Assembly: GCA_913020555.1 (NCBI GenBank)
Contig: CAJWAC010000006.1
Coordinates: forward strand, 1-55,091
Reading direction: 5' to 3'
DNA from: an uncultured Polaribacter sp.
GTDB lineage: Bacteria; Bacteroidota; Bacteroidia; Flavobacteriales; Flavobacteriaceae
DNA: 55,091 bases
In this document: positions 1-55,091 of the stretch, piece by piece
How the letters are laid out: the number at the start of each line of letters is the position of its first letter
How positions within the stretch are numbered: position 1 is the first letter of the stretch
The notes under the pieces: model-generated
The model's input: only the letters and a program-made list of their open reading frames with translations
What the model was told of the DNA's origin: nothing
Databases searched by the model: none
Position numbers and translations under genes: made by a program

Positions 1-320
1 AATATTGCAACCCAAAGTACACAACATTGGCAGAGAAAAATGGAATTAAAATGAGCATGACTGAACAATATGACCCTTATGAAAATGCCGTGGCAGAGCG
101 AATTAACAGAACTCTTAAATATGAATATGGATTAAAACAAACTATTAAGAACACTGAATTAGCACAAAAAATGACACAGCAAGCAGTCTATATTTATAAC
201 AATTTGAGAACTCATTTTAGCCTGGATCTCAGAAAACCTGCTGAAGTCCATCTCAATCCTAATATCGAATACAAGTCCTATCGAAAAAATAATGTAAATT
301 TACCTGAACTAACAATTTAA
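1..320 (+). CDS. IS3-family transposase OrfB, C-terminal part (cut by window start)
   Basis: This is the C-terminal end of a DDE transposase of the IS3/IS150 type. The reading frame is open from the window edge: in phase with it, positions 3-26 encode YCNPKYTT, the usual continuation of the HSDRGIQY motif, so the gene starts outside the window and the internal ATG at 27 is not a real start. The catalytic glutamate lies in the motif ENAVAERINR. The C-terminal motif YNNLRTHFSLDLRKPAEV is the usual YN-R-H-SL...P ending of the family. Whether the whole element is intact cannot be judged here. Its right end is probably near 427, just before the next insertion sequence. Confidence 0.9.
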   Translation, partial: YCNPKYTTLAEKNGIKMSMTEQYDPYENAVAERINRTLKYEYGLKQTIKNTELAQKMTQQAVYIYNNLRTHFSLDLRKPAEVHLNPNIEYKSYRKNNVNLPELTI

Positions 321-427
321 AAACAGGCCTAGTTCAAACTATTTTTTTGCCTTCTAAACGGCTGAAAAAAATCTTTTGAACGTGGAAATATTAACAAAAA
401 AAAGTCAACCTATATCAGTATAATACA

Positions 428-449
428 CCCGTCCTGAATAAAGGCTACA
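428..449 (+). repeat. Left inverted repeat of IS3-family element
   Basis: It matches the reverse complement of 1701-1722 at 16 of 22 positions, including the block GGCTACA at its inner end. It ends 14 bases before the orfA start, a normal arrangement. Confidence 0.65.
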
Positions 450-463
450 TAATTTTAAACATT

Positions 464-835
464 ATGTATAGAAATGACAAAGTAATCAGACGGTATTCAG
501 AATCTTTTAAACTGAAAATTTTAGCCGAACTTACCACCGGAAAACACACAAAGAGCGAACTTTGTAAGCTCTATTCTATTGCTCCTACAACGGTCAATGA
601 ATGGATTAAAAAGTACAATCGTAAAGACTTAATGAACACCAGAGTAAAAGTGGAAACAAAAGACGAAATATCAAGAATAAAGGCACTTCAAAAAGAGATT
701 CATCAGCTTAAAAAACTATTACTTAAAAAGGATCTAGATGCTATGGTCTTAGATTCTTACCTAGAAGTAGCTGCTGAGGATCTAGGATACAAATCTGTTA
801 GTGAACTAAAAAAAAAGCTACCTACAAAGCCTTAA
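464..835 (+). CDS. IS3-family transposase OrfA (helix-turn-helix protein)
   Basis: OrfA has 123 residues. The N-terminal part, about residues 8-55, is the transposase helix-turn-helix that binds the IS ends (RRYSESFKLKILAEL...SELCKLYSIAPTTVNEWIKKY). It is followed by a Lys/Leu-rich leucine-zipper-like helix at about 68-92. Near the end is an in-phase slippery heptamer A-AAA-AAG (811-817) inside a run of nine A. A -1 slip there joins OrfA to OrfB, and without the slip translation stops at 835. The separate OrfA probably acts as a regulator of transposition, as in other IS3 elements. Confidence 0.9.
   Translation: MYRNDKVIRRYSESFKLKILAELTTGKHTKSELCKLYSIAPTTVNEWIKKYNRKDLMNTRVKVETKDEISRIKALQKEIHQLKKLLLKKDLDAMVLDSYLEVAAEDLGYKSVSELKKKLPTKP
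811..817 (+). promoter_or_regulatory. Programmed -1 ribosomal frameshift site (A AAA AAG)
   Basis: The heptamer is exactly in phase with orfA: codons AAA 812-814 and AAG 815-817. Slipping back one base continues in the orfB frame with codons GCT ACC TAC AAA, giving an open frame to 1686. The predicted OrfAB fusion is about 407 residues, a usual size for IS3 transposases. Confidence 0.85.
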
Positions 836-1686
836 TTAAAGCCAAAGAGAAATCTAAGGGATTTGCTTCTTTAACTACTATAACCCATTGTTTTGGACTT
901 AAACGTGATGCGTATTATAAATACAAAGCTAGAGCTGATAAGCGTTTAAAGCTAGAACAACAGATTATAAGCATTGTTAAAAAAAGACGCAAATCCCTGC
1001 CTAGAGAAGGTGTGCGTAAGCTTACAAAATCTTTAGATATAGATTTTAACAAAGCCAATATTAAAGTTGGTAGAGATACTTTATTTAATGTGCTTAGAAA
1101 ATATCAAATGCTAACACTTAGAAAGAAAACCAGTGCAAGAACAACAAATTCTTACCATCGATTTTATAAATACAATAACATCATAAAAGACGTAAAAGTG
1201 ATAAGATCAAATCAAGTTTGGGTATCTGATATTACATACATCAGAACCATAAAAGGCTTTTGTTATTTAGCTTTAATAACAGATGTACACTCTCGTAAAA
1301 TAGTTGGTTATGATCTCAGTGATAGCCTAGAACTAAAGGGTTGTGTGAGGGCTCTTAATAAAGCTATTTATCAAGCTAAAGATATTAATGAACTAATACA
1401 TCATTCCGATAGAGGTATACAATATTGCAGCAATGTTTACACTCAAATTTTAAAGAAAAAAAAGATAGATATTAGTATGATAGAAGAAAATCATTGCTAC
1501 GAAAATGCAATGGCTGAACGTGTAAATGGAATTTTAAAAGATGAATTTTATCTAGATCAGACCTTTGATAATGTGGCGCACGCAAAAAGAGCCACAAAAA
1601 ATGCAATTAATTTATACAATGAAATAAGATTACACTTATCTTTAGACTATAAAACACCAAATATGGTATATTTAAAAACAGCGTAA
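817..1686 (+). CDS. IS3-family transposase OrfB, expressed by frameshift as OrfAB
   Basis: This is the catalytic part of the transposase. The frame is open from the slippery site at 811-817, and the first initiation-type codon (GTG 1012) lies well inside it, so translation probably depends on the -1 frameshift from orfA. After an N-terminal HTH_21-type segment, the rve integrase-like core carries all three DDE residues: D in VWVSDITYI, D in HHSDRGIQY and E in ENAMAERVNG. The protein ends with the family motif YNEIRLHLSLDYKTP. No stop codon or frameshift breaks it, so the transposase looks functional. Confidence 0.88.
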   Translation, partial: ATYKALIKAKEKSKGFASLTTITHCFGLKRDAYYKYKARADKRLKLEQQIISIVKKRRKSLPREGVRKLTKSLDIDFNKANIKVGRDTLFNVLRKYQMLTLRKKTSARTTNSYHRFYKYNNIIKDVKVIRSNQVWVSDITYIRTIKGFCYLALITDVHSRKIVGYDLSDSLELKGCVRALNKAIYQAKDINELIHHSDRGIQYCSNVYTQILKKKKIDISMIEENHCYENAMAERVNGILKDEFYLDQTFDNVAHAKRATKNAINLYNEIRLHLSLDYKTPNMVYLKTA

Positions 1687-1700
1687 ATTCAATTTTAACC

Positions 1701-1722
1701 TGTAGCCATATTCCACGACGAG
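1701..1722 (-). repeat. Right inverted repeat of IS3-family element
   Basis: It begins TGTAGCC and is the imperfect inverse of 428-449. It lies 15 bases after the orfB stop. The element's tip is probably the CA at 1724-1725. Confidence 0.65.
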
Positions 1723-1725
1723 ACA

Positions 1726-2106
1726 TAGCGGAAAATCACACTTTTGAGTTGAAAAAAGTCATTTAAAGTAATGATTTCAAATACCAAAACCTCTCAAATT
1801 TAGAAGTTTACAATTATTTTATACTTTAACTATTCTTAGACAATAAATTATCGTACAATAAAGTTATAGTATATTTGAAAAAATGTAAATTCTAAATAAA
1901 AATAGATTTGTAGTTGAAAATAGTAATCATGAAATTTCACCCATAAACTCTTGTGGAAAGTTTAAAATTAATTTAACATAAATATTAAATTAAGAAAAGA
2001 CAATAAGGACTTTTAAAACAAGTCCTCTGATTAAAGTTTAAATGATTTTTATTAGGTTTTATTACAGTAATCTGAAATTATAAAAATATCAAAACATAAA
2101 AAAAGA
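1726..2106. other. AT-rich intergenic stretch without a recognisable gene
   Basis: This stretch lies between the IS right end and the oxidoreductase pseudogene. I see no reading frame, hairpin or transposase remnant that I can name. A promoter for the oxidoreductase may be present but none stands out. Confidence 0.5.
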
Positions 2107-3076
2107 ATGAAATGGGGCATAATAGGTTGCGGAAATGTTACCGAAGTAAAAAGTGGACCAGCATATCAGCAAACAGAAGGATTTACTGTTTCGGCAGTAA
2201 TGCGAAGGAATTTAGATAAAGCAAAAGATTTTGCAAACCGTCATCAAATTGAAAAATTTTATAATGACGCTAATCAATCAATTAATTAATGATAATAACG
2301 TTGACGCAGTTTATATAGCAACACCTCCAAATAGTAATAAATTTTATAGCTTAAAAGTTGCTCAAGCAGGCAAACCATGTTGCATTGAAAAACCATTGGC
2401 AACCAATTACAAAGATAGTTTAGAAATTTATAATACGTTTAAGGAAAAAAAACTCCCTTTATTTGTTTCCTATTACAGACGTTGTTTGCCCAGATTTAAC
2501 CAAATTAAAACAATTTTGGATGAAAACACCTTTGGAAAAATCATACATGTCAATTGGCAATTTAGCAAACCTCCAAATAAGATAGATTTATCAAAAAAAT
2601 ATAACTGGAGGACAGACCCTGAAGTTGCACCAAATGGTTATTTTGATGACTTGGCAAGTCATGGTCTCGATTTATTTACCTACTTATTAGGAAAAATTAT
2701 AGAAGCAAAGGGCTTTAGTCTAAATCAACTCAACTTATATAAAGCAAAAGATACTTTTACTGCGTGCTGGTTGCACGAAAATGGTATTACAGGAAGTGGC
2801 CATTGGAACTTTGGTTGCGCTCAGTACAAGGATAAAGTTATCATATCAGGAAGCAAAGATGAAATTATTTTCTCAATTTTTAAAGACAATCCTATACTAC
2901 TAGAGATCAATGGAACAACTAAAGAATATAACATCAAAAACCCTAAACATATTCAATTACATCATGTAAAAAGCATAAAAAATCAATTGTTTAATAAAAT
3001 TATGCATCCATCAAATGCAAAGACAGCATTACACACTAGTTGCGTAATGGACCAAATTACAGGGAATTTAATTTAA
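2107..3076 (+). pseudogene. Gfo/Idh/MocA-family NAD(P)-dependent oxidoreductase, frameshifted
   Basis: The first frame (2107-2289) encodes the Rossmann N-terminus with the dinucleotide motif GIIGCGNV. It stops after about 60 residues. The rest follows in the +1 frame: DAVYIATPP, then the catalytic-type EKP motif in CCIEKPLATN, then the C-terminal sheet domain to 3076. The break is a tandem duplication of AATC at 2272-2279. Removing one copy gives a continuous protein of about 322 residues, the usual family length, through NDANQLINDNNVDAVYIA. Family members act on sugars, inositols or similar polyols; the substrate cannot be told. As it stands the gene should be inactive. Confidence 0.85.
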
Positions 3077-3098
3077 TAACATTCTCTTAATGTTATTA
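3074..3098. terminator. AT-rich hairpin at the end of the oxidoreductase pseudogene
   Basis: There is a perfect 10-bp inverted repeat TAATAACATT / AATGTTATTA around a 5-base loop, starting at the stop codon. No T-run follows directly, so it may be a weak terminator or an mRNA-end hairpin. Confidence 0.45.
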
Positions 3099-3238
3099 TA
3101 TAGCTGGTCTTTTTTGCATAAATTCTGGTTAAAAAGGCTTCATAACTTTATTAAAAATTGAGTTTTACAAGTAAAAATGGCATCTATAAAAACTCTTTAT
3201 ACAATATTAAAAGTTTACAATTAAATAGTATTTTTATA

Positions 3239-3246
3239 TAAATTTA
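3239..3246 (+). promoter_or_regulatory. Possible -7 element abutting the SGNH hydrolase start
   Basis: The sequence TAAATTTA resembles the Bacteroidota -7 consensus TAnnTTTG, with a final A instead of G. It lies five bases before the ATG at 3252. A TTTA at 3214-3217 is 21 bp upstream, where the TTTG -33 element would be. The match is weak because of the AT-rich background. Confidence 0.35.
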
Positions 3247-3251
3247 CAATT

Positions 3252-3941
3252 ATGAAAACATTAAAAAGTACTTTCAGTATCTTCTTTACATTACTGCTAT
3301 TCAAGTTTTCATATGGTCAAGATTGGCCAAACTTAAAACGTTTTCAGAAACAAAATGCTGCATTAGCACTTCCTAAACCCAATGAAAATAGGGTTGTATT
3401 TATTGGTAATTCAATTACTGAAGGCTGGTTAAATACAAGAAATGATTTCTTTGCCAATAAACCTTATGTAAACAGAGGTATTGGCGGCCAAACAACTCCT
3501 CAAATGCTTATACGATTTAGGCAAGATGTTATAAATCTAGTGCCTGCTGTAGTAGTTATACTGGCTGGCATAAATGATATCGCAGAAAATACTGGACCAT
3601 CAACAATAGAAATGATTTCGGACAACATAAAATCAATGGCAGAACTAGCTAAAACTAACAATATAAAAGTTATTTTATGCTCTGTACTCCCTGCGTTTAA
3701 TTTCCCTTGGCGCCCTGAAATAGAACCTGTTAAGAAAATATTAAAACTCAACAATCTATTAAAAAATTATGCCAATAAACATCACATAGTTTATTTAGAT
3801 TATTTTAGTGTGATGGCAGATAAATCTAATGCTTTAAAAAAAGAGCTTAGCATTGATGGTGTGCATCCAAATATAGCAGGATATTTAATTATGGAACCTT
3901 TAGTTGAAAAAGCAATAGAAAAAACATTAAATCAAAAATAA
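3252..3941 (+). CDS. Secreted SGNH/GDSL-type esterase
   Basis: This protein has 229 residues. Residues 1-22 form a Sec signal peptide ending in SYGQ, so it is probably exported. It carries the four SGNH blocks: GNSIT with nucleophile Ser54, Gly at 78-79 in GIGGQTT, Asn108 in AGIND, and Asp202/His205 in IDGVHPN. The sequence is closest in style to PAF-acetylhydrolase-like and carbohydrate-acetylesterase members of the superfamily, so deacetylation of a glycan is a reasonable guess, but the substrate is not determined. It follows the broken oxidoreductase gene and lies in the IS-rich accessory region. Confidence 0.85.
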   Translation: MKTLKSTFSIFFTLLLFKFSYGQDWPNLKRFQKQNAALALPKPNENRVVFIGNSITEGWLNTRNDFFANKPYVNRGIGGQTTPQMLIRFRQDVINLVPAVVVILAGINDIAENTGPSTIEMISDNIKSMAELAKTNNIKVILCSVLPAFNFPWRPEIEPVKKILKLNNLLKNYANKHHIVYLDYFSVMADKSNALKKELSIDGVHPNIAGYLIMEPLVEKAIEKTLNQK

Positions 3942-4429
3942 ATTTTATTGGATTTCTTCAAAAATCATGTTAAAACTAAAATAATAGTTCTTTTTAGTAT
4001 TCTAATTCATATCAAAATACAATAAATATGGAGATAGTAAGATATTTAAGACTACAAAAAGTAATCTAATGTGAATTAAAAACTTATCATCCTAATAAAG
4101 AGTTTTCTTTAACTAATGGATTTTAATTTTGGAAATGACTAGAATCATCATGATTAATAAAAAAACAAATACTTAATTCACAATACAAATTACCTGCCGT
4201 AAAAAGAGCACATTATACCTCTATAATAATTAAGCAACTTAAAATTGGTTTAGAATTTTATAGTATTTGACGTTGTAATTTTACTTTTATTAACTCCCCT
4301 GTCTTAAGCAAAGTTTCATTGAATAAAAATTTACATTTACTAATTTGAATTTTATTCACTAACTTAGAACCACAAAAATACAAGCAACTTTAAAACATGA
4401 TTTAAATTTTAAATCAAAAAAACTTTATT
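3942..4429. other. AT-rich intergenic stretch, no gene recognised
   Basis: There are only short stop-rich frames on both strands. I see no clear terminator, promoter or transposase remnant. It precedes the small DUF5993-like gene. Confidence 0.45.
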
Positions 4430-4582
4430 ATGAGCTTAATATTTCTGACATATGCCATTTCATTTTTCATGCTTTTTAAGAAAGATAAAAAAAAGGCTTA
4501 TTTGTTTTTTATTGTTTCTCTAAGTGCTAGTCTATGCATGTTTTTATACCACACAAATTCTTCACTTAATTTAAATTTTTAA
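4430..4582 (+). CDS. Small membrane protein, DUF5993-like, paired with DsbB
   Basis: A 50-residue frame starts at ATG 4430 and stops four bases before the DsbB-like gene. It encodes two hydrophobic helices (about residues 2-15 and 23-40) separated by a short basic loop KKDKKKA, and ends with YHTNSSLNLNF. From memory, DUF5993 proteins have this length, the two-helix layout with a basic turn and a similar H-x-T/(S)-L-N-hydrophobic ending, and they sit beside DsbB-type genes. The pairing suggests a partner or regulator of the disulfide-generating membrane protein. Its function is unknown. Translational coupling to the next gene is likely. Confidence 0.72.
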   Translation: MSLIFLTYAISFFMLFKKDKKKAYLFFIVSLSASLCMFLYHTNSSLNLNF

Positions 4583-4586
4583 ATAT

Positions 4587-5114
4587 ATGAAACTATTAAA
4601 ATATTTTAATAGTGCATGCATACTCGTTGTATGTGGTATTTTAATGGGAGCATTTTATTTCCAATTTGGACTAAATGAAGATCCTTGTCCATTGTGCCTA
4701 TTGCAACGTATGGCTATGATTGGGGTAATTTTTGGACTTGCATTAAATATCTTTTTTGGCTTTGATGCGAAACATTTCGGTGTGGTAATTATTTCAGCTC
4801 TTGTAGGTGTATTGTTTTCTGGAAGGCAGGTACTATTGCACATCAGCAAAAAAGATGGAGACGTCGGTTATGGAACACCTTTTTTTGGGATGCATCTATA
4901 TACTTGGGGTGTACTAATATTTATTGCAAGTATTTTGGGTTCTGCAATATTTTTATTTTTTGGTGATAAGTTTAAAACAGGAGCTGCACATTTGATTCTA
5001 AATTTTGAGAAATATGTGGTATTTCTAGCTACCTTACTTGTGGTTGTAAATGTAATTGCTACATTTTTTGAATGTCAATTAGGGCCTTGTTGCGAAAACG
5101 GACCTTGCAAATAG
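4587..5114 (+). CDS. dsbB: Disulfide bond formation protein B (DsbB-like quinone reductase)
   Basis: This inner-membrane protein of 175 residues probably passes electrons from periplasmic thiol oxidoreductases to quinone. There are four hydrophobic segments (about 7-25, 42-60, 64-82, 105-128), plus one near 143-160. The redox motif CPLC is at residues 34-37, just after the first helix. The second cysteine pair found in E. coli DsbB is absent from the second periplasmic loop (HISKKDGDVGYGTPFFGMH). Instead the C-terminus is cysteine-rich, with Cys163, 168, 169 and 174. Members of this short subfamily commonly have this form. It is co-directional with the DUF5993-like gene. Confidence 0.87.
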   Translation: MKLLKYFNSACILVVCGILMGAFYFQFGLNEDPCPLCLLQRMAMIGVIFGLALNIFFGFDAKHFGVVIISALVGVLFSGRQVLLHISKKDGDVGYGTPFFGMHLYTWGVLIFIASILGSAIFLFFGDKFKTGAAHLILNFEKYVVFLATLLVVVNVIATFFECQLGPCCENGPCK

Positions 5115-5297
5115 TTTAAAAGAAAACTAACTATAAGTCTGGTAAACATAAGTTAATAAATTAAAATTAGCTATTATGAATTTGAAAACCATTAGGTTTA
5201 ATCATATCTAAAATACTATGTGGTATAACTAAAATAATCCTGTTTTATAGTTCCTTGAAGCTGTTAAACGGACTTCCAAAACAAATATTTTTTAAAA

Positions 5298-5426
5298 ATG
5301 GGTAAAAAGATGAGTGATTCAATATTTAGAAAAGATGGCACAGCTCAAGGAGTTGCAAAACAACGTTTAATTGAATCACTTGCTAAACCTACTAAATGTC
5401 TCATATTTGATTACAGATCTCAATAA
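5298..5426 (+). pseudogene. N-terminal fragment of a SAM-dependent methyltransferase (LCM type)
   Basis: A 42-residue frame reads MGKKMSDSIFRKDGTAQGVA and continues through KQRLIESLAKP before stopping. This resembles the start of leucine-carboxyl-methyltransferase-type proteins (Pfam PF04072), where a T-A-G-V-A...R..E motif comes before an IFDDPYA segment. Here the frame ends at IFDYRSQ, and no SAM-binding domain follows. It is most likely a truncated gene, cut off by the transposon debris downstream. The assignment rests on a short motif and is tentative. Confidence 0.5.
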
Positions 5427-5479
5427 AAAATATTACAATTTAATTTAACTAGTTTAGTTTTATTATTTCTAATTTGACC

Positions 5480-5695
5480 TCAATTTATAATAGTTTCAAA
5501 TAATTTAAATACTGATGTATTCTTTTAATGTTATGCCGCTGAATATATTTATCATTTTTTTATATGCCTCCGTATAAATCTTGAGTGATTTTCGGTGTAT
5601 TAATTTGCGTTTAATCGTCTTAAAAAAAGATTACGCTACTGCATTATCCCATAAGTTTTCTTTTCTACTCATACTCTCATTTATACTTTTATTGC
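5480..5695 (-). pseudogene. Decayed IS3-family transposase, C-terminal remnant
   Basis: On the minus strand one frame reads SMSRKENLWDNAVA, then a stop where the catalytic Glu is expected, then SFFKTIKRKLIHRKSL and IYTEAYKKM. A second frame shift is needed to continue with KYIQRHNIKRIHQYL. These are the hallmarks of the IS3/IS51-type OrfB end (WDNAVAESFF, then YN-KR-H-L). The GAA to TAA change at the catalytic Glu plus the shift make this clearly dead. No larger reading frame shows it because of the interruptions. Confidence 0.8.
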
Positions 5696-5699
5696 GTTG

Positions 5700-6120
5700 T
5701 AGATTTGTGATATGGAAAGATTTAAAAAACCTTCACTAAAGACATGAAGCACATCTAAAATACTCCTAATAAATAGGTTGCTTAAAGATTCTTTAGAAGA
5801 CTTTGAAATAAAATGGAACTCAAAATATTCCTATAGTATAAAATCTTGGAAAAATGATTGGAATGAACTAACTGTTTTCTTTGATTTTCCTTAAGAAAAA
5901 AAGAACTATTATTTACACTACGAATTTGACAGAAAAATTACATGGAAAAATTAGAAAACGAACAAAAACAAACTCTCTTATCTTATTGATAATGCTGCAA
6001 TATAATCTGTGTTTTTAGCTTTAATAGAATCAACAAGAAAATAGCCAATGACAATTAGAAATTGGGAAATCATTTTCAACCAATTTTTGACTATTTTTAA
6101 AAACCAGTTTAAACTATGAA
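5700..6120 (+). pseudogene. Decayed IS256-family (mutator-type) transposase remnant
   Basis: Pieces in different plus-strand frames line up with the C-terminal third of IS256 transposases. They are RFVIWKDLK near 5702, DSLEDFEIKWNSKYSYSIKSW and KNDWNELTVFFDFP at about 5790-5895, then IIYTTNLTEKLHGKIRKRTK at about 5910-5970, and PMTIRNWEIIFNQF at 6046-6090. The order matches the family (ALEEFEEKW, Y-IKSW, WEEL--FF--P, YTTN-IE--N/H--IRK-TK, RNW...NQ). Stops and shifts separate the pieces, so the element is dead. Its 5' part is missing. Confidence 0.8.
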
Positions 6121-6186
6121 AAATCTAACCATGTAATTTTTTACTTACACACTTACCGAGAAAGTATCAAATTAATAAAACAACAA

Positions 6187-8211
6187 TTAAACTACTCTGT
6201 TTAATTTTTCAAAAAGCCTCATTTTTAGGTTTGTATAATTTCTTATAACTTCTAAATCGATAAATTTTGAAGCATCTATTGAAGCTTCTTTCATTAATTC
6301 TTCAATTTTTTCTCCTATTAAAATTCTTCTTAAATTAAACACAGCATCATTAACTGCCTTATTTAATACTTCTAGTGCACTTGTCACAAAAATATTTTGC
6401 CCCTCCCAATTACTTAACTGATGTTTTTCTTCATCCATTAGAATAGATGTTACTTTATTTGCTATTTCGGGTTTCTTATGATTGATTAAACCATCTAAAT
6501 CCAACTTTTCTAATTGATTTAATTGATGAATAATTTCATTATAAATTTCCTGGAAAGTAGTGTTGGAGAATTCAATTTCGTCATCATGTAAGTGCATGTA
6601 GATTTCTTCAGAAACTGTATTTTGATACTTTCTTGTAGTTAAACTTTCTTTGCCATCTTCATCAACATTTATAATCTCTTCAACAAAATCAATTTCTTCA
6701 TTACCGTATAACAAAAGAATTCTGATAATTTCATTTTCAAGTATAGATAACTGATTTATCTTTTCAGTTGCTAATACCCCACCTTTTACCAAACCCATTT
6801 TAGCTTGATCTTGTTCCATAAAATATTCTGGAGGTGGTTCATTTGGGTCTTGTTGTATCCTATTTTGTTGTTGTGCTTTTTGTTTATTTATCTTACTTTT
6901 TTCTTGAAGATTCTTCTTTACCAATTGCGCAAGCTCACTAAACAAAACCCGCTCAGAAATTTCCATTATTCTAGAACATTCTTGCACATATACTTCTCTT
7001 TGAATTGAATCTGGGATTTTAGAAATACTCGTAACAATATCTCTAATTAAGCTTGCTTTTTTAATTGGATCATTTTCTGAGTCTTTTAATAAAAGTGATA
7101 CCTTAAAATTGATGAAATCTTGAGCAGAATTTTCTAAATACTCCTTTAATTCTGCATCAGAATGAGATTTTGCAAAACTGTCAGGGTCTTCTCCATCAGG
7201 AAATTGGACCACTTTAACATTCATTCCTTGCTCTAAAATTAAATCTATTCCACGAATAGAAGCTCTTATACCTGCTGCATCTCCATCAAATAAAACTGTA
7301 ATATTTTTTGTTAAGCGATTTACTAATCTAATTTGATCTGAGGTTAGTGCTGTTCCAGAAGATGCAACTACATTTTCAATTCCTGATTGATGAAAAGAAA
7401 TTACGTCCGTGTAACCTTCAACCAAAAAACAATTATCCTGTTTTGCAATTTCTTTTTTAGCCTGATAAATTCCGTAGAGAATTTTACTCTTGTGATAGAT
7501 ATCACTTTCTGGCGAATTTAAATATTTGGCAGCTTTTTTATCATTAGTTAAAATACGGCCTCCAAAACCTAAAATACGGCCAGACATAGAGTGTATTGGA
7601 AACATAACTCTACCTTTAAATCTATCAAATTGCTTATTTTCTTTAACTATAGTAAGGCCTGTTGATGCTAAATATTTTAAGTCATATCCTTTTGCTAAAG
7701 CTGCTTTTGTAAAATTATCCCATTCATCAATACAATAACCTAAATCAAATTTTTTTATAGTTCCGTCTCTAAAACCACGCTCTTTAAAATAACTTAATCC
7801 GATAGCTTTTCCTTTATTGGAAGACAACATAATATCATGAAAATAATCTTTGGCAAATTTGGAAACTAAAAACATACTTTCACGCTCATTCATTTGCGTT
7901 TTTTCTTCTGAAGTTTGTTCTGTTTCCTCAATTTCTATATTGTACTTTTTGGCTAACCATCTTAAAGCTTCTGGATAGGTATAATGTTCGTGTTCCATTA
8001 AAAAAGAAACCGAATTTCCTCCTTTACCAGTTGAAAAATCTTTCCAAATTTGTTTTACAGGGGAAACCATAAAAGAAGGAGATTTTTCATCTGTAAAGGG
8101 GCTTAAACCTTTAAAATTACTTCCTGCTTTTTTTAGTTGTACAAATTCACCAATAACCTCCTCTACTCTTGCAGATTCAAAAACGCGGTCTATAGTACTT
8201 CTAGATATCAT
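6187..8211 (-). CDS. dnaG: DNA primase DnaG
   Basis: DnaG makes the RNA primers for DNA replication. It has 674 residues: an N-terminal DNA-binding region (about 1-100), the primase core with Toprim motifs EGYTDVISF and LFDGDAAGIRA (about 260-345), and a long C-terminal helicase-interacting part (about 430-674). The N-terminal zinc-ribbon is unusual: the four positions normally Cys/His/Cys/Cys are Ser37, Thr40, Asp58 and Thr61 (GLSPFTDEKSPSF and WKDFSTGKGG), so it should not bind zinc in the usual way. As far as I recall, other flavobacterial primases show the same loss. It has its own promoter, after the clpX terminator. Confidence 0.96.
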   Translation of the reverse strand: MISRSTIDRVFESARVEEVIGEFVQLKKAGSNFKGLSPFTDEKSPSFMVSPVKQIWKDFSTGKGGNSVSFLMEHEHYTYPEALRWLAKKYNIEIEETEQTSEEKTQMNERESMFLVSKFAKDYFHDIMLSSNKGKAIGLSYFKERGFRDGTIKKFDLGYCIDEWDNFTKAALAKGYDLKYLASTGLTIVKENKQFDRFKGRVMFPIHSMSGRILGFGGRILTNDKKAAKYLNSPESDIYHKSKILYGIYQAKKEIAKQDNCFLVEGYTDVISFHQSGIENVVASSGTALTSDQIRLVNRLTKNITVLFDGDAAGIRASIRGIDLILEQGMNVKVVQFPDGEDPDSFAKSHSDAELKEYLENSAQDFINFKVSLLLKDSENDPIKKASLIRDIVTSISKIPDSIQREVYVQECSRIMEISERVLFSELAQLVKKNLQEKSKINKQKAQQQNRIQQDPNEPPPEYFMEQDQAKMGLVKGGVLATEKINQLSILENEIIRILLLYGNEEIDFVEEIINVDEDGKESLTTRKYQNTVSEEIYMHLHDDEIEFSNTTFQEIYNEIIHQLNQLEKLDLDGLINHKKPEIANKVTSILMDEEKHQLSNWEGQNIFVTSALEVLNKAVNDAVFNLRRILIGEKIEELMKEASIDASKFIDLEVIRNYTNLKMRLFEKLNRVV

Positions 8212-8235
8212 TTGTTATTTAATTGGAAAGTAAAA

Positions 8236-8268
8236 CAAATATAACAATTACATATTTCTAAAAACAAA
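8236..8268 (-). promoter_or_regulatory. Promoter of dnaG (TTTG-N21-TATATTTG)
   Basis: On the minus strand a TTTG (8268-8265) is followed 21 bp later by TATATTTG (8243-8236), a full match to the Bacteroidota housekeeping promoter TTTG/TAnnTTTG. The dnaG ATG follows 24 bases later. It overlaps the end of the clpX terminator by one base. Confidence 0.72.
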
Positions 8269-8297
8269 AAACCTCACTAACATAATAGTGAGGTTTT
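8268..8297 (-). terminator. Rho-independent terminator after clpX
   Basis: A perfect 12-bp stem AAAACCTCACTA / TAGTGAGGTTTT with a 6-base loop is followed on the minus strand by a T-rich tail. It lies 20 bases after the clpX stop. Confidence 0.88.
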
Positions 8298-8316
8298 ATA
8301 ATTTTTAAAATTATTC

Positions 8317-9552
8317 TTAAGAAGCAGCTCTCAACTTCTTTAGAGTACTATTTGAAAGTTTAGCTTCTGCATACTCTTTTGTTACATTAAATTCTTTTTC
8401 ATCAGAACTAGGTAAATCAAACATAGCATCTGTAAAAATAGCTTCACATAAAGAGCGTAAACCTCTTGCTCCTAATTTGTATTCTACTGCTTTCTCTACA
8501 ATATAATTTAAGGCTTGTTCATCAATTGTGAAATCTACTTTATCCATACTAAACAATTTTGCATATTGTTTAATTATAGCATTTTTAGGCTCCGTTAAAA
8601 TTGCTCGTAAAGTATTAGCATCTAACGGATTCATATAACTTAGAACAGGTAAACGACCTATAATTTCAGGAATCAATCCAAAAGATTTTAAATCTAATGG
8701 CGTAATATACTGTAATAAATTTTCTTCATCAATTTTATCATCTTCTAAAGATGCTCCAAAACCGACAGCTTGTCTATTTAAACGCTTGCTAATTAATCTG
8801 TCTATTCCAGAAAAAGCACCACCCGCTATGAATAAAATGTCTTTGGTATTCACCTCTATAAATTTTTGCTCAGGATGTTTTCTTCCACCTTTAGGTGCTA
8901 CATTTACAACTGCTCCCTCTAATAATTTTAACAAGGCTTGTTGCACTCCTTCTCCAGAAACATCTCTAGTTATAGACGGGTTATCTCCTTTTCTAGCTAT
9001 TTTATCTATTTCATCAATAAAAACAATTCCCCTTTGTGCCTTTTCTACATCATAATCTGCAGCTTGTAAAAGACGACTAAGAATACTCTCCACATCCTCT
9101 CCAACATAACCTGCTTGTGTTAAAACTGTTGCATCTACAATAGAAAAAGGAACATTTAACATTTTTGCTATAGTTCTTGCTACTAATGTTTTTCCAGTTC
9201 CTGTTTCACCAACCAAAATAATATTTGATTTTTCTATTTCTACATCATCATCATTATTTTTTTGCAATAACCTTTTGTAGTGATTATAGACTGCAACCGC
9301 CATTGCTCTTTTGGTTTCATTTTGCCCAATAATGTATTGATCTAGAAAGTCTTTTATTTCTATAGGTTTCTTTAAAATTAAATCTTTGTTAAGGTTCCCC
9401 GATTTCACTTCAGAAATTTCTTCCTCCACAATACCATGTGCTTGTTCTATACACTTATCACAAATATGAGCATCCATCCCTGCAATAAGCAAATCTGTTT
9501 CTGCTTTCTTTCTTCCACAAAAGGAACATTCTAAATTTTCTTCTTTCGACAT
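8317..9552 (-). CDS. clpX: ATP-dependent Clp protease ATP-binding subunit ClpX
   Basis: ClpX is a AAA+ unfoldase that feeds substrates to ClpP. It has 411 residues, normal for the family. The N-terminal zinc finger has Cys9, Cys12, Cys31 and Cys34. Walker A GETGTGKT is at 115-122, the pore loop GYVG at 148-151, Walker B IVFIDEID at 176-183, and RDVSGEGVQQALLKLLEG is the family signature. It lies 40 bases downstream of clpP with no terminator in between, so the two are co-transcribed. Confidence 0.98.
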   Translation of the reverse strand: MSKEENLECSFCGRKKAETDLLIAGMDAHICDKCIEQAHGIVEEEISEVKSGNLNKDLILKKPIEIKDFLDQYIIGQNETKRAMAVAVYNHYKRLLQKNNDDDVEIEKSNIILVGETGTGKTLVARTIAKMLNVPFSIVDATVLTQAGYVGEDVESILSRLLQAADYDVEKAQRGIVFIDEIDKIARKGDNPSITRDVSGEGVQQALLKLLEGAVVNVAPKGGRKHPEQKFIEVNTKDILFIAGGAFSGIDRLISKRLNRQAVGFGASLEDDKIDEENLLQYITPLDLKSFGLIPEIIGRLPVLSYMNPLDANTLRAILTEPKNAIIKQYAKLFSMDKVDFTIDEQALNYIVEKAVEYKLGARGLRSLCEAIFTDAMFDLPSSDEKEFNVTKEYAEAKLSNSTLKKLRAAS

Positions 9553-9592
9553 TAATTTCAGCTTTTTGATTGAGGGTTATCTTTTTTTGCCC

Positions 9593-10252
9593 TTATTTTC
9601 TGGTTAAAATTTCATCAATCATACCATATTTTTTAGCTTCATCTGCTTTCATCCAATAATCTCTATCAGAATCATTATTCACTTTTTCTATAGTTTGACC
9701 AGAATGATTAGCTATAATTGCATACAATTCGTCTTTCAACTTTAAGATTTCTCTTGCCGTAATTTCAATATCAGAAGCTTGACCTTGCGCTCCTCCTAAA
9801 GGTTGATGAATCATAATTCTTGAATGAGGTAAAGCAGATCGTTTCCCTTTTTCTCCTGCACACATTAAAACTGCTCCCATAGAAGCTGCCATACCTGTAC
9901 AAATTGTAGCAACATCTGGCTTTATAAACTGCATTGTATCATAGATTCCCAAACCTGCATAAACTCCTCCTCCTGGAGAATTGATGTAAATAGAGATGTC
10001 TTTATTAGCATCTAAACTCTCTAAAAACAACAATTGTGCTTGAATTATATTGGCTACTTGATCATTAATTCCTGTGCCTAAAAAGATAATTCTATCCATC
10101 ATTAAACGAGAAAAAACATCCATTTGTGTAATATTCATCTGGCGTTCTTCCATAATATATGGAGTTAAACTACTTGTTATTTTTGTGTAAGCAGTGCTAC
10201 TAATTCCATGATGTTTTGTAGCGTATTTTTCGAACTCTTTTCCGTAATCCAT
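9593..10252 (-). CDS. clpP: ATP-dependent Clp protease proteolytic subunit ClpP
   Basis: This is the serine peptidase subunit that forms the ClpP tetradecamer and degrades proteins delivered by ClpX. It has 219 residues. Catalytic Ser124 is in GMAASMG, His149 in [10 protein letters not shown], and the catalytic Asp in the DSDRDYWM segment near residue 198. The substrate-groove motif [10 protein letters not shown] is at 91-100. A short N-terminal segment before the mature fold may be processed off. It is first in a clpP-clpX unit downstream of tig, the classical order tig-clpP-clpX. Confidence 0.98.
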
Positions 10253-10329
10253 TATCTGTATTCTTTAGATTTTTATAGTCTGTAAAGATAAGAACTATTC
10301 TCTTAATATTTTGTTACAGTTTTTTGCTA

Positions 10330-10356
10330 AAAAAACCTGAATATTTCAATTCAGGT
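10330..10356 (-). terminator. Terminator after tig
   Basis: An 8-bp stem ACCTGAAT / ATTCAGGT (10335-10342 and 10349-10356) is followed on the minus strand by a T-run. It lies 25 bases after the tig stop and separates tig from clpP, although some read-through is possible. Confidence 0.8.
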
Positions 10357-10380
10357 CTTCTTTTAATAATTTAAGAATGT

Positions 10381-11703
10381 TTATTTGTAAACCTCTTTAA
10401 TAAAATCTTCGTAAGAAACTTCTTTTGTTTTAAAGTTGATTTTCTCTTTAAAGAAAGTCAATAATTTTTGACCTATTAATTGAGATTGTAACTTTTGGGC
10501 TTCTTCTTGATTTTGTAAAATTCTTCCAGCTATATTATTTAACTCTTCTTCTTCAGGATTCAAATTACCAAATTGAGCCATTTGAGTTTTAATAAATCCT
10601 TTTGCGTATTCCGTTAACTCAGCATAATCTACTTTAATATCATTATCTTTCATAATCTTACCTTCGATTAATTGATAACGTAATCCTTTTTCAGATTTTT
10701 CGTATTCTACGGCAGCTTCTTCAGCGGATAATTCTTTTTCGCCAGCAGTTTGCAACCACTTTTCTAAGAATTCTTTAGGTAAATCGAATTTTGTATTTTC
10801 AATTAAATACTCTTGTATAGCATTAAGCAATTGTTGATCTCCTTGTTGTAAAAATTGCTTCTCTGCATCTTCCTTAATTTTTTCTCTTAATTCAGTTACA
10901 GTAGAAACACTTCCATCAGTAAATAATTTATCAAAAAGTTCTTTATCTAAATCTGCCGGATCTGTTTTTGTGATTTCTTCTACAGTTAAAGAAACTGTAA
11001 TATCTAAATCGGCAGCAGCGTCATTAGCAACTCCTAAAATTTGTTGCAATTTAAGGTCATCCTCAAATAATTTTTTTGTTTCTAACTCAATTACATCTCC
11101 AACTTTAGCACCAATAACTTTCTTTTCGTTCTTTTTCCCTTTTAAATCATTTACTAAGAAAGTAGATTTTTTATTAATTTCTTTTTCTTCGTTTAAAAAA
11201 GTACCAGTAACGTTTGAGTGCTCAGTTGCTTCATCTAAAGAAGACATCTTTCCGTAACGACTTTGAATATTTTTTACTTCTTCATCAATCAACTTCTCAG
11301 TTGCAACAATATTGTACTGCTTAATTTTATTTTTTGCTGATAAATCAATTTCAAATTCTGGAGCTAAGCCTAGTTCAAACTCAAAAGAAAAAGTTTCTGC
11401 ATCCCAATTGAAATCTTCTTTAACTCTTGGTAAAGGATTTCCTAAAATATCTAATTTTTCTTCAGTTATAAATTTATTTAAAGAATCTTGCAATAGCTTG
11501 TTTACCTCATCAATCATTATTGATTTACCATATTGCTTTTTAACCATTCCCATTGGCACATGACCTTTTCTAAATCCTGGAATATCAGCTTTTTTTCTGT
11601 AATCAGTTAACACCTCAGTTACTTTAGCTTGATAATCATCAGCAACAATATCTACTTTTACAACTGCATTCAATGCATCTACGTTCTCTTTTGTAATATT
11701 CAT
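10381..11703 (-). CDS. tig: Trigger factor (ribosome-associated chaperone)
   Basis: Trigger factor binds nascent chains at the ribosome exit. It has 440 residues. The N-terminal domain carries the ribosome-docking signature PGFRKGHVPMGMVKKQYG (about 42-59). The middle region, where the FKBP-type prolyl isomerase domain lies in other bacteria, is present in outline (about 155-245) but I do not see the usual aromatic active-site residues, as is common in Bacteroidota. The C-terminal part is a long alpha-helical chaperone domain. The gene has its own promoter, divergent from pyrH. Confidence 0.95.
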   Translation of the reverse strand: MNITKENVDALNAVVKVDIVADDYQAKVTEVLTDYRKKADIPGFRKGHVPMGMVKKQYGKSIMIDEVNKLLQDSLNKFITEEKLDILGNPLPRVKEDFNWDAETFSFEFELGLAPEFEIDLSAKNKIKQYNIVATEKLIDEEVKNIQSRYGKMSSLDEATEHSNVTGTFLNEEKEINKKSTFLVNDLKGKKNEKKVIGAKVGDVIELETKKLFEDDLKLQQILGVANDAAADLDITVSLTVEEITKTDPADLDKELFDKLFTDGSVSTVTELREKIKEDAEKQFLQQGDQQLLNAIQEYLIENTKFDLPKEFLEKWLQTAGEKELSAEEAAVEYEKSEKGLRYQLIEGKIMKDNDIKVDYAELTEYAKGFIKTQMAQFGNLNPEEEELNNIAGRILQNQEEAQKLQSQLIGQKLLTFFKEKINFKTKEVSYEDFIKEVYK

Positions 11704-11737
11704 CTCTTATTAATGTATTTCTTAAAAAAATCGAGTG

Positions 11738-11768
11738 CAAAATTAATCAATTAAATTGACTTTACAAG
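11738..11768 (-). promoter_or_regulatory. Promoter of tig (CTTG-N19-TAATTTTG)
   Basis: On the minus strand CTTG (11768-11765) is followed after 19 bp by TAATTTTG (11745-11738), a full match to TAnnTTTG. The tig ATG at 11703 follows 34 bases downstream. Confidence 0.68.
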
Positions 11769-11848
11769 TCTTTAAACACTTCAATTTCAGTATTTTCGTT
11801 TGATTTTGAATTTCTATAAAGAATTAAAAACTAAAACTATAGCAGGCA

Positions 11849-11881
11849 TTTGATGATAAATAAAAAAAATACTTAATTTTG
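11849..11881 (+). promoter_or_regulatory. Promoter of pyrH-frr (TTTG-N21-TAATTTTG)
   Basis: TTTG (11849-11852) and TAATTTTG (11874-11881) are separated by 21 bp, matching both Bacteroidota promoter elements. A leader of roughly 45 bases precedes the pyrH ATG. It is divergent from the tig promoter. Confidence 0.72.
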
Positions 11882-11931
11882 CACAACTCAAATTCCCATT
11901 TGTTGGGATATTTTTAAACTACCAAACAAAA

Positions 11932-12642
11932 ATGCAGTACAAAAGAATTCTTTTAAAATTAAGTGGTGAAGCTTTAATGGGCGAAAGACAGTATGGTATA
12001 GATCCAAAACGTCTTGCTGAATATGCAAAAGAAATTAAAGAAGTAGTAAATAAAGGTATTGAGGTTGCTATTGTTATTGGTGGCGGAAATATTTTTAGAG
12101 GTGTTGCCGGTGCTAGTAATGGAATGGATCGCGTTCAAGGCGATCATATGGGCATGTTAGCAACCTGTATAAACGGTTTAGCATTACAGAGTGCTTTAGA
12201 AGATGAAGATGTTCACACTCGTTTACAAACAGCGCTTGAAATTAAAGAAGTTGCAGAACCATATATTAAAAGAAAAGCAATTCGTCATTTAGAAAAAGGA
12301 CGAGTAGTTATTTTTGGTGCAGGAACTGGGAATCCTTATTTCACAACAGATACTGCTGCCGTTTTAAGAGCGATTGAAATTAATGCTGATGCAATACTAA
12401 AGGGCACAAGAGTAGATGGCGTTTACAACTCAGATCCTGAAAAGGATAAAAATGCTATAAAATTTGATAATATCACTTTTAAAGATGTTATTAAAAAAGG
12501 ACTTAAAGTTATGGATATGACTGCTTTTACTTTAAGTGAAGAAAATAAATTACCAATCATCATATTTGATATGAACAAGAATGGAAACCTTATAAAGTTG
12601 GTTTCAGGAGAAAAAATTGGTACTGTTGTTGATATTTTATAA
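11932..12642 (+). CDS. pyrH: Uridylate kinase (UMP kinase)
   Basis: PyrH phosphorylates UMP to UDP in pyrimidine nucleotide synthesis and works as a cytosolic hexamer. It has 236 residues, the normal length. Amino-acid-kinase motifs are present: [12 protein letters not shown] at the N-terminus, the glycine-rich [26 protein letters not shown], and [14 protein letters not shown]. It lies 22 bases upstream of frr, the usual conserved pairing. Confidence 0.98.
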
Positions 12643-12664
12643 ATGAATCTTTAAATATAAAAAG

Positions 12665-13219
12665 ATGAACGAAGAAATTGAATTTATTATAGATAGCGCT
12701 AAAGAAGCAATGGATAATGCCACTGCACATTTAGAAAAAGAATTACGAAGTATAAGAGCTGGCAAAGCCTCTCCTGCTATGCTTACAACTGTGATGGTTG
12801 ATTATTATGGCTCACAAACTCCATTAGGGCAAGTTGCAAATGTTAACACACCAGATGCAAGAACACTAAGCATTCAACCTTGGGAAAAAAACATGTTACA
12901 ACCCATTGAAAAAGCAATTCAAATTGCTAATTTAGGTTTAAACCCAATGAATAATGGCGATGTTATTATGATAAATGTGCCACCACTAACAGAGGAGCGC
13001 AGAAAAGGTTTGGCAAAACAAGCCAAAGCTGAGGCTGAACATGCTAAAGTTGGAGTTAGAAATGCACGTAAAGATGCTAATAATGAAATTAAAAAAACAG
13101 ATGTTTCTGATGATTTGAAAAAAAACTCTGAAGACGATGTGCAAACTTTAACCAATACATTTGTAAAAAAAATAGATGATATTCTCTCTGTAAAGGAAAA
13201 AGAGATTATGACTGTTTAA
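12665..13219 (+). CDS. frr: Ribosome recycling factor
   Basis: This factor splits the post-termination ribosome together with EF-G. It has 184 residues, as usual. The signatures LRSIRAGKASPAML (about 28-41) and PPLTEERRKGLAKQAK (about 103-118) are clear. It is the second gene of the pyrH-frr unit and is followed by a strong terminator. Confidence 0.98.
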   Translation: MNEEIEFIIDSAKEAMDNATAHLEKELRSIRAGKASPAMLTTVMVDYYGSQTPLGQVANVNTPDARTLSIQPWEKNMLQPIEKAIQIANLGLNPMNNGDVIMINVPPLTEERRKGLAKQAKAEAEHAKVGVRNARKDANNEIKKTDVSDDLKKNSEDDVQTLTNTFVKKIDDILSVKEKEIMTV

Positions 13220-13235
13220 AAAATATTAACTGAAT

Positions 13236-13262
13236 AAAAAGAGTGTTGTTAAACACTCTTTT
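13236..13262 (+). terminator. Terminator after pyrH-frr
   Basis: A 10-bp stem AAAGAGTGTT / AACACTCTTT with a GTTA loop is followed by a T-containing tail, 18 bases after the frr stop. Confidence 0.85.
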
Positions 13263-13311
13263 GTATTTCAATAGATTACAACGTTTTAATTACCTTTAAA
13301 TAATTTTTTTA

Positions 13312-15672
13312 ATGAATTTCTGGACAAAAGTTGCTGGTGTTATATTAAGAAACCGCTACTTGGTTTTACTAGGTATTGCCATAGTAACAGGCTTACTGGC
13401 TTCACAAATGAAATACATGAAGTTTTCGTACACTGAAGCAAATCTTCTTCCAGAAAATCACGAAGCAAACTTAGAATACAATAAGTTTTTAGAAATTTTT
13501 GGTGAAGAAGGAAATCTCGTTATTTTAGGTATAAAAGATTCCTCTGTTTTTATCCCAGAAAAATTTAATGCTTGGAACAATTTAGTAAATGAATTTAATG
13601 ATTTAGATGAAATTGACTTTACACTTTCAATTCAAGATGTTCAAAAGTTAAAAGCTGATCGTAAAAAAAGAAAATTTATACTTGAGCCATTATATGAAAA
13701 TCCTCCAAAAACTGCTGATGAAGTTTTAGCAATAAAAAATCAGCTTTTTGAAAAGCTCCCTTTTTATGACAACCTTCTTTTTAACAAAGAAACGGGTACT
13801 TTACAAACTGCCATCTACATTAAAAAAGAAATTATAAACACTTCTGTTCGTAAAGATTTTATCTTTAAAACTTTAATACCAATTATAGAGAAATTCGAAA
13901 AAGAAAACAACTTAGATGTTCGTATTTCTGGAATGCCTTACATAAGAACATTAAATGCTCAAAACATTCAAAATGAAATAGGAATTTTTGTTGCAGGAGC
14001 CTTATTAATAACTGCTGTTATTTTCTTTTTATTTTTTAGATCTTTTAGAGCAACATTTATTACGCTACTTGTTGTTATTATTGGGGTAATTTGGGCTTTT
14101 GGATTTATTGGTTGGTTTCGGTATGAGATTACGGTTTTATCCGCATTAATTCCTCCTTTAATTATTGTAATTGGTGTTCCTAATGCTGTTTTCTTAATTA
14201 ATAAATATCAGCAAGAAATAAAAAAACATGGTCAACAGGCTAAAGCCTTGCAGAGAGTAATTACCAAAATAGGAAATGCTACTTTAATGACAAATATTAC
14301 AACTGCATCCGGTTTTGCAACCTTTGTTTTTGTAAAAAGCAACCTACTTAGAGAATTTGGAATTTTAGCTTCTATAAACATCATTAGTATTTTTATTTTA
14401 GCTTTATTAATTATTCCAATTATTTACAGTTTTATGCCTCTTCCAAAAAAGAAGCATTTAAACCATCTTGAAAGAAAATGGATTGAAAATGTAGTGGATT
14501 GGATGGAAAAAACAGTAAGAGATAGAAGAATTTCTATATATTTTGCAACTGTTATTATAATTATTTTAGGAATAATTGGAGTTTATAAAATTAGAGTTTC
14601 CGGAAGCCTAATAGAAGATATGCCCAAAAGCAAAGATTTTTATAAAGACATTAAATTTTTCGAGAAAGAATTTGGTGGTATTATGCCACTAGAAATATTG
14701 ATTGATACTAAAAAAGAAAAAGGTGTTATGAAACTTTCTGTCTTAAAAAAGATGGAAAAAATTAATGAAACTATCGAGTCTTTTCCAGAATTATCAAAAC
14801 CCATTTCAGTTACAAATTTAGTAAAATACTCTAAGCAAGCATACTACAAAGGAAACCCTAAATATTATCAATTACCTACAAATCAAGAACAAAGTTATAT
14901 TTTTTCTTATACAAAGAATTCCAACAGTGATGCAGGAATGCTAAAAAGTTTTGTAGATTCTACAGGACGTTATGCAAGAATAACAACCTTTATGAAAGAT
15001 ATTGGTACCGATAAAATGGATATTATTCAAGAACGTTTAAAAGGTGTTATTGGTAAAAATTTTCCAAATGAAAAATTTAATGTGTCTATTACAGGAAAAG
15101 CATTGGTCTTTATAAAAGGAACCAATTACTTAATTACCAATCTTGTATTTTCTTTATCGTTAGCTATTATTTTAATTGCGATATTTATGGCTTGGATGTT
15201 TCGCTCCCCGCAAATGATTCTTATTTCTTTGCTGCCAAATATTTTACCATTACTTATTACCGCAAGTTTAATGGGATTCTTAGGCATACCAATAAAACCA
15301 TCTACAATTTTAGTTTTTAGTATTGCTTTTGGTATTTCTGTTGACGATACTATTCACTTTTTAGCAAAGTACAGACAAGAACTAATCGCGAACAAATGGC
15401 GGATAAAACCTTCTGTTTATGCTGCATTAAGAGAAACTGGAGTAAGTATGTTTTACACCTCAATTGTACTATTCTTTGGGTTTTTAACATTTACCCTTTC
15501 TAGTTTTGGAGGCACAATTGCTTTAGGTGGATTAGTTTCTATAACGCTATTATTAGCAATGGTTTCCAACTTACTTTTATTACCTTCTTTGCTTTTGACT
15601 TTTGAAAATAAGATAGCAAACCAAAAAGTATTTAAAGAACCTAAGATTAAAATTATTCCTCCGAAAGAATAA
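13312..15672 (+). CDS. RND/MMPL-family transporter
   Basis: This is an inner-membrane transporter of the RND superfamily, MMPL/HAE3 type, with 786 residues. The layout is duplicated: one N-terminal transmembrane helix (13-30), a periplasmic domain, a block of about five helices (about 220-375), then a second helix near 405-425, a second periplasmic domain and a final helical block (about 600-765). The motif GISVDDTIHFLAKYRQE in the last block is typical of MMPL proteins. The substrate is unknown; lipids, hopanoids or related hydrophobic compounds are known for relatives. No membrane-fusion protein or outer-membrane factor lies next to it. Confidence 0.88.
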   Translation: MNFWTKVAGVILRNRYLVLLGIAIVTGLLASQMKYMKFSYTEANLLPENHEANLEYNKFLEIFGEEGNLVILGIKDSSVFIPEKFNAWNNLVNEFNDLDEIDFTLSIQDVQKLKADRKKRKFILEPLYENPPKTADEVLAIKNQLFEKLPFYDNLLFNKETGTLQTAIYIKKEIINTSVRKDFIFKTLIPIIEKFEKENNLDVRISGMPYIRTLNAQNIQNEIGIFVAGALLITAVIFFLFFRSFRATFITLLVVIIGVIWAFGFIGWFRYEITVLSALIPPLIIVIGVPNAVFLINKYQQEIKKHGQQAKALQRVITKIGNATLMTNITTASGFATFVFVKSNLLREFGILASINIISIFILALLIIPIIYSFMPLPKKKHLNHLERKWIENVVDWMEKTVRDRRISIYFATVIIIILGIIGVYKIRVSGSLIEDMPKSKDFYKDIKFFEKEFGGIMPLEILIDTKKEKGVMKLSVLKKMEKINETIESFPELSKPISVTNLVKYSKQAYYKGNPKYYQLPTNQEQSYIFSYTKNSNSDAGMLKSFVDSTGRYARITTFMKDIGTDKMDIIQERLKGVIGKNFPNEKFNVSITGKALVFIKGTNYLITNLVFSLSLAIILIAIFMAWMFRSPQMILISLLPNILPLLITASLMGFLGIPIKPSTILVFSIAFGISVDDTIHFLAKYRQELIANKWRIKPSVYAALRETGVSMFYTSIVLFFGFLTFTLSSFGGTIALGGLVSITLLLAMVSNLLLLPSLLLTFENKIANQKVFKEPKIKIIPPKE

Positions 15673-15677
15673 ATATA

Positions 15678-15717
15678 AAAAGGCCTTCATCAAATTTTAG
15701 TTTGATAAAGGCCTTTT
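15678..15717. terminator. Terminator after the RND/MMPL transporter
   Basis: Perfect 8-bp arms AAAAGGCC (15678-15685) and GGCCTTTT (15710-15717) plus an inner ATCAAA/TTTGAT pairing form a long stem-loop, six bases after the stop. Confidence 0.88.
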
Positions 15718-15824
15718 AGAACTTTAATTTGGGAGAAACTCCATCCTTTTTCACAGCAATTTCCTCTGATCAGATTTCGTTAACATAGCATGCCATAAAT
15801 TTAAGGTACTATTTATTAAAAATC

Positions 15825-15844
15825 AACTGTGTTTTTCCACAGTT
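15825..15844. promoter_or_regulatory. Inverted repeat upstream of the PAS-LuxR gene
   Basis: A perfect 7-bp repeat AACTGTG / CACAGTT around a 6-base spacer ends five bases before the -7 element of the next gene. Its position over the RNA-polymerase binding region suggests an operator, perhaps for the regulator itself. This is an inference. Confidence 0.45.
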
Positions 15845-15849
15845 TTTAT

Positions 15850-15857
15850 TAGTTTTG
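15850..15857 (+). promoter_or_regulatory. -7 element of the PAS-LuxR gene, abutting its ATG
   Basis: TAGTTTTG fully matches TAnnTTTG. It is only five bases before the ATG at 15863, so transcription would start at or next to the start codon. No good TTTG -33 element lies 19-21 bp upstream; the inverted repeat is there instead. Confidence 0.5.
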
Positions 15858-15862
15858 ATTTT

Positions 15863-16591
15863 ATGAAAAATCATATTGGTAAATATACAAGGGAAAGAGT
15901 TTCAGACACTCCATTTGACACGGACGACCCTAATTATGATTTATATAAAGAAAAAGTACCTCAGTTTATTGGTCAAGCAGTTTATATTTATTCGTTCGAG
16001 AAAAAAAGAATTGTTTTTGCAAACGGTTGGAGAGATCTTTTAGGATACGAAAACGAAGAAATTACATTATTAAAAATAGTAAGTATTACTTCAGAGAGGC
16101 ATTATAATTTCTCAAATGAATTAAACGATAAAGCACTTCAATTTTTGAAAAACATCAAAAATGATTTGGATAAATATAGCTTTACTATTGAAGTAGAAAA
16201 AAAACATAAAAATGGAGAAATCATTCCATTATTTTCAAGAGTAGGTGTTTATAAGTCTGCAAATGGGAACATTTTAGAAATTATTGGTATTTCTGAAAAA
16301 ATACATTCCAGAAAATTAGGTAATATTATGCAATATGCTGCTTACGGTCCAGAGATTTCAAATTTTGAAGACACGTTAAACACGCAATTATTTGATGAAC
16401 TAGGTATTTCTAGAAAAGAAAAAGAAGCGTTAGTTTTAGCTTCTAAGGGCTTTGCTTTTAAAGAAATTGCCCAAGAATTAAATGTTAGCTCTTCTGCAAT
16501 AGAAAAAAGAATATTACCTCTTTATAAAAGGTTTAATGTTAAAAGTTTACCTCATTTAATTAGTTTCGCTTACGATAACCATATTTTGTAG
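15863..16591 (+). CDS. PAS domain-containing LuxR-type transcriptional regulator
   Basis: This cytoplasmic regulator has 242 residues. A PAS fold spans about residues 35-150 (QAVYIYSFEKKRIVFANG, then LLGYENEEIT, and a C-terminal strand GNILEIIGIS). A LuxR/GerE helix-turn-helix spans about 180-242 (SRKEKEALVLASKGFAFKEI, then SSSAIEKRILPLYKRFNV). The PAS domain presumably senses a small ligand or redox signal, but no cofactor-binding residue can be named. There is no receiver domain, so it is not a classical two-component response regulator. It stands alone between terminators, with an inverted repeat at its promoter that may allow autoregulation. Confidence 0.85.
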   Translation: MKNHIGKYTRERVSDTPFDTDDPNYDLYKEKVPQFIGQAVYIYSFEKKRIVFANGWRDLLGYENEEITLLKIVSITSERHYNFSNELNDKALQFLKNIKNDLDKYSFTIEVEKKHKNGEIIPLFSRVGVYKSANGNILEIIGISEKIHSRKLGNIMQYAAYGPEISNFEDTLNTQLFDELGISRKEKEALVLASKGFAFKEIAQELNVSSSAIEKRILPLYKRFNVKSLPHLISFAYDNHIL

Positions 16592-16595
16592 TGCC

Positions 16596-17609
16596 TTAAT
16601 TTTCTAAATTTATTATAGAAATTCTATTCTTAGTTATACCTATTTTTATTAGCATTTGTTTCCATTCGTCCTTAGAGCTTTTATCTAAATTTTGCTTGCT
16701 TCCCAAAACCCAAATGATATTCTTACTTTTTAATAATGCCCTATTTTTTGAATTTTCTGGTTTTTGAGTATCAATAAAACTCAATAGTTTTTGTGGTGAA
16801 ATTAATTCCCCCTCTATTGGTTTAGATGGATTGATATCATCAATCATTAGGAAATTAGTAGTTTTCCAATTCCATAATTCATAACTTTTTATATCATCTT
16901 CATCATCAAAAAAAGAATTAAACATTTTAATCCCGCTTTTATAAAGACAACTATTATTTTTAATACTCAATTCATTCAATATCCCAACACCTAAACTAGT
17001 TTTTCCAGAACCAAAATCACCATAAATTAATAACTGATTCCCATCGTTTATTGATGATTCTAAAAAATTATCAACTTTTAATTTATCATTAGTGTTCATC
17101 TTAAAATCCCATTGACTTAACCGAAATTGAAAAGGAAATTTTGCATAAAATTGATACATTTTAGTAACAAACCAATATCTAGAAGCAAAGCACAAGTAAA
17201 CTGATAAAATTGCCAAAATAAATAATATGATTTTATTCGTAAAACATAATATTGTCAAAACAAAAAATATACTTCCTAAAGTAAAAAAACAAACATCTGT
17301 AAATGTATCAAAGCCCAAATTTAACCATTGAGGTTTGAAAATATATTTTTCTTTTTTACTTAATAATGGACCTAAAAAATTATATAATTCAAACAAAAAC
17401 CAAAATAACGAAACATAAATGGCAGATTTTACTGCGCTTAAATTAAAACAAGCAAACAATAAATAAGAGGGAATAAATCCAAGTGATATATGACCAAATT
17501 GGTTTGCCAACCAAGCATAAGTTAACGTAATACCTCTATGAGAATCTTTGCCTATCAAATCTGCTTTTAATTGTTGCAGAACTCTTTTAAAACTAATTGT
17601 TTTTTGCAT
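16596..17609 (-). CDS. Membrane-anchored P-loop NTPase of unknown function
   Basis: I do not recognise a named family. In the 337 residues, the N-terminal half has two hydrophobic hairpins (about residues 38-88 and 102-148). The C-terminal half is a soluble ATPase domain: Walker A GDFGSGKTS near 197-205, Walker B FLMIDDINPS near 253-262, and a sensor-like strand IIWVLGSKQN near 302-311. The ATPase part looks most like the AAA+ DnaC/IstB group (P-loop, alpha helix, Y/S-G pair, IDD), but without a DNA-binding tail. It is convergent with the PAS-LuxR gene (4 bases between stops) and divergent from asnS. Its role is unknown. Confidence 0.7.
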   Translation of the reverse strand: MQKTISFKRVLQQLKADLIGKDSHRGITLTYAWLANQFGHISLGFIPSYLLFACFNLSAVKSAIYVSLFWFLFELYNFLGPLLSKKEKYIFKPQWLNLGFDTFTDVCFFTLGSIFFVLTILCFTNKIILFILAILSVYLCFASRYWFVTKMYQFYAKFPFQFRLSQWDFKMNTNDKLKVDNFLESSINDGNQLLIYGDFGSGKTSLGVGILNELSIKNNSCLYKSGIKMFNSFFDDEDDIKSYELWNWKTTNFLMIDDINPSKPIEGELISPQKLLSFIDTQKPENSKNRALLKSKNIIWVLGSKQNLDKSSKDEWKQMLIKIGITKNRISIINLEN

Positions 17610-17749
17610 ATCAATTTAAATATTCTCAAATATAAATTTTTCTAATCAAATAAGAATTCGCAATAAAAAACATTCTTAATTTTACTTCAAAAAAAAGTAT
17701 ATTTACCGCTCAGTAAATTTTTACAATAACTTATCAAACACAACAAAAA

Positions 17750-19183
17750 ATGGCAGAGAAAAATGTTGCAGAAATTTTAAACTCTAATCCACTATTGCAA
17801 GAAATACAACTAAAAGGTTGGGTAAGAACTTTTAGAAGTAATCGTTTTATTGCTTTAAATGACGGATCTACGATAAATAACATTCAATGTGTTATCGATT
17901 TTGAAAATACACCAGAAGAAATTTTAAAAAGAATTAATACAGGAGCAGCTATTGCTCTAAAAGGTATTTTAGCAGAAAGCCAAGGAAGAGGGCAATCTGT
18001 AGAAATTCAAGTATCAGAAATTGAAATACTTGGAGATTCCAATCCTGATGAGTATCCTATTCAACCTAAAAAACATAGCTTCGAATTTTTACGTGAAAAT
18101 GCGCATTTACGCATGCGAACAAATACGTTTAGTGCAGTTATGAGAGTACGTTCTAAACTATCATTTGCAGTTCATAAATACTTCCAAGAAAATGGATTTA
18201 ACTATGTAAATACGCCTATTATTACAGGCTCTGATGCAGAAGGAGCAGGAGAAATGTTTAGAGTTACAAATTTTGAAGATAATAAGGCGCCAGTAACAGA
18301 GGACGGAAAAATAGACTATTCTAAAGACTTCTTTGGTAAAGAAACTAATTTAACCGTTTCTGGCCAGTTAGAAGCTGAAACTTTTGCAATGTCTTTAGGT
18401 AAAGCCTATACTTTTGGCCCTACATTTAGGGCTGAAAATTCAAATACTACTCGCCATTTAGCTGAATTCTGGATGATAGAACCCGAAGTTGCTTTTATGG
18501 ATTTATCTGGAAATATGGATTTGGCTGAAGATTTTATAAAATCTGTAATTAATGATGTTTTAAATACATGTAAAGATGATTTAGCTTTTTTAGACCAACG
18601 TTTAACCCAAGAAGAAAAGAGTAAACCACAAGCTCAACGAAGTGAAATGAGTTTGTTAGAAAAACTAAAATTTGTAGTTGATAATAATTTTAAGAGAGTT
18701 TCATATACAGAAGCTATAGATATTTTAAGAAATTCAAAACCAAATAAAAAGAAGAAATTTCAGTTTCCCATAAATGAATGGGGTGCAGATTTACAATCTG
18801 AACATGAACGTTTTTTAGTTGAAAAGCACTTTAAATGTCCTGTAATTTTGTTTGATTATCCTGCAAATATTAAAGCATTTTACATGCGTTTGAATGATGA
18901 TGGAAAAACCGTAAGAGCAATGGATGTTCTATTTCCTGGAATTGGAGAAATTGTTGGAGGCTCTCAAAGAGAAGAACGTTATGATGTTTTGGTTGAAAAA
19001 ATGAAGGCTTTAGATATTCCAGAAGAAGAATTATGGTGGTATTTAGATTTGCGTAAATTTGGTACAGCTGTACATTCAGGATTTGGATTAGGGTTTGAAA
19101 GATTGGTGCAATTTGCAACAGGAATGAACAATATTAGAGACGTAATTCCTTTTCCAAGAACACCACAAAATGCAGATTTTTAA
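17750..19183 (+). CDS. asnS: Asparaginyl-tRNA synthetase
   Basis: AsnS charges tRNA-Asn and is a class II synthetase, with 477 residues. An N-terminal OB-fold anticodon-binding domain (about 15-105) is followed by the catalytic core. Motif 2 is GPTFRAENSNTTRHLAEFWM, whose histidine-containing form is typical of AsnS rather than AspS. Motif 3 is GFGLGFERLVQFATG near the end. Encoding AsnS means the cell need not depend only on amidation of Asp-tRNA-Asn. A strong terminator follows. Confidence 0.96.
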   Translation: MAEKNVAEILNSNPLLQEIQLKGWVRTFRSNRFIALNDGSTINNIQCVIDFENTPEEILKRINTGAAIALKGILAESQGRGQSVEIQVSEIEILGDSNPDEYPIQPKKHSFEFLRENAHLRMRTNTFSAVMRVRSKLSFAVHKYFQENGFNYVNTPIITGSDAEGAGEMFRVTNFEDNKAPVTEDGKIDYSKDFFGKETNLTVSGQLEAETFAMSLGKAYTFGPTFRAENSNTTRHLAEFWMIEPEVAFMDLSGNMDLAEDFIKSVINDVLNTCKDDLAFLDQRLTQEEKSKPQAQRSEMSLLEKLKFVVDNNFKRVSYTEAIDILRNSKPNKKKKFQFPINEWGADLQSEHERFLVEKHFKCPVILFDYPANIKAFYMRLNDDGKTVRAMDVLFPGIGEIVGGSQREERYDVLVEKMKALDIPEEELWWYLDLRKFGTAVHSGFGLGFERLVQFATGMNNIRDVIPFPRTPQNADF

Positions 19184-19209
19184 GCAATTTATAAAACTTA
19201 ATACTTACC

Positions 19210-19240
19210 AACGTCATTCTTCTAAGAATGACGTTTTTAT
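19210..19240 (+). terminator. Terminator after asnS
   Basis: The stem AACGTCATTCTT / AAGAATGACGTT is followed by a T-run (TTTTTATTTTT). It lies 26 bases after the asnS stop and just before the rpoN promoter. Confidence 0.88.
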
Positions 19241-19254
19241 TTTTAATGATTCCT

Positions 19255-19262
19255 TATATTTG
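19255..19262 (+). promoter_or_regulatory. -7 element of rpoN, abutting its ATG
   Basis: TATATTTG fully matches TAnnTTTG and lies five bases before the rpoN ATG at 19268, suggesting a leaderless or near-leaderless transcript. A -33 TTTG is not visible; that position lies in the asnS terminator tail. Confidence 0.5.
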
Positions 19263-19267
19263 TTAAT

Positions 19268-20725
19268 ATGCTAAAACAAAGTTTACAATACAAACTCTTA
19301 CAAAAATTATCACCTCAGCAAATCCAGTTGATGAAGTTAATTCAATTGCCTACGCAAGCGTTTGAAGAGCGATTGAAACAAGAAATTGAAGAAAACCCAG
19401 CTTTAGATACAGGAAAAGATGAACCGGAAAATTTTGAAGACGCTATAGCAGACGAATACGATGATACTGGAACAGAAAAGATAGAAGCTGAAGACATCAA
19501 TATAGATGAATACCTGAGTGATGATGAAATACCAAATTACAAAACTCAAGCCAATAATTACTCTGTAGATGATGACGAAAAAAGCATCCCATATGCAGCA
19601 GGAACAAGTTTTCATCAATCTTTAAAAAATCAATTAAATACTTATAGTTTTAATGACGATGAGAGAGCAATTGCAGAATTTCTAGTCGGTAGTATTGACG
19701 ATAGTGGCTATATTAGAAGAGAGGTCATAGATTTAGTTGATGATTTAGCATTTACAGCTAACGTTTTTACAACAGAAGAAAAAGTTGTAGAAATACTCAA
19801 AAAAGCCGTCCATACTTTAGATCCAATTGGAGTTGGTGCTAGAGATTTAAAAGAATGTTTAATCATTCAATTAAAAGCAAAAGAAAAAAATAAAATTAGA
19901 AATTTATCAATTGATATTTTAGAAAATGCTTTTGATCATTTTGTAAAAAAGCATTACAATAAATTACAAGAAAAATTTAGTATCACTGAAGAAGAATTAA
20001 AAGCTGTAAACACAGAAATATCAAAATTAAATCCTAAACCTGGCAGTTCTTATGCTGGTAATAATAAAATAGCTGAACAAATTGTTCCAGACTTTTCTAT
20101 TAGAATTATTGATGGCGAATTAGATTTAACTCTAAACTCTAGGAATGCTCCAGAACTTCATGTTTCTAGAGCGTATAATAATATGCTAAAAGGGTATAAA
20201 GAATCTACTACAAAAAGTAAATCTCAAAAAGATGCAGTATTTTTTATAAAACAGAAGTTAGATGCTGCGAAATGGTTTATTGATGCTATAAAACAGCGTC
20301 AACAAACACTTTTGGTAACTATGAACACCATCATGCATTATCAATACGATTATTTTTTAACCGGTGATGAACGGAAATTAAAACCAATGATTTTAAAAGA
20401 TATTGCAGACAAAATAAATATGGATATTTCTACAGTTAGTAGAGTGGCCAACAGTAAATATGTTTCTACGCCTTATGGCACAAAATTGATTAAAGAATTC
20501 TTTTCTGAATCTATGAAAAATGATCAAGGAGAAGATGTATCAACCAAAGAAATAAAAAAAATATTAGAAACAGTAATCGCTGAAGAAAATAAAAAGAAAC
20601 CTTTAACAGATGAGAAATTATCTAACATTTTAAAAGAAAAAGGGTACCCAATTGCAAGAAGAACTGTTGCTAAATATCGTGAACAGTTAGATTTACCTGT
20701 TGCACGTTTACGTAAAGAAATCTAG
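19268..20725 (+). CDS. rpoN: RNA polymerase sigma-54 factor
   Basis: Sigma-54 recruits RNA polymerase to -24/-12 promoters that need an AAA+ activator. It has 485 residues. The glutamine/leucine-rich activator-interacting region is at 1-50 (LQYKLLQKLSPQQIQLMKLI), followed by an acidic linker, the core-binding domain, a helix-turn-helix (MDISTVSRVANSKYVSTPYG) and the RpoN box ARRTVAKYRE near the C-terminus. No enhancer-binding activator is in this window. The next gene starts on the last base of its stop codon. Confidence 0.96.
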   Translation: MLKQSLQYKLLQKLSPQQIQLMKLIQLPTQAFEERLKQEIEENPALDTGKDEPENFEDAIADEYDDTGTEKIEAEDINIDEYLSDDEIPNYKTQANNYSVDDDEKSIPYAAGTSFHQSLKNQLNTYSFNDDERAIAEFLVGSIDDSGYIRREVIDLVDDLAFTANVFTTEEKVVEILKKAVHTLDPIGVGARDLKECLIIQLKAKEKNKIRNLSIDILENAFDHFVKKHYNKLQEKFSITEEELKAVNTEISKLNPKPGSSYAGNNKIAEQIVPDFSIRIIDGELDLTLNSRNAPELHVSRAYNNMLKGYKESTTKSKSQKDAVFFIKQKLDAAKWFIDAIKQRQQTLLVTMNTIMHYQYDYFLTGDERKLKPMILKDIADKINMDISTVSRVANSKYVSTPYGTKLIKEFFSESMKNDQGEDVSTKEIKKILETVIAEENKKKPLTDEKLSNILKEKGYPIARRTVAKYREQLDLPVARLRKEI

Positions 20726-21324
20726 TGCGTTTTCATAGAATCATATCAACAATTTTACACCCTATTGTAATACCAACAGTTGGTGTAATGTTGTATTTTT
20801 TATTGATACCAAATAATTTTCTCAAAACTCAAAAATTTGCAGTTTTAAGTTCTGTTTTCATTTTTACATATTTGGTTCCGTTATTTATTTTAATTCTTTT
20901 TAAAAAGTTAAAAGTCATCAAGAGCTATCAAACTGAAAGTATCGGAGAACGCAAGTTGCCAGTAGCTTTAATGGTTATTTTATTTTATTTATTAGGAAAC
21001 ACCATGAATAAAATTAGCAATTTAACAGATTTAGGACTACTCTTCTATGCAACTTCAATAGGTTTACTTTGTATTTATATATTATTTTTTTTTAAAATAA
21101 AAGCAAGCATTCATTTACTTTCTCTAGGAATTCCAGTTGGCTTTTTTATGTTTTTAAGTAACAATTACTCGCAATCATACTTATTTGTAATTATTGCATT
21201 TATCCTTTTGTCTGGGCTTTTGGCAAGTGCTAGGTTGCATTTAAAAATGCATACTCATAAAGAAATTTATATAGGCTTCTCTATTGGTGTTTTAACTCCA
21301 ATAATTTTGAGTTATTTTTTATAG
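20725..21324 (+). CDS. PAP2-like integral membrane protein
   Basis: This is a 199-residue polytopic membrane protein with about six hydrophobic segments. It starts at GTG 20725, overlapping the rpoN TAG by one base, so it is probably translationally coupled. The C-terminal segment ASARLHLKMHTHKEIYIGF resembles the last motif of PAP2 phosphatases (R...H...E..G), and KASIHLLSLG may be a degenerate middle motif. The canonical KxxxxxxRP and PSGH motifs are missing, so phosphatase activity is doubtful. Proteins of this type are common in Bacteroidota. Its function is not established. Confidence 0.65.
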   Translation: MRFHRIISTILHPIVIPTVGVMLYFLLIPNNFLKTQKFAVLSSVFIFTYLVPLFILILFKKLKVIKSYQTESIGERKLPVALMVILFYLLGNTMNKISNLTDLGLLFYATSIGLLCIYILFFFKIKASIHLLSLGIPVGFFMFLSNNYSQSYLFVIIAFILLSGLLASARLHLKMHTHKEIYIGFSIGVLTPIILSYFL

Positions 21325-21993
21325 CAGATAAAAAATGAATCCAAATTTTAAAACGGAAGTATTAATTTCTTCTCCGTTTATAAAAGCGTCTTTAAAAACA
21401 GGTGTTAAGCTATAAAAAATATTCAAATTTAATGCATCATAACCCGCAGACAATGTTAAACCATATTGAAACCGATTGTAACTATTTACATTTTTGTAAC
21501 TAAAGGATGCTGAACTTTCTTCAAATTGAAACGTATTGGAGAGGTTGTATAAAAACTTTATTCCTCCATAAATTCTCCAGAAATCATATTTTTTTGCTGT
21601 TGATGTTCTCCATCTAAATTCTAAAGGAAACTCTAAATTGTGAGACTTAAAAACATTAGAAGCTAAACCTTGACCATCGCTAAAAAAGGTGGTATTATTT
21701 ATTTCTTCTACCTTAAGCTCGTGGTTAAAAAAATCAAATCCGTAACCCATTCCTAAAGCAATAGAAATACTTCCTTGTTTATTTAAAATAATATCTTTTA
21801 TAAACCCTGTTGAAATTCCGTAAGAAAATCCACTTTTACTTATAGATGATGGCTGATTAAACAGTTGCGCATAAGAAATGGAAGCATATATTTGGTCTTC
21901 TGAATATCTATCTCCTAATTGTAATGAATCTTTCTGGCAGAACAAATTCGAAATAAAAAAAACTAAGAAAATAAAATTAAGTGTATTTTTCAT
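21319..21993 (-). CDS. Outer-membrane beta-barrel protein (porin-like)
   Basis: This protein has 224 residues. A Sec signal peptide spans about 1-20 (MKNTLNFIFLVFFISNLFCQ), followed by alternating amphipathic strands such as FSYGISTGFI, ISIALGMGYGFDF, FQYGLTLSAGY and a C-terminal FGFIFYLL. This fits the small Bacteroidota outer-membrane barrel families (PF13568-like). It is convergent with the PAP2-like gene, with the tails overlapping by 6 bases. The role and ligand are unknown. Confidence 0.75.
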   Translation of the reverse strand: MKNTLNFIFLVFFISNLFCQKDSLQLGDRYSEDQIYASISYAQLFNQPSSISKSGFSYGISTGFIKDIILNKQGSISIALGMGYGFDFFNHELKVEEINNTTFFSDGQGLASNVFKSHNLEFPLEFRWRTSTAKKYDFWRIYGGIKFLYNLSNTFQFEESSASFSYKNVNSYNRFQYGLTLSAGYDALNLNIFYSLTPVFKDAFINGEEINTSVLKFGFIFYLL

Positions 21994-22099
21994 TATTAAA
22001 TAAACTGATATAAATATACATTATTCAAACTAGTACAAAAAATAAAAAGCTTATCTCAAAAAAGTTTGTCATTTAAAATGCTCAATTTATCGACTTCTT

Positions 22100-23131
22100 T
22101 TATTTCTTAAATCTCAGTACCTCACTTCTACCCTTTTTAAAGATTTTATTACTTGCGTGTTTCCCTTTTCGTAATTCCTTTTGTTGTTCATAAGGCAATT
22201 GAATAATTTCTTGACACTCTGTAGAACATGTGTTCTCCATTTTTTCTGAACATTCATCACATTGAATAAACAATAGGTGGCAGCCTTCATTTGCACAATT
22301 TGTATGCGTGTCGCAAGGTTTTCCACATTGATGACAGTTGGAAATTACATCGTCAGAAATTTTTTCGGCTCTTCTGTGATCAAACACAAAATTCTTTCCA
22401 ATAAACTTATTCTGAATACCTTCCTCTTTTACTTGACGTGTGTATTCTATAATTCCGCCTTCTAACTGAAACACATTTTTAAAACCTTTGTGTTTGTAAT
22501 AAGCAGAAGCCTTTTCGCAACGAATTCCACCAGTACAATACATCAATAAATTTTTATCTTCTTTATTGTCTTTTAATTCTTCTTCAATAATATCTAACGA
22601 ATCTCGAAAAGTGTCTACATCTGGAGTAACTGCTCCATCAAAATGCCCAATTTCACTCTCATAATGATTGCGCATATCTATACAAACTGTATCAGGATTT
22701 GACAACATTTCATTGAATTCTTTGGCATTTAAATGTATGCCTTTGTTGGTAACATCAAAAGTTTTGTCATTTAAACCGTCTGCTACAATTTTGTTTCTAA
22801 CCTTAACTTTTAGCTTTAAAAACGATTTATTATTGTGTTCTACAGCAACATTTAAACGGATATCTTTTAAAAAGGAAATACTATCTAATTGATCTTTTAA
22901 TTTTAAAAAGTTTTCTGCTGGCACAGATAATTGTGCGTTAATTCCTTCAAAAGAAACATAAATTCTGCCAAGAACATCTAAAGGATTCCATTCTAAGAAT
23001 AATTTATCTCTGAAAATTTGAGGATTTTTAATATTGTAATATTGATAAAAAGAAATGGTAATTCTATCTTTACCAGCCTCATCAATTAAAGCAGCGCGTT
23101 CTTTAGCACTTAATTTATTGTACAGTTGCAT
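22100..23131 (-). CDS. trhO: Oxygen-dependent tRNA uridine(34) hydroxylase TrhO
   Basis: TrhO hydroxylates U34 at the wobble position of some tRNAs, the first step to 5-(carboxy)methoxyuridine derivatives, using O2. It has 343 residues. An N-terminal acylphosphatase-like/UPF0176 domain (about 20-125) is followed by a rhodanese domain (about 140-240) with active-site Cys in LMYCTGGIRCEKAS. A cysteine-rich tail (about 265-310) has CHQCGKPCDTHTNCANEGCH and CDEC, probably metal binding, as in other family members. It stands alone with a Bacteroidota-type -7 element upstream. Confidence 0.92.
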   Translation of the reverse strand: MQLYNKLSAKERAALIDEAGKDRITISFYQYYNIKNPQIFRDKLFLEWNPLDVLGRIYVSFEGINAQLSVPAENFLKLKDQLDSISFLKDIRLNVAVEHNNKSFLKLKVKVRNKIVADGLNDKTFDVTNKGIHLNAKEFNEMLSNPDTVCIDMRNHYESEIGHFDGAVTPDVDTFRDSLDIIEEELKDNKEDKNLLMYCTGGIRCEKASAYYKHKGFKNVFQLEGGIIEYTRQVKEEGIQNKFIGKNFVFDHRRAEKISDDVISNCHQCGKPCDTHTNCANEGCHLLFIQCDECSEKMENTCSTECQEIIQLPYEQQKELRKGKHASNKIFKKGRSEVLRFKK

Positions 23132-23171
23132 GCTATACTAATTTTTAAGTTTAATACTATATTCTAATTTG

Positions 23172-23179
23172 CAAAGTTA
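23172..23179 (-). promoter_or_regulatory. -7 element upstream of trhO
   Basis: On the minus strand TAACTTTG is a full match to TAnnTTTG, about 40 bases before the trhO ATG. No clear TTTG is seen 19-21 bp further up. Confidence 0.45.
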
Positions 23180-23443
23180 GCTTTTTTGATGATTTATAAA
23201 ATAGATTCTGCCATTAGTTTTGATAATTAATGAGTTACTTAACAAGTTTAGCCCAGATTGAAATGGCATCCTTTTTTGAGGGACGAAAAAAAGATATAAT
23301 GAAAAGCTGGAAATAGCTTCTAAAAATAAATTTATATCAATTTGTTTAAAATTAAACTTTCCAATTTATTTTGGTAAATATTTTTGAAAATGATGCTTAG
23401 AATTTTTTTTGTTAGCATCTTTGCACTATCAAAAATATCAAAA

Positions 23444-24433
23444 ATGAAAGTAGCTGTAGTTGGTGCAACTGGAATGGTTGGCACAGTAATGTTAAAAGTA
23501 TTAGAAGAGCGTAATTTACCAATTACAGAATTAATTCCTGTGGCATCAGAAAGATCTGCTGGAAAAAAATTATCTTATAAAGGAAATGAATACACCGTTG
23601 TTACCTTGCAAGATGCTGTAAATTTAAAACCAGATATCGCTTTATTTTCAGCTGGTGGAGATACTTCATTAGAATGGGCACCAAGATTTGCAGAAGTGGG
23701 TACAACTGTAATTGATAATTCTTCTGCTTGGAGAATGGATGCAACCAAAAAATTAGTGGTTCCAGAAATTAATGGTAATGTACTAACTACTGATGATAAA
23801 ATTATTGCAAATCCTAACTGTTCTACTATTCAATTGGTTATGGCTTTAGCGCCTTTGCATTCTAAATATAAGATGAAACGTGTGGTAATTTCTACTTACC
23901 AATCTGTTTCTGGAACAGGTGTAAAAGCTGTAAAACAATTAGACAACGAAGAAGCTGGAATTGATGGAGAAATGGCTTACCCTCATAAAATTGGAAGAAA
24001 CGCTCTGCCTCATTGTGATATTTTCTTAGAAAATGGTTACACAAAAGAAGAAATGAAATTGGTAAAAGAACCGAAGAAAATTTTAAATGACAATTCATTT
24101 TCAGTAACTGCAACTGCAGTTCGTATACCAACTGCTGGCGGGCATTCTGAAGCGGTAAACGTACAGTTTGAAAATGATTTTAATTTGACTGAAGTTCGAA
24201 ATATTTTAAGTGAAACTCCTGGTGTTATTGTTGAAGATGATCTGGCTAAAAACCTTTATCCAATGCCTGTAAATGCACATAATAAAGATGAGGTTTTTGT
24301 TGGTAGAATTAGACGTGATGAATCTCAAGAAAATACCTTAAATTTGTGGATTGTTGCAGATAACTTAAGAAAAGGTGCTGCTACAAACACAGTGCAAATC
24401 GCTGAATATTTAATAGAAAATAGCTTAGTCTAA
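23444..24433 (+). CDS. asd: Aspartate-semialdehyde dehydrogenase
   Basis: Asd reduces aspartyl phosphate to aspartate semialdehyde, feeding lysine/diaminopimelate, threonine and methionine synthesis. The start is placed at ATG 23444 because the protein then begins MKVAVVGATGMVG, exactly the Rossmann start, giving 329 residues. The longer frame from a TTG at 23384 adds a non-conserved hydrophobic stretch and overlaps a promoter-like CATCTTTG. The catalytic Cys is in NPNCSTIQLV, followed by the STYQSVSGTG motif. The next gene starts 7 bases later. Confidence 0.96.
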   Translation: MKVAVVGATGMVGTVMLKVLEERNLPITELIPVASERSAGKKLSYKGNEYTVVTLQDAVNLKPDIALFSAGGDTSLEWAPRFAEVGTTVIDNSSAWRMDATKKLVVPEINGNVLTTDDKIIANPNCSTIQLVMALAPLHSKYKMKRVVISTYQSVSGTGVKAVKQLDNEEAGIDGEMAYPHKIGRNALPHCDIFLENGYTKEEMKLVKEPKKILNDNSFSVTATAVRIPTAGGHSEAVNVQFENDFNLTEVRNILSETPGVIVEDDLAKNLYPMPVNAHNKDEVFVGRIRRDESQENTLNLWIVADNLRKGAATNTVQIAEYLIENSLV

Positions 24434-24440
24434 AACATTT

Positions 24441-25487
24441 ATGGCAACATTTTACAAAGTATTTATAAAGGAAATTAAACAAGAAACCGCAAATGCGGTT
24501 TCTGTTGTATTTGATATTCCTGAAAACTTAAAAGCTGAGTTTCAATTTACAGCTGGGCAATATGTTACTTTACAAAAAGAAATTAATGGAGAGCAAATAC
24601 GTAGAGCATATTCCATATGTTCAACTCCAAAAAGTGGGGAAATTCGAGTTGCTATAAAAACTGTTGAAAATGGAATTTTTTCTGGTTATGCTACTTCTCA
24701 ATTAAAAGTGGGTGATGAAATAGAAATTACAATTCCTGAAGGACGATTTTTATTAAAGCCACAAGCAAACAAAAATTATATTGGCTTTACTGCTGGTTCT
24801 GGAATTACTCCAATTTTATCGATGGTAAAATCGGTTTTAGAAAATGAACCAACAGCTACTTTTACATTGGTTTATGGTAATAAATCTGTTGCAGATACCA
24901 TTTTTTATGATGAATTAAATGCACTTAAAGAAACCTATTCTCATCAACTAAAATTACACTATATTTTTAGTAGAGAAGAAGTTAAAAATCAATTAAGAGG
25001 AAGAATTGATAAAAACGTAACCAACTACTTTGTAAAAAACATGTATAAAGAAACAACTTTTAATGCTTCTTTTTTATGTGGTCCAGAAGAAATGATACAT
25101 GCTGTCTCTGCTACTTTACAAGAAAATTATTTTTCAAAAGAAAATATTTATTTTGAATTGTTTACAGTTTCTATTGATGAGGACGCTGTCTCAGAAATAA
25201 AAGAAGGAAATTCTGAAATTACGGTTTTGTTAGATGACGAAGAGACTACTTTTACAATGACTCAAACTGACGATATTCTCGCTGCAAGTTTGCGCAATGA
25301 TTTAGATCCTCCATATTCTTGCCAAGGCGGAGTTTGTAGCTCTTGTTTGGCTAAGGTTACAGAAGGCAAGGCTGTAATGACTAAAAACTCAATCTTAACC
25401 GCTAGTGAAGTTGATGAAGGGCTAATTTTAACATGTCAAGCTCATCCTACCACCCAAAAAATCACAATTGATTTTGATGATGTATAA
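24441..25487 (+). CDS. FAD/NAD(P)-binding reductase with C-terminal 2Fe-2S ferredoxin domain
   Basis: This 348-residue oxidoreductase has a ferredoxin-reductase FAD domain (about 5-105, with RRAYSICSTP), an NAD(P)-binding domain (about 108-235, with GFTAGSGITPILSM and CGPEEM), and a plant-type 2Fe-2S domain (about 260-348) with ligands in YSCQGGVCSSCLAKV and a last Cys in LTCQAHP. The domain order is that of PaaE/HmpX-type reductases, which pass electrons from NAD(P)H to an oxygenase. No ring-oxygenase genes lie nearby, so the partner is unknown. It is probably co-transcribed with asd. Confidence 0.88.
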   Translation: MATFYKVFIKEIKQETANAVSVVFDIPENLKAEFQFTAGQYVTLQKEINGEQIRRAYSICSTPKSGEIRVAIKTVENGIFSGYATSQLKVGDEIEITIPEGRFLLKPQANKNYIGFTAGSGITPILSMVKSVLENEPTATFTLVYGNKSVADTIFYDELNALKETYSHQLKLHYIFSREEVKNQLRGRIDKNVTNYFVKNMYKETTFNASFLCGPEEMIHAVSATLQENYFSKENIYFELFTVSIDEDAVSEIKEGNSEITVLLDDEETTFTMTQTDDILAASLRNDLDPPYSCQGGVCSSCLAKVTEGKAVMTKNSILTASEVDEGLILTCQAHPTTQKITIDFDDV

Positions 25488-25575
25488 GCAAATAGAAAAT
25501 TATCTTTAAAAGCTAAAGATATTTTTCTAATTCTTTCTTTTTTAAACTTCAATTTAAAAATAGTATTTTTAGACA

Positions 25576-26244
25576 ATGGATTTTTACGATTTTAAAAATG
25601 CCTTTCTAATTGGATTTTTTATGGCTTTTATGATAGGGCCTGTTTTTTTTATGCTCATACAAACCAGTATTTTAAAAGGAGCAAGAGCTGCTATAATTTT
25701 TGATTTAGGTGTTATTTTAGGTGATATTACTTTTATTTTAATCGCTTATTATGGAAGTAGATCCTTACTAGAAAAAATTAAAGATGATCCTAGGCTATTT
25801 TTTATTGGTGGATTAGTTTTGATTATTTACGGTCTTATTACCTATTTTGATAGGCAAAATAAAAAGGAGGCTATTGAATCTGCAAAAGGCTTAGAAGTTC
25901 CCATTCTAAAAAATAATTACTTAAAATTATTTTTTAAAGGGTACTTTTTAAACTTCATTAATATTGGTGTATTGGCTTTTTGGTTGGGAACTGTTTTAGT
26001 TATTGGCCCAACTTTAAAGATGAATCAAAATGCAATTTTCACTTATTTTGCGGTTATTATTTTAGGCTATTTTGCTACAGATTTGGGTAAAATATTTTTA
26101 GCGAAACAATTAAAAGATAAAATGACTCCAATTTTAATTTATAGAGTAAAAAGAATTATGGGCATAATTCTAATAATCTGTGGTGTTTTTTTAATCTTAA
26201 AAGGTTTTATTCCTAATGATAAAATTGATCAGTTTATTAATTAA
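25576..26244 (+). CDS. LysE-family translocator
   Basis: This 222-residue inner-membrane protein has six predicted hydrophobic segments (about 8-30, 38-60, 72-88, 112-135, 150-172, 192-212). The N-terminal signature FLIGFFMAFMIGPVFFMLIQ, with its G-P motif and following TSILKG, is typical of LysE/RhtB exporters for amino acids. The substrate cannot be inferred. It is 88 bases after the reductase gene and ends at a shared bidirectional terminator. Confidence 0.82.
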   Translation: MDFYDFKNAFLIGFFMAFMIGPVFFMLIQTSILKGARAAIIFDLGVILGDITFILIAYYGSRSLLEKIKDDPRLFFIGGLVLIIYGLITYFDRQNKKEAIESAKGLEVPILKNNYLKLFFKGYFLNFINIGVLAFWLGTVLVIGPTLKMNQNAIFTYFAVIILGYFATDLGKIFLAKQLKDKMTPILIYRVKRIMGIILIICGVFLILKGFIPNDKIDQFIN

Positions 26245-26258
26245 TTTATAAGCACAAA

Positions 26259-26284
26259 AAAAGTGAAGCTAAGACTTCACTTTT
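26259..26284. terminator. Bidirectional terminator between the LysE-type gene and the M1 peptidase
   Basis: A perfect 10-bp stem AAAAGTGAAG / CTTCACTTTT with a 6-base loop is flanked by A-rich and T-rich sides. It serves two convergent genes. Confidence 0.85.
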
Positions 26285-26304
26285 AGAGTTGATATGTGAA
26301 GCTG

Positions 26305-28152
26305 TTATTTCAGCTTCAAAACATTATTCTCGAGATTTACATCTGCCATTAATTTTTCTACATCAATTTCTACAGATTTCACATCTTTACTAGCTGTAAA
26401 AGAATATGTTGGATATGCCCAACCCCAATCTTCTATAATAGTTGCTGATGTTGGTTTTGCACCTCTCATTATTCTTAAAGGAATATTAAAGTTCTCTTTA
26501 CTACCATCTTTATAAGTCACCAATAAATCTATTGGCATTGGCATTTTACCTATTCTTTCTAACGTTATTTTCTTACCTTCAACAGCTTTAATTCCATAAT
26601 CAATAGTGTGGGTTGTTTGCGTCCATTCGTTTAAATACCAATCTAAGTGAATGCCAGAAACTTTTTCCATAGAACGTTTAATATCATTTGGTGTAGGATG
26701 TTTAAAACTGAAATCATCAAAAAACTTCTTTAAACCTTTAGCAACGTTTTCCTCACCAATTACATATTCTAATTGAGATAAAAACATACTTCCCTTTACA
26801 TAACTGGCAATACTATACGCTGAATTTGTATTGTATCTATCTGCATGAGTAGACAACACTTCTTCCAAACCAGAGTTTACAATATAATTATAGCCTCTAT
26901 AAGGACCCGCATTGGGATTTTTATCCCCTCTTTTTAAAATCTCATAAGATGCTTTATTAGATATATAAGATGTAAACCCTTCATCCATCCAAGGATGTAA
27001 ACTTTCATTTGATGCTAATAAAAACTGAAACCAAGTGTGTGCCATTTCGTGCGCAGTAACGCCAAAAAGACTTCCAAATTTTCGTTCACCAGTAATTAAA
27101 GTTGACATTGCATATTCCATTCCACCATCTCCACCTTGAATTACAGAATATTGCTTATATGGATATTTACCTATATTTTCTGAAAAATAGGCCATTAATT
27201 CAGCAGTTTTTGGTTGTAATTTTCTCCAATTTTCTAAGTAATTTGTGCTTAATGTTTTCTTATATAAGAAATGTAAAGTTGGGCCATTTGGCATTTCTAA
27301 AAAATCATGCTTATAATCAGGATCTGCTGCCCACATAAAATCATGTACGTTTGGTGCTTTAAAATTCCAAGTAAGTTTATCGCCTTGCGGTAAATTTAAA
27401 GGCTTGGCTTTATCTTCATAATTATAACCTACTTCTTGTGGATTTTGTAGATAACCAGTACCACCAACAACATAATTCTTATCAATATGAAGCGTTACAT
27501 CAAAATCGCCCCAAACTCCGTGAAACTCTCTTGCAATGTATGGAGGCGTATGCCATCCCTCAAAATCATATTCTGCCATTTTAGGATACCACTGACTCAT
27601 AGACAGCGCTACACCTTCTGCACTATTTCTTCCTGATCTTCTTACTTGATTTGGCACTTGTGCGTCAAAGATCATATCAAAAGTTACACTTTCTCCAGAC
27701 TTTATAGGTTTATTTAAAGTAACTTCTAAAATAGTACCAACAGTTTGGTAATTAACAATTGTGCCATCTTGTTTTAAGGAGTTTACTTTAATGTAACCTA
27801 TTTCATCAGGTTTTAATTTACTTATTTTATCAGCAATCTTTGCGCTTGGATCTTTAATATTTAAAGAACGAACATCCATTTGTGAACCTGGTTGAAATGC
27901 ATTAAAATAGAGATGATAAAAAACTCGATCTAGATCATCAGGTGAATTATTAGTATAAACTAATTTTTGTTTTCCTTTATATTGATAACTGTTTACATCC
28001 ATATCAATATCCATAGTATAATCTGCATGCTGTTGCCAATAACTATTGTTGAGTATTGAAGTTGATTTATTTTCTACATACTTTACCTCTTTGGTTTGTG
28101 CGCAAGAAATAAACATCACAATTGATAGTAACAAAAAAAATATTTTTTTCAT
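26305..28152 (-). CDS. M1-family metallopeptidase, lipoprotein
   Basis: This zinc aminopeptidase-type protein has 615 residues. An N-terminal lipobox ending in FISC (Cys17) predicts a lipoprotein at the envelope. The M1 exopeptidase-type motif GGMEYAMST is at 343-351, and the zinc site HEMAH is at 368-372 with Glu391 in WMDEGFTSY as third ligand. An N-terminal beta-sandwich (about 45-240) is as in aminopeptidase N. It is the last gene of a likely operon with the subtilase and the MBL-fold gene (gaps of 24 and 14 bases). A role in periplasmic or surface protein degradation is inferred. Confidence 0.92.
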   Translation of the reverse strand: MKKIFFLLLSIVMFISCAQTKEVKYVENKSTSILNNSYWQQHADYTMDIDMDVNSYQYKGKQKLVYTNNSPDDLDRVFYHLYFNAFQPGSQMDVRSLNIKDPSAKIADKISKLKPDEIGYIKVNSLKQDGTIVNYQTVGTILEVTLNKPIKSGESVTFDMIFDAQVPNQVRRSGRNSAEGVALSMSQWYPKMAEYDFEGWHTPPYIAREFHGVWGDFDVTLHIDKNYVVGGTGYLQNPQEVGYNYEDKAKPLNLPQGDKLTWNFKAPNVHDFMWAADPDYKHDFLEMPNGPTLHFLYKKTLSTNYLENWRKLQPKTAELMAYFSENIGKYPYKQYSVIQGGDGGMEYAMSTLITGERKFGSLFGVTAHEMAHTWFQFLLASNESLHPWMDEGFTSYISNKASYEILKRGDKNPNAGPYRGYNYIVNSGLEEVLSTHADRYNTNSAYSIASYVKGSMFLSQLEYVIGEENVAKGLKKFFDDFSFKHPTPNDIKRSMEKVSGIHLDWYLNEWTQTTHTIDYGIKAVEGKKITLERIGKMPMPIDLLVTYKDGSKENFNIPLRIMRGAKPTSATIIEDWGWAYPTYSFTASKDVKSVEIDVEKLMADVNLENNVLKLK

Positions 28153-28176
28153 TTTTTGATTTATATAGTGGTTAGA

Positions 28177-29811
28177 TTATTTACCGTTAACAATTTTATC
28201 TGCCATTATTAAAGCATTATAAGCATTAACTATTCTTCCAGAAACTGATAATTCCGAAAATTCTACCATAACTCCATTTGGGTTTTCTCTTGAGTTTGAG
28301 CCCGGTTTTATCACTTCAAAATTAATTTTAACTCCAGAATTCATTAAGATATGTTTAACTTGACTTGCAGTTAATTTTGGATAATAAGACCGAACTAAAG
28401 CTGCAACTCCAGCAGTTGAAGGTGCTGCCATAGATGTACCACTTATAGATTGATATTCATTTTCTGGAAAAGTAGAATGAATTTGCACTCCAGGCGCAAA
28501 AATATCTACATTTTTCTTACCGTAGTTAGAAAAATTTGCTGGTAATTTTTCATTATAATTTACACTCATTGCTCCAATAGTAATAACATTATCAGAAATT
28601 TCTAGCAATAAATCTTTAGAATCATTTGGATATGTTTTTTCTACATCTATGTCTTTACCGTCATTCCCGGCAGCGTTTACAATTAATACATCTTTAGAAC
28701 CTGCATATTTAATTGCATCATAAACCCATTCTTTTTTTGGTGAATATCCTTTTCCAAAACTTGTATTAATAACTTTAGCGCCATTATCTACAGCGTATCT
28801 TATAGCTAAAGCTACGTCTTTATCATATTCATCTCCATCTGGCACTGCTCTAACTGCCATAATTTTCACATTATTAGCAACACCATTTACTCCTTTTTCA
28901 TTATTTCTTGAAGCCGCGATTATACCAGATACATGCGTACCATGCGCCTCATCTTTTGTAGAATGTCCTGTTTTATTATCACCATAAACAACAACATCCA
29001 TAGTATTTGGGTCATCATTAAGAACTGTCCTATAATTTTTAATAGGTTTGTTACTCATTAAATCATCCGCATTTTCAACTAATCTTGTTAATTCCTCTTT
29101 AGCTGCATTTAAAGAAGGGAAACCAAAACCATACATCTGTTCTGCAACAGCTACACTTCTTTGTAAAGTAGGTTCCTCCGTTTTTATGGATTGAACTTCT
29201 TTTTTTGTAAAATCCGTTTTGTTTAGGTTCTTTGAAATTTCGTCAATTGAACCGTTTACTGCATTTAAAATTTGCTCGTATCTTGTTTTATTTGCTTTCG
29301 CAGATTCCATTTTTTTCGCCTTACCTGCCTTAGCTGCTTTTACTTCATCCTCTGAAGTAATAGAGGGATTGTCTAAAATTCTTGCTTCCTCAGAGTTTTC
29401 TTTATAAATAGGTCCTAAAAAATTCCATCCATTGATATCATCTACATATCCATTTTTGTCATCGTCCTTATTATTTCCAGCTACCTCTTTAGTATTTACC
29501 CAAGCAACATCTTTTAAATCTTCATGAGTTAAATCTGTACCAGAATCAACTACACCAACAATAACCTCAACACCTTCTTTATCCTCTAAAAAAGCATAGG
29601 CCTTTTTAATACTCATACCTGGAATTGAGTCTGTTGATAAATCTGCATGAGACCATCTATTCATTTCATCCTCTGACAACTTCGATTTTTTAGCAGGAAT
29701 ATCTATATAATTATCTACACCAGCTGGTACTGGTATTTTTGAAATTGTTTTACAACTAGTAAAAATTATACTTCCAACGACTGCAAAAAATATTGATTTG
29801 AAAATTTTCAT
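28177..29811 (-). CDS. Subtilisin-like serine protease (S8), lipoprotein
   Basis: This protein has 544 residues. A signal with lipobox IIFTSC (Cys20) predicts a lipoprotein. The catalytic triad is Asp89 (VVDSGTDLTHEDL), His290 (HGTHVSGIIAA) and Ser460 (SGTSMAAP). About 200 residues separate Asp and His, much more than in subtilisin, because of a charged alpha-helical insert at about 135-265, rich in Lys and Glu. The insert may be a regulatory or binding module. There is no type IX secretion C-terminal domain. It is co-transcribed with the M1 peptidase downstream. Confidence 0.92.
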   Translation of the reverse strand: MKIFKSIFFAVVGSIIFTSCKTISKIPVPAGVDNYIDIPAKKSKLSEDEMNRWSHADLSTDSIPGMSIKKAYAFLEDKEGVEVIVGVVDSGTDLTHEDLKDVAWVNTKEVAGNNKDDDKNGYVDDINGWNFLGPIYKENSEEARILDNPSITSEDEVKAAKAGKAKKMESAKANKTRYEQILNAVNGSIDEISKNLNKTDFTKKEVQSIKTEEPTLQRSVAVAEQMYGFGFPSLNAAKEELTRLVENADDLMSNKPIKNYRTVLNDDPNTMDVVVYGDNKTGHSTKDEAHGTHVSGIIAASRNNEKGVNGVANNVKIMAVRAVPDGDEYDKDVALAIRYAVDNGAKVINTSFGKGYSPKKEWVYDAIKYAGSKDVLIVNAAGNDGKDIDVEKTYPNDSKDLLLEISDNVITIGAMSVNYNEKLPANFSNYGKKNVDIFAPGVQIHSTFPENEYQSISGTSMAAPSTAGVAALVRSYYPKLTASQVKHILMNSGVKINFEVIKPGSNSRENPNGVMVEFSELSVSGRIVNAYNALIMADKIVNGK

Positions 29812-29825
29812 AATTATGTATTATC

Positions 29826-30668
29826 TTAATTAAATATATCTGTAAATTTATATGTTTTGTTTATTCTTACTCCTTTATCTGTATGTTTAACTGTACAAAT
29901 TTCATTATACGCATCATGCTCTAAAAAAAGATAAAAGTTTTTATCTGCTGCTTCTTTTAAAAAGTTAGCTTTTTCTTTGATTGTTATGAGGGGTCTTGTA
30001 TCATAACCCATAACGTAAGGCAAAGGAATGTGCCCAATAGTTGGTAGTAAATCTGCCATAAAAACTAAAGTTTTATCTTGATAACTGAGCTTTGGTAACA
30101 TTTGTTTTTCTGTATGACCATCCATAAAAAGGACATCAAAACCTATTTGATCTTTTGCATTTCTATGTATAAAATTCAATTGCCCATTTTCTTGAATAGG
30201 CTTAATATTTTCTTTTAAAAACGATGCTTTTTCTCTAGCATTTGGTGCTATTGCCCATTGCCAGTGATTCTCATTACTCCAAACTTTGGCATTTTTAAAC
30301 GCTGGAACCAGCAGACCTTTTTCATTTCTTTTGATGACACCTCCACAATGATCAAAATGTAAATGTGTTAAAAAAACATCAGTAATATCATCTCTATGGA
30401 AACCGTAACTTTTAAGAGATCTATCCAAAGAAAAATCACCAAACAAATAATAATAACTGTAAAATTTATCTGATTGTTTATTCCCTAAACCCGTATCTAT
30501 TAAAATTAAGCGATCACCATCCTCAATAAGCATGCAACGCATACTCATTTCAATCATATTTTTACTATCGGAAGGATTGGTTTTTTGCCAAATTGATTTT
30601 GGAACAACTCCAAACATTGCACCTCCGTCTAATTTAAAATTACCTGTTTCTATAGGATATATTTTCAT
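29826..30668 (-). CDS. MBL-fold metallohydrolase (lactonase-like)
   Basis: This 280-residue metallo-beta-lactamase-fold protein has zinc motif HLHFDH at 102-107, LIDTG near 57-61, a second-site DGHTEKQ with a conserved His, and a C-terminal LEHDAYNE His. The layout, with no signal peptide, resembles the AHL-lactonase-type group, but many relatives hydrolyse other esters or phosphates, so the substrate is open. It is the first gene of the MBL-subtilase-M1 unit and about 100 bases downstream of pbpC. Confidence 0.85.
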   Translation of the reverse strand: MKIYPIETGNFKLDGGAMFGVVPKSIWQKTNPSDSKNMIEMSMRCMLIEDGDRLILIDTGLGNKQSDKFYSYYYLFGDFSLDRSLKSYGFHRDDITDVFLTHLHFDHCGGVIKRNEKGLLVPAFKNAKVWSNENHWQWAIAPNAREKASFLKENIKPIQENGQLNFIHRNAKDQIGFDVLFMDGHTEKQMLPKLSYQDKTLVFMADLLPTIGHIPLPYVMGYDTRPLITIKEKANFLKEAADKNFYLFLEHDAYNEICTVKHTDKGVRINKTYKFTDIFN

Positions 30669-30772
30669 CTAAAAGAATGAATCTAAGTGTTAGAAATTTA
30701 AAAGCCTACAAATATGTTAAAAATTTAACAATTTCACATTAATAAAAATGTTAATATCTCTTTAAATAAGAA

Positions 30773-33118
30773 CTATTTTATAATAATTTCTTGTTGAATT
30801 TCATTACCCAAAATATCTACCACAGTAATTTTAAAAATCCCTTTTTCTTGCGCAATTGCAAATTCGTGCTTTTCTTGCGTCGTACCTAAAAACTCGTTAT
30901 TTAAAGACCAAAACAAAGTGGTATCTGAATTAGAGTGTGCTACTTTGATTATCAAATCATTTTGTTTTCCATCAAAATCTTTAGGTAAAAAAACAGTGGT
31001 TTTTTCTGTGGGATAAATAAACTTCATCGTGTTTTTTTCATCACCTAAACAATCATTTCTAAAATTAGGTAAAGGTTTGTAAAACGGATTTTTAGTTTTG
31101 TAATAATATTCCATTAAAGGTGGCAAAATAAACCAAGATTTCTGTTTAATATTCTCCAAACTTTCACAAAAAGTATTTACTTGGTAAAGTTCAGATTTAT
31201 CAACATTTATAATTTTATGAAAAGGACAAGGAGCTGTTTTTAAACCTGATATCTGAATAAATTCCAGATTTTTATCTTCGCAAAGTTTAGTAGCTCTATG
31301 ACCGCTTTTTACACAAACTTCAACTTCCGTCATTTCATCAAAAGGCTTTTCAAACCATTCTGAATTGGGCAATTTATCAAAAACATCAAACAAAATAGGC
31401 GCAGCAGTTTGTAAACCCACCAAACCCGGTCTCCCTTCACCATCTGCATTCCCAACCCAAACTCCAACCACGTAATCTCTAGTAACACCTATACTCCAGG
31501 CATCTCTAAAACCAAAACTTGTTCCTGTTTTCCAAGCAATTTGTTTTGAAGAATCAAAAAACTCCCAGTTTTCATGATCATTAGGTCTGTTTACATCTTT
31601 TAAACTCTCTAAGGTTAGATAAATGGAAGCAGCATCAAAAATATTTTTCTCTACAATTTTCTCTCCAAAATTAATCTTTTTGTTATCGTAATAGTTAGGC
31701 TCGCAAAATTCATTAGAAAAATACGTACTTGAATTTTCGGAAAAATGATTTACCGTAGCAGCGAGAGCTGCATAGCTTTTACACAAATCCCAAAGGTTAC
31801 TTTCTGCACCACCTAAAACTAAGGTTAACCCATAATGGTCAGGACTTTTTTTTATGTCTTTTAAATTCAATTTCTGTAAATAGTGATGAAATTTTTCTAA
31901 ACCAAAACTTTGCAACATTCTAACAGTAGGTACATTCAACGATTTTGATAATGCGAGTTTTGCAGAAACAACTCCTGCATACTTTTTATCAAAATTTTCT
32001 GGATGATAACTGCCGTAATTGGTAGGAATATCTGCAACCAAAGTATTGGCCAACAAGTCTCCACTGTCTAACATAGCTGCATATAAAAATGGTTTTAAAA
32101 TACTTCCTGTACTTCTTGGTTTATCAATAACATCTACATCACTTTCATGTATTTTTGAGGCTGGGGCGTTCCCTACATAAGTTAATACATTTCTAGTTTT
32201 TACATCCAAGACCAAAACAGCAATGTTGTGTACTCCGTTTTTTGAAAGTATGTTATGATGATTTTTTACGATTATATTTGTTTGATTCTGTAGATTTTTA
32301 TCAATAGTTGTTTTTACAATTTCCCCCTTTTTTTCTTTGTTGATTTTTTGCAGTAAATGAGGAGAAATCTGAGGTAGTTGGTATGGTTTTTTTGGAATTT
32401 CTTCTAAAATTGATAAATCATAAGTTAATGAATCAATTGCCTTTTTAACGAGTAATTTTTTTAATAGTCGATTTCTTTTAGCTAATAATTTCTGTTGATT
32501 TTTTCCTGGGTAAATCAAGTTTGGTGCATTTGGCAAAACTGCTAAAGTTGCAGCTTCTGCCCAAGATAAATCTGATGCTTTTCTGTTAAAAAATCTCCAA
32601 GATGCTGCATCTAAACCAACCACATTTCCTCCAAAAGGTGCATTTGAACTCCAATAAGTTAAAATCTCTTTTTTACTTTCTCTTAATTCTAATCTTGATG
32701 CTAAGATGAGCTCTTTTAGTTTTTCAACATAAGTTCTTGGCCTACCATTTCTACTCAAACGCATGACTTGCTGAGTAATTGTACTTCCACCTCTAACCAC
32801 TTTTCCTGCTTTTAGATTTTGTCTTAAAGCATTAAAAATGGATACAGGATTGAACCCTATATGCTTATAAAAATATTCATCTTCAAATTGAATTAAACAA
32901 GTTTCAAACTTCGGAGGAATAGTATCATTATGAGGGAATCTCCATTGACCGTCATCTGCAATCAAAGCACCCAATAAATCTCCTGATTTACTTACAATTA
33001 CTGTTGATGTAGGTTTGGTGAAAAGTTTCTTGGGTAAACAAAACACATAAAACATTAATAGAACAACAAGAAGTATTGTTTTCTTTTTATGCTTTAAAAT
33101 GTAATCTTTAATTTTCAA
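30773..33118 (-). CDS. pbpC: Penicillin-binding protein 1C
   Basis: PbpC is a bifunctional peptidoglycan synthase at the inner membrane, with 781 residues. One N-terminal transmembrane helix (about 13-28) precedes a GT51 glycosyltransferase domain (about 55-230, motifs EDEYFYKHIGFNP and RGGSTITQQVMR). The transpeptidase domain (about 290-560) has SxxK in STGSILKPF, SxN in SKSLNVPTV and KTG in WKTGTSFGF. A C-terminal BiPBP_C domain (about 690-781) is the mark of the 1C type. It lies 93 bases downstream of the alpha-2-macroglobulin gene, a pairing seen in many Gram-negatives. Confidence 0.95.
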   Translation of the reverse strand: MKIKDYILKHKKKTILLVVLLMFYVFCLPKKLFTKPTSTVIVSKSGDLLGALIADDGQWRFPHNDTIPPKFETCLIQFEDEYFYKHIGFNPVSIFNALRQNLKAGKVVRGGSTITQQVMRLSRNGRPRTYVEKLKELILASRLELRESKKEILTYWSSNAPFGGNVVGLDAASWRFFNRKASDLSWAEAATLAVLPNAPNLIYPGKNQQKLLAKRNRLLKKLLVKKAIDSLTYDLSILEEIPKKPYQLPQISPHLLQKINKEKKGEIVKTTIDKNLQNQTNIIVKNHHNILSKNGVHNIAVLVLDVKTRNVLTYVGNAPASKIHESDVDVIDKPRSTGSILKPFLYAAMLDSGDLLANTLVADIPTNYGSYHPENFDKKYAGVVSAKLALSKSLNVPTVRMLQSFGLEKFHHYLQKLNLKDIKKSPDHYGLTLVLGGAESNLWDLCKSYAALAATVNHFSENSSTYFSNEFCEPNYYDNKKINFGEKIVEKNIFDAASIYLTLESLKDVNRPNDHENWEFFDSSKQIAWKTGTSFGFRDAWSIGVTRDYVVGVWVGNADGEGRPGLVGLQTAAPILFDVFDKLPNSEWFEKPFDEMTEVEVCVKSGHRATKLCEDKNLEFIQISGLKTAPCPFHKIINVDKSELYQVNTFCESLENIKQKSWFILPPLMEYYYKTKNPFYKPLPNFRNDCLGDEKNTMKFIYPTEKTTVFLPKDFDGKQNDLIIKVAHSNSDTTLFWSLNNEFLGTTQEKHEFAIAQEKGIFKITVVDILGNEIQQEIIIK

Positions 33119-33211
33119 TTTTGAGGAATTTCGAATTGTTTTTAGTTATTCAAACTAATCTACTAAACAAATAGATTACTTCACACTCTTTACAATTCCG
33201 TTACATATTTC

Positions 33212-36200
33212 TTATTTTACTACCTTAATCCAGCGCCCTTTGGTTCTTACCAAATAATCATTATCGTACATTGCCTCTACTTGAACTCCAGGCAAATAAT
33301 AATCCCCCAAATAAGCTGCATTCAACAAAACTGTAAAAGTTTTAATTTCAGAGCCATTTCTTTTTTGATTTAAATCAAAATAAAAGTTTACACGATCATC
33401 TTTAATATCTGTATATCTTGCTGTACTTTTTGCGGTTGTTCCAAATTCAGTAAATCGTGTGTTTACAATTTCCCATCCAGAAGGAAAAATTTGTGTTAAT
33501 GCAATATCTTTAATGGTTTCATTTTTGGGATTACTTACGCTTATTCTAGCTATAAAATCTTGACCTTGTTTTAACTGATTTATATTAATTTTATTTCCTT
33601 TTAAATCTGTATAATTTAGAATAACACTTAAACCTCTTTGTTCTAAAATTTCATTACCCAATGGTAATTTTCCTGAATTGATAATTCTTGCAAAAACTAA
33701 ATTACTCTGTTCATTATTTATCAAAATTGTATTTTCTCCATTTTTTACAGACAATGTTCTCTGAACCATTGCTCTTGATGATTTTAATTGTTCTGTTTTC
33801 CCATCATTTGTATATTTAATATTGATAGATTTCCCTCCATTTTTAATCACCATTTTTCCAATAGCCAAAAGACAGTAAGCAGTAGTTTGTGTACTCATCC
33901 AACTGCTACTTGATAATTTTTTAGCTATACTTTTAGCAAGTTCTTTTGAATTTTCATGATTTAAAAGTAACATGGTTTCTAAGGCCATCGCTTTATTTCT
34001 CATTTGAGAACCATAATTGTTATAATTATATTCAGAAAAATTTAGTGTTGCATTTTTAATAATTTCTATAGATGCTTCATTTTGCCCAACCAAAGCATAA
34101 GCTGCTGCCAACCTCCATTTTGCATCATTACTTAACTTCTTAAATTCTCTTAATCTGTTCATTGCAGATAAATCTGGACTACCAGCTAAAGCCAAAGTAT
34201 ACAATCTATAAGCTTGTTCTAAATCTGATGTATATTCATTGTATTTTTGCCTCCAATTTGTAGCTGCTTGCTTTTGGTATTTTATAAAATTACTTTTAAA
34301 AGTAAGGGGTAATGCAAAACCTTTTTGTTCTGCTTCCAACATAAAATGACCTGCATATGTTGTTCCCCAATCGCTAATATGATTTTCTCCTAGCCAATAA
34401 CTTAAACCTCCATTTGCCTTTTGAAATTTACCCAAACGATTGATTCCGTTTTCAATATTTGTTTGAATTTGGCGTTTCTTTTTTGATGTTAAATCAAAAA
34501 TATCATTCAAAAATAATTGCGGGAAAACGCTAGAAGTGGTTTGTTCTACACAGCCAAATGGATATTGTATTAAATATTCTAACCTGCCTGAGAAATTAAT
34601 GGCAGGAATTGTAGAAAACTCTATTATTGCTGTATTAGAACCTTCTACTCCAAAAGTATTAAAACTAATATTTTGCGACTGATCTCCTTGAATAGTCTTA
34701 TCAATTACCTTTGTTGTAATAGGGTTTGGATTTGAAATATCTAACTGTACTTTATAACTTGATATTTCTCCATTCCCAGAAGCAATTACCTCAACAATAT
34801 TGAGACCGTTTGCTTTTGCAACATCCAATTCAAAATACAACATTTTTTCATCTGGCTTTTCAAAATTGATATTTTGTATTGCATTACCAATAACTTGAAT
34901 TCCGGTTGAAGTTTTTACTTTTACAGTAACATTTTGCACTTTTTTATCCATTGCAAAAAGAGTCACGGGTAAAATTACTTTTTCTTTTGGCGCCAATTTT
35001 CTTGGTAAAGTTGCTAAAACCATTAAGGGCTTTTGCACTGGGGTTGTTTCTTGAGCATTACCAAAAGCTTCTGTTTTTATATCACCAGCAACCACCATTG
35101 TTCTTACGGAACCTATATAATTAGGCAAAGTGATTTTATGAGATTTTGTTACACCTTTATCCAAAGTAAAAGGACCTAAAAATTTGACTACAGGTTTAAA
35201 TCTATTGGCTTTTTTATTTTTACCTTTAGTTAAAGTTCCGTCACCACCTATGGCAAAAACTTGATCTATACTTCCTGAATATGCACCCATAACATCATCA
35301 AAAATATCCCAAGTTTTAACGCCTAAAGCCTCTCTTGCATAAAAAGTATTGTATGCATTTGGTGTTTTAAATCTTGTTAAATCCAGCAATCCTTCTTCTA
35401 CAATTGCTAAAGTGTAGGTCATTTCTTTATTATTTTTTTCTGAGACTTTTACGGTAAATTCCTTTTCTGGCGCTAACACTTTTGGCATTTTAATTTCCGG
35501 TGATAATCTTGTTGATGCATTTTCAACAAAAACTGGCACCACGCCAAACAAACGAATTGGCAAATCGTTTTCTGTAATTTGGTGAGGCTGCAACAAAGAA
35601 ATATTCACATATACATTTGGAGTCATTTCTTTGGTAATCTCCAATTCTATAGATGTTTTTCCTTTTTGAGTTTGTACCCATTTGGTTTTTAAAATCTTTG
35701 TTCCGTTTTCAATACTTATTAATGCCTTTCCTTTTGAACCTGAAGGAAAAGTAATTTTTGCAGTTTCCCCAACGTTGTACTTTTCTTTATCCGCAGCAAA
35801 AACCAATATTTTTGCAGCTTCTTTATCTCCTGAAGAAGAACTTTGCCACCAATTTTTATAAAAATAAGCTGTTCTTCCTGTTGCGTGACCACTTACTGGA
35901 TCTATAACTCTTATTAAAAAACGGCCTCTATCTTTATCTGGAATATTTAATTTAAAACTTCCTTCTCCTTTTGAGTTTGTGATTAATTCCAAGGTTTTAA
36001 AGGGTTTGTGATAAGAACTTGAAGTATATTTTGATAAGTTATCTGATGAAGAACTCCACCACCAACGCCATTCTATTTTAAAAATCTCTACTTTAATTTT
36101 TCTTTTTTGAATTGGCTTTCCTTCTTTAGTTAAAGAAACTATAGAAAACTCTTCATCTTCATCTGTTAAGAAAGAACCATTTCTTTTTTCTTTCGGTGAT

Positions 36201-38740
36201 TGTAAGCCAACAAAAGCTGAAAAAGGAGCATATTTTTTAGAAAAAGCATCAATGGAAAAATCGCCTCCATTTTCAAAAGCTCTTGCCAAAAACTGAATAT
36301 TTAGCATTCCTGGTGCATTTTTTCCTACTTTTAATTTACTACTAATTTTAGCGAAGCCATTTTCATCAACTTTACCATCAAAAATATTTACTTCTTCTGA
36401 AGAGTAACTTCTTGATGGATCAGAAAAAATATAATTTTTGTAGTTTTTAAAACTATAATTTAAAGATGAAACTTTTGCCTTTATCTCTGCTTTTAGATTT
36501 TTTGCTGGGGTGCCATGCAGCCATTTTAGATCTAAAGTTCCCTCAATTGGGCTGTTACTGGATAGAATTTCATCTTCAAAATCAATCTTAATTTTTAGTC
36601 GATTGGGTTTTACTGTTTCAATTTTTAAATTCTTGTAAAATTTTGCACCTCCTACAGAAATTTTTGCTGAGTAATTTCCTGTTACCGCGTCTGTATTTGT
36701 TTTAAAAACAAACTTGTAGAAATTATTCACATTATTAGTTATCACTTTTTTGTAAACAAGTTTACCTTGTGGATTTGTAACTTCTAATTTTACAGGATGA
36801 TTTTTAGGTAGTTTATTATCAGCATCATTCAATAAGAAAGATAAATACAAACTATCTCCCGGCCTCCAAACACCGCGCTCACCGAAAATATATCCCTTTA
36901 AACCTTTTTGAGTTTTACTTCCTGAAACATCAAATTTACTTAACGACAACGCATTACCGTCAAAAAGACGAATATATCCTTTATTTTTTCCCTTTGATAC
37001 GATTGCAAAAGCTACATTTTTAGTTGCATCAATAGTTAAAATTCCCTCTGAGTTTGTTTTCCCAGCTGCAATTTCTGATTGCTGATAATTGTATAATTTT
37101 ACTGTTGCTCCAGCTTCTGGATTTGTATTCAAAATATTTGTAATCGCAAAAAAGTAGGTATTACTTTCTTCTTTTTTAGCTATTATTCCCAGGTTTGATG
37201 CCAATACGTTTTGAGCAACAATTCTATCTTCATTATAATACGCATCATTACAAGGGTTATCTCTTTCTCGCCAATTGTAACTGTAATTTCTATAACGATA
37301 TAATTTATTATCCCAATATAATTCTTCCTTTATATCTTCATCTTGTTCATCAAAATATTGCTCTTCTTCTAATGAATTCTCTGAACTATTATTATCTGCA
37401 CAATTGAAGAAAGTTTGCTCTTTCTTATAACTTAGTTCTACTCTATAAATAGCGCCAGGTTCAGTAGCTATCATTTTAGAAATATCAACACTATATGCTT
37501 TCCAAGTTTGAGTATTATTTTCCTTTTTATCAATTAATGTTAGTTTCTTTTTTGCAATTGTTCTGCCTACTCTTCTAATATTATATTGATTATTGCTGTT
37601 GATACGGTTTTCTTGTAAGAATTGCAACACATTGTCTTCGTAAATTTTGATAATTCTTACTTCAACTTCGCGAATATTAATGGCTTCAAAATTAAATTTA
37701 AGCTCTTTGGAATTTGGTAAAATTGTTCCGCTTGAAATGGATCTAATCTGAGGTTTTTTTTGTTCGAAAGTAACTGATTCACTAAAAGGAGATTTCAACT
37801 TATAATTACTAGAATTCTTAATACCTTCAAAAACAGAAACTAAAACACTTCCTTTAAAAATTTCATTAGAAAAAACCTTTAATTGATTTCTGTTTACAAT
37901 AAATCTTGGTGATTTTACACCTTTTAAGCTAATTAAACCATCGAAGTTTTGTTGCTTTTTTAAAGGATCTGAAAAGTTTATAGAAATAAATTTTTCTGCA
38001 GTATTACTTGCATTAATACTGAGTACTTTAAAATTATTTTTCCCAGGAATTGTAATTTCGTTTTCACCTTTATTATCTGAATTTATGGCCATTCCATTCC
38101 AAGATATTTTCAACTCAGAGTCGTCTATAAAACGTTGAATACTATCTATTTTAAATTCAAAGATTTTAGATTCTTTATTAGCCTCATTCCAAATTATATT
38201 TTTTACTTTTCCTTTTTGAGTAGCTTTTATCAGTTTTTTTGCATCAATTAAATTAATGATATCCGCAGATTTTACAAGACCTTCTAGATATTGGTAATCT
38301 TTAGAATACGATTGTAAAACATCTTTTTCAATCTTAAAATTAGGAGTAATTGTTTTAAATTGAAATGTATAATTATCATATCCTTTTGGGATATTTTTAT
38401 AAATATTATTTAATTTTACAGTAATCGTATATTCTGTATCTGGTTGTAATTTGTCCTTCGGAATAAAAACAAAAGCATGTTTATTAATTGATTTTAAGAC
38501 TCCTTTTACAGCAGGTTTTATTTTAATAATTTCACTAGAAATCTCTTTATTAGTTTCCCAACCCTCAACTTGCTGAGCTAAATTAATATTGATATTTTGA
38601 TTGGTAGAAACTTCTCCAGAAGTTGTGTAACTAATATATTCTTTAAATTTGTAAATATTATCAGTTTTAATCTCTTCATTATTACAAGAGAAACTCAATA
38701 ACAAAATAACGAAAGCTGAAAGTAGATTTTTTAATTTCAT
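33212..38740 (-). CDS. Bacterial alpha-2-macroglobulin, lipoprotein
   Basis: This is a broad protease trap, thought to protect the periplasm from foreign proteases when the cell wall is breached. The start is placed at ATG 38740, which gives a lipoprotein signal ending in LLSFSC; the upstream ATG at 38761 adds seven unlikely residues. The protein is about 1842 residues. The order is MG and bait-region domains, then the A2M domain, and the thioester motif GCVEQ at about residue 1395, so it belongs to the thioester-containing type. An alpha-alpha barrel follows (about 1390-1650), and then a receptor-binding-like beta domain. It pairs with pbpC downstream, as known from other bacteria. Confidence 0.93.
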   Translation of the reverse strand: MKLKNLLSAFVILLLSFSCNNEEIKTDNIYKFKEYISYTTSGEVSTNQNININLAQQVEGWETNKEISSEIIKIKPAVKGVLKSINKHAFVFIPKDKLQPDTEYTITVKLNNIYKNIPKGYDNYTFQFKTITPNFKIEKDVLQSYSKDYQYLEGLVKSADIINLIDAKKLIKATQKGKVKNIIWNEANKESKIFEFKIDSIQRFIDDSELKISWNGMAINSDNKGENEITIPGKNNFKVLSINASNTAEKFISINFSDPLKKQQNFDGLISLKGVKSPRFIVNRNQLKVFSNEIFKGSVLVSVFEGIKNSSNYKLKSPFSESVTFEQKKPQIRSISSGTILPNSKELKFNFEAINIREVEVRIIKIYEDNVLQFLQENRINSNNQYNIRRVGRTIAKKKLTLIDKKENNTQTWKAYSVDISKMIATEPGAIYRVELSYKKEQTFFNCADNNSSENSLEEEQYFDEQDEDIKEELYWDNKLYRYRNYSYNWRERDNPCNDAYYNEDRIVAQNVLASNLGIIAKKEESNTYFFAITNILNTNPEAGATVKLYNYQQSEIAAGKTNSEGILTIDATKNVAFAIVSKGKNKGYIRLFDGNALSLSKFDVSGSKTQKGLKGYIFGERGVWRPGDSLYLSFLLNDADNKLPKNHPVKLEVTNPQGKLVYKKVITNNVNNFYKFVFKTNTDAVTGNYSAKISVGGAKFYKNLKIETVKPNRLKIKIDFEDEILSSNSPIEGTLDLKWLHGTPAKNLKAEIKAKVSSLNYSFKNYKNYIFSDPSRSYSSEEVNIFDGKVDENGFAKISSKLKVGKNAPGMLNIQFLARAFENGGDFSIDAFSKKYAPFSAFVGLQSPKEKRNGSFLTDEDEEFSIVSLTKEGKPIQKRKIKVEIFKIEWRWWWSSSSDNLSKYTSSSYHKPFKTLELITNSKGEGSFKLNIPDKDRGRFLIRVIDPVSGHATGRTAYFYKNWWQSSSSGDKEAAKILVFAADKEKYNVGETAKITFPSGSKGKALISIENGTKILKTKWVQTQKGKTSIELEITKEMTPNVYVNISLLQPHQITENDLPIRLFGVVPVFVENASTRLSPEIKMPKVLAPEKEFTVKVSEKNNKEMTYTLAIVEEGLLDLTRFKTPNAYNTFYAREALGVKTWDIFDDVMGAYSGSIDQVFAIGGDGTLTKGKNKKANRFKPVVKFLGPFTLDKGVTKSHKITLPNYIGSVRTMVVAGDIKTEAFGNAQETTPVQKPLMVLATLPRKLAPKEKVILPVTLFAMDKKVQNVTVKVKTSTGIQVIGNAIQNINFEKPDEKMLYFELDVAKANGLNIVEVIASGNGEISSYKVQLDISNPNPITTKVIDKTIQGDQSQNISFNTFGVEGSNTAIIEFSTIPAINFSGRLEYLIQYPFGCVEQTTSSVFPQLFLNDIFDLTSKKKRQIQTNIENGINRLGKFQKANGGLSYWLGENHISDWGTTYAGHFMLEAEQKGFALPLTFKSNFIKYQKQAATNWRQKYNEYTSDLEQAYRLYTLALAGSPDLSAMNRLREFKKLSNDAKWRLAAAYALVGQNEASIEIIKNATLNFSEYNYNNYGSQMRNKAMALETMLLLNHENSKELAKSIAKKLSSSSWMSTQTTAYCLLAIGKMVIKNGGKSINIKYTNDGKTEQLKSSRAMVQRTLSVKNGENTILINNEQSNLVFARIINSGKLPLGNEILEQRGLSVILNYTDLKGNKININQLKQGQDFIARISVSNPKNETIKDIALTQIFPSGWEIVNTRFTEFGTTAKSTARYTDIKDDRVNFYFDLNQKRNGSEIKTFTVLLNAAYLGDYYLPGVQVEAMYDNDYLVRTKGRWIKVVK

Positions 38741-38836
38741 AGTTGTAATATTTAGAAGCACAACTCAAAAATAAGAATTAAAATATCAAGGTTTAGAATA
38801 AATGAGAATTCGTAGGACTTTGTTTAGAATTTGAAA

Positions 38837-38868
38837 ATAAAAAAACGCCTCAAAAGAATTGAAGCGTT
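38837..38868 (-). terminator. Terminator after tRNA-Cys
   Basis: On the minus strand AACGCTTCAA pairs with TTGAGGCGTT (one T-G pair), followed by a run of T. It starts three bases after the tRNA end. Confidence 0.8.
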
Positions 38869-38871
38869 CTG

Positions 38872-38942
38872 AGGTGTCTAGCGGATTCGAACCGCTGTAC
38901 ATGGTTTTGCAAACCATTGCCTAGCCACTCGGCCAAGACACC
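38872..38942 (-). tRNA. tRNA-Cys (GCA)
   Basis: On the minus strand the gene folds into a cloverleaf. The acceptor arms GGTGTCT and AGACACC are complementary, the anticodon loop reads TTTGCAA with anticodon GCA, and the T-arm is AGCGG TTCGAAT CCGCT. The discriminator base is T, which is the identity element for cysteine. The CCA tail is not encoded. It is followed directly by a terminator. Confidence 0.95.
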
Positions 38943-39046
38943 TTTTGTTATTGGACTGCAAATTTACAGTTTTTTATAATTACTACAAGTATTTTTTACT
39001 TTTTGATTTTTTTCGTCCAATCTTTCTATTTTAGACTAACAAACTA

Positions 39047-39403
39047 TCATCTTTTTTTTGTTAAAATAATAACTACTTCTTCTACATTGCCCCCAATTGG
39101 CGGGTTTATTTTGGAAACCGAAACCGTTGCTTTTTTTATCATTTCTAATTCTTTGAAAAAACGGTTTAAGATGCGCTGTGCAACTTCCTCTAATAACTTA
39201 GAACGTATTGCCATTTCTTCTTTTACAATATGATTTAAATGCACATAATCTACTGTATCTGATAAATCATCAGTCTTTGCAGATTTTTTTAAATCTGCCT
39301 TTACCTTAACATCTACTCTATACCAAGAACCAATTTTAGCTTCTTCCTCTAAACATCCGTGATTGGAATAAATTTTGATATTATTTACTTTAATAATTCC
39401 CAT
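39047..39403 (-). CDS. folB: Dihydroneopterin aldolase
   Basis: FolB cleaves dihydroneopterin to 6-hydroxymethyl-dihydropterin and glycolaldehyde in folate synthesis. It has 118 residues, the normal length. Family motifs are NHGCLEEEAKIG near the N-terminus, a conserved DTVDYVHLNHIV stretch, LLEEVAQRIL with the active-site Glu, and INPPIGG near the C-terminus. It starts immediately after the stop of the DUF2452 gene, so the two are probably co-transcribed. Confidence 0.92.
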   Translation of the reverse strand: MGIIKVNNIKIYSNHGCLEEEAKIGSWYRVDVKVKADLKKSAKTDDLSDTVDYVHLNHIVKEEMAIRSKLLEEVAQRILNRFFKELEMIKKATVSVSKINPPIGGNVEEVVIILTKKR

Positions 39404-39835
39404 TTATTCTTCTTGATTTGATGTTGATTCCAATTTTTCCCACATTTTATCAGAGTTTAATCTAAAGGAACCCAAATGTTGAAAATTGCATTGATTAGGG
39501 GCAATTATAGACAAAAAAGATTCTTGTTTTTTGTTATTGTATAGATAATAAGTTTCTCCTATATTGGGTTCAAAACTAAATTTGGCATTGTAAACCAAAT
39601 CATTATATTGAAACTTTTCCATTAAAGCTTCATATTCTTTTTTTACCTCCTCAAACTTAGATTTGATTTGTTTGTTAACCCTTTGAATTCCATCATTTTT
39701 CCAACCAGCTGTATTTAAAGGAGTAATTACCGGAGAACTTGCAGATGTGCCATAAGACTTTAAAGCAGCATCGTATTTTTGACTTTGTTCGTTAAAAACA
39801 ACTAAATCTGGTTTTTTAACCTCATCTTTCTTCAT
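39404..39835 (-). CDS. DUF2452 domain-containing protein
   Basis: This is a soluble protein of 143 residues with no signal peptide or membrane helix. I recognise the pattern of the DUF2452 family: an ASSPVITPLNTAGWK stretch, then a helical segment with KSKFEEVKKEYEALMEKF, then GETYYLYNN and a C-terminal WEKLE. The function is unknown. It abuts folB. Its name rests on memory of the family motif, not on a search. Confidence 0.7.
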   Translation of the reverse strand: MKKDEVKKPDLVVFNEQSQKYDAALKSYGTSASSPVITPLNTAGWKNDGIQRVNKQIKSKFEEVKKEYEALMEKFQYNDLVYNAKFSFEPNIGETYYLYNNKKQESFLSIIAPNQCNFQHLGSFRLNSDKMWEKLESTSNQEE

Positions 39836-39907
39836 ACTGCAAAAATACGATAATAAATATGTACCAAATTCTGTTTTTAGAAAACTTTAACTGCTTAATA
39901 AGCCTGC

Positions 39908-39990
39908 GTTAAGGATTGCAACGACAGCTTTTTTAAGATTTTTTATCTTAAAAAACTACAGTGGAAAGCCTGACCTGAAAGGTAACGCCC
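39908..39990 (+). ncRNA. Candidate structured RNA upstream of glnS
   Basis: In the 305-base gap before glnS there are three nested or adjacent stems. An outer pair is GCGTTA (near 39908) with TAACGC (near 39985). Inside is a perfect 11-bp hairpin TTTTTTAAGAT / ATCTTAAAAAA, and then a short ACCT-GAA-AGGT hairpin before the outer 3' arm. Unpaired GGATTGCAACGAC and AGTGGAAAGCCTGACC flank the central hairpin and look conserved. I recall similar blocks (GCGTTA-GGATTG...AGCGGAAAGCC...AACGCCC) recurring between genes in Flavobacteriia, possibly the class called Flavo-1. That identity is not verified. Confidence 0.6.
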
Positions 39991-40106
39991 ATATTTTTAA
40001 AAGAAAAAAGTATAAATGTAAAAAGAAACATACAATACAATTTATTACTTAGAAACTTTGCCATATGTTTAATTTACAAAATTTAAATTTCGTTAAGTAT
40101 TTTATG

Positions 40107-40114
40107 TAATTTTG
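40107..40114 (+). promoter_or_regulatory. -7 element of glnS
   Basis: TAATTTTG fully matches TAnnTTTG, 26 bases before the glnS ATG. A matching TTTG at the -33 position is not evident. Confidence 0.5.
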
Positions 40115-40140
40115 TACATTAATTTTTTTTTGATAAAACA

Positions 40141-41826
40141 ATGTCTGAAGATAGTAAATCACTTAATTTTATTGAGCATATTATAGAAGAAGATTTGGCA
40201 AACGGAATGCCGAAAGAAAATTTACGCTTTCGTTTTCCGCCAGAACCTAATGGATATTTGCATATTGGCCATACTAAAGCTATTGGAATTAGTTTTGGCT
40301 TGGGTGAAAAATATAATGCCCCTGTAAACTTACGTTTTGATGATACGAACCCTGCAAAAGAAGAACAAGAATATGTAGATGCAATTAAACAGGATATTTC
40401 TTGGCTGGGTTACAATTGGGCCAATGAATGCTATTCTTCTGATTATTTTCAGCAATTGTATGATTGGGCAATTTTATTGATAAAAGATGGAAAGGCATAT
40501 GTAGATTCCCAAACTTCTGAAGAAATGCGCGAGCAAAAAGGAACTCCAACTCAAGTGGGCATAAATAGCCCATTTAGAGCAAGAACTGTTGAAGAAAACT
40601 TGGAATTATTCCAAGGAATGAAAGATGGAAAGTTTAAAGAAGGTGAACACACTTTGCGTGCAAAAATTGATATGGCTGACGACAACATGTTAATGCGTGA
40701 TCCTTTAATGTATAGAATTATGTACAAAAACCATCATAGAACTGGTGATGATTGGTGTATTTATCCAATGTATGATTGGACGCATGGAGAAAGTGATTAT
40801 ATAGAACAAATTTCGCACTCTTTGTGCTCTTTAGAGTTTAAGCCCCATAGAAAATTATACAATTGGTTTAGAGATAATGTTTACGATTTTAGTAAAACTA
40901 AATATCCACACCCACCAAAACAGCGCGAATTTTCTCGTTTGAATTTGAGTTATACCATAATGAGCAAACGTAAACTATTAAAATTGGTAGAGGAAGGATT
41001 TGTTTCTGGCTGGGATGACCCTAGAATGCCTACTATTTCTGGCTTACGAAGACGTGGTTATACTCCTGCATCTATAAAAAGTTTTGTAGAAACTGTTGGT
41101 GTTTCTAAACGAGAAAATGTAATTGATGTTGCGCTTTTGGAATTCAAAATCCGTGAAGACTTAAACAAAACTGCTAAAAGAGTAATGGGCGTTTTAGACC
41201 CTGTAAAAGTGGTAATTACTAATTATCCTGAAGGAGAAGAAGAAATTTTAGACGCCAATTATAATGACTACGAAGAAGGATTTGGTAGTAGAACTGTTCC
41301 TTTTTCTAGAGAAATTTATATAGAGAGAGAAGATTTTAGAGAAGAAGCAAATAAGAAGTTTTTCCGATTAAAATTAGGTAAAGAAGTCCGTTTAAAAAAT
41401 GCTTATTTTATCACCGCAAACAGTTGTACTAAAGATGAAGATGGAAATATTACTGAAATTCAGTGTACTTACGATCCATTAACAAAATCTGGGAGCGACA
41501 CTCCAGAAAGTAAACGTAAAGTAAAAGGAACTTTGCATTGGGTTTCTGTAAAACACGCTGTAAAAGCAGAGGTTAGGGCATATGACCGGTTATTTTTAGA
41601 TGAAGCTCCAGATAGTCATAAAGACAAAGATTATATGGATTTTATCAATCCGAATTCTTTAGAAATTATTGAAGCTTTTTTAGAACCGAGTTTACAATCT
41701 GCAAAAATTGGAGAGCGTTTTCAGTTTCAACGCTTAGGGTATTTTAATGTTGATGATGATTCAATTTCTGAAAATCTTGTTTTTAATAAGACTGTTGGTT
41801 TGCGTGATTCTTGGGCGAAAAAGTAA
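40141..41826 (+). CDS. glnS: Glutaminyl-tRNA synthetase
   Basis: GlnS charges tRNA-Gln and is a class I synthetase, with 561 residues, close to the E. coli enzyme. The HIGH motif is in PNGYLHIGHTKA (about 34-45) and the KMSKS-like motif is MSKRKL (about 277-282). Two C-terminal anticodon-binding beta-barrels (about 340-550) distinguish it from bacterial GltX. Together with asnS this suggests direct glutaminylation and asparaginylation. The next small gene begins just after its stop. Confidence 0.97.
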   Translation: MSEDSKSLNFIEHIIEEDLANGMPKENLRFRFPPEPNGYLHIGHTKAIGISFGLGEKYNAPVNLRFDDTNPAKEEQEYVDAIKQDISWLGYNWANECYSSDYFQQLYDWAILLIKDGKAYVDSQTSEEMREQKGTPTQVGINSPFRARTVEENLELFQGMKDGKFKEGEHTLRAKIDMADDNMLMRDPLMYRIMYKNHHRTGDDWCIYPMYDWTHGESDYIEQISHSLCSLEFKPHRKLYNWFRDNVYDFSKTKYPHPPKQREFSRLNLSYTIMSKRKLLKLVEEGFVSGWDDPRMPTISGLRRRGYTPASIKSFVETVGVSKRENVIDVALLEFKIREDLNKTAKRVMGVLDPVKVVITNYPEGEEEILDANYNDYEEGFGSRTVPFSREIYIEREDFREEANKKFFRLKLGKEVRLKNAYFITANSCTKDEDGNITEIQCTYDPLTKSGSDTPESKRKVKGTLHWVSVKHAVKAEVRAYDRLFLDEAPDSHKDKDYMDFINPNSLEIIEAFLEPSLQSAKIGERFQFQRLGYFNVDDDSISENLVFNKTVGLRDSWAKK

Positions 41827-41831
41827 TAGTT

Positions 41832-42083
41832 ATGGAACTTAATTTTAAAAATAAAACAACCAAAGAATTAGCAGATACCTTAAAAATATTAAAGATTATT
41901 GCTACTTCGCTTCTAATAATTATTCTTTTATTATTATCCATTACTATTTACGGAATGTTAACAAAAGAAGATAACGGAACATTTATAGCCTTATTTGTTG
42001 TTGGTATTTCTTGTGCTGGTATTTTGCCTTTACAATTTGCATCAATGAAAAAAGTTAAAAATGAATTAAAAAGCAGAAGTTAA
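41832..42083 (+). CDS. Small two-helix membrane protein, function unknown
   Basis: The start is chosen at ATG 41832, six bases after the glnS stop; an earlier in-frame ATG at 41811 lies inside glnS. The 83 residues contain two hydrophobic helices (about 20-42 and 52-70) separated by TKEDNGT, and a basic C-terminus KKVKNELKSRS. I have seen similar proteins in other flavobacteria but can give no function. It overlaps no other gene and is co-directional with glnS and the lipoprotein that follows. Confidence 0.7.
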   Translation: MELNFKNKTTKELADTLKILKIIATSLLIIILLLLSITIYGMLTKEDNGTFIALFVVGISCAGILPLQFASMKKVKNELKSRS

Positions 42084-42085
42084 AA

Positions 42086-42388
42086 ATGAGAAAAATAATA
42101 ATTTTAGGTTTACTTTTTTTAGCTTCTTGCTCAAATCAAAAACAAATAAAACAAATTGCCGAAGTTTCTTGCGGACAATGTAAATTTGATTTAGATACTG
42201 AATTGGGATGCAGTTTAGCCCTGCGTTTTGAGAGTAAAGCTTATTTTGTTGATGGTTTTGGTATTGACGATTTTGGTAATGCTCATAATGAAAAAATTGG
42301 TTTATGCAATGCAATTAGAAAAGGAGAAATAACAGGTGTATTGCAAAATAACAGATTTGCTGCTAGCTCATTGAAACTGATTGATTAA
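42086..42388 (+). CDS. Small lipoprotein, DUF6370-like
   Basis: This protein has 100 residues. A lipoprotein signal MRKIIILGLLFLASC is followed by a domain with Cys-Gly-Gln-Cys (SCGQC) and Cys in ELGCSLAL and GLCNAIRKGE. The pattern CxxC...GC...C with FVDGFGIDDFGNAH matches my memory of DUF6370. The four cysteines could bind a metal or form disulfides. It starts two bases after the stop of the two-helix protein gene, so the two are co-transcribed. The function is unknown. Confidence 0.68.
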   Translation: MRKIIILGLLFLASCSNQKQIKQIAEVSCGQCKFDLDTELGCSLALRFESKAYFVDGFGIDDFGNAHNEKIGLCNAIRKGEITGVLQNNRFAASSLKLID

Positions 42389-42396
42389 CTAAATTT

Positions 42397-45057
42397 TCAC
42401 CTTCTAAACCTGTAAGTAAACTTTATTAAAAAGGTATCATTCGCTGGTGCATTAAAAACTTGGTCTGAAACAGCATCTATTAAGTCTTCAGAAACTTGCG
42501 CATCGCCTAAAGAGCCTCTAGACCAAACTAAAAAAAGTTCAGAGCCTGGAATATATTCCCATCTTGCTACTAAATTTGTTTGGAATTGTACAAAAGAAAA
42601 ATCTGGATTTTCAAAACTGTAATCAGTTATTCCATCTCTATTTTCATCAATCAAATATTCATCATTTTGAAAAGAAATTTGATTCGCATCATAAATTGAA
42701 ATCCTGTCTTTAATACTTTTACCTGTAGGATTTAAAACGTAATTTAAATCTTTAAATTTTCCTTTGGAAATAAAGGGTTGCCCATAAAATTGTAAAGAAA
42801 TATCTGGAGTAAAGCTATAATTTAAACGCAATGTTGTTGTTAATGTTTGGTTTTGAATTCTTCCTAAAATATATCTTACATCATCACCAAACAAAGTTTC
42901 ATCTATATACTGAGTTTTATCAAACAGGTTTGCATACTCCACATTAAAAGACATACTGAATGCATCCGTAGGTTGATAATTTGTTCTTACTACAAAACGA
43001 TCTCTGCCAGTAACATTTTCAGAAGAATGTCTATTGGAGTACCCGAGCGTAAAACTAAATAGTTTGCTTCTATCAGAATTTATAAACAAATAAGTATATC
43101 CTCTATTAGGTCTTCTAAATCTTGGACCTCCTCTAAGATAGAAATTATCATAAAAATGAGTATTAATTCCATAACCAAATTCTGAAGACCAATTATTTAT
43201 CCAACTGAACTCTCCACTAAGTTCATATCTAACCCTGTTAAGATTACCCCCAAAATCATAAAAAGTACCTTGTTCAAGTTTTGCACTTATATTTCTGTAT
43301 ACTTTGGTTGGTATTTGCCATAAATATCTAAGATTAGTAAATTGATAAATTTCGTCTGTTCTTCTTAAAAAACCCACGTCATTAAGCTCTAGTTCTGGAG
43401 ACCTCCAAATTAATCCTCCGTCGTATCTCCAATTTCCACCACCTTTTTTACCCAATTCAATTCTTCCTCCTGTACCTCTTAACGATGTTTTATTTGGATC
43501 TACAGAAACATAACTAGCATCAACTCTTTGAAAGTTATGACGCAATGTTCTTTGAGTTGCTGTAATTGCCTCTTTAGTTCCAGAAACATTGCTAAAAATT
43601 ACACTTCCATCTAAATAATATGCTCTGTTTTTCCAATTATGCTGAAAATCGATTCCTGCTGTGTATGCAGATTTATGTAGTTCTGTAAAATTACCATCAG
43701 CAAAACGATTTGTTGCCGTAAAAATTCCTCCAACAAATGAGTTTCTCTGGTTAAAATCTTTTTGTGCTCTTGCCACAAAATAATTGGTCATAGGTTCTAC
43801 AATCTCTTCTCTTTCAGCTCCATCAGTTTGTCTAATTTTTGCATACTCATTGGCTGTTAAACTCTCTAAAACTCCTATTGACCAGCCATCTTTTGTTTTT
43901 CCGGAAAATTTAGCAGCGCCTAAAATTGTAGAATTCTGTGGTTCATTTGCAAATTCTCCATCAGCTAAACTTGCATTTCTCTGAGGATTTCTACCAATTC
44001 TTCGGCTATAAAAAAGATTATCACTTCGGTTAGCAAACTTAAAATCGAAAATATTAAAATTCTCGACAAAAAATGGACGTTGTTCTTTAAAGAAAATCTG
44101 AAAACCATCTAAAGCAATTGCTCCAGGATCTGCCTCAACTTGGCCAAAATCTGGATTTACAGTCAAATCTAAAGTTAAATCATTGGTAATACCAATCTTA
44201 GCATCTAAACCTGCATTTAATTTGAAATCATTTCCATCTCTATATGGGTTTCCAGCTTCAGCTGGATATATATCTTGCTGTAAAACTGTAAATGGTTGAA
44301 TTTCTAATTGTTTTTGCGAAACTAAATCTTTTAATCCGTGTAACTCTCCAGCCTCACTAATAAATCCAGCTTGATCATTGGGAATTCTTTGCCACAATGA
44401 ACGCTCTTGAAGTCTAAAAATAGTTCTGTTTACATTCAGACCCCAGATTTGTTCTTTGGCTTTTCCAAAACGCAATTGACTAAAGGGTATTTTCATTTCT
44501 GCTGTCCAACCTTTATCATCTACTTTAGCATTTGTATACCAAATTGGATTCCAGCTTTCATCCCAATTATTTCCATTTTGAGATGCAATTTCTTCACCTT
44601 TAACTCCAGCAGCAGTTACTGTAAAAACAAAAGCAGTTCTTTTATCATGATAACTATCAATAATTACATTGATACGATCTCCCTGAAAACCGTCTCTCCT
44701 GCTCAAACGCTTTTGAATTAAATCAGGCTCTGCATCAAAAGCTCTTAGTGCAACATATAAATGTTTTGCATCATACATAATTTTAAATGCAGTTTGATAT
44801 TCAGGAGGTGTACCTTCATCTGGTTCTTTTTCCGTAAAATCTGAAGACCATTCTACAACATTCCAAGCATCATCAGAAATATCTCCATCAATTATTGGAG
44901 TTTTGTTTAGTTTTTGTGTAGTATAAATCCTTTTTGTGACTTTATTTTCAGGCGTTTTTTGAGCTGTTATTCTTTCAGATAAAAAAAGACAAAAAACTAA
45001 AAACGGTAGAGTGAGTTTCTTTTTTATTAAGTATTTTGGGCTTAACATTACTAACAA
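42397..45057 (-). CDS. DUF5916 outer-membrane protein with N-terminal CBM9-like domain
   Basis: This protein has 886 residues. A signal peptide ends in ITAQ (an ATG at 45048 is an alternative start). A carbohydrate-binding family 9-like domain spans about 50-240 (PIIDGDISDDAWN, LYVALRAFD, FSQLRFG), and a long DUF5916 beta-barrel region follows (about 260-886) with aromatic strands and a C-terminal FLIKFTYRFRR. Such proteins are widespread in Bacteroidota outer membranes, but their function has not been settled; binding or uptake of a glycan or other polymer is a guess. It stands alone, convergent with the small lipoprotein gene. Confidence 0.87.
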   Translation of the reverse strand: MLVMLSPKYLIKKKLTLPFLVFCLFLSERITAQKTPENKVTKRIYTTQKLNKTPIIDGDISDDAWNVVEWSSDFTEKEPDEGTPPEYQTAFKIMYDAKHLYVALRAFDAEPDLIQKRLSRRDGFQGDRINVIIDSYHDKRTAFVFTVTAAGVKGEEIASQNGNNWDESWNPIWYTNAKVDDKGWTAEMKIPFSQLRFGKAKEQIWGLNVNRTIFRLQERSLWQRIPNDQAGFISEAGELHGLKDLVSQKQLEIQPFTVLQQDIYPAEAGNPYRDGNDFKLNAGLDAKIGITNDLTLDLTVNPDFGQVEADPGAIALDGFQIFFKEQRPFFVENFNIFDFKFANRSDNLFYSRRIGRNPQRNASLADGEFANEPQNSTILGAAKFSGKTKDGWSIGVLESLTANEYAKIRQTDGAEREEIVEPMTNYFVARAQKDFNQRNSFVGGIFTATNRFADGNFTELHKSAYTAGIDFQHNWKNRAYYLDGSVIFSNVSGTKEAITATQRTLRHNFQRVDASYVSVDPNKTSLRGTGGRIELGKKGGGNWRYDGGLIWRSPELELNDVGFLRRTDEIYQFTNLRYLWQIPTKVYRNISAKLEQGTFYDFGGNLNRVRYELSGEFSWINNWSSEFGYGINTHFYDNFYLRGGPRFRRPNRGYTYLFINSDRSKLFSFTLGYSNRHSSENVTGRDRFVVRTNYQPTDAFSMSFNVEYANLFDKTQYIDETLFGDDVRYILGRIQNQTLTTTLRLNYSFTPDISLQFYGQPFISKGKFKDLNYVLNPTGKSIKDRISIYDANQISFQNDEYLIDENRDGITDYSFENPDFSFVQFQTNLVARWEYIPGSELFLVWSRGSLGDAQVSEDLIDAVSDQVFNAPANDTFLIKFTYRFRR

Positions 45058-45080
45058 GCAATTATTTTAAATATTGAATA

Positions 45081-45088
45081 CAAAAGTA
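45081..45088 (-). promoter_or_regulatory. -7 element of the DUF5916 gene
   Basis: On the minus strand TACTTTTG fully matches TAnnTTTG, 23 bases before the start codon at 45057. No clear -33 element is seen. Confidence 0.45.
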
Positions 45089-45325
45089 ACTTTGTATTTT
45101 CATAACTTTATGTTAATAATTTCAAATATTAGACACTAATTTCAGAATGAAGATGCCTAAAAGTGAGCTTTAACTTTTAATTAAATCAAATCTATTTATC
45201 ATCGCTATACTTTAAAATTAATTGGATTTAGTTGTTGATTTTATTACAAAATATGCAACATTTTAAAAAATAGATTGAACTATTCTCAAATAGATATAAT
45301 CGCTACAAATAAATCTAACTCACTA
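45089..45325. other. Intergenic stretch between divergent DUF5916 and rplM genes
   Basis: It is AT-rich and stop-rich in all frames, with no stem or repeat that I can defend. The promoters of the two flanking genes lie at its edges. Confidence 0.45.
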
Positions 45326-45356
45326 TTTGTCAAACCAATAAAAAGAGGTACATTTG
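45326..45356 (+). promoter_or_regulatory. Promoter of rplM-rpsI (TTTG-N19-TACATTTG)
   Basis: TTTG (45326-45329) and TACATTTG (45349-45356) are separated by 19 bp, a full match to both elements. A leader of roughly 50 bases precedes the rplM ATG at 45414. Confidence 0.78.
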
Positions 45357-45413
45357 CACTCCTTTTTTAAGGAAAAAATAAATTATTAATAAACAAAAAC
45401 TAATAGTGTAATT

Positions 45414-45869
45414 ATGAACACATTAAGTTACAAAACAGTATCAGCAAACGCAGCTACCGTAAACAAGGAGTGGGTTTTAGTTGATGCGGACGGGCAAACG
45501 TTGGGTCGTCTAGCTTCTAAAGTAGCTAAGCTAATTAGAGGTAAATACAAACCAAACTTTACTCCTCACGTAGATTGTGGAGACAACGTGGTTATTATCA
45601 ACGCAGAAAAAATTGTTTTAACTGGTAACAAATGGAGAGACAAATCTTACATTCGTCACACGGGTTATCCAGGAGGACAAAGATCGTTAACTGCAACAGA
45701 AATGTTTGAGAAAGATCCTACGAGATTAATTGAAAAAGCAGTAAAAGGAATGTTACCTAAAAATACTTTAGGTAGTGCTTTATACAGAAACTTGTACGTA
45801 TATGCAGGTGGAGAGCACAAACAAGCGGGGCAAGAACCAAGAGCTATTAACCTTAACGATTATAAATAA
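45414..45869 (+). CDS. rplM: 50S ribosomal protein L13
   Basis: L13 binds 23S rRNA early in 50S assembly. It has 151 residues. The start WVLVDADGQTLGRLAS and the central HTGYPGG with the AVKGMLPKNTLG motif are typical. Its stop codon overlaps the rpsI ATG by one base (45869), so rplM-rpsI are translationally coupled, the universal pairing. Confidence 0.98.
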   Translation: MNTLSYKTVSANAATVNKEWVLVDADGQTLGRLASKVAKLIRGKYKPNFTPHVDCGDNVVIINAEKIVLTGNKWRDKSYIRHTGYPGGQRSLTATEMFEKDPTRLIEKAVKGMLPKNTLGSALYRNLYVYAGGEHKQAGQEPRAINLNDYK

Positions 45870-46255
45870 TGGATACAATACACAAAATCGGTAGAAGAAA
45901 AACTGCAGTTGCTCGTATTTATCTTTCTGAAGGAAAAGGTAATATTACAGTAAATAAAAAAGATTACAAAAGCTACTTTACAACAGGAACTTTACAATAT
46001 AAAGTGCAGCAACCATTAATGCTTACAGAAAACTTGGAGTCTTATGACATTAAAGTAAATGTTTATGGTGGTGGTGTTACAGGGCAAGCAGAGGCAATTC
46101 GTTTGGCAATTACAAGAGCTTTGGTTTCTATTAATGAAGAACACAGAACTGTTTTAAAGCCAGAAGGATTATTAACGCGTGATCCAAGAATGGTTGAACG
46201 TAAGAAATTCGGTCAGAAAAAAGCACGTAAGAAATTCCAGTTCTCTAAACGTTAA
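45869..46255 (+). CDS. rpsI: 30S ribosomal protein S9
   Basis: S9 is part of the 30S head, and its C-terminal tail contacts P-site tRNA. It has 128 residues. It shows GRRKTAVARIYL at the N-terminus, GGGVTGQAEAIRLAITRAL in the middle and the basic C-terminus RKKFQFSKR ending in the conserved KR. Confidence 0.98.
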   Translation: MDTIHKIGRRKTAVARIYLSEGKGNITVNKKDYKSYFTTGTLQYKVQQPLMLTENLESYDIKVNVYGGGVTGQAEAIRLAITRALVSINEEHRTVLKPEGLLTRDPRMVERKKFGQKKARKKFQFSKR

Positions 46256-46262
46256 TATATTG

Positions 46263-46341
46263 TTTAGATTACTGTTATCAATTAGTATTAATAACAGTTT
46301 AGTATCTAAATGATTAAGACTCAAAAGACTACTTAATCATT
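46263..46341 (+). promoter_or_regulatory. Double hairpin in the rpsI-rpsB gap (possible S2 leader)
   Basis: Hairpin 1 pairs ACTGTTAT (46271-46278) with ATAACAGT (46291-46298), and an outer TTTAGAT (46263-46269) with ATCTAAA (46304-46310). Hairpin 2 is a perfect 10-bp stem AATGATTAAG (46309-46318) with CTTAATCATT (46332-46341). Their arms overlap by two bases, so the two may compete. They end 37 bases before the rpsB ATG. No terminator T-run follows directly. An autoregulatory leader for S2 is a plausible reading, since rpsB-tsf is autoregulated by S2 in other bacteria. Confidence 0.5.
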
Positions 46342-46378
46342 GATTTCAAAAAAAACAGAAAGTAAACACATTTTTAAA

Positions 46379-47161
46379 ATGGCAAACGTAAACATTCAAG
46401 AATTATTAGAAAACGGAGTACACTTTGGACACTTAACAAGAAAGTGGAACCCAAACATGGCTCCTTATATTTATACTGAAAGAAATGGTGTACACATCAT
46501 TGATTTGTATAAAACAGCGGCTAAAATAGAAGAAACTTCAGAAGCTTTAAAAAAGATTGCAAACTCTGGACGTAAAATTTTATTTGTTGCTACAAAAAAA
46601 CAAGCTAAAGATATCGTATCTGAAAAAGCTAAAGCTGTAAACATGCCTTACATCACAGAAAGATGGCCAGGTGGTATGCTAACAAACTTTGTAACTATTA
46701 GAAAAGCTGTTAAAAAAATGGCCCAAATTGATAGAATGAAGACAGATGGTTCTTTTGATGCATTATCTAAAAGAGAAAAATTACAAATTAATCGTCAAAG
46801 AGAAAAATTAGAGAAGAATTTAGGTTCTATTTCTGATATGACTCGTTTACCTGGTGCATTATTTGTGATTGACATTAAAAAAGAACACATTGCTGTGGCA
46901 GAAGCTCAAAAATTAAATATTCCAATTTTTGCAATGGTTGATACAAATTCTGACCCGAGACAAGTAGATTTTGTAATTCCTGCAAATGATGATGCTTCTA
47001 AATCTATAGACAAAGTATTAGGTTTTGTAACGGATGCAATTGCTGAAGGTTTATCGGAAAGAAAAGCTGGTAAAGAAAAAGCAAAAGAAGTTAAGGAAGC
47101 TCCTAAAAAGGACGAAGCTAAACCTGAAGCGACTGAAACTGCTACAGAAGAAAAAAAATAA
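46379..47161 (+). CDS. rpsB: 30S ribosomal protein S2
   Basis: S2 is a late-assembling protein of the 30S. The start is placed at ATG 46379 because the protein then begins MANVNIQELLENGVHFGH, the normal S2 start. The upstream TTG at 46340 adds 13 unrelated residues and lies in a hairpin. It has 260 residues with RKWNPNMAPYIYTERNGVHI, ITERWPGGMLTNF and PIFAMVDTNSDP. A Glu/Lys/Ala-rich tail extends the C-terminus. It is followed by tsf. Confidence 0.97.
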   Translation: MANVNIQELLENGVHFGHLTRKWNPNMAPYIYTERNGVHIIDLYKTAAKIEETSEALKKIANSGRKILFVATKKQAKDIVSEKAKAVNMPYITERWPGGMLTNFVTIRKAVKKMAQIDRMKTDGSFDALSKREKLQINRQREKLEKNLGSISDMTRLPGALFVIDIKKEHIAVAEAQKLNIPIFAMVDTNSDPRQVDFVIPANDDASKSIDKVLGFVTDAIAEGLSERKAGKEKAKEVKEAPKKDEAKPEATETATEEKK

Positions 47162-47210
47162 TTTCAATAATCATTTAGAAACAACTATTTCTAATAAAAT
47201 ATTAAGTGAC

Positions 47211-48176
47211 ATGGTAAAAGTAAGTGCTGCTGATGTTAAAAAATTAAGAGAAGCAACTGGAGCTGGAATGATGGACTGTAAAAAGGCATTAGTAGAAGCA
47301 GAAGGTGATTTTGACAAAGCAATTGATGTATTGCGTAAAAAGGGTCAAAAAATTGCTGCAAAAAGAGCTGATAGAGAATCTACAGAAGGTGTTGCAGTAA
47401 CTAGAATTAATGAAGATAAAACACAAGGTGTTGCTATTGTACTAGCTTGTGAAACTGACTTTGTTGGTAAAAATGAAAAATTTGTTGCTTTAGGTGGTCA
47501 ATTTGCAGATATCGCATTAAATTATGCTACAAAAGAAGCGTTTTTAGCTGCTGATTTTGGTGGTATGACTGTTGCAGATAAATTAGTTGAACAAACTGGT
47601 GTTATTGGTGAAAAGTTAGACATTACTGCTTTTGAAAGAATTGAAGCTGCTTATGTTGGAGCTTATACTCATATTGGTAAAATTGCTGCTTTAGTTGGTT
47701 TGTCTGCTGTTGTAGATAATGCTGAAGTTTTAGCAAAAGACGTTGCAATGCAAGTTGCCTCTATGGGAGCTACAACTTTATCTTACAAAGATTTTGATCC
47801 TGCTTATGTTGCTGCAGAAACTGAAGCAAGAATTGCAGTTATTGAAAAAGATAATATAGAGCTAGGTAGATTGGGTAAAACATTAAAAAATGTACCTCAA
47901 TTTATCTCTATGTCTCAATTAACTCCAGAAGTTTTGGCTAAAGCTGAAGAAGAAGCAAAGGCACAATTAGCTGCTGAAGGCAAACCAGAGAAAATCTGGG
48001 ACAGAATTTTACCAGGAAAAATGGAAAGATTTGTTGCTGACAACACTACATTAGATATGGAACAATGTTTATTAGATCAATCTTTTATTAAAGATGAAAA
48101 GAAAAATGTTGCTCAATATGTATCTACATACGGAGATGTTAAAGTGTCTACTTTTAAAAGAGTTACTTTAGGATAA
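47211..48176 (+). CDS. tsf: Elongation factor Ts
   Basis: EF-Ts is the nucleotide exchange factor for EF-Tu. The start is placed at ATG 47211 (MVKVSAADVKKLREATGAGM), giving 321 residues. A frame reaching back to 47034 is an overlap artefact with rpsB. The N-terminal domain has TGAGMMDCKKALVEA, and the core motif TDFVGKN is at residues 81-87. The C-terminal dimerisation domain and a Bacteroidota-type longer C-terminus are present. It is co-transcribed with rpsB, 49 bases apart. Confidence 0.97.
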   Translation: MVKVSAADVKKLREATGAGMMDCKKALVEAEGDFDKAIDVLRKKGQKIAAKRADRESTEGVAVTRINEDKTQGVAIVLACETDFVGKNEKFVALGGQFADIALNYATKEAFLAADFGGMTVADKLVEQTGVIGEKLDITAFERIEAAYVGAYTHIGKIAALVGLSAVVDNAEVLAKDVAMQVASMGATTLSYKDFDPAYVAAETEARIAVIEKDNIELGRLGKTLKNVPQFISMSQLTPEVLAKAEEEAKAQLAAEGKPEKIWDRILPGKMERFVADNTTLDMEQCLLDQSFIKDEKKNVAQYVSTYGDVKVSTFKRVTLG

Positions 48177-48200
48177 TTTCTATTGTATTTTAGAATATTT

Positions 48201-48227
48201 AAAAACCTCGCAAATTGCGAGGTTTTT
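48201..48227 (+). terminator. Terminator after rpsB-tsf
   Basis: A perfect 12-bp stem AAAAACCTCGCA / TGCGAGGTTTTT with an AAT loop, 24 bases after the tsf stop, is followed by a T-run. It may also serve the convergent gene. Confidence 0.9.
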
Positions 48228-48239
48228 TTATTTTTGATA

Positions 48240-48773
48240 CTAAAAAAAGGAAAAACCAATTCCTAAAGAAACACTGTCTATTCGATTATTATCAAAACCA
48301 GCGATTTCTTTTCGATGAAAATCCAGTCTTACAATTGTATTCCACCTGTCAGTTCCAGCAATTTGAGTTCCTATACCAAAACCATGGTAATTTCCATCCG
48401 AGTATCTGTTTGTAGGTCTCCACATTTTACCAAAACTCGTTTCAACAAAGAAGGCGTCATCTTCATTTTCTGTAATATTAAATCTTAAAGTAGTGTAAGT
48501 TGGAAAAGCACTTACTGCATAATTCCAATGGTAATCAAAACCTACATTAAAACTTATAGCTACTCTTCTTTTAAATTCGTAACCAAACCCTGTTCTTATA
48601 AAAAGAGCGGCAGGTTCTAAAAGTGTCTCATCGTCATCATTACTAAAAGTGTAATGTTCATTCAGACCCAAAGTAAAATTGAGCGATCCCGTAATAAAAG
48701 GACGCCCTATTTTTTCTTGTGAAGAAACTTTAATAATACATAATAATGCAATGGCAAGTAATTTATTTTTCAT
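48240..48773 (-). CDS. Putative outer-membrane beta-barrel protein
   Basis: This protein has 177 residues. A signal peptide spans about 1-19 (KLLAIALLCIIKVSSQ). The mature part consists of alternating strands such as FITGSLNFTLGL, AALFIRTGFGYEF, VAISFNVGFDYHW and a C-terminal VSLGIGFSFF ending in Phe, as in outer-membrane barrels. I do not recognise a named family and no function is suggested. It is about 60 bases downstream of the long MORN-repeat gene and may be co-transcribed with it. Confidence 0.65.
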   Translation of the reverse strand: MKNKLLAIALLCIIKVSSQEKIGRPFITGSLNFTLGLNEHYTFSNDDDETLLEPAALFIRTGFGYEFKRRVAISFNVGFDYHWNYAVSAFPTYTTLRFNITENEDDAFFVETSFGKMWRPTNRYSDGNYHGFGIGTQIAGTDRWNTIVRLDFHRKEIAGFDNNRIDSVSLGIGFSFF

Positions 48774-48836
48774 GTTATGGTTTTAGTTTTTACCATTTTG
48801 CAAAAACCAGACCACTTTTAATTTTTGTATAAAATT

Positions 48837-51800
48837 TTATTCTTTAAAGGATTCAACATTTATGATTATTCCATTTACATATTTCCTTTTTTTAACAATT
48901 TTTCCTGCATCATCATAAAAAATACTAGTTCCATGTAGTACGTCATTCACATAAATACTTACTTCTTTTTTATTACCATTTTCAAAATAGAGTATATTTT
49001 GACCATTTCTCTGACCATCTTTGTAAGTCTGTTCTTGTTTCAATTTTCCATTTGTGTGGTACTCTTTGCTAACTCCAACAATCTCATCATCTCTGTAAGT
49101 AAATTGATCCTCTAAAGATCCGTTAAAAAAATAAGATTTATAGGAATTTACTAAATCTCCATTTTTGTATTCTAACCTTTTTGAAGGCTTTCCATTACTA
49201 TAATATGCAGTTATTTTACCTGTTTCATTTTTTAAAGGAATCATGGGTAATTCAACATTATTATTATCTTTATAACTATATCCAATAAGTCTACCATAAT
49301 TATAAAAACGAACCAATTGTAATTTTCCTGAAGGATCATAAAATTCTTTTCTACCATGTTGTTTATTGTTAACATACATAGTTGAAGATTCTAAAACTCC
49401 GTCATCAAAATAGCTCATACTTTTACCTGTTCTATTGCCATTTCTATATATGGTTACAGTTGATAATTCTCCATTTTCGTGAAAACTTTCTTCTTTACCA
49501 TCCAAATTACCATTTACGTAATTGGTTTTTGTTTCTACTTGGCCAGATTCGTAAAACCAAGTCCAATTGCCATTTTTATCGCCATTATTATAAGTGCCAA
49601 CTACTTTTTTATTGCCATTAAAATAATACTCTTCATAAGGCCCATGTTTAATTTCGTTGGTGTATGTAACTGTAATTCTTGGATTTCCATTAGAGTAATT
49701 CAGCGTAATAATATTTAGCTTATTTTCCGAAGCATATTCTATTTTTCTAGTTGATTTTTCTTTGACATCAAAACTTTCTTCTGAAATAAGGTTACCATAA
49801 TCTAAGGTTGTACTAATACTCAAATTTCCTTTTACATCAAAATAATCTTGTTTACCATGTAATTGACCTCTATTAAAAAAATTTATAGACTGAATAGTGC
49901 CATCTTTATAGTAATATTTCCATTCTCCTAATTGATATCCTTTCTTATACCAACCTTGTGAACTCATTTGCTTATTTTTATAATAAGACACATAATAACC
50001 ATCTAATACATCTTCTTTATACGGTGATTTAGAGGTTATATTACCATTATTATAATATCTAATATAATCTCCATTCTTTCTGTTTTCAATAAAATTCACC
50101 TTGCTTTTTAAGACTCCATTATCAGAATAAAATTTCCAAATTCCTGTTTTTCTTCCAGAATTATCATTAGTACCTTGAGATGTTAAATTACCTTGAGGAG
50201 AATAGCTTTTATAATTTAATAGTGTATCTTTTTTTATTGCCTTGTACAATACAGAACCATCCTTATTGTAATAAGTGTAAGCGGTTATTTCTCCATTTTC
50301 ATAAAAATAATCATAATGAGGTTTGCCATCCGTATCATTAGCAATATAAATATTATTTAATTTGCCTTTATTGTAATCAAATTCACTTTGTATATCACCA
50401 TTAGCATAATACATTTTCCAAGAACCATTATAAAAAGCTTTTTCACTTTGTCCATCCTCATATAATTGGCCATTTGGATGATAAGATTGATACTCCCCAT
50501 TTAAGGCACTATTAAAGTATTCTGTTACAGAAGAAACTTCATTATTTGGATAGTAAATTATTTTTTTTCCACTCAAAACACCATTGATATAATCTGATTC
50601 TGAGTACACATTCCCATTTGCATAATACTCTTTAGCTCTACCCTCAATTCTATCTTTTTCGTAAGGAATTTCAAATTCTAACAAATCTTCACCTACTTTA
50701 AAATATGATTTAAATGTACCCTCTAACAAACCATTTTTATAGTATTTTCTTTGTGATAGGGCTCCATTACTTGTGTAATAATCATATTTACCGTCAATAT
50801 TATTGTCTTTAAAAGATAGACTGATGTTGGTTTTACCATTATCATAGTACATTATATTTTCTCCATTTAAAGCGCCATCCTTATAAACTGCAATTTCTTT
50901 GATTTTCCCCAAATGATTAAACCATGTCCATTTTCCAGTTTTCTTTTGATTTTGGTCAAATCCTCCTTTTACAGAAATCTTACCTGCATCGTCATAAAAA
51001 TCCCAAACGCCCACAACTTGATTTCCTCTTTTCTTGCCAATAGCACTTAAAACACCATCTATATACTCGTAAAAAACTTCTTGTTTTTCTCCATTAAACT
51101 CAACAATATTCTTAGATACTATAGATAACCATTTCGTTTTATATGCATCAACAAAAGCTACTATTTTATCCTTATTATTTGCTATAACCTCTTTGTGTTT
51201 TTGATTTTGTGTATAAAACAACAATGTGTATATAAAGTCATTGAAATAATTATTTGCTATAATCCATTTGTAAAATGGTAGATATTTCTTGTTCCAAAAT
51301 CCATCAGTTTCTTCAAAATCTTTTAACTTATGAAGCATTATGTGATTTTGCTTTACCAAAGCCAAATCTATGTCGTTATTGGTTTGATAGCTTAACTTTA
51401 TAGCTTGTTTCGTTTTTAAAATAGAATCAATTTCTTTGTAATTTTCATCAGCATCTAATAATTGTATCTCATCATTTTTAGAAATAGCATTAAGTAGAGA
51501 GAATTTATTGTTAATATCCTTAATAGCAGTAAATGTATCTTCTCCATTTGGATCTAACAAAAGATACATATTAAATGCCATGAATGCTTGTGTTAATCTT
51601 TCTTGTTTGTAGAAGATATTTCCAATTTTATAATGAGGTTTTCTAAATAATGGGTTTAAAAGGATCGCTTCTTTATAGGCTGTCAAGGCTTCGTTTATAC
51701 TATCCTGTTTTTCTAAAACTTCGCCTTTGTTATACCATAACAAATAATTTTTAGGATATATTTTAGTTGCTTTATAATACGTTTCTAGAGCTTCATCATA

Positions 51801-52133
51801 TTTTTTTAGTTTGGTTAATGCAATTGCCTTATTTGTGTAAAAATCAACCTTTGAACATGTATGATTTCCTTGTATGCCTTCTTCTGAAATTGCTATAACC
51901 TCTTTATATCGCTTTAATTGCAATAAGTAATATGATTTTGAGCTTAAAATCGGGAAGTATATAGAATCATTCTTGTTTATTTTATTAACCAAAGACAACG
52001 CTGTAACATAATCATTTTCTTGGACTGACTTTTCTATTTTTGGTTGTATGTCGTCATAATCTATGAGTGGGATCTTTTGTTGTGCACTTACTACGTTAAT
52101 AACAAAAAGTAAAATAACTACTAATTTTTTCAT
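48837..52133 (-). CDS. TPR and MORN-variant repeat protein, exported
   Basis: This protein has 1098 residues. A signal peptide covers about 1-17 (VVILLFVINVVSAQ). The N-terminal part has about five tetratricopeptide repeats (about 25-205), including YEKAL-type helices such as DEALETYYKATKIYPKN and NEALTAYKEAILLNPL. From about 345 to the C-terminus runs a chain of roughly two dozen MORN-variant repeats (PF07661-like), each about 22-24 residues with the pattern YYxNGxLxSxxxYxxGxxxGxW. Single MORN-variant proteins are sometimes labelled YwqK-family antitoxin, but nothing here supports a toxin-antitoxin role. It is probably a long surface or periplasmic scaffold. Confidence 0.85.
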   Translation of the reverse strand: MKKLVVILLFVINVVSAQQKIPLIDYDDIQPKIEKSVQENDYVTALSLVNKINKNDSIYFPILSSKSYYLLQLKRYKEVIAISEEGIQGNHTCSKVDFYTNKAIALTKLKKYDEALETYYKATKIYPKNYLLWYNKGEVLEKQDSINEALTAYKEAILLNPLFRKPHYKIGNIFYKQERLTQAFMAFNMYLLLDPNGEDTFTAIKDINNKFSLLNAISKNDEIQLLDADENYKEIDSILKTKQAIKLSYQTNNDIDLALVKQNHIMLHKLKDFEETDGFWNKKYLPFYKWIIANNYFNDFIYTLLFYTQNQKHKEVIANNKDKIVAFVDAYKTKWLSIVSKNIVEFNGEKQEVFYEYIDGVLSAIGKKRGNQVVGVWDFYDDAGKISVKGGFDQNQKKTGKWTWFNHLGKIKEIAVYKDGALNGENIMYYDNGKTNISLSFKDNNIDGKYDYYTSNGALSQRKYYKNGLLEGTFKSYFKVGEDLLEFEIPYEKDRIEGRAKEYYANGNVYSESDYINGVLSGKKIIYYPNNEVSSVTEYFNSALNGEYQSYHPNGQLYEDGQSEKAFYNGSWKMYYANGDIQSEFDYNKGKLNNIYIANDTDGKPHYDYFYENGEITAYTYYNKDGSVLYKAIKKDTLLNYKSYSPQGNLTSQGTNDNSGRKTGIWKFYSDNGVLKSKVNFIENRKNGDYIRYYNNGNITSKSPYKEDVLDGYYVSYYKNKQMSSQGWYKKGYQLGEWKYYYKDGTIQSINFFNRGQLHGKQDYFDVKGNLSISTTLDYGNLISEESFDVKEKSTRKIEYASENKLNIITLNYSNGNPRITVTYTNEIKHGPYEEYYFNGNKKVVGTYNNGDKNGNWTWFYESGQVETKTNYVNGNLDGKEESFHENGELSTVTIYRNGNRTGKSMSYFDDGVLESSTMYVNNKQHGRKEFYDPSGKLQLVRFYNYGRLIGYSYKDNNNVELPMIPLKNETGKITAYYSNGKPSKRLEYKNGDLVNSYKSYFFNGSLEDQFTYRDDEIVGVSKEYHTNGKLKQEQTYKDGQRNGQNILYFENGNKKEVSIYVNDVLHGTSIFYDDAGKIVKKRKYVNGIIINVESFKE

Positions 52134-52207
52134 ACTTTAAAATTACAAAAAAAGAGAATGAAAGTCTATATATACCATCTTTCGTTACTCTTTAATATTT
52201 TGTTTTA

Positions 52208-52474
52208 CTAAGAATCTAATCTGCCTACAGCACAACTCACAAAAGACTTTGCTTTGTGTATCATTGTATTTTTATCTCCAACTTCTGGATAACCCAATTT
52301 GGATAATTTAGATTTTATTTCTTCTAAATTTTCATTTCTTGATGAGACTAAAACTATCGATTTTTCGACATCAATATTAACTTTTTCAATACCGTCTAAA
52401 CTTAATATTCCTTTCTTTATAGTAGCTGCACAGCCTCCACATTTTAAGTTTTCTATTTGAATTTCTGTAGTCAT
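52208..52474 (-). CDS. Heavy-metal-associated (HMA) domain protein
   Basis: This small protein has 88 residues. The start is placed at ATG 52474, five bases after the rhodanese stop; the earlier ATG at 52498 overlaps that gene. The HMA ferredoxin-like fold is clear: the metal-binding loop LKCGGCAATIKKGIL carries CxxC near residues 11-14, followed by GIEKVNIDVEKSIVLV. A short C-terminal tail has another Cys (VSCAVGRLDS). It likely binds Cu(I) or a similar soft metal. It is last in a run of sulfur-related genes. Confidence 0.85.
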   Translation of the reverse strand: MTTEIQIENLKCGGCAATIKKGILSLDGIEKVNIDVEKSIVLVSSRNENLEEIKSKLSKLGYPEVGDKNTMIHKAKSFVSCAVGRLDS

Positions 52475-52479
52475 AATTC

Positions 52480-52845
52480 CTAATTTTCTTTTTTCCATTG
52501 GTTAAATCCACCTAAAATATTGTATACATCATAGCCTTTCCCTTTTAATATTTTAGCAGCTTTTACGCTTCTGTTTCCAGACCTACAATACAAATAGACT
52601 GACTTATTTTTATTTAACTTTTTTGAGGCTTGCTTGTAAAAATCATCATCAAAATAATTGGTAAAAATCGCTGTTTTTATAAAACCCTTTTTTATTTCAT
52701 TAGGACTTCTAACATCTAATAATTGAATGTTTTTCTCTGACAATAGTACTTTTAATTCTTTTGTAGATATTGACTTTATTTCTACCTGTGAATTACAATT
52801 TATAAAAAGGAAACCCAATAAAATGAAAAAATATTTTTTTTTCAT
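52480..52845 (-). CDS. Rhodanese-like domain lipoprotein
   Basis: This protein has 121 residues. A lipoprotein signal MKKKYFFILLGFLFINC places it in the envelope. A single rhodanese domain follows, with ISTKELKVLLSEKNIQLLDV at the start, the catalytic loop YCRSGNRS, and VYNILGGFNQWK at the end. It presumably carries a persulfide. It sits five bases downstream of the MBL-rhodanese gene and just before the HMA gene, so all three are likely one transcript. Confidence 0.88.
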   Translation of the reverse strand: MKKKYFFILLGFLFINCNSQVEIKSISTKELKVLLSEKNIQLLDVRSPNEIKKGFIKTAIFTNYFDDDFYKQASKKLNKNKSVYLYCRSGNRSVKAAKILKGKGYDVYNILGGFNQWKKEN

Positions 52846-52850
52846 GTTTT

Positions 52851-54257
52851 CTATTTTAGTTTTGATGGACAGACTTTTGATGTTCTTTTTATATTCGTTT
52901 TTTTAATGGCTGCGTAGCCTTCTGCAACATCTATAACATTATGAAAACCTCTTGCTTTTAAAATAGATGCCGCAATTACCGATCTATAGCCCCCTGCACA
53001 ATGTATATAAAAATTATCTTTCTCTGGAAACTCAGCTATATGATCATTTAAAAAATCTAAAGGTGTACTTTCTGCAACTTGAATATGCTCGTTTGCATAT
53101 TCTCCTGGTTTTCTAACATCAAAAATAGGATTATTCTCCTTAATTTTAATTTCTAAAACATCAGCGGAAACGGAAACTAGAGTATCTATTTCTTTAGCCG
53201 CATTTACCCAAGAAGAAAAACTTCCTTGTAGATAACCTAAAACATTATCAAAACCTACTCTCGATAAACGTGTAATAGTATCTTCTTCCCTTCCGTTTGG
53301 CGCAACCAATAAAATAGGTTGATTAATATCTTTAATTAAAGTTCCTACCCAAGGCGCAAAACCTCCATCAATTCCTATAAAAATTGACTGCGGTATAAAA
53401 CCTTTAATAAATTCAGTTTGATGACGAACATCTAATATTATAGCTTCTGTTTCATTGGCTAACAATTCAAAATCTTCAACAGATAAAGGATTAGCACTAT
53501 TTTTAATTACTTCATCAAAGTCTTTATATCCCTCTTTATTTAATTTTACATTTGATGGAAAATAGGCTGGAGGTGGCATTAAACCATCAGTAACTTCTTT
53601 TATAAATTCAGATTTAGTCATATCTGCTCTTAAAGCATAATTGGTTTCTTTTTGATTTCCAATTGTTCCTACAGTTTCTTTACTTAAATTTTTACCGCAT
53701 GCCGAGCCCGCTCCGTGAGCAGGATACACAATAACATCATCTGCCAAAGGCATTACTTTATTCCTTAAACTATCAAACAAAAATCCAGCAAGATCATTCT
53801 CTGTAATTTCTCCTTTCTGAGCTAAATCTGGTCTACCAACATCGCCTAAAAAAAGAGTATCTCCACTAAATAAAGCATAATCTTTACCTTCTTTATCTTT
53901 TAATAAATAGCAAGTACTTTCCATAGTATGCCCAGGAGTGTGTAAAACTGTTATTGATATATCACCCAATTTAAAAACCTGATTATCTTTTGCAATTAAG
54001 GCATTGAAGTTGGTTTTAGCAGTTGGACCATATACAATTTTTGCTCCCGTTTTTTCAGCCAATGTGACGTGCCCACTTACAAAATCTGCATGAAAATGAG
54101 TTTCAAAAATATATTTAATTTCGGCTCCATTATTGTTTGCTTTTTTTATGTAATCGGTCACTTTTCTTAACGGATCTATAATAGCAACTTCTCCATTACT
54201 TTCAATATAATAGGCCCCTTGAGCTAAACAGCCTGTGTAAATTTGTTCTATAATCAT
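52851..54257 (-). CDS. Persulfide dioxygenase-like MBL protein with two rhodanese domains
   Basis: This protein has 468 residues. An N-terminal MBL-fold domain (about 1-240) carries FETHFHADFVSGH, LHTPGHTMES and FSGDTLFLGDVGRPDL, the set seen in ETHE1/persulfide dioxygenase-type proteins. Two rhodanese-like domains follow (about 260-360 and 370-460). The second has an active-site Cys in YIHCAGGYRSV, while the first lacks it (LLVAPNGREED), so only the second should transfer sulfur. The likely role is oxidation of glutathione or protein persulfide to sulfite. It has no signal peptide and is cytoplasmic. It heads the rhodanese/HMA group. Confidence 0.88.
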   Translation of the reverse strand: MIIEQIYTGCLAQGAYYIESNGEVAIIDPLRKVTDYIKKANNNGAEIKYIFETHFHADFVSGHVTLAEKTGAKIVYGPTAKTNFNALIAKDNQVFKLGDISITVLHTPGHTMESTCYLLKDKEGKDYALFSGDTLFLGDVGRPDLAQKGEITENDLAGFLFDSLRNKVMPLADDVIVYPAHGAGSACGKNLSKETVGTIGNQKETNYALRADMTKSEFIKEVTDGLMPPPAYFPSNVKLNKEGYKDFDEVIKNSANPLSVEDFELLANETEAIILDVRHQTEFIKGFIPQSIFIGIDGGFAPWVGTLIKDINQPILLVAPNGREEDTITRLSRVGFDNVLGYLQGSFSSWVNAAKEIDTLVSVSADVLEIKIKENNPIFDVRKPGEYANEHIQVAESTPLDFLNDHIAEFPEKDNFYIHCAGGYRSVIAASILKARGFHNVIDVAEGYAAIKKTNIKRTSKVCPSKLK

Positions 54258-54324
54258 AATCTAAATCTATTCATAATATCATTCCAATTTATTCCCGAAA
54301 TCATATTTATCTACTTTATTTTTT

Positions 54325-55091
54325 TTACCTGTATGCTTGGTGTATATATTTCGCATACTTTTTTTGATGATTCCTATCACCAGTTTTATAATATTTAACA
54401 GCTTGGTTTGCCCGCATAAAAAAATGATTGATGTCAATGATTTGCAAAACTCCGCTTCTAAATAAATCATCTCTTACAGGTCCTTTTACACCTGCAAAAT
54501 AAAATTTAATATCTCTTTTTTTGTAAAACTTGATTCGTTCTTTTAACATTTCTAATCCTGTACTATCCACTCTGTTAATGCTTTCTGCATCTAATACAAT
54601 CAATTTTAAACTTGACCCTTTTCTAGATGCCAATCGGTCTAAGTTATCTCTAAAATAACTTGCATTTGCATAAAACAATTGTGCATCAAATCTAAACACT
54701 AAAATATCATCATCTAAAATAACTTCTTCAAAACGATTTTTATTTCTATAAAAATCAGAATCTGGCACTTTACCTAATTCAGTTATGTAAGGCCTTGAAG
54801 TTCTAAAAATTAATATTATAAGAGATAAACCTACACCAACTGCAATTCCGAATTCAATACCCAACAAAAGTGTGGCTAAGAATGTAGAAATCATTAACCA
54901 GAAATCAAGTTTATTGGCTCTCCACAAGAAATTTGCTTCTTTAATATTTATCAAATTAAAGACAGCAACAATAATAATGGCCGCCAATACTGTCTTTGGT
55001 AAATGATAAAATAAAGGAGTTAAAAAAAGTAAGGTTAATACCACCATTGCTACTGAAATTAGGGCTGCCATTCCTGTTTTTGCCCCACTTT
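54325..55091 (-). CDS. SulP-family inorganic anion transporter, C-terminal part (cut by window end)
   Basis: The frame is open to the window edge: upstream of ATG 55071 it reads SGAKT in phase, so the N-terminal helices lie outside. The visible 255 residues hold the last transmembrane helices (about 1-30, 30-52, 56-90) and a cytoplasmic STAS domain (about 125-235) with LKLIVLDAESINRVDSTGLE, the usual STAS signature. SulP/SLC26 proteins carry sulfate, bicarbonate or other anions. The neighbouring persulfide dioxygenase-like gene suggests sulfate or sulfite, but that is an inference. Confidence 0.88.
   Translation of the reverse strand, partial: SGAKTGMAALISVAMVVLTLLFLTPLFYHLPKTVLAAIIIVAVFNLINIKEANFLWRANKLDFWLMISTFLATLLLGIEFGIAVGVGLSLIILIFRTSRPYITELGKVPDSDFYRNKNRFEEVILDDDILVFRFDAQLFYANASYFRDNLDRLASRKGSSLKLIVLDAESINRVDSTGLEMLKERIKFYKKRDIKFYFAGVKGPVRDDLFRSGVLQIIDINHFFMRANQAVKYYKTGDRNHQKKYAKYIHQAYR

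Follow-up and report, generated by a model that had tools for sequence, protein, structure and literature searches.

The Flavo-1 hairpin upstream of glnS in a Polaribacter genome is probably one copy of a dispersed flavobacterial DNA repeat

What is the multi-stem block that lies upstream of glnS in the draft genome of an uncultured Polaribacter sp., a small RNA in its own right or a mobile-like intergenic element? The first-pass annotation of this DNA proposed both and named Flavo-1 among the Rfam models worth searching. An Rfam scan of the window, the whole stretch of 55,091 nt analysed here, returned two Flavo-1 (RF01705) matches and one tRNA. The match upstream of glnS, at 39897–39979 on the plus strand, scored 57.9 bits (E 4.7e-10) with the Rfam covariance model against a cut-off of 42, and the window copy has the same core as the Rfam family. 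The second copy, at 23246–23317 on the same strand, scored 64.7 bits.

The glnS-proximal element spans 39902–39992 of the plus strand. Its outer stem pairs GCGTTA (39906–39911) with TAACGC (39983–39988), as read from the sequence and as recurring in the alignment of copies with the same ends, termed type B below. Inside this stem, the inner triplet AGG (39912–39914) pairs with CCT (39969–39971) in covarying columns, GCA (39918–39920) and GGA (39963–39965) form the left and right sides of a GNA/GNA internal loop, and a two-base stem of covarying column pairs joins AC (39921–39922) to GT (39961–39962). The inner hairpin (39929–39955) is perfect, 39929–39939 pairing with 39945–39955 over 11 bp, and was assigned by sequence, fold and class comparison to a site variant of interior class a. 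The type-B mini-hairpin with its GAA loop (39973–39983), identified from the fold, is longer in the orthologous copies of G009 and G016, where its arms are also paired. The outer stem, the perfect hairpin and the GAA-loop hairpin described at first pass are therefore all present in the sequence. The purine-rich GGATTGCAACGAC and AGTGGAAAGCC, which had been regarded as conserved single strands, are indeed the two arms of the family core and border purine internal loops, but they pair in the short stems flanking those loops.

The minimum-energy RNA fold of 39902–39992 (L004:1506–1596) corresponded to this structure, with five of the six outer pairs and −18.6 kcal/mol. Fifteen of 200 shuffles folded as well, and the wider stretch 39880–40010 adopted a different fold that 24 of 200 shuffles equalled, indicating that homology and covariation do better than chance here and folding energy alone does not. 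Model R2, which represents type B with the outer stem included, gave the window copy 89.0 bits, a score that is not independent because the copy is among the 36 rows from which the model was built. The outer stem and the GAA-loop hairpin are outside the Rfam structure, yet they recur in 36 aligned copies as an extended, type-B form of the family.

The window copy sits between a 143-aa gene on the minus strand and glnS on the plus strand, with its end about 150 bases upstream of glnS (40141). Boxes of the form TAnnTTTG, given as the sigma-A −7 consensus in the available portion of PMC9723704, lie on either side of it, at 40107–40114 (plus) for glnS and at 39840–39847 (minus) for the diverging 143-aa gene, both assigned by motif match rather than from a mapped start. 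The same box was found 15–60 bases upstream of glnS in 22 of 24 genomes. If both boxes are promoters, the element belongs to neither the glnS transcript nor that of the 143-aa gene, in keeping with the first-pass remark that the block stands apart from glnS and its −7 box. A glnS leader would be expected between promoter and start codon, and the predicted box at 40107 lies downstream of the element; the window copy probably plays no part in glnS expression.

A copy occupies the same place upstream of glnS in seven relatives (G001, G004, G009, G013, G015, G016 and G021), all of which have, between Flavo-1 and glnS, a small gene whose product looks by eye like a zinc ribbon. The window genome (G000) has no such gene in 39990–40141. 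Both flanks could be aligned in 16 genomes, eight with a copy and eight without, and the eight absences agree with a search of those loci by model R1, which was built from 35 copies with flanks included. The 5′ arm is degraded in G001, G021 and G004, and part of a type-B right end survives in G019, although none of the searches gave it a score. Among the orthologues the inner triplets read AGG/CCT in G000, G009 and G013, GCG/CGC in G015 and GTG/CAC in G016, where the outer stem has become GTGTTA/TAACAC. Our best explanation, which we hold to be probable as a whole, is that the window copy was inserted long ago between two diverging promoters predicted by motif, and belongs to a dispersed non-autonomous DNA repeat similar to REP elements and MITEs. 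One alternative is that Flavo-1 is a functional structured RNA, an sRNA or a cis-regulator in many copies, with the window copy as one transcribed instance. Compensatory change at one orthologous site, as seen at glnS, is what a functional RNA would show, whereas the position of the window copy outside both promoter-like boxes argues against its transcription.

In the literature Flavo-1 has been an RNA. The table of Weinberg et al. that lists it reportedly has the columns RNA, cis-regulatory and riboswitch. Its prediction there in 2010 carries the entry y, n, n in the available portion of the paper (PMC2864571), and Flavo-1 is one of the abundant sRNA families named in the accessible text of a 2022 review (PMC9029176). 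Rfam likewise classes it as sRNA, in support of the RNA alternative, whereas the evidence presented here favours DNA. In the accessible text of open-licence PubMed Central literature, we found no description of Flavo-1 as mobile.

Comparison of copies revealed a modular family. A common core of short stems and a GNA/GNA internal loop, both sides of which conform to GNA in 90 of 107 distinct copies, is enclosed by one of two end types: type A (TAGCCC, core, GGAAATAGCTTC) or type B, the form of the copy upstream of glnS (GCGTTA, core, optional mini-hairpin, TAACGCCC), each then followed by an A-rich stretch. The interior hairpin belongs to class a (CATCC/GATAT, with a variant AAATCC/GATTG) or class c (TGAGCTC/GCGAGT). 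Of 139 entries typed by script, type A carried interior a in 45 and interior c in 46, type B carried interior a in 38 and interior c in 5, and 5 were left untyped, which indicates that ends and interiors combine; the second window copy is type A with interior a. The long apical loops of three copies (L026, L033 and L049) contain parts of another dispersed repeat, with arms TCAGTTCGAGT and TATCGAGAAC, as though a hairpin had inserted into another's loop.

The test set at first pass, compensatory change in the arms, gave a positive result. In 107 distinct copies, 95.3% of cells were paired, compared with 52–64% when partners were slid by 1–3 columns, and double changes occurred at 10 of 15 pairs, in an alignment that was fitted to the model and is thus biased towards the structure. 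A MAFFT alignment of 35 copies gave 94.0% against 50–65%, and 35 distinct type-B copies gave 95.6% against 30–50%. In nearly all of these type-B copies the outer stem is GCGTT/AACGC, with three of its five pairs invariant and one double change, so that covariation comes mostly from the inner stems. Covariation of this strength is an argument for a functional RNA. Only one of 214 cells at the two most variable pairs is a wobble, suggesting that both arms may change at once, as DNA conversion or hairpin-templated correction would do. In addition, ten folds of five copies in both orientations showed neither strand to be consistently more stable, the purine loops lying on the Rfam strand, and folding energy therefore cannot separate RNA from DNA; the near-equal folding of the two strands in these copies nevertheless speaks against a functional RNA.

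The block recurs across flavobacteria, as had been stated at first pass. By Rfam search, Flavo-1 was present in 22 of 39 genomes, the window genome included, and among 23 other congeners, 18 contained 1 to 91 copies and five contained none. The window's own draft genome, 76.5% complete, had 13 matches, seven of them over the cut-off, when searched singly and 12 when searched in the batch of genomes. Model R1 recovered at least 149 copies in G018, where Rfam found 91, and the exact arm pattern of one subtype matched 104 times in G018, 45 times in G008 and four times in G001. One type-A pattern occurred in at least 119 stretches of the species genomes; the 80 matches listed came mainly from Polaribacter, Chryseobacterium, Flavobacterium, Kaistella, Halpernia, Tenacibaculum and other flavobacteria. 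One type-A copy had no blastn match in plasmid and phage collections, and one type-A pattern had no exact match in viral contigs. A single Flavo-1 pattern match (L346) lies in a contig filed under Candidatus Nitrotoga, which is probably misplaced.

Copies of different ages are apparent within this distribution. The 29 class-c copies of G018 have near-identical arms in unrelated flanks, and 27 of their full cores are distinct, differing mainly in the loop. One insertion (L270) is found in G018 and G008 only and is absent from 26 of 28 genomes with matching flanks, with no match upon recheck in any of the 29 loci L278–L306. Eight empty L270 sites were aligned; among the sites aligned none was empty to the exact base, because the flanks are too diverged. 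By contrast with such bursts, at least 22 sites are common to different species (L140/L214 included; L252/L022 omitted since their positions differ), and G001 and G021 have all four copies of their syntenic blocks in common (one being a weak match), indicating slow movement in most lineages. The family thus comprises both old inherited copies and recent bursts. At individual sites, the second window copy is missing from G008 and G017, and the L001 site is filled in G013 and G005. With patchy presence, amplification, and filled and empty sites, Flavo-1 behaves as the mobile-like intergenic element suggested at first pass, and patchiness and bursts weigh against a functional RNA. About 80–1480 of L274 (G018) consists of tandem units of about 145 bases, relatives of which adjoin several other G018 Flavo-1 copies.

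At six of 22 shared sites, the interior class differs between species, while the end type and the inner triplets compared agree, agreement being judged from right triplets, interior classes and alignments. These are the L001 group, the second window copy (L003), the glnS site, L010/L212, L137/L235 and L144/L238; L211/L243 was excluded because its arms differ as well as its interior. The second window copy has interior a, for example, as against interior c in its G001 and G021 orthologues. Wherever the ends at shared sites could be typed, the end type was unchanged (two sites with some untypable ends; L140/L214 left out). Sequence comparison leads us to infer that recombination between copies (gene conversion) has replaced the inner hairpin; renewed insertion at the identical base and in the same orientation is less likely. 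Accommodating the family as a whole, we envisage that an imperfect palindrome with purine internal loops would spread as DNA into many intergenic regions of flavobacterial genomes, its folded strand perhaps being what is recognised, that copies would be inherited at many sites after insertion, and that inner hairpins would be swapped between copies by gene conversion. More tentatively, and with rather less than even confidence, we suggest that Flavo-1 is a mobile hairpin family of its own with a mover other than Y1/RAYT, in which the interior is a cassette overwritten via the shared arms. If so, copying at the DNA level would yield compensatory changes without intermediates, which would explain why Flavo-1 was taken for an RNA.

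The gene contexts of the copies, defined from open frames of at least 80 codons rather than from annotation, differ between the end types. The counts left out L164, which duplicates L216, the L133 and L141 orthologues L160 and L161, L263 (wrongly trimmed) and L221 (its locus overlaps L015, an exclusion that proved unneeded). Only four of 130 typed copies lie inside an open frame. Between codirectional genes, type A has its Rfam strand antisense rather than sense at 43:4, or 30:4 with one copy per shared site; G018 alone gave 10:2, and a species scan of the type-A pattern 34:15 among the matches listed (80 loci). Type B showed no bias at 16:12. The proportion of type-B copies in sense (12 of 28), together with some that end 15–40 bases upstream of a start codon in sense, is compatible with a functional RNA, whereas the antisense excess of type A is not what such a role would lead one to expect. 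Transcription points both ways. In the available portion of the F. psychrophilum RNA-seq study of Guerin et al. 2021, 'several' 5′ transcribed regions coincide with Flavo-1, yet copies are described as occurring in sense or antisense indistinctly, with many untranscribed (PMC9723704). Taking these observations together, with copies that are patchy and locally amplified, mostly antisense in type A, and strand-indifferent and in many cases silent in that RNA-seq, we regard the independent small RNA of the first-pass annotation as not borne out, and a functional RNA of either kind as improbable.

The same contexts raise another explanation, that type A, whatever its origin, is kept for a role at DNA or mRNA 3′ ends, for example as a boundary or a 3′-end signal behind the upstream gene. 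The right-hand gene points its 3′ end at the element in 69 of 88 type-A copies, with a peak near 12 bases, and a W-AA-W-AA stretch, rich in A (in T if read on the transcribed strand), abuts the type-A end in 29 of 29 G018 copies and in 34 of 46 others counted once per site; the sites common to different species would also fit retention. However, the lack of a U-tract behind the hairpin on that strand means that type A is not a plain intrinsic terminator, and the abutting tract is already present in the recent G018 copies, where a preference for such targets would account for it as readily as selection does. We consider such a role doubtful, though less so than that of a functional RNA.

The dispersed DNA repeat that we favour calls for a mover, and the missing mover is the weakest link of the mobile-DNA reading; comparisons of neighbour clusters, arms and RAYT/Y1 genes found none. 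Among the 22 largest protein clusters around copies (239 loci), there was no transposase, and the loci looked housekeeping-like by eye. About 1,400 combinations of offset and length, in a test that also left out L035 and L209, gave no convincing target-site duplication (the largest excess, 4 of 88, compares with an expectation of 0.4). An arm search of four genomes with one mismatch allowed found 41 left and 39 right arms; two left arms, both in G009, had no listed partner, and one of these lies inside a full Rfam match. The idea of an autonomous parent element carrying a gene within the hairpin was rejected, since in these four genomes each of the 39 right arms has a left arm within about 150 bases.

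True REP elements are moved by RAYT/Y1 (HUH) transposases, and those of these genomes might likewise move Flavo-1. Y1 (PF01797) matches were found in 13 of 39 genomes, including one in G018 and two in G009, and a RAYT-like clade gave strong matches in seven genomes, its nearest model being NF047646 at a score below the cut-off. Flavo-1 occurs in six of these seven genomes compared with 16 of the 32 others, in both G018 and G005 a Flavo-1 copy and a RAYT-like gene are no more than about 1.5 kb apart, and the combination of no target duplication with a conserved flank on one side only fits single-strand insertion. But a different palindrome lies on both sides of the six RAYT-like genes for which both flanks were compared, with one arm degraded at one G013 gene, and upstream of the other three. 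Furthermore, G001, G008 and G021, with 57–62 copies each, had no Y1 match at E 0.001, and G015 has Flavo-1 beside the same gene as the RAYT-adjacent copy of G018, without the RAYT. With another palindrome adjoining the RAYT genes and three copy-rich genomes devoid of a Y1 match, RAYT was set aside as the mover and seems to us very improbable in that part. The palindrome beside the RAYT-like genes, for example GACCTCACAGGTTTTTAAAACCTGTGAGGTC (L083, L103, L104, L106, L108 and L116), is probably a REP family of its own.

Flavo-1, read as mobile DNA, resembles REP, MITE and BOX elements each in part. With REP elements it shares short imperfect palindromes, many intergenic copies and no target duplication seen; unlike REPs with their RAYT (NF047646), it does not flank the RAYT clade found here as a cognate repeat, and several Flavo-1-rich genomes have no Y1 match. 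MITEs are likewise small, non-autonomous and multi-copy, and type B has a short terminal inverted repeat as they do, but Flavo-1 shows no target-site duplication, type A has no such terminal repeat, and neither the four-genome arm search nor the largest neighbour clusters revealed a full transposon sharing the ends. Streptococcal BOX elements, likened here by description, are also modular dispersed hairpins with combining parts; BOX modules vary in number, whereas the inner hairpin of Flavo-1 changes class at one site while the arms agree.

Flavo-1 has been an Rfam small-RNA family without a function since 2010. Should it prove to be a mobile hairpin of DNA, many of the sRNA genes annotated in flavobacteria would not be genes at all, and covariation by itself could misdirect the search for RNAs wherever a palindrome is maintained or repaired at the DNA level. 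The exchange of interiors between copies at shared positions offers a concrete, testable process, and genomes such as G018, with about 150 copies, suit attempts to catch movement. Several neighbouring features were noted during the RAYT and Y1 comparisons. A single open frame of G005 (L084, 1429–2991) joins a RAYT-like domain to coproporphyrinogen oxidase, and the same fusion may account for the open frames of 529 and 525 aa that coincide with the RAYT matches of G015 and G019. A DUF805 RNA (RF03081) match of 79.8 bits lies near a Y1 transposase gene in G006 (L072, 2363–2431).
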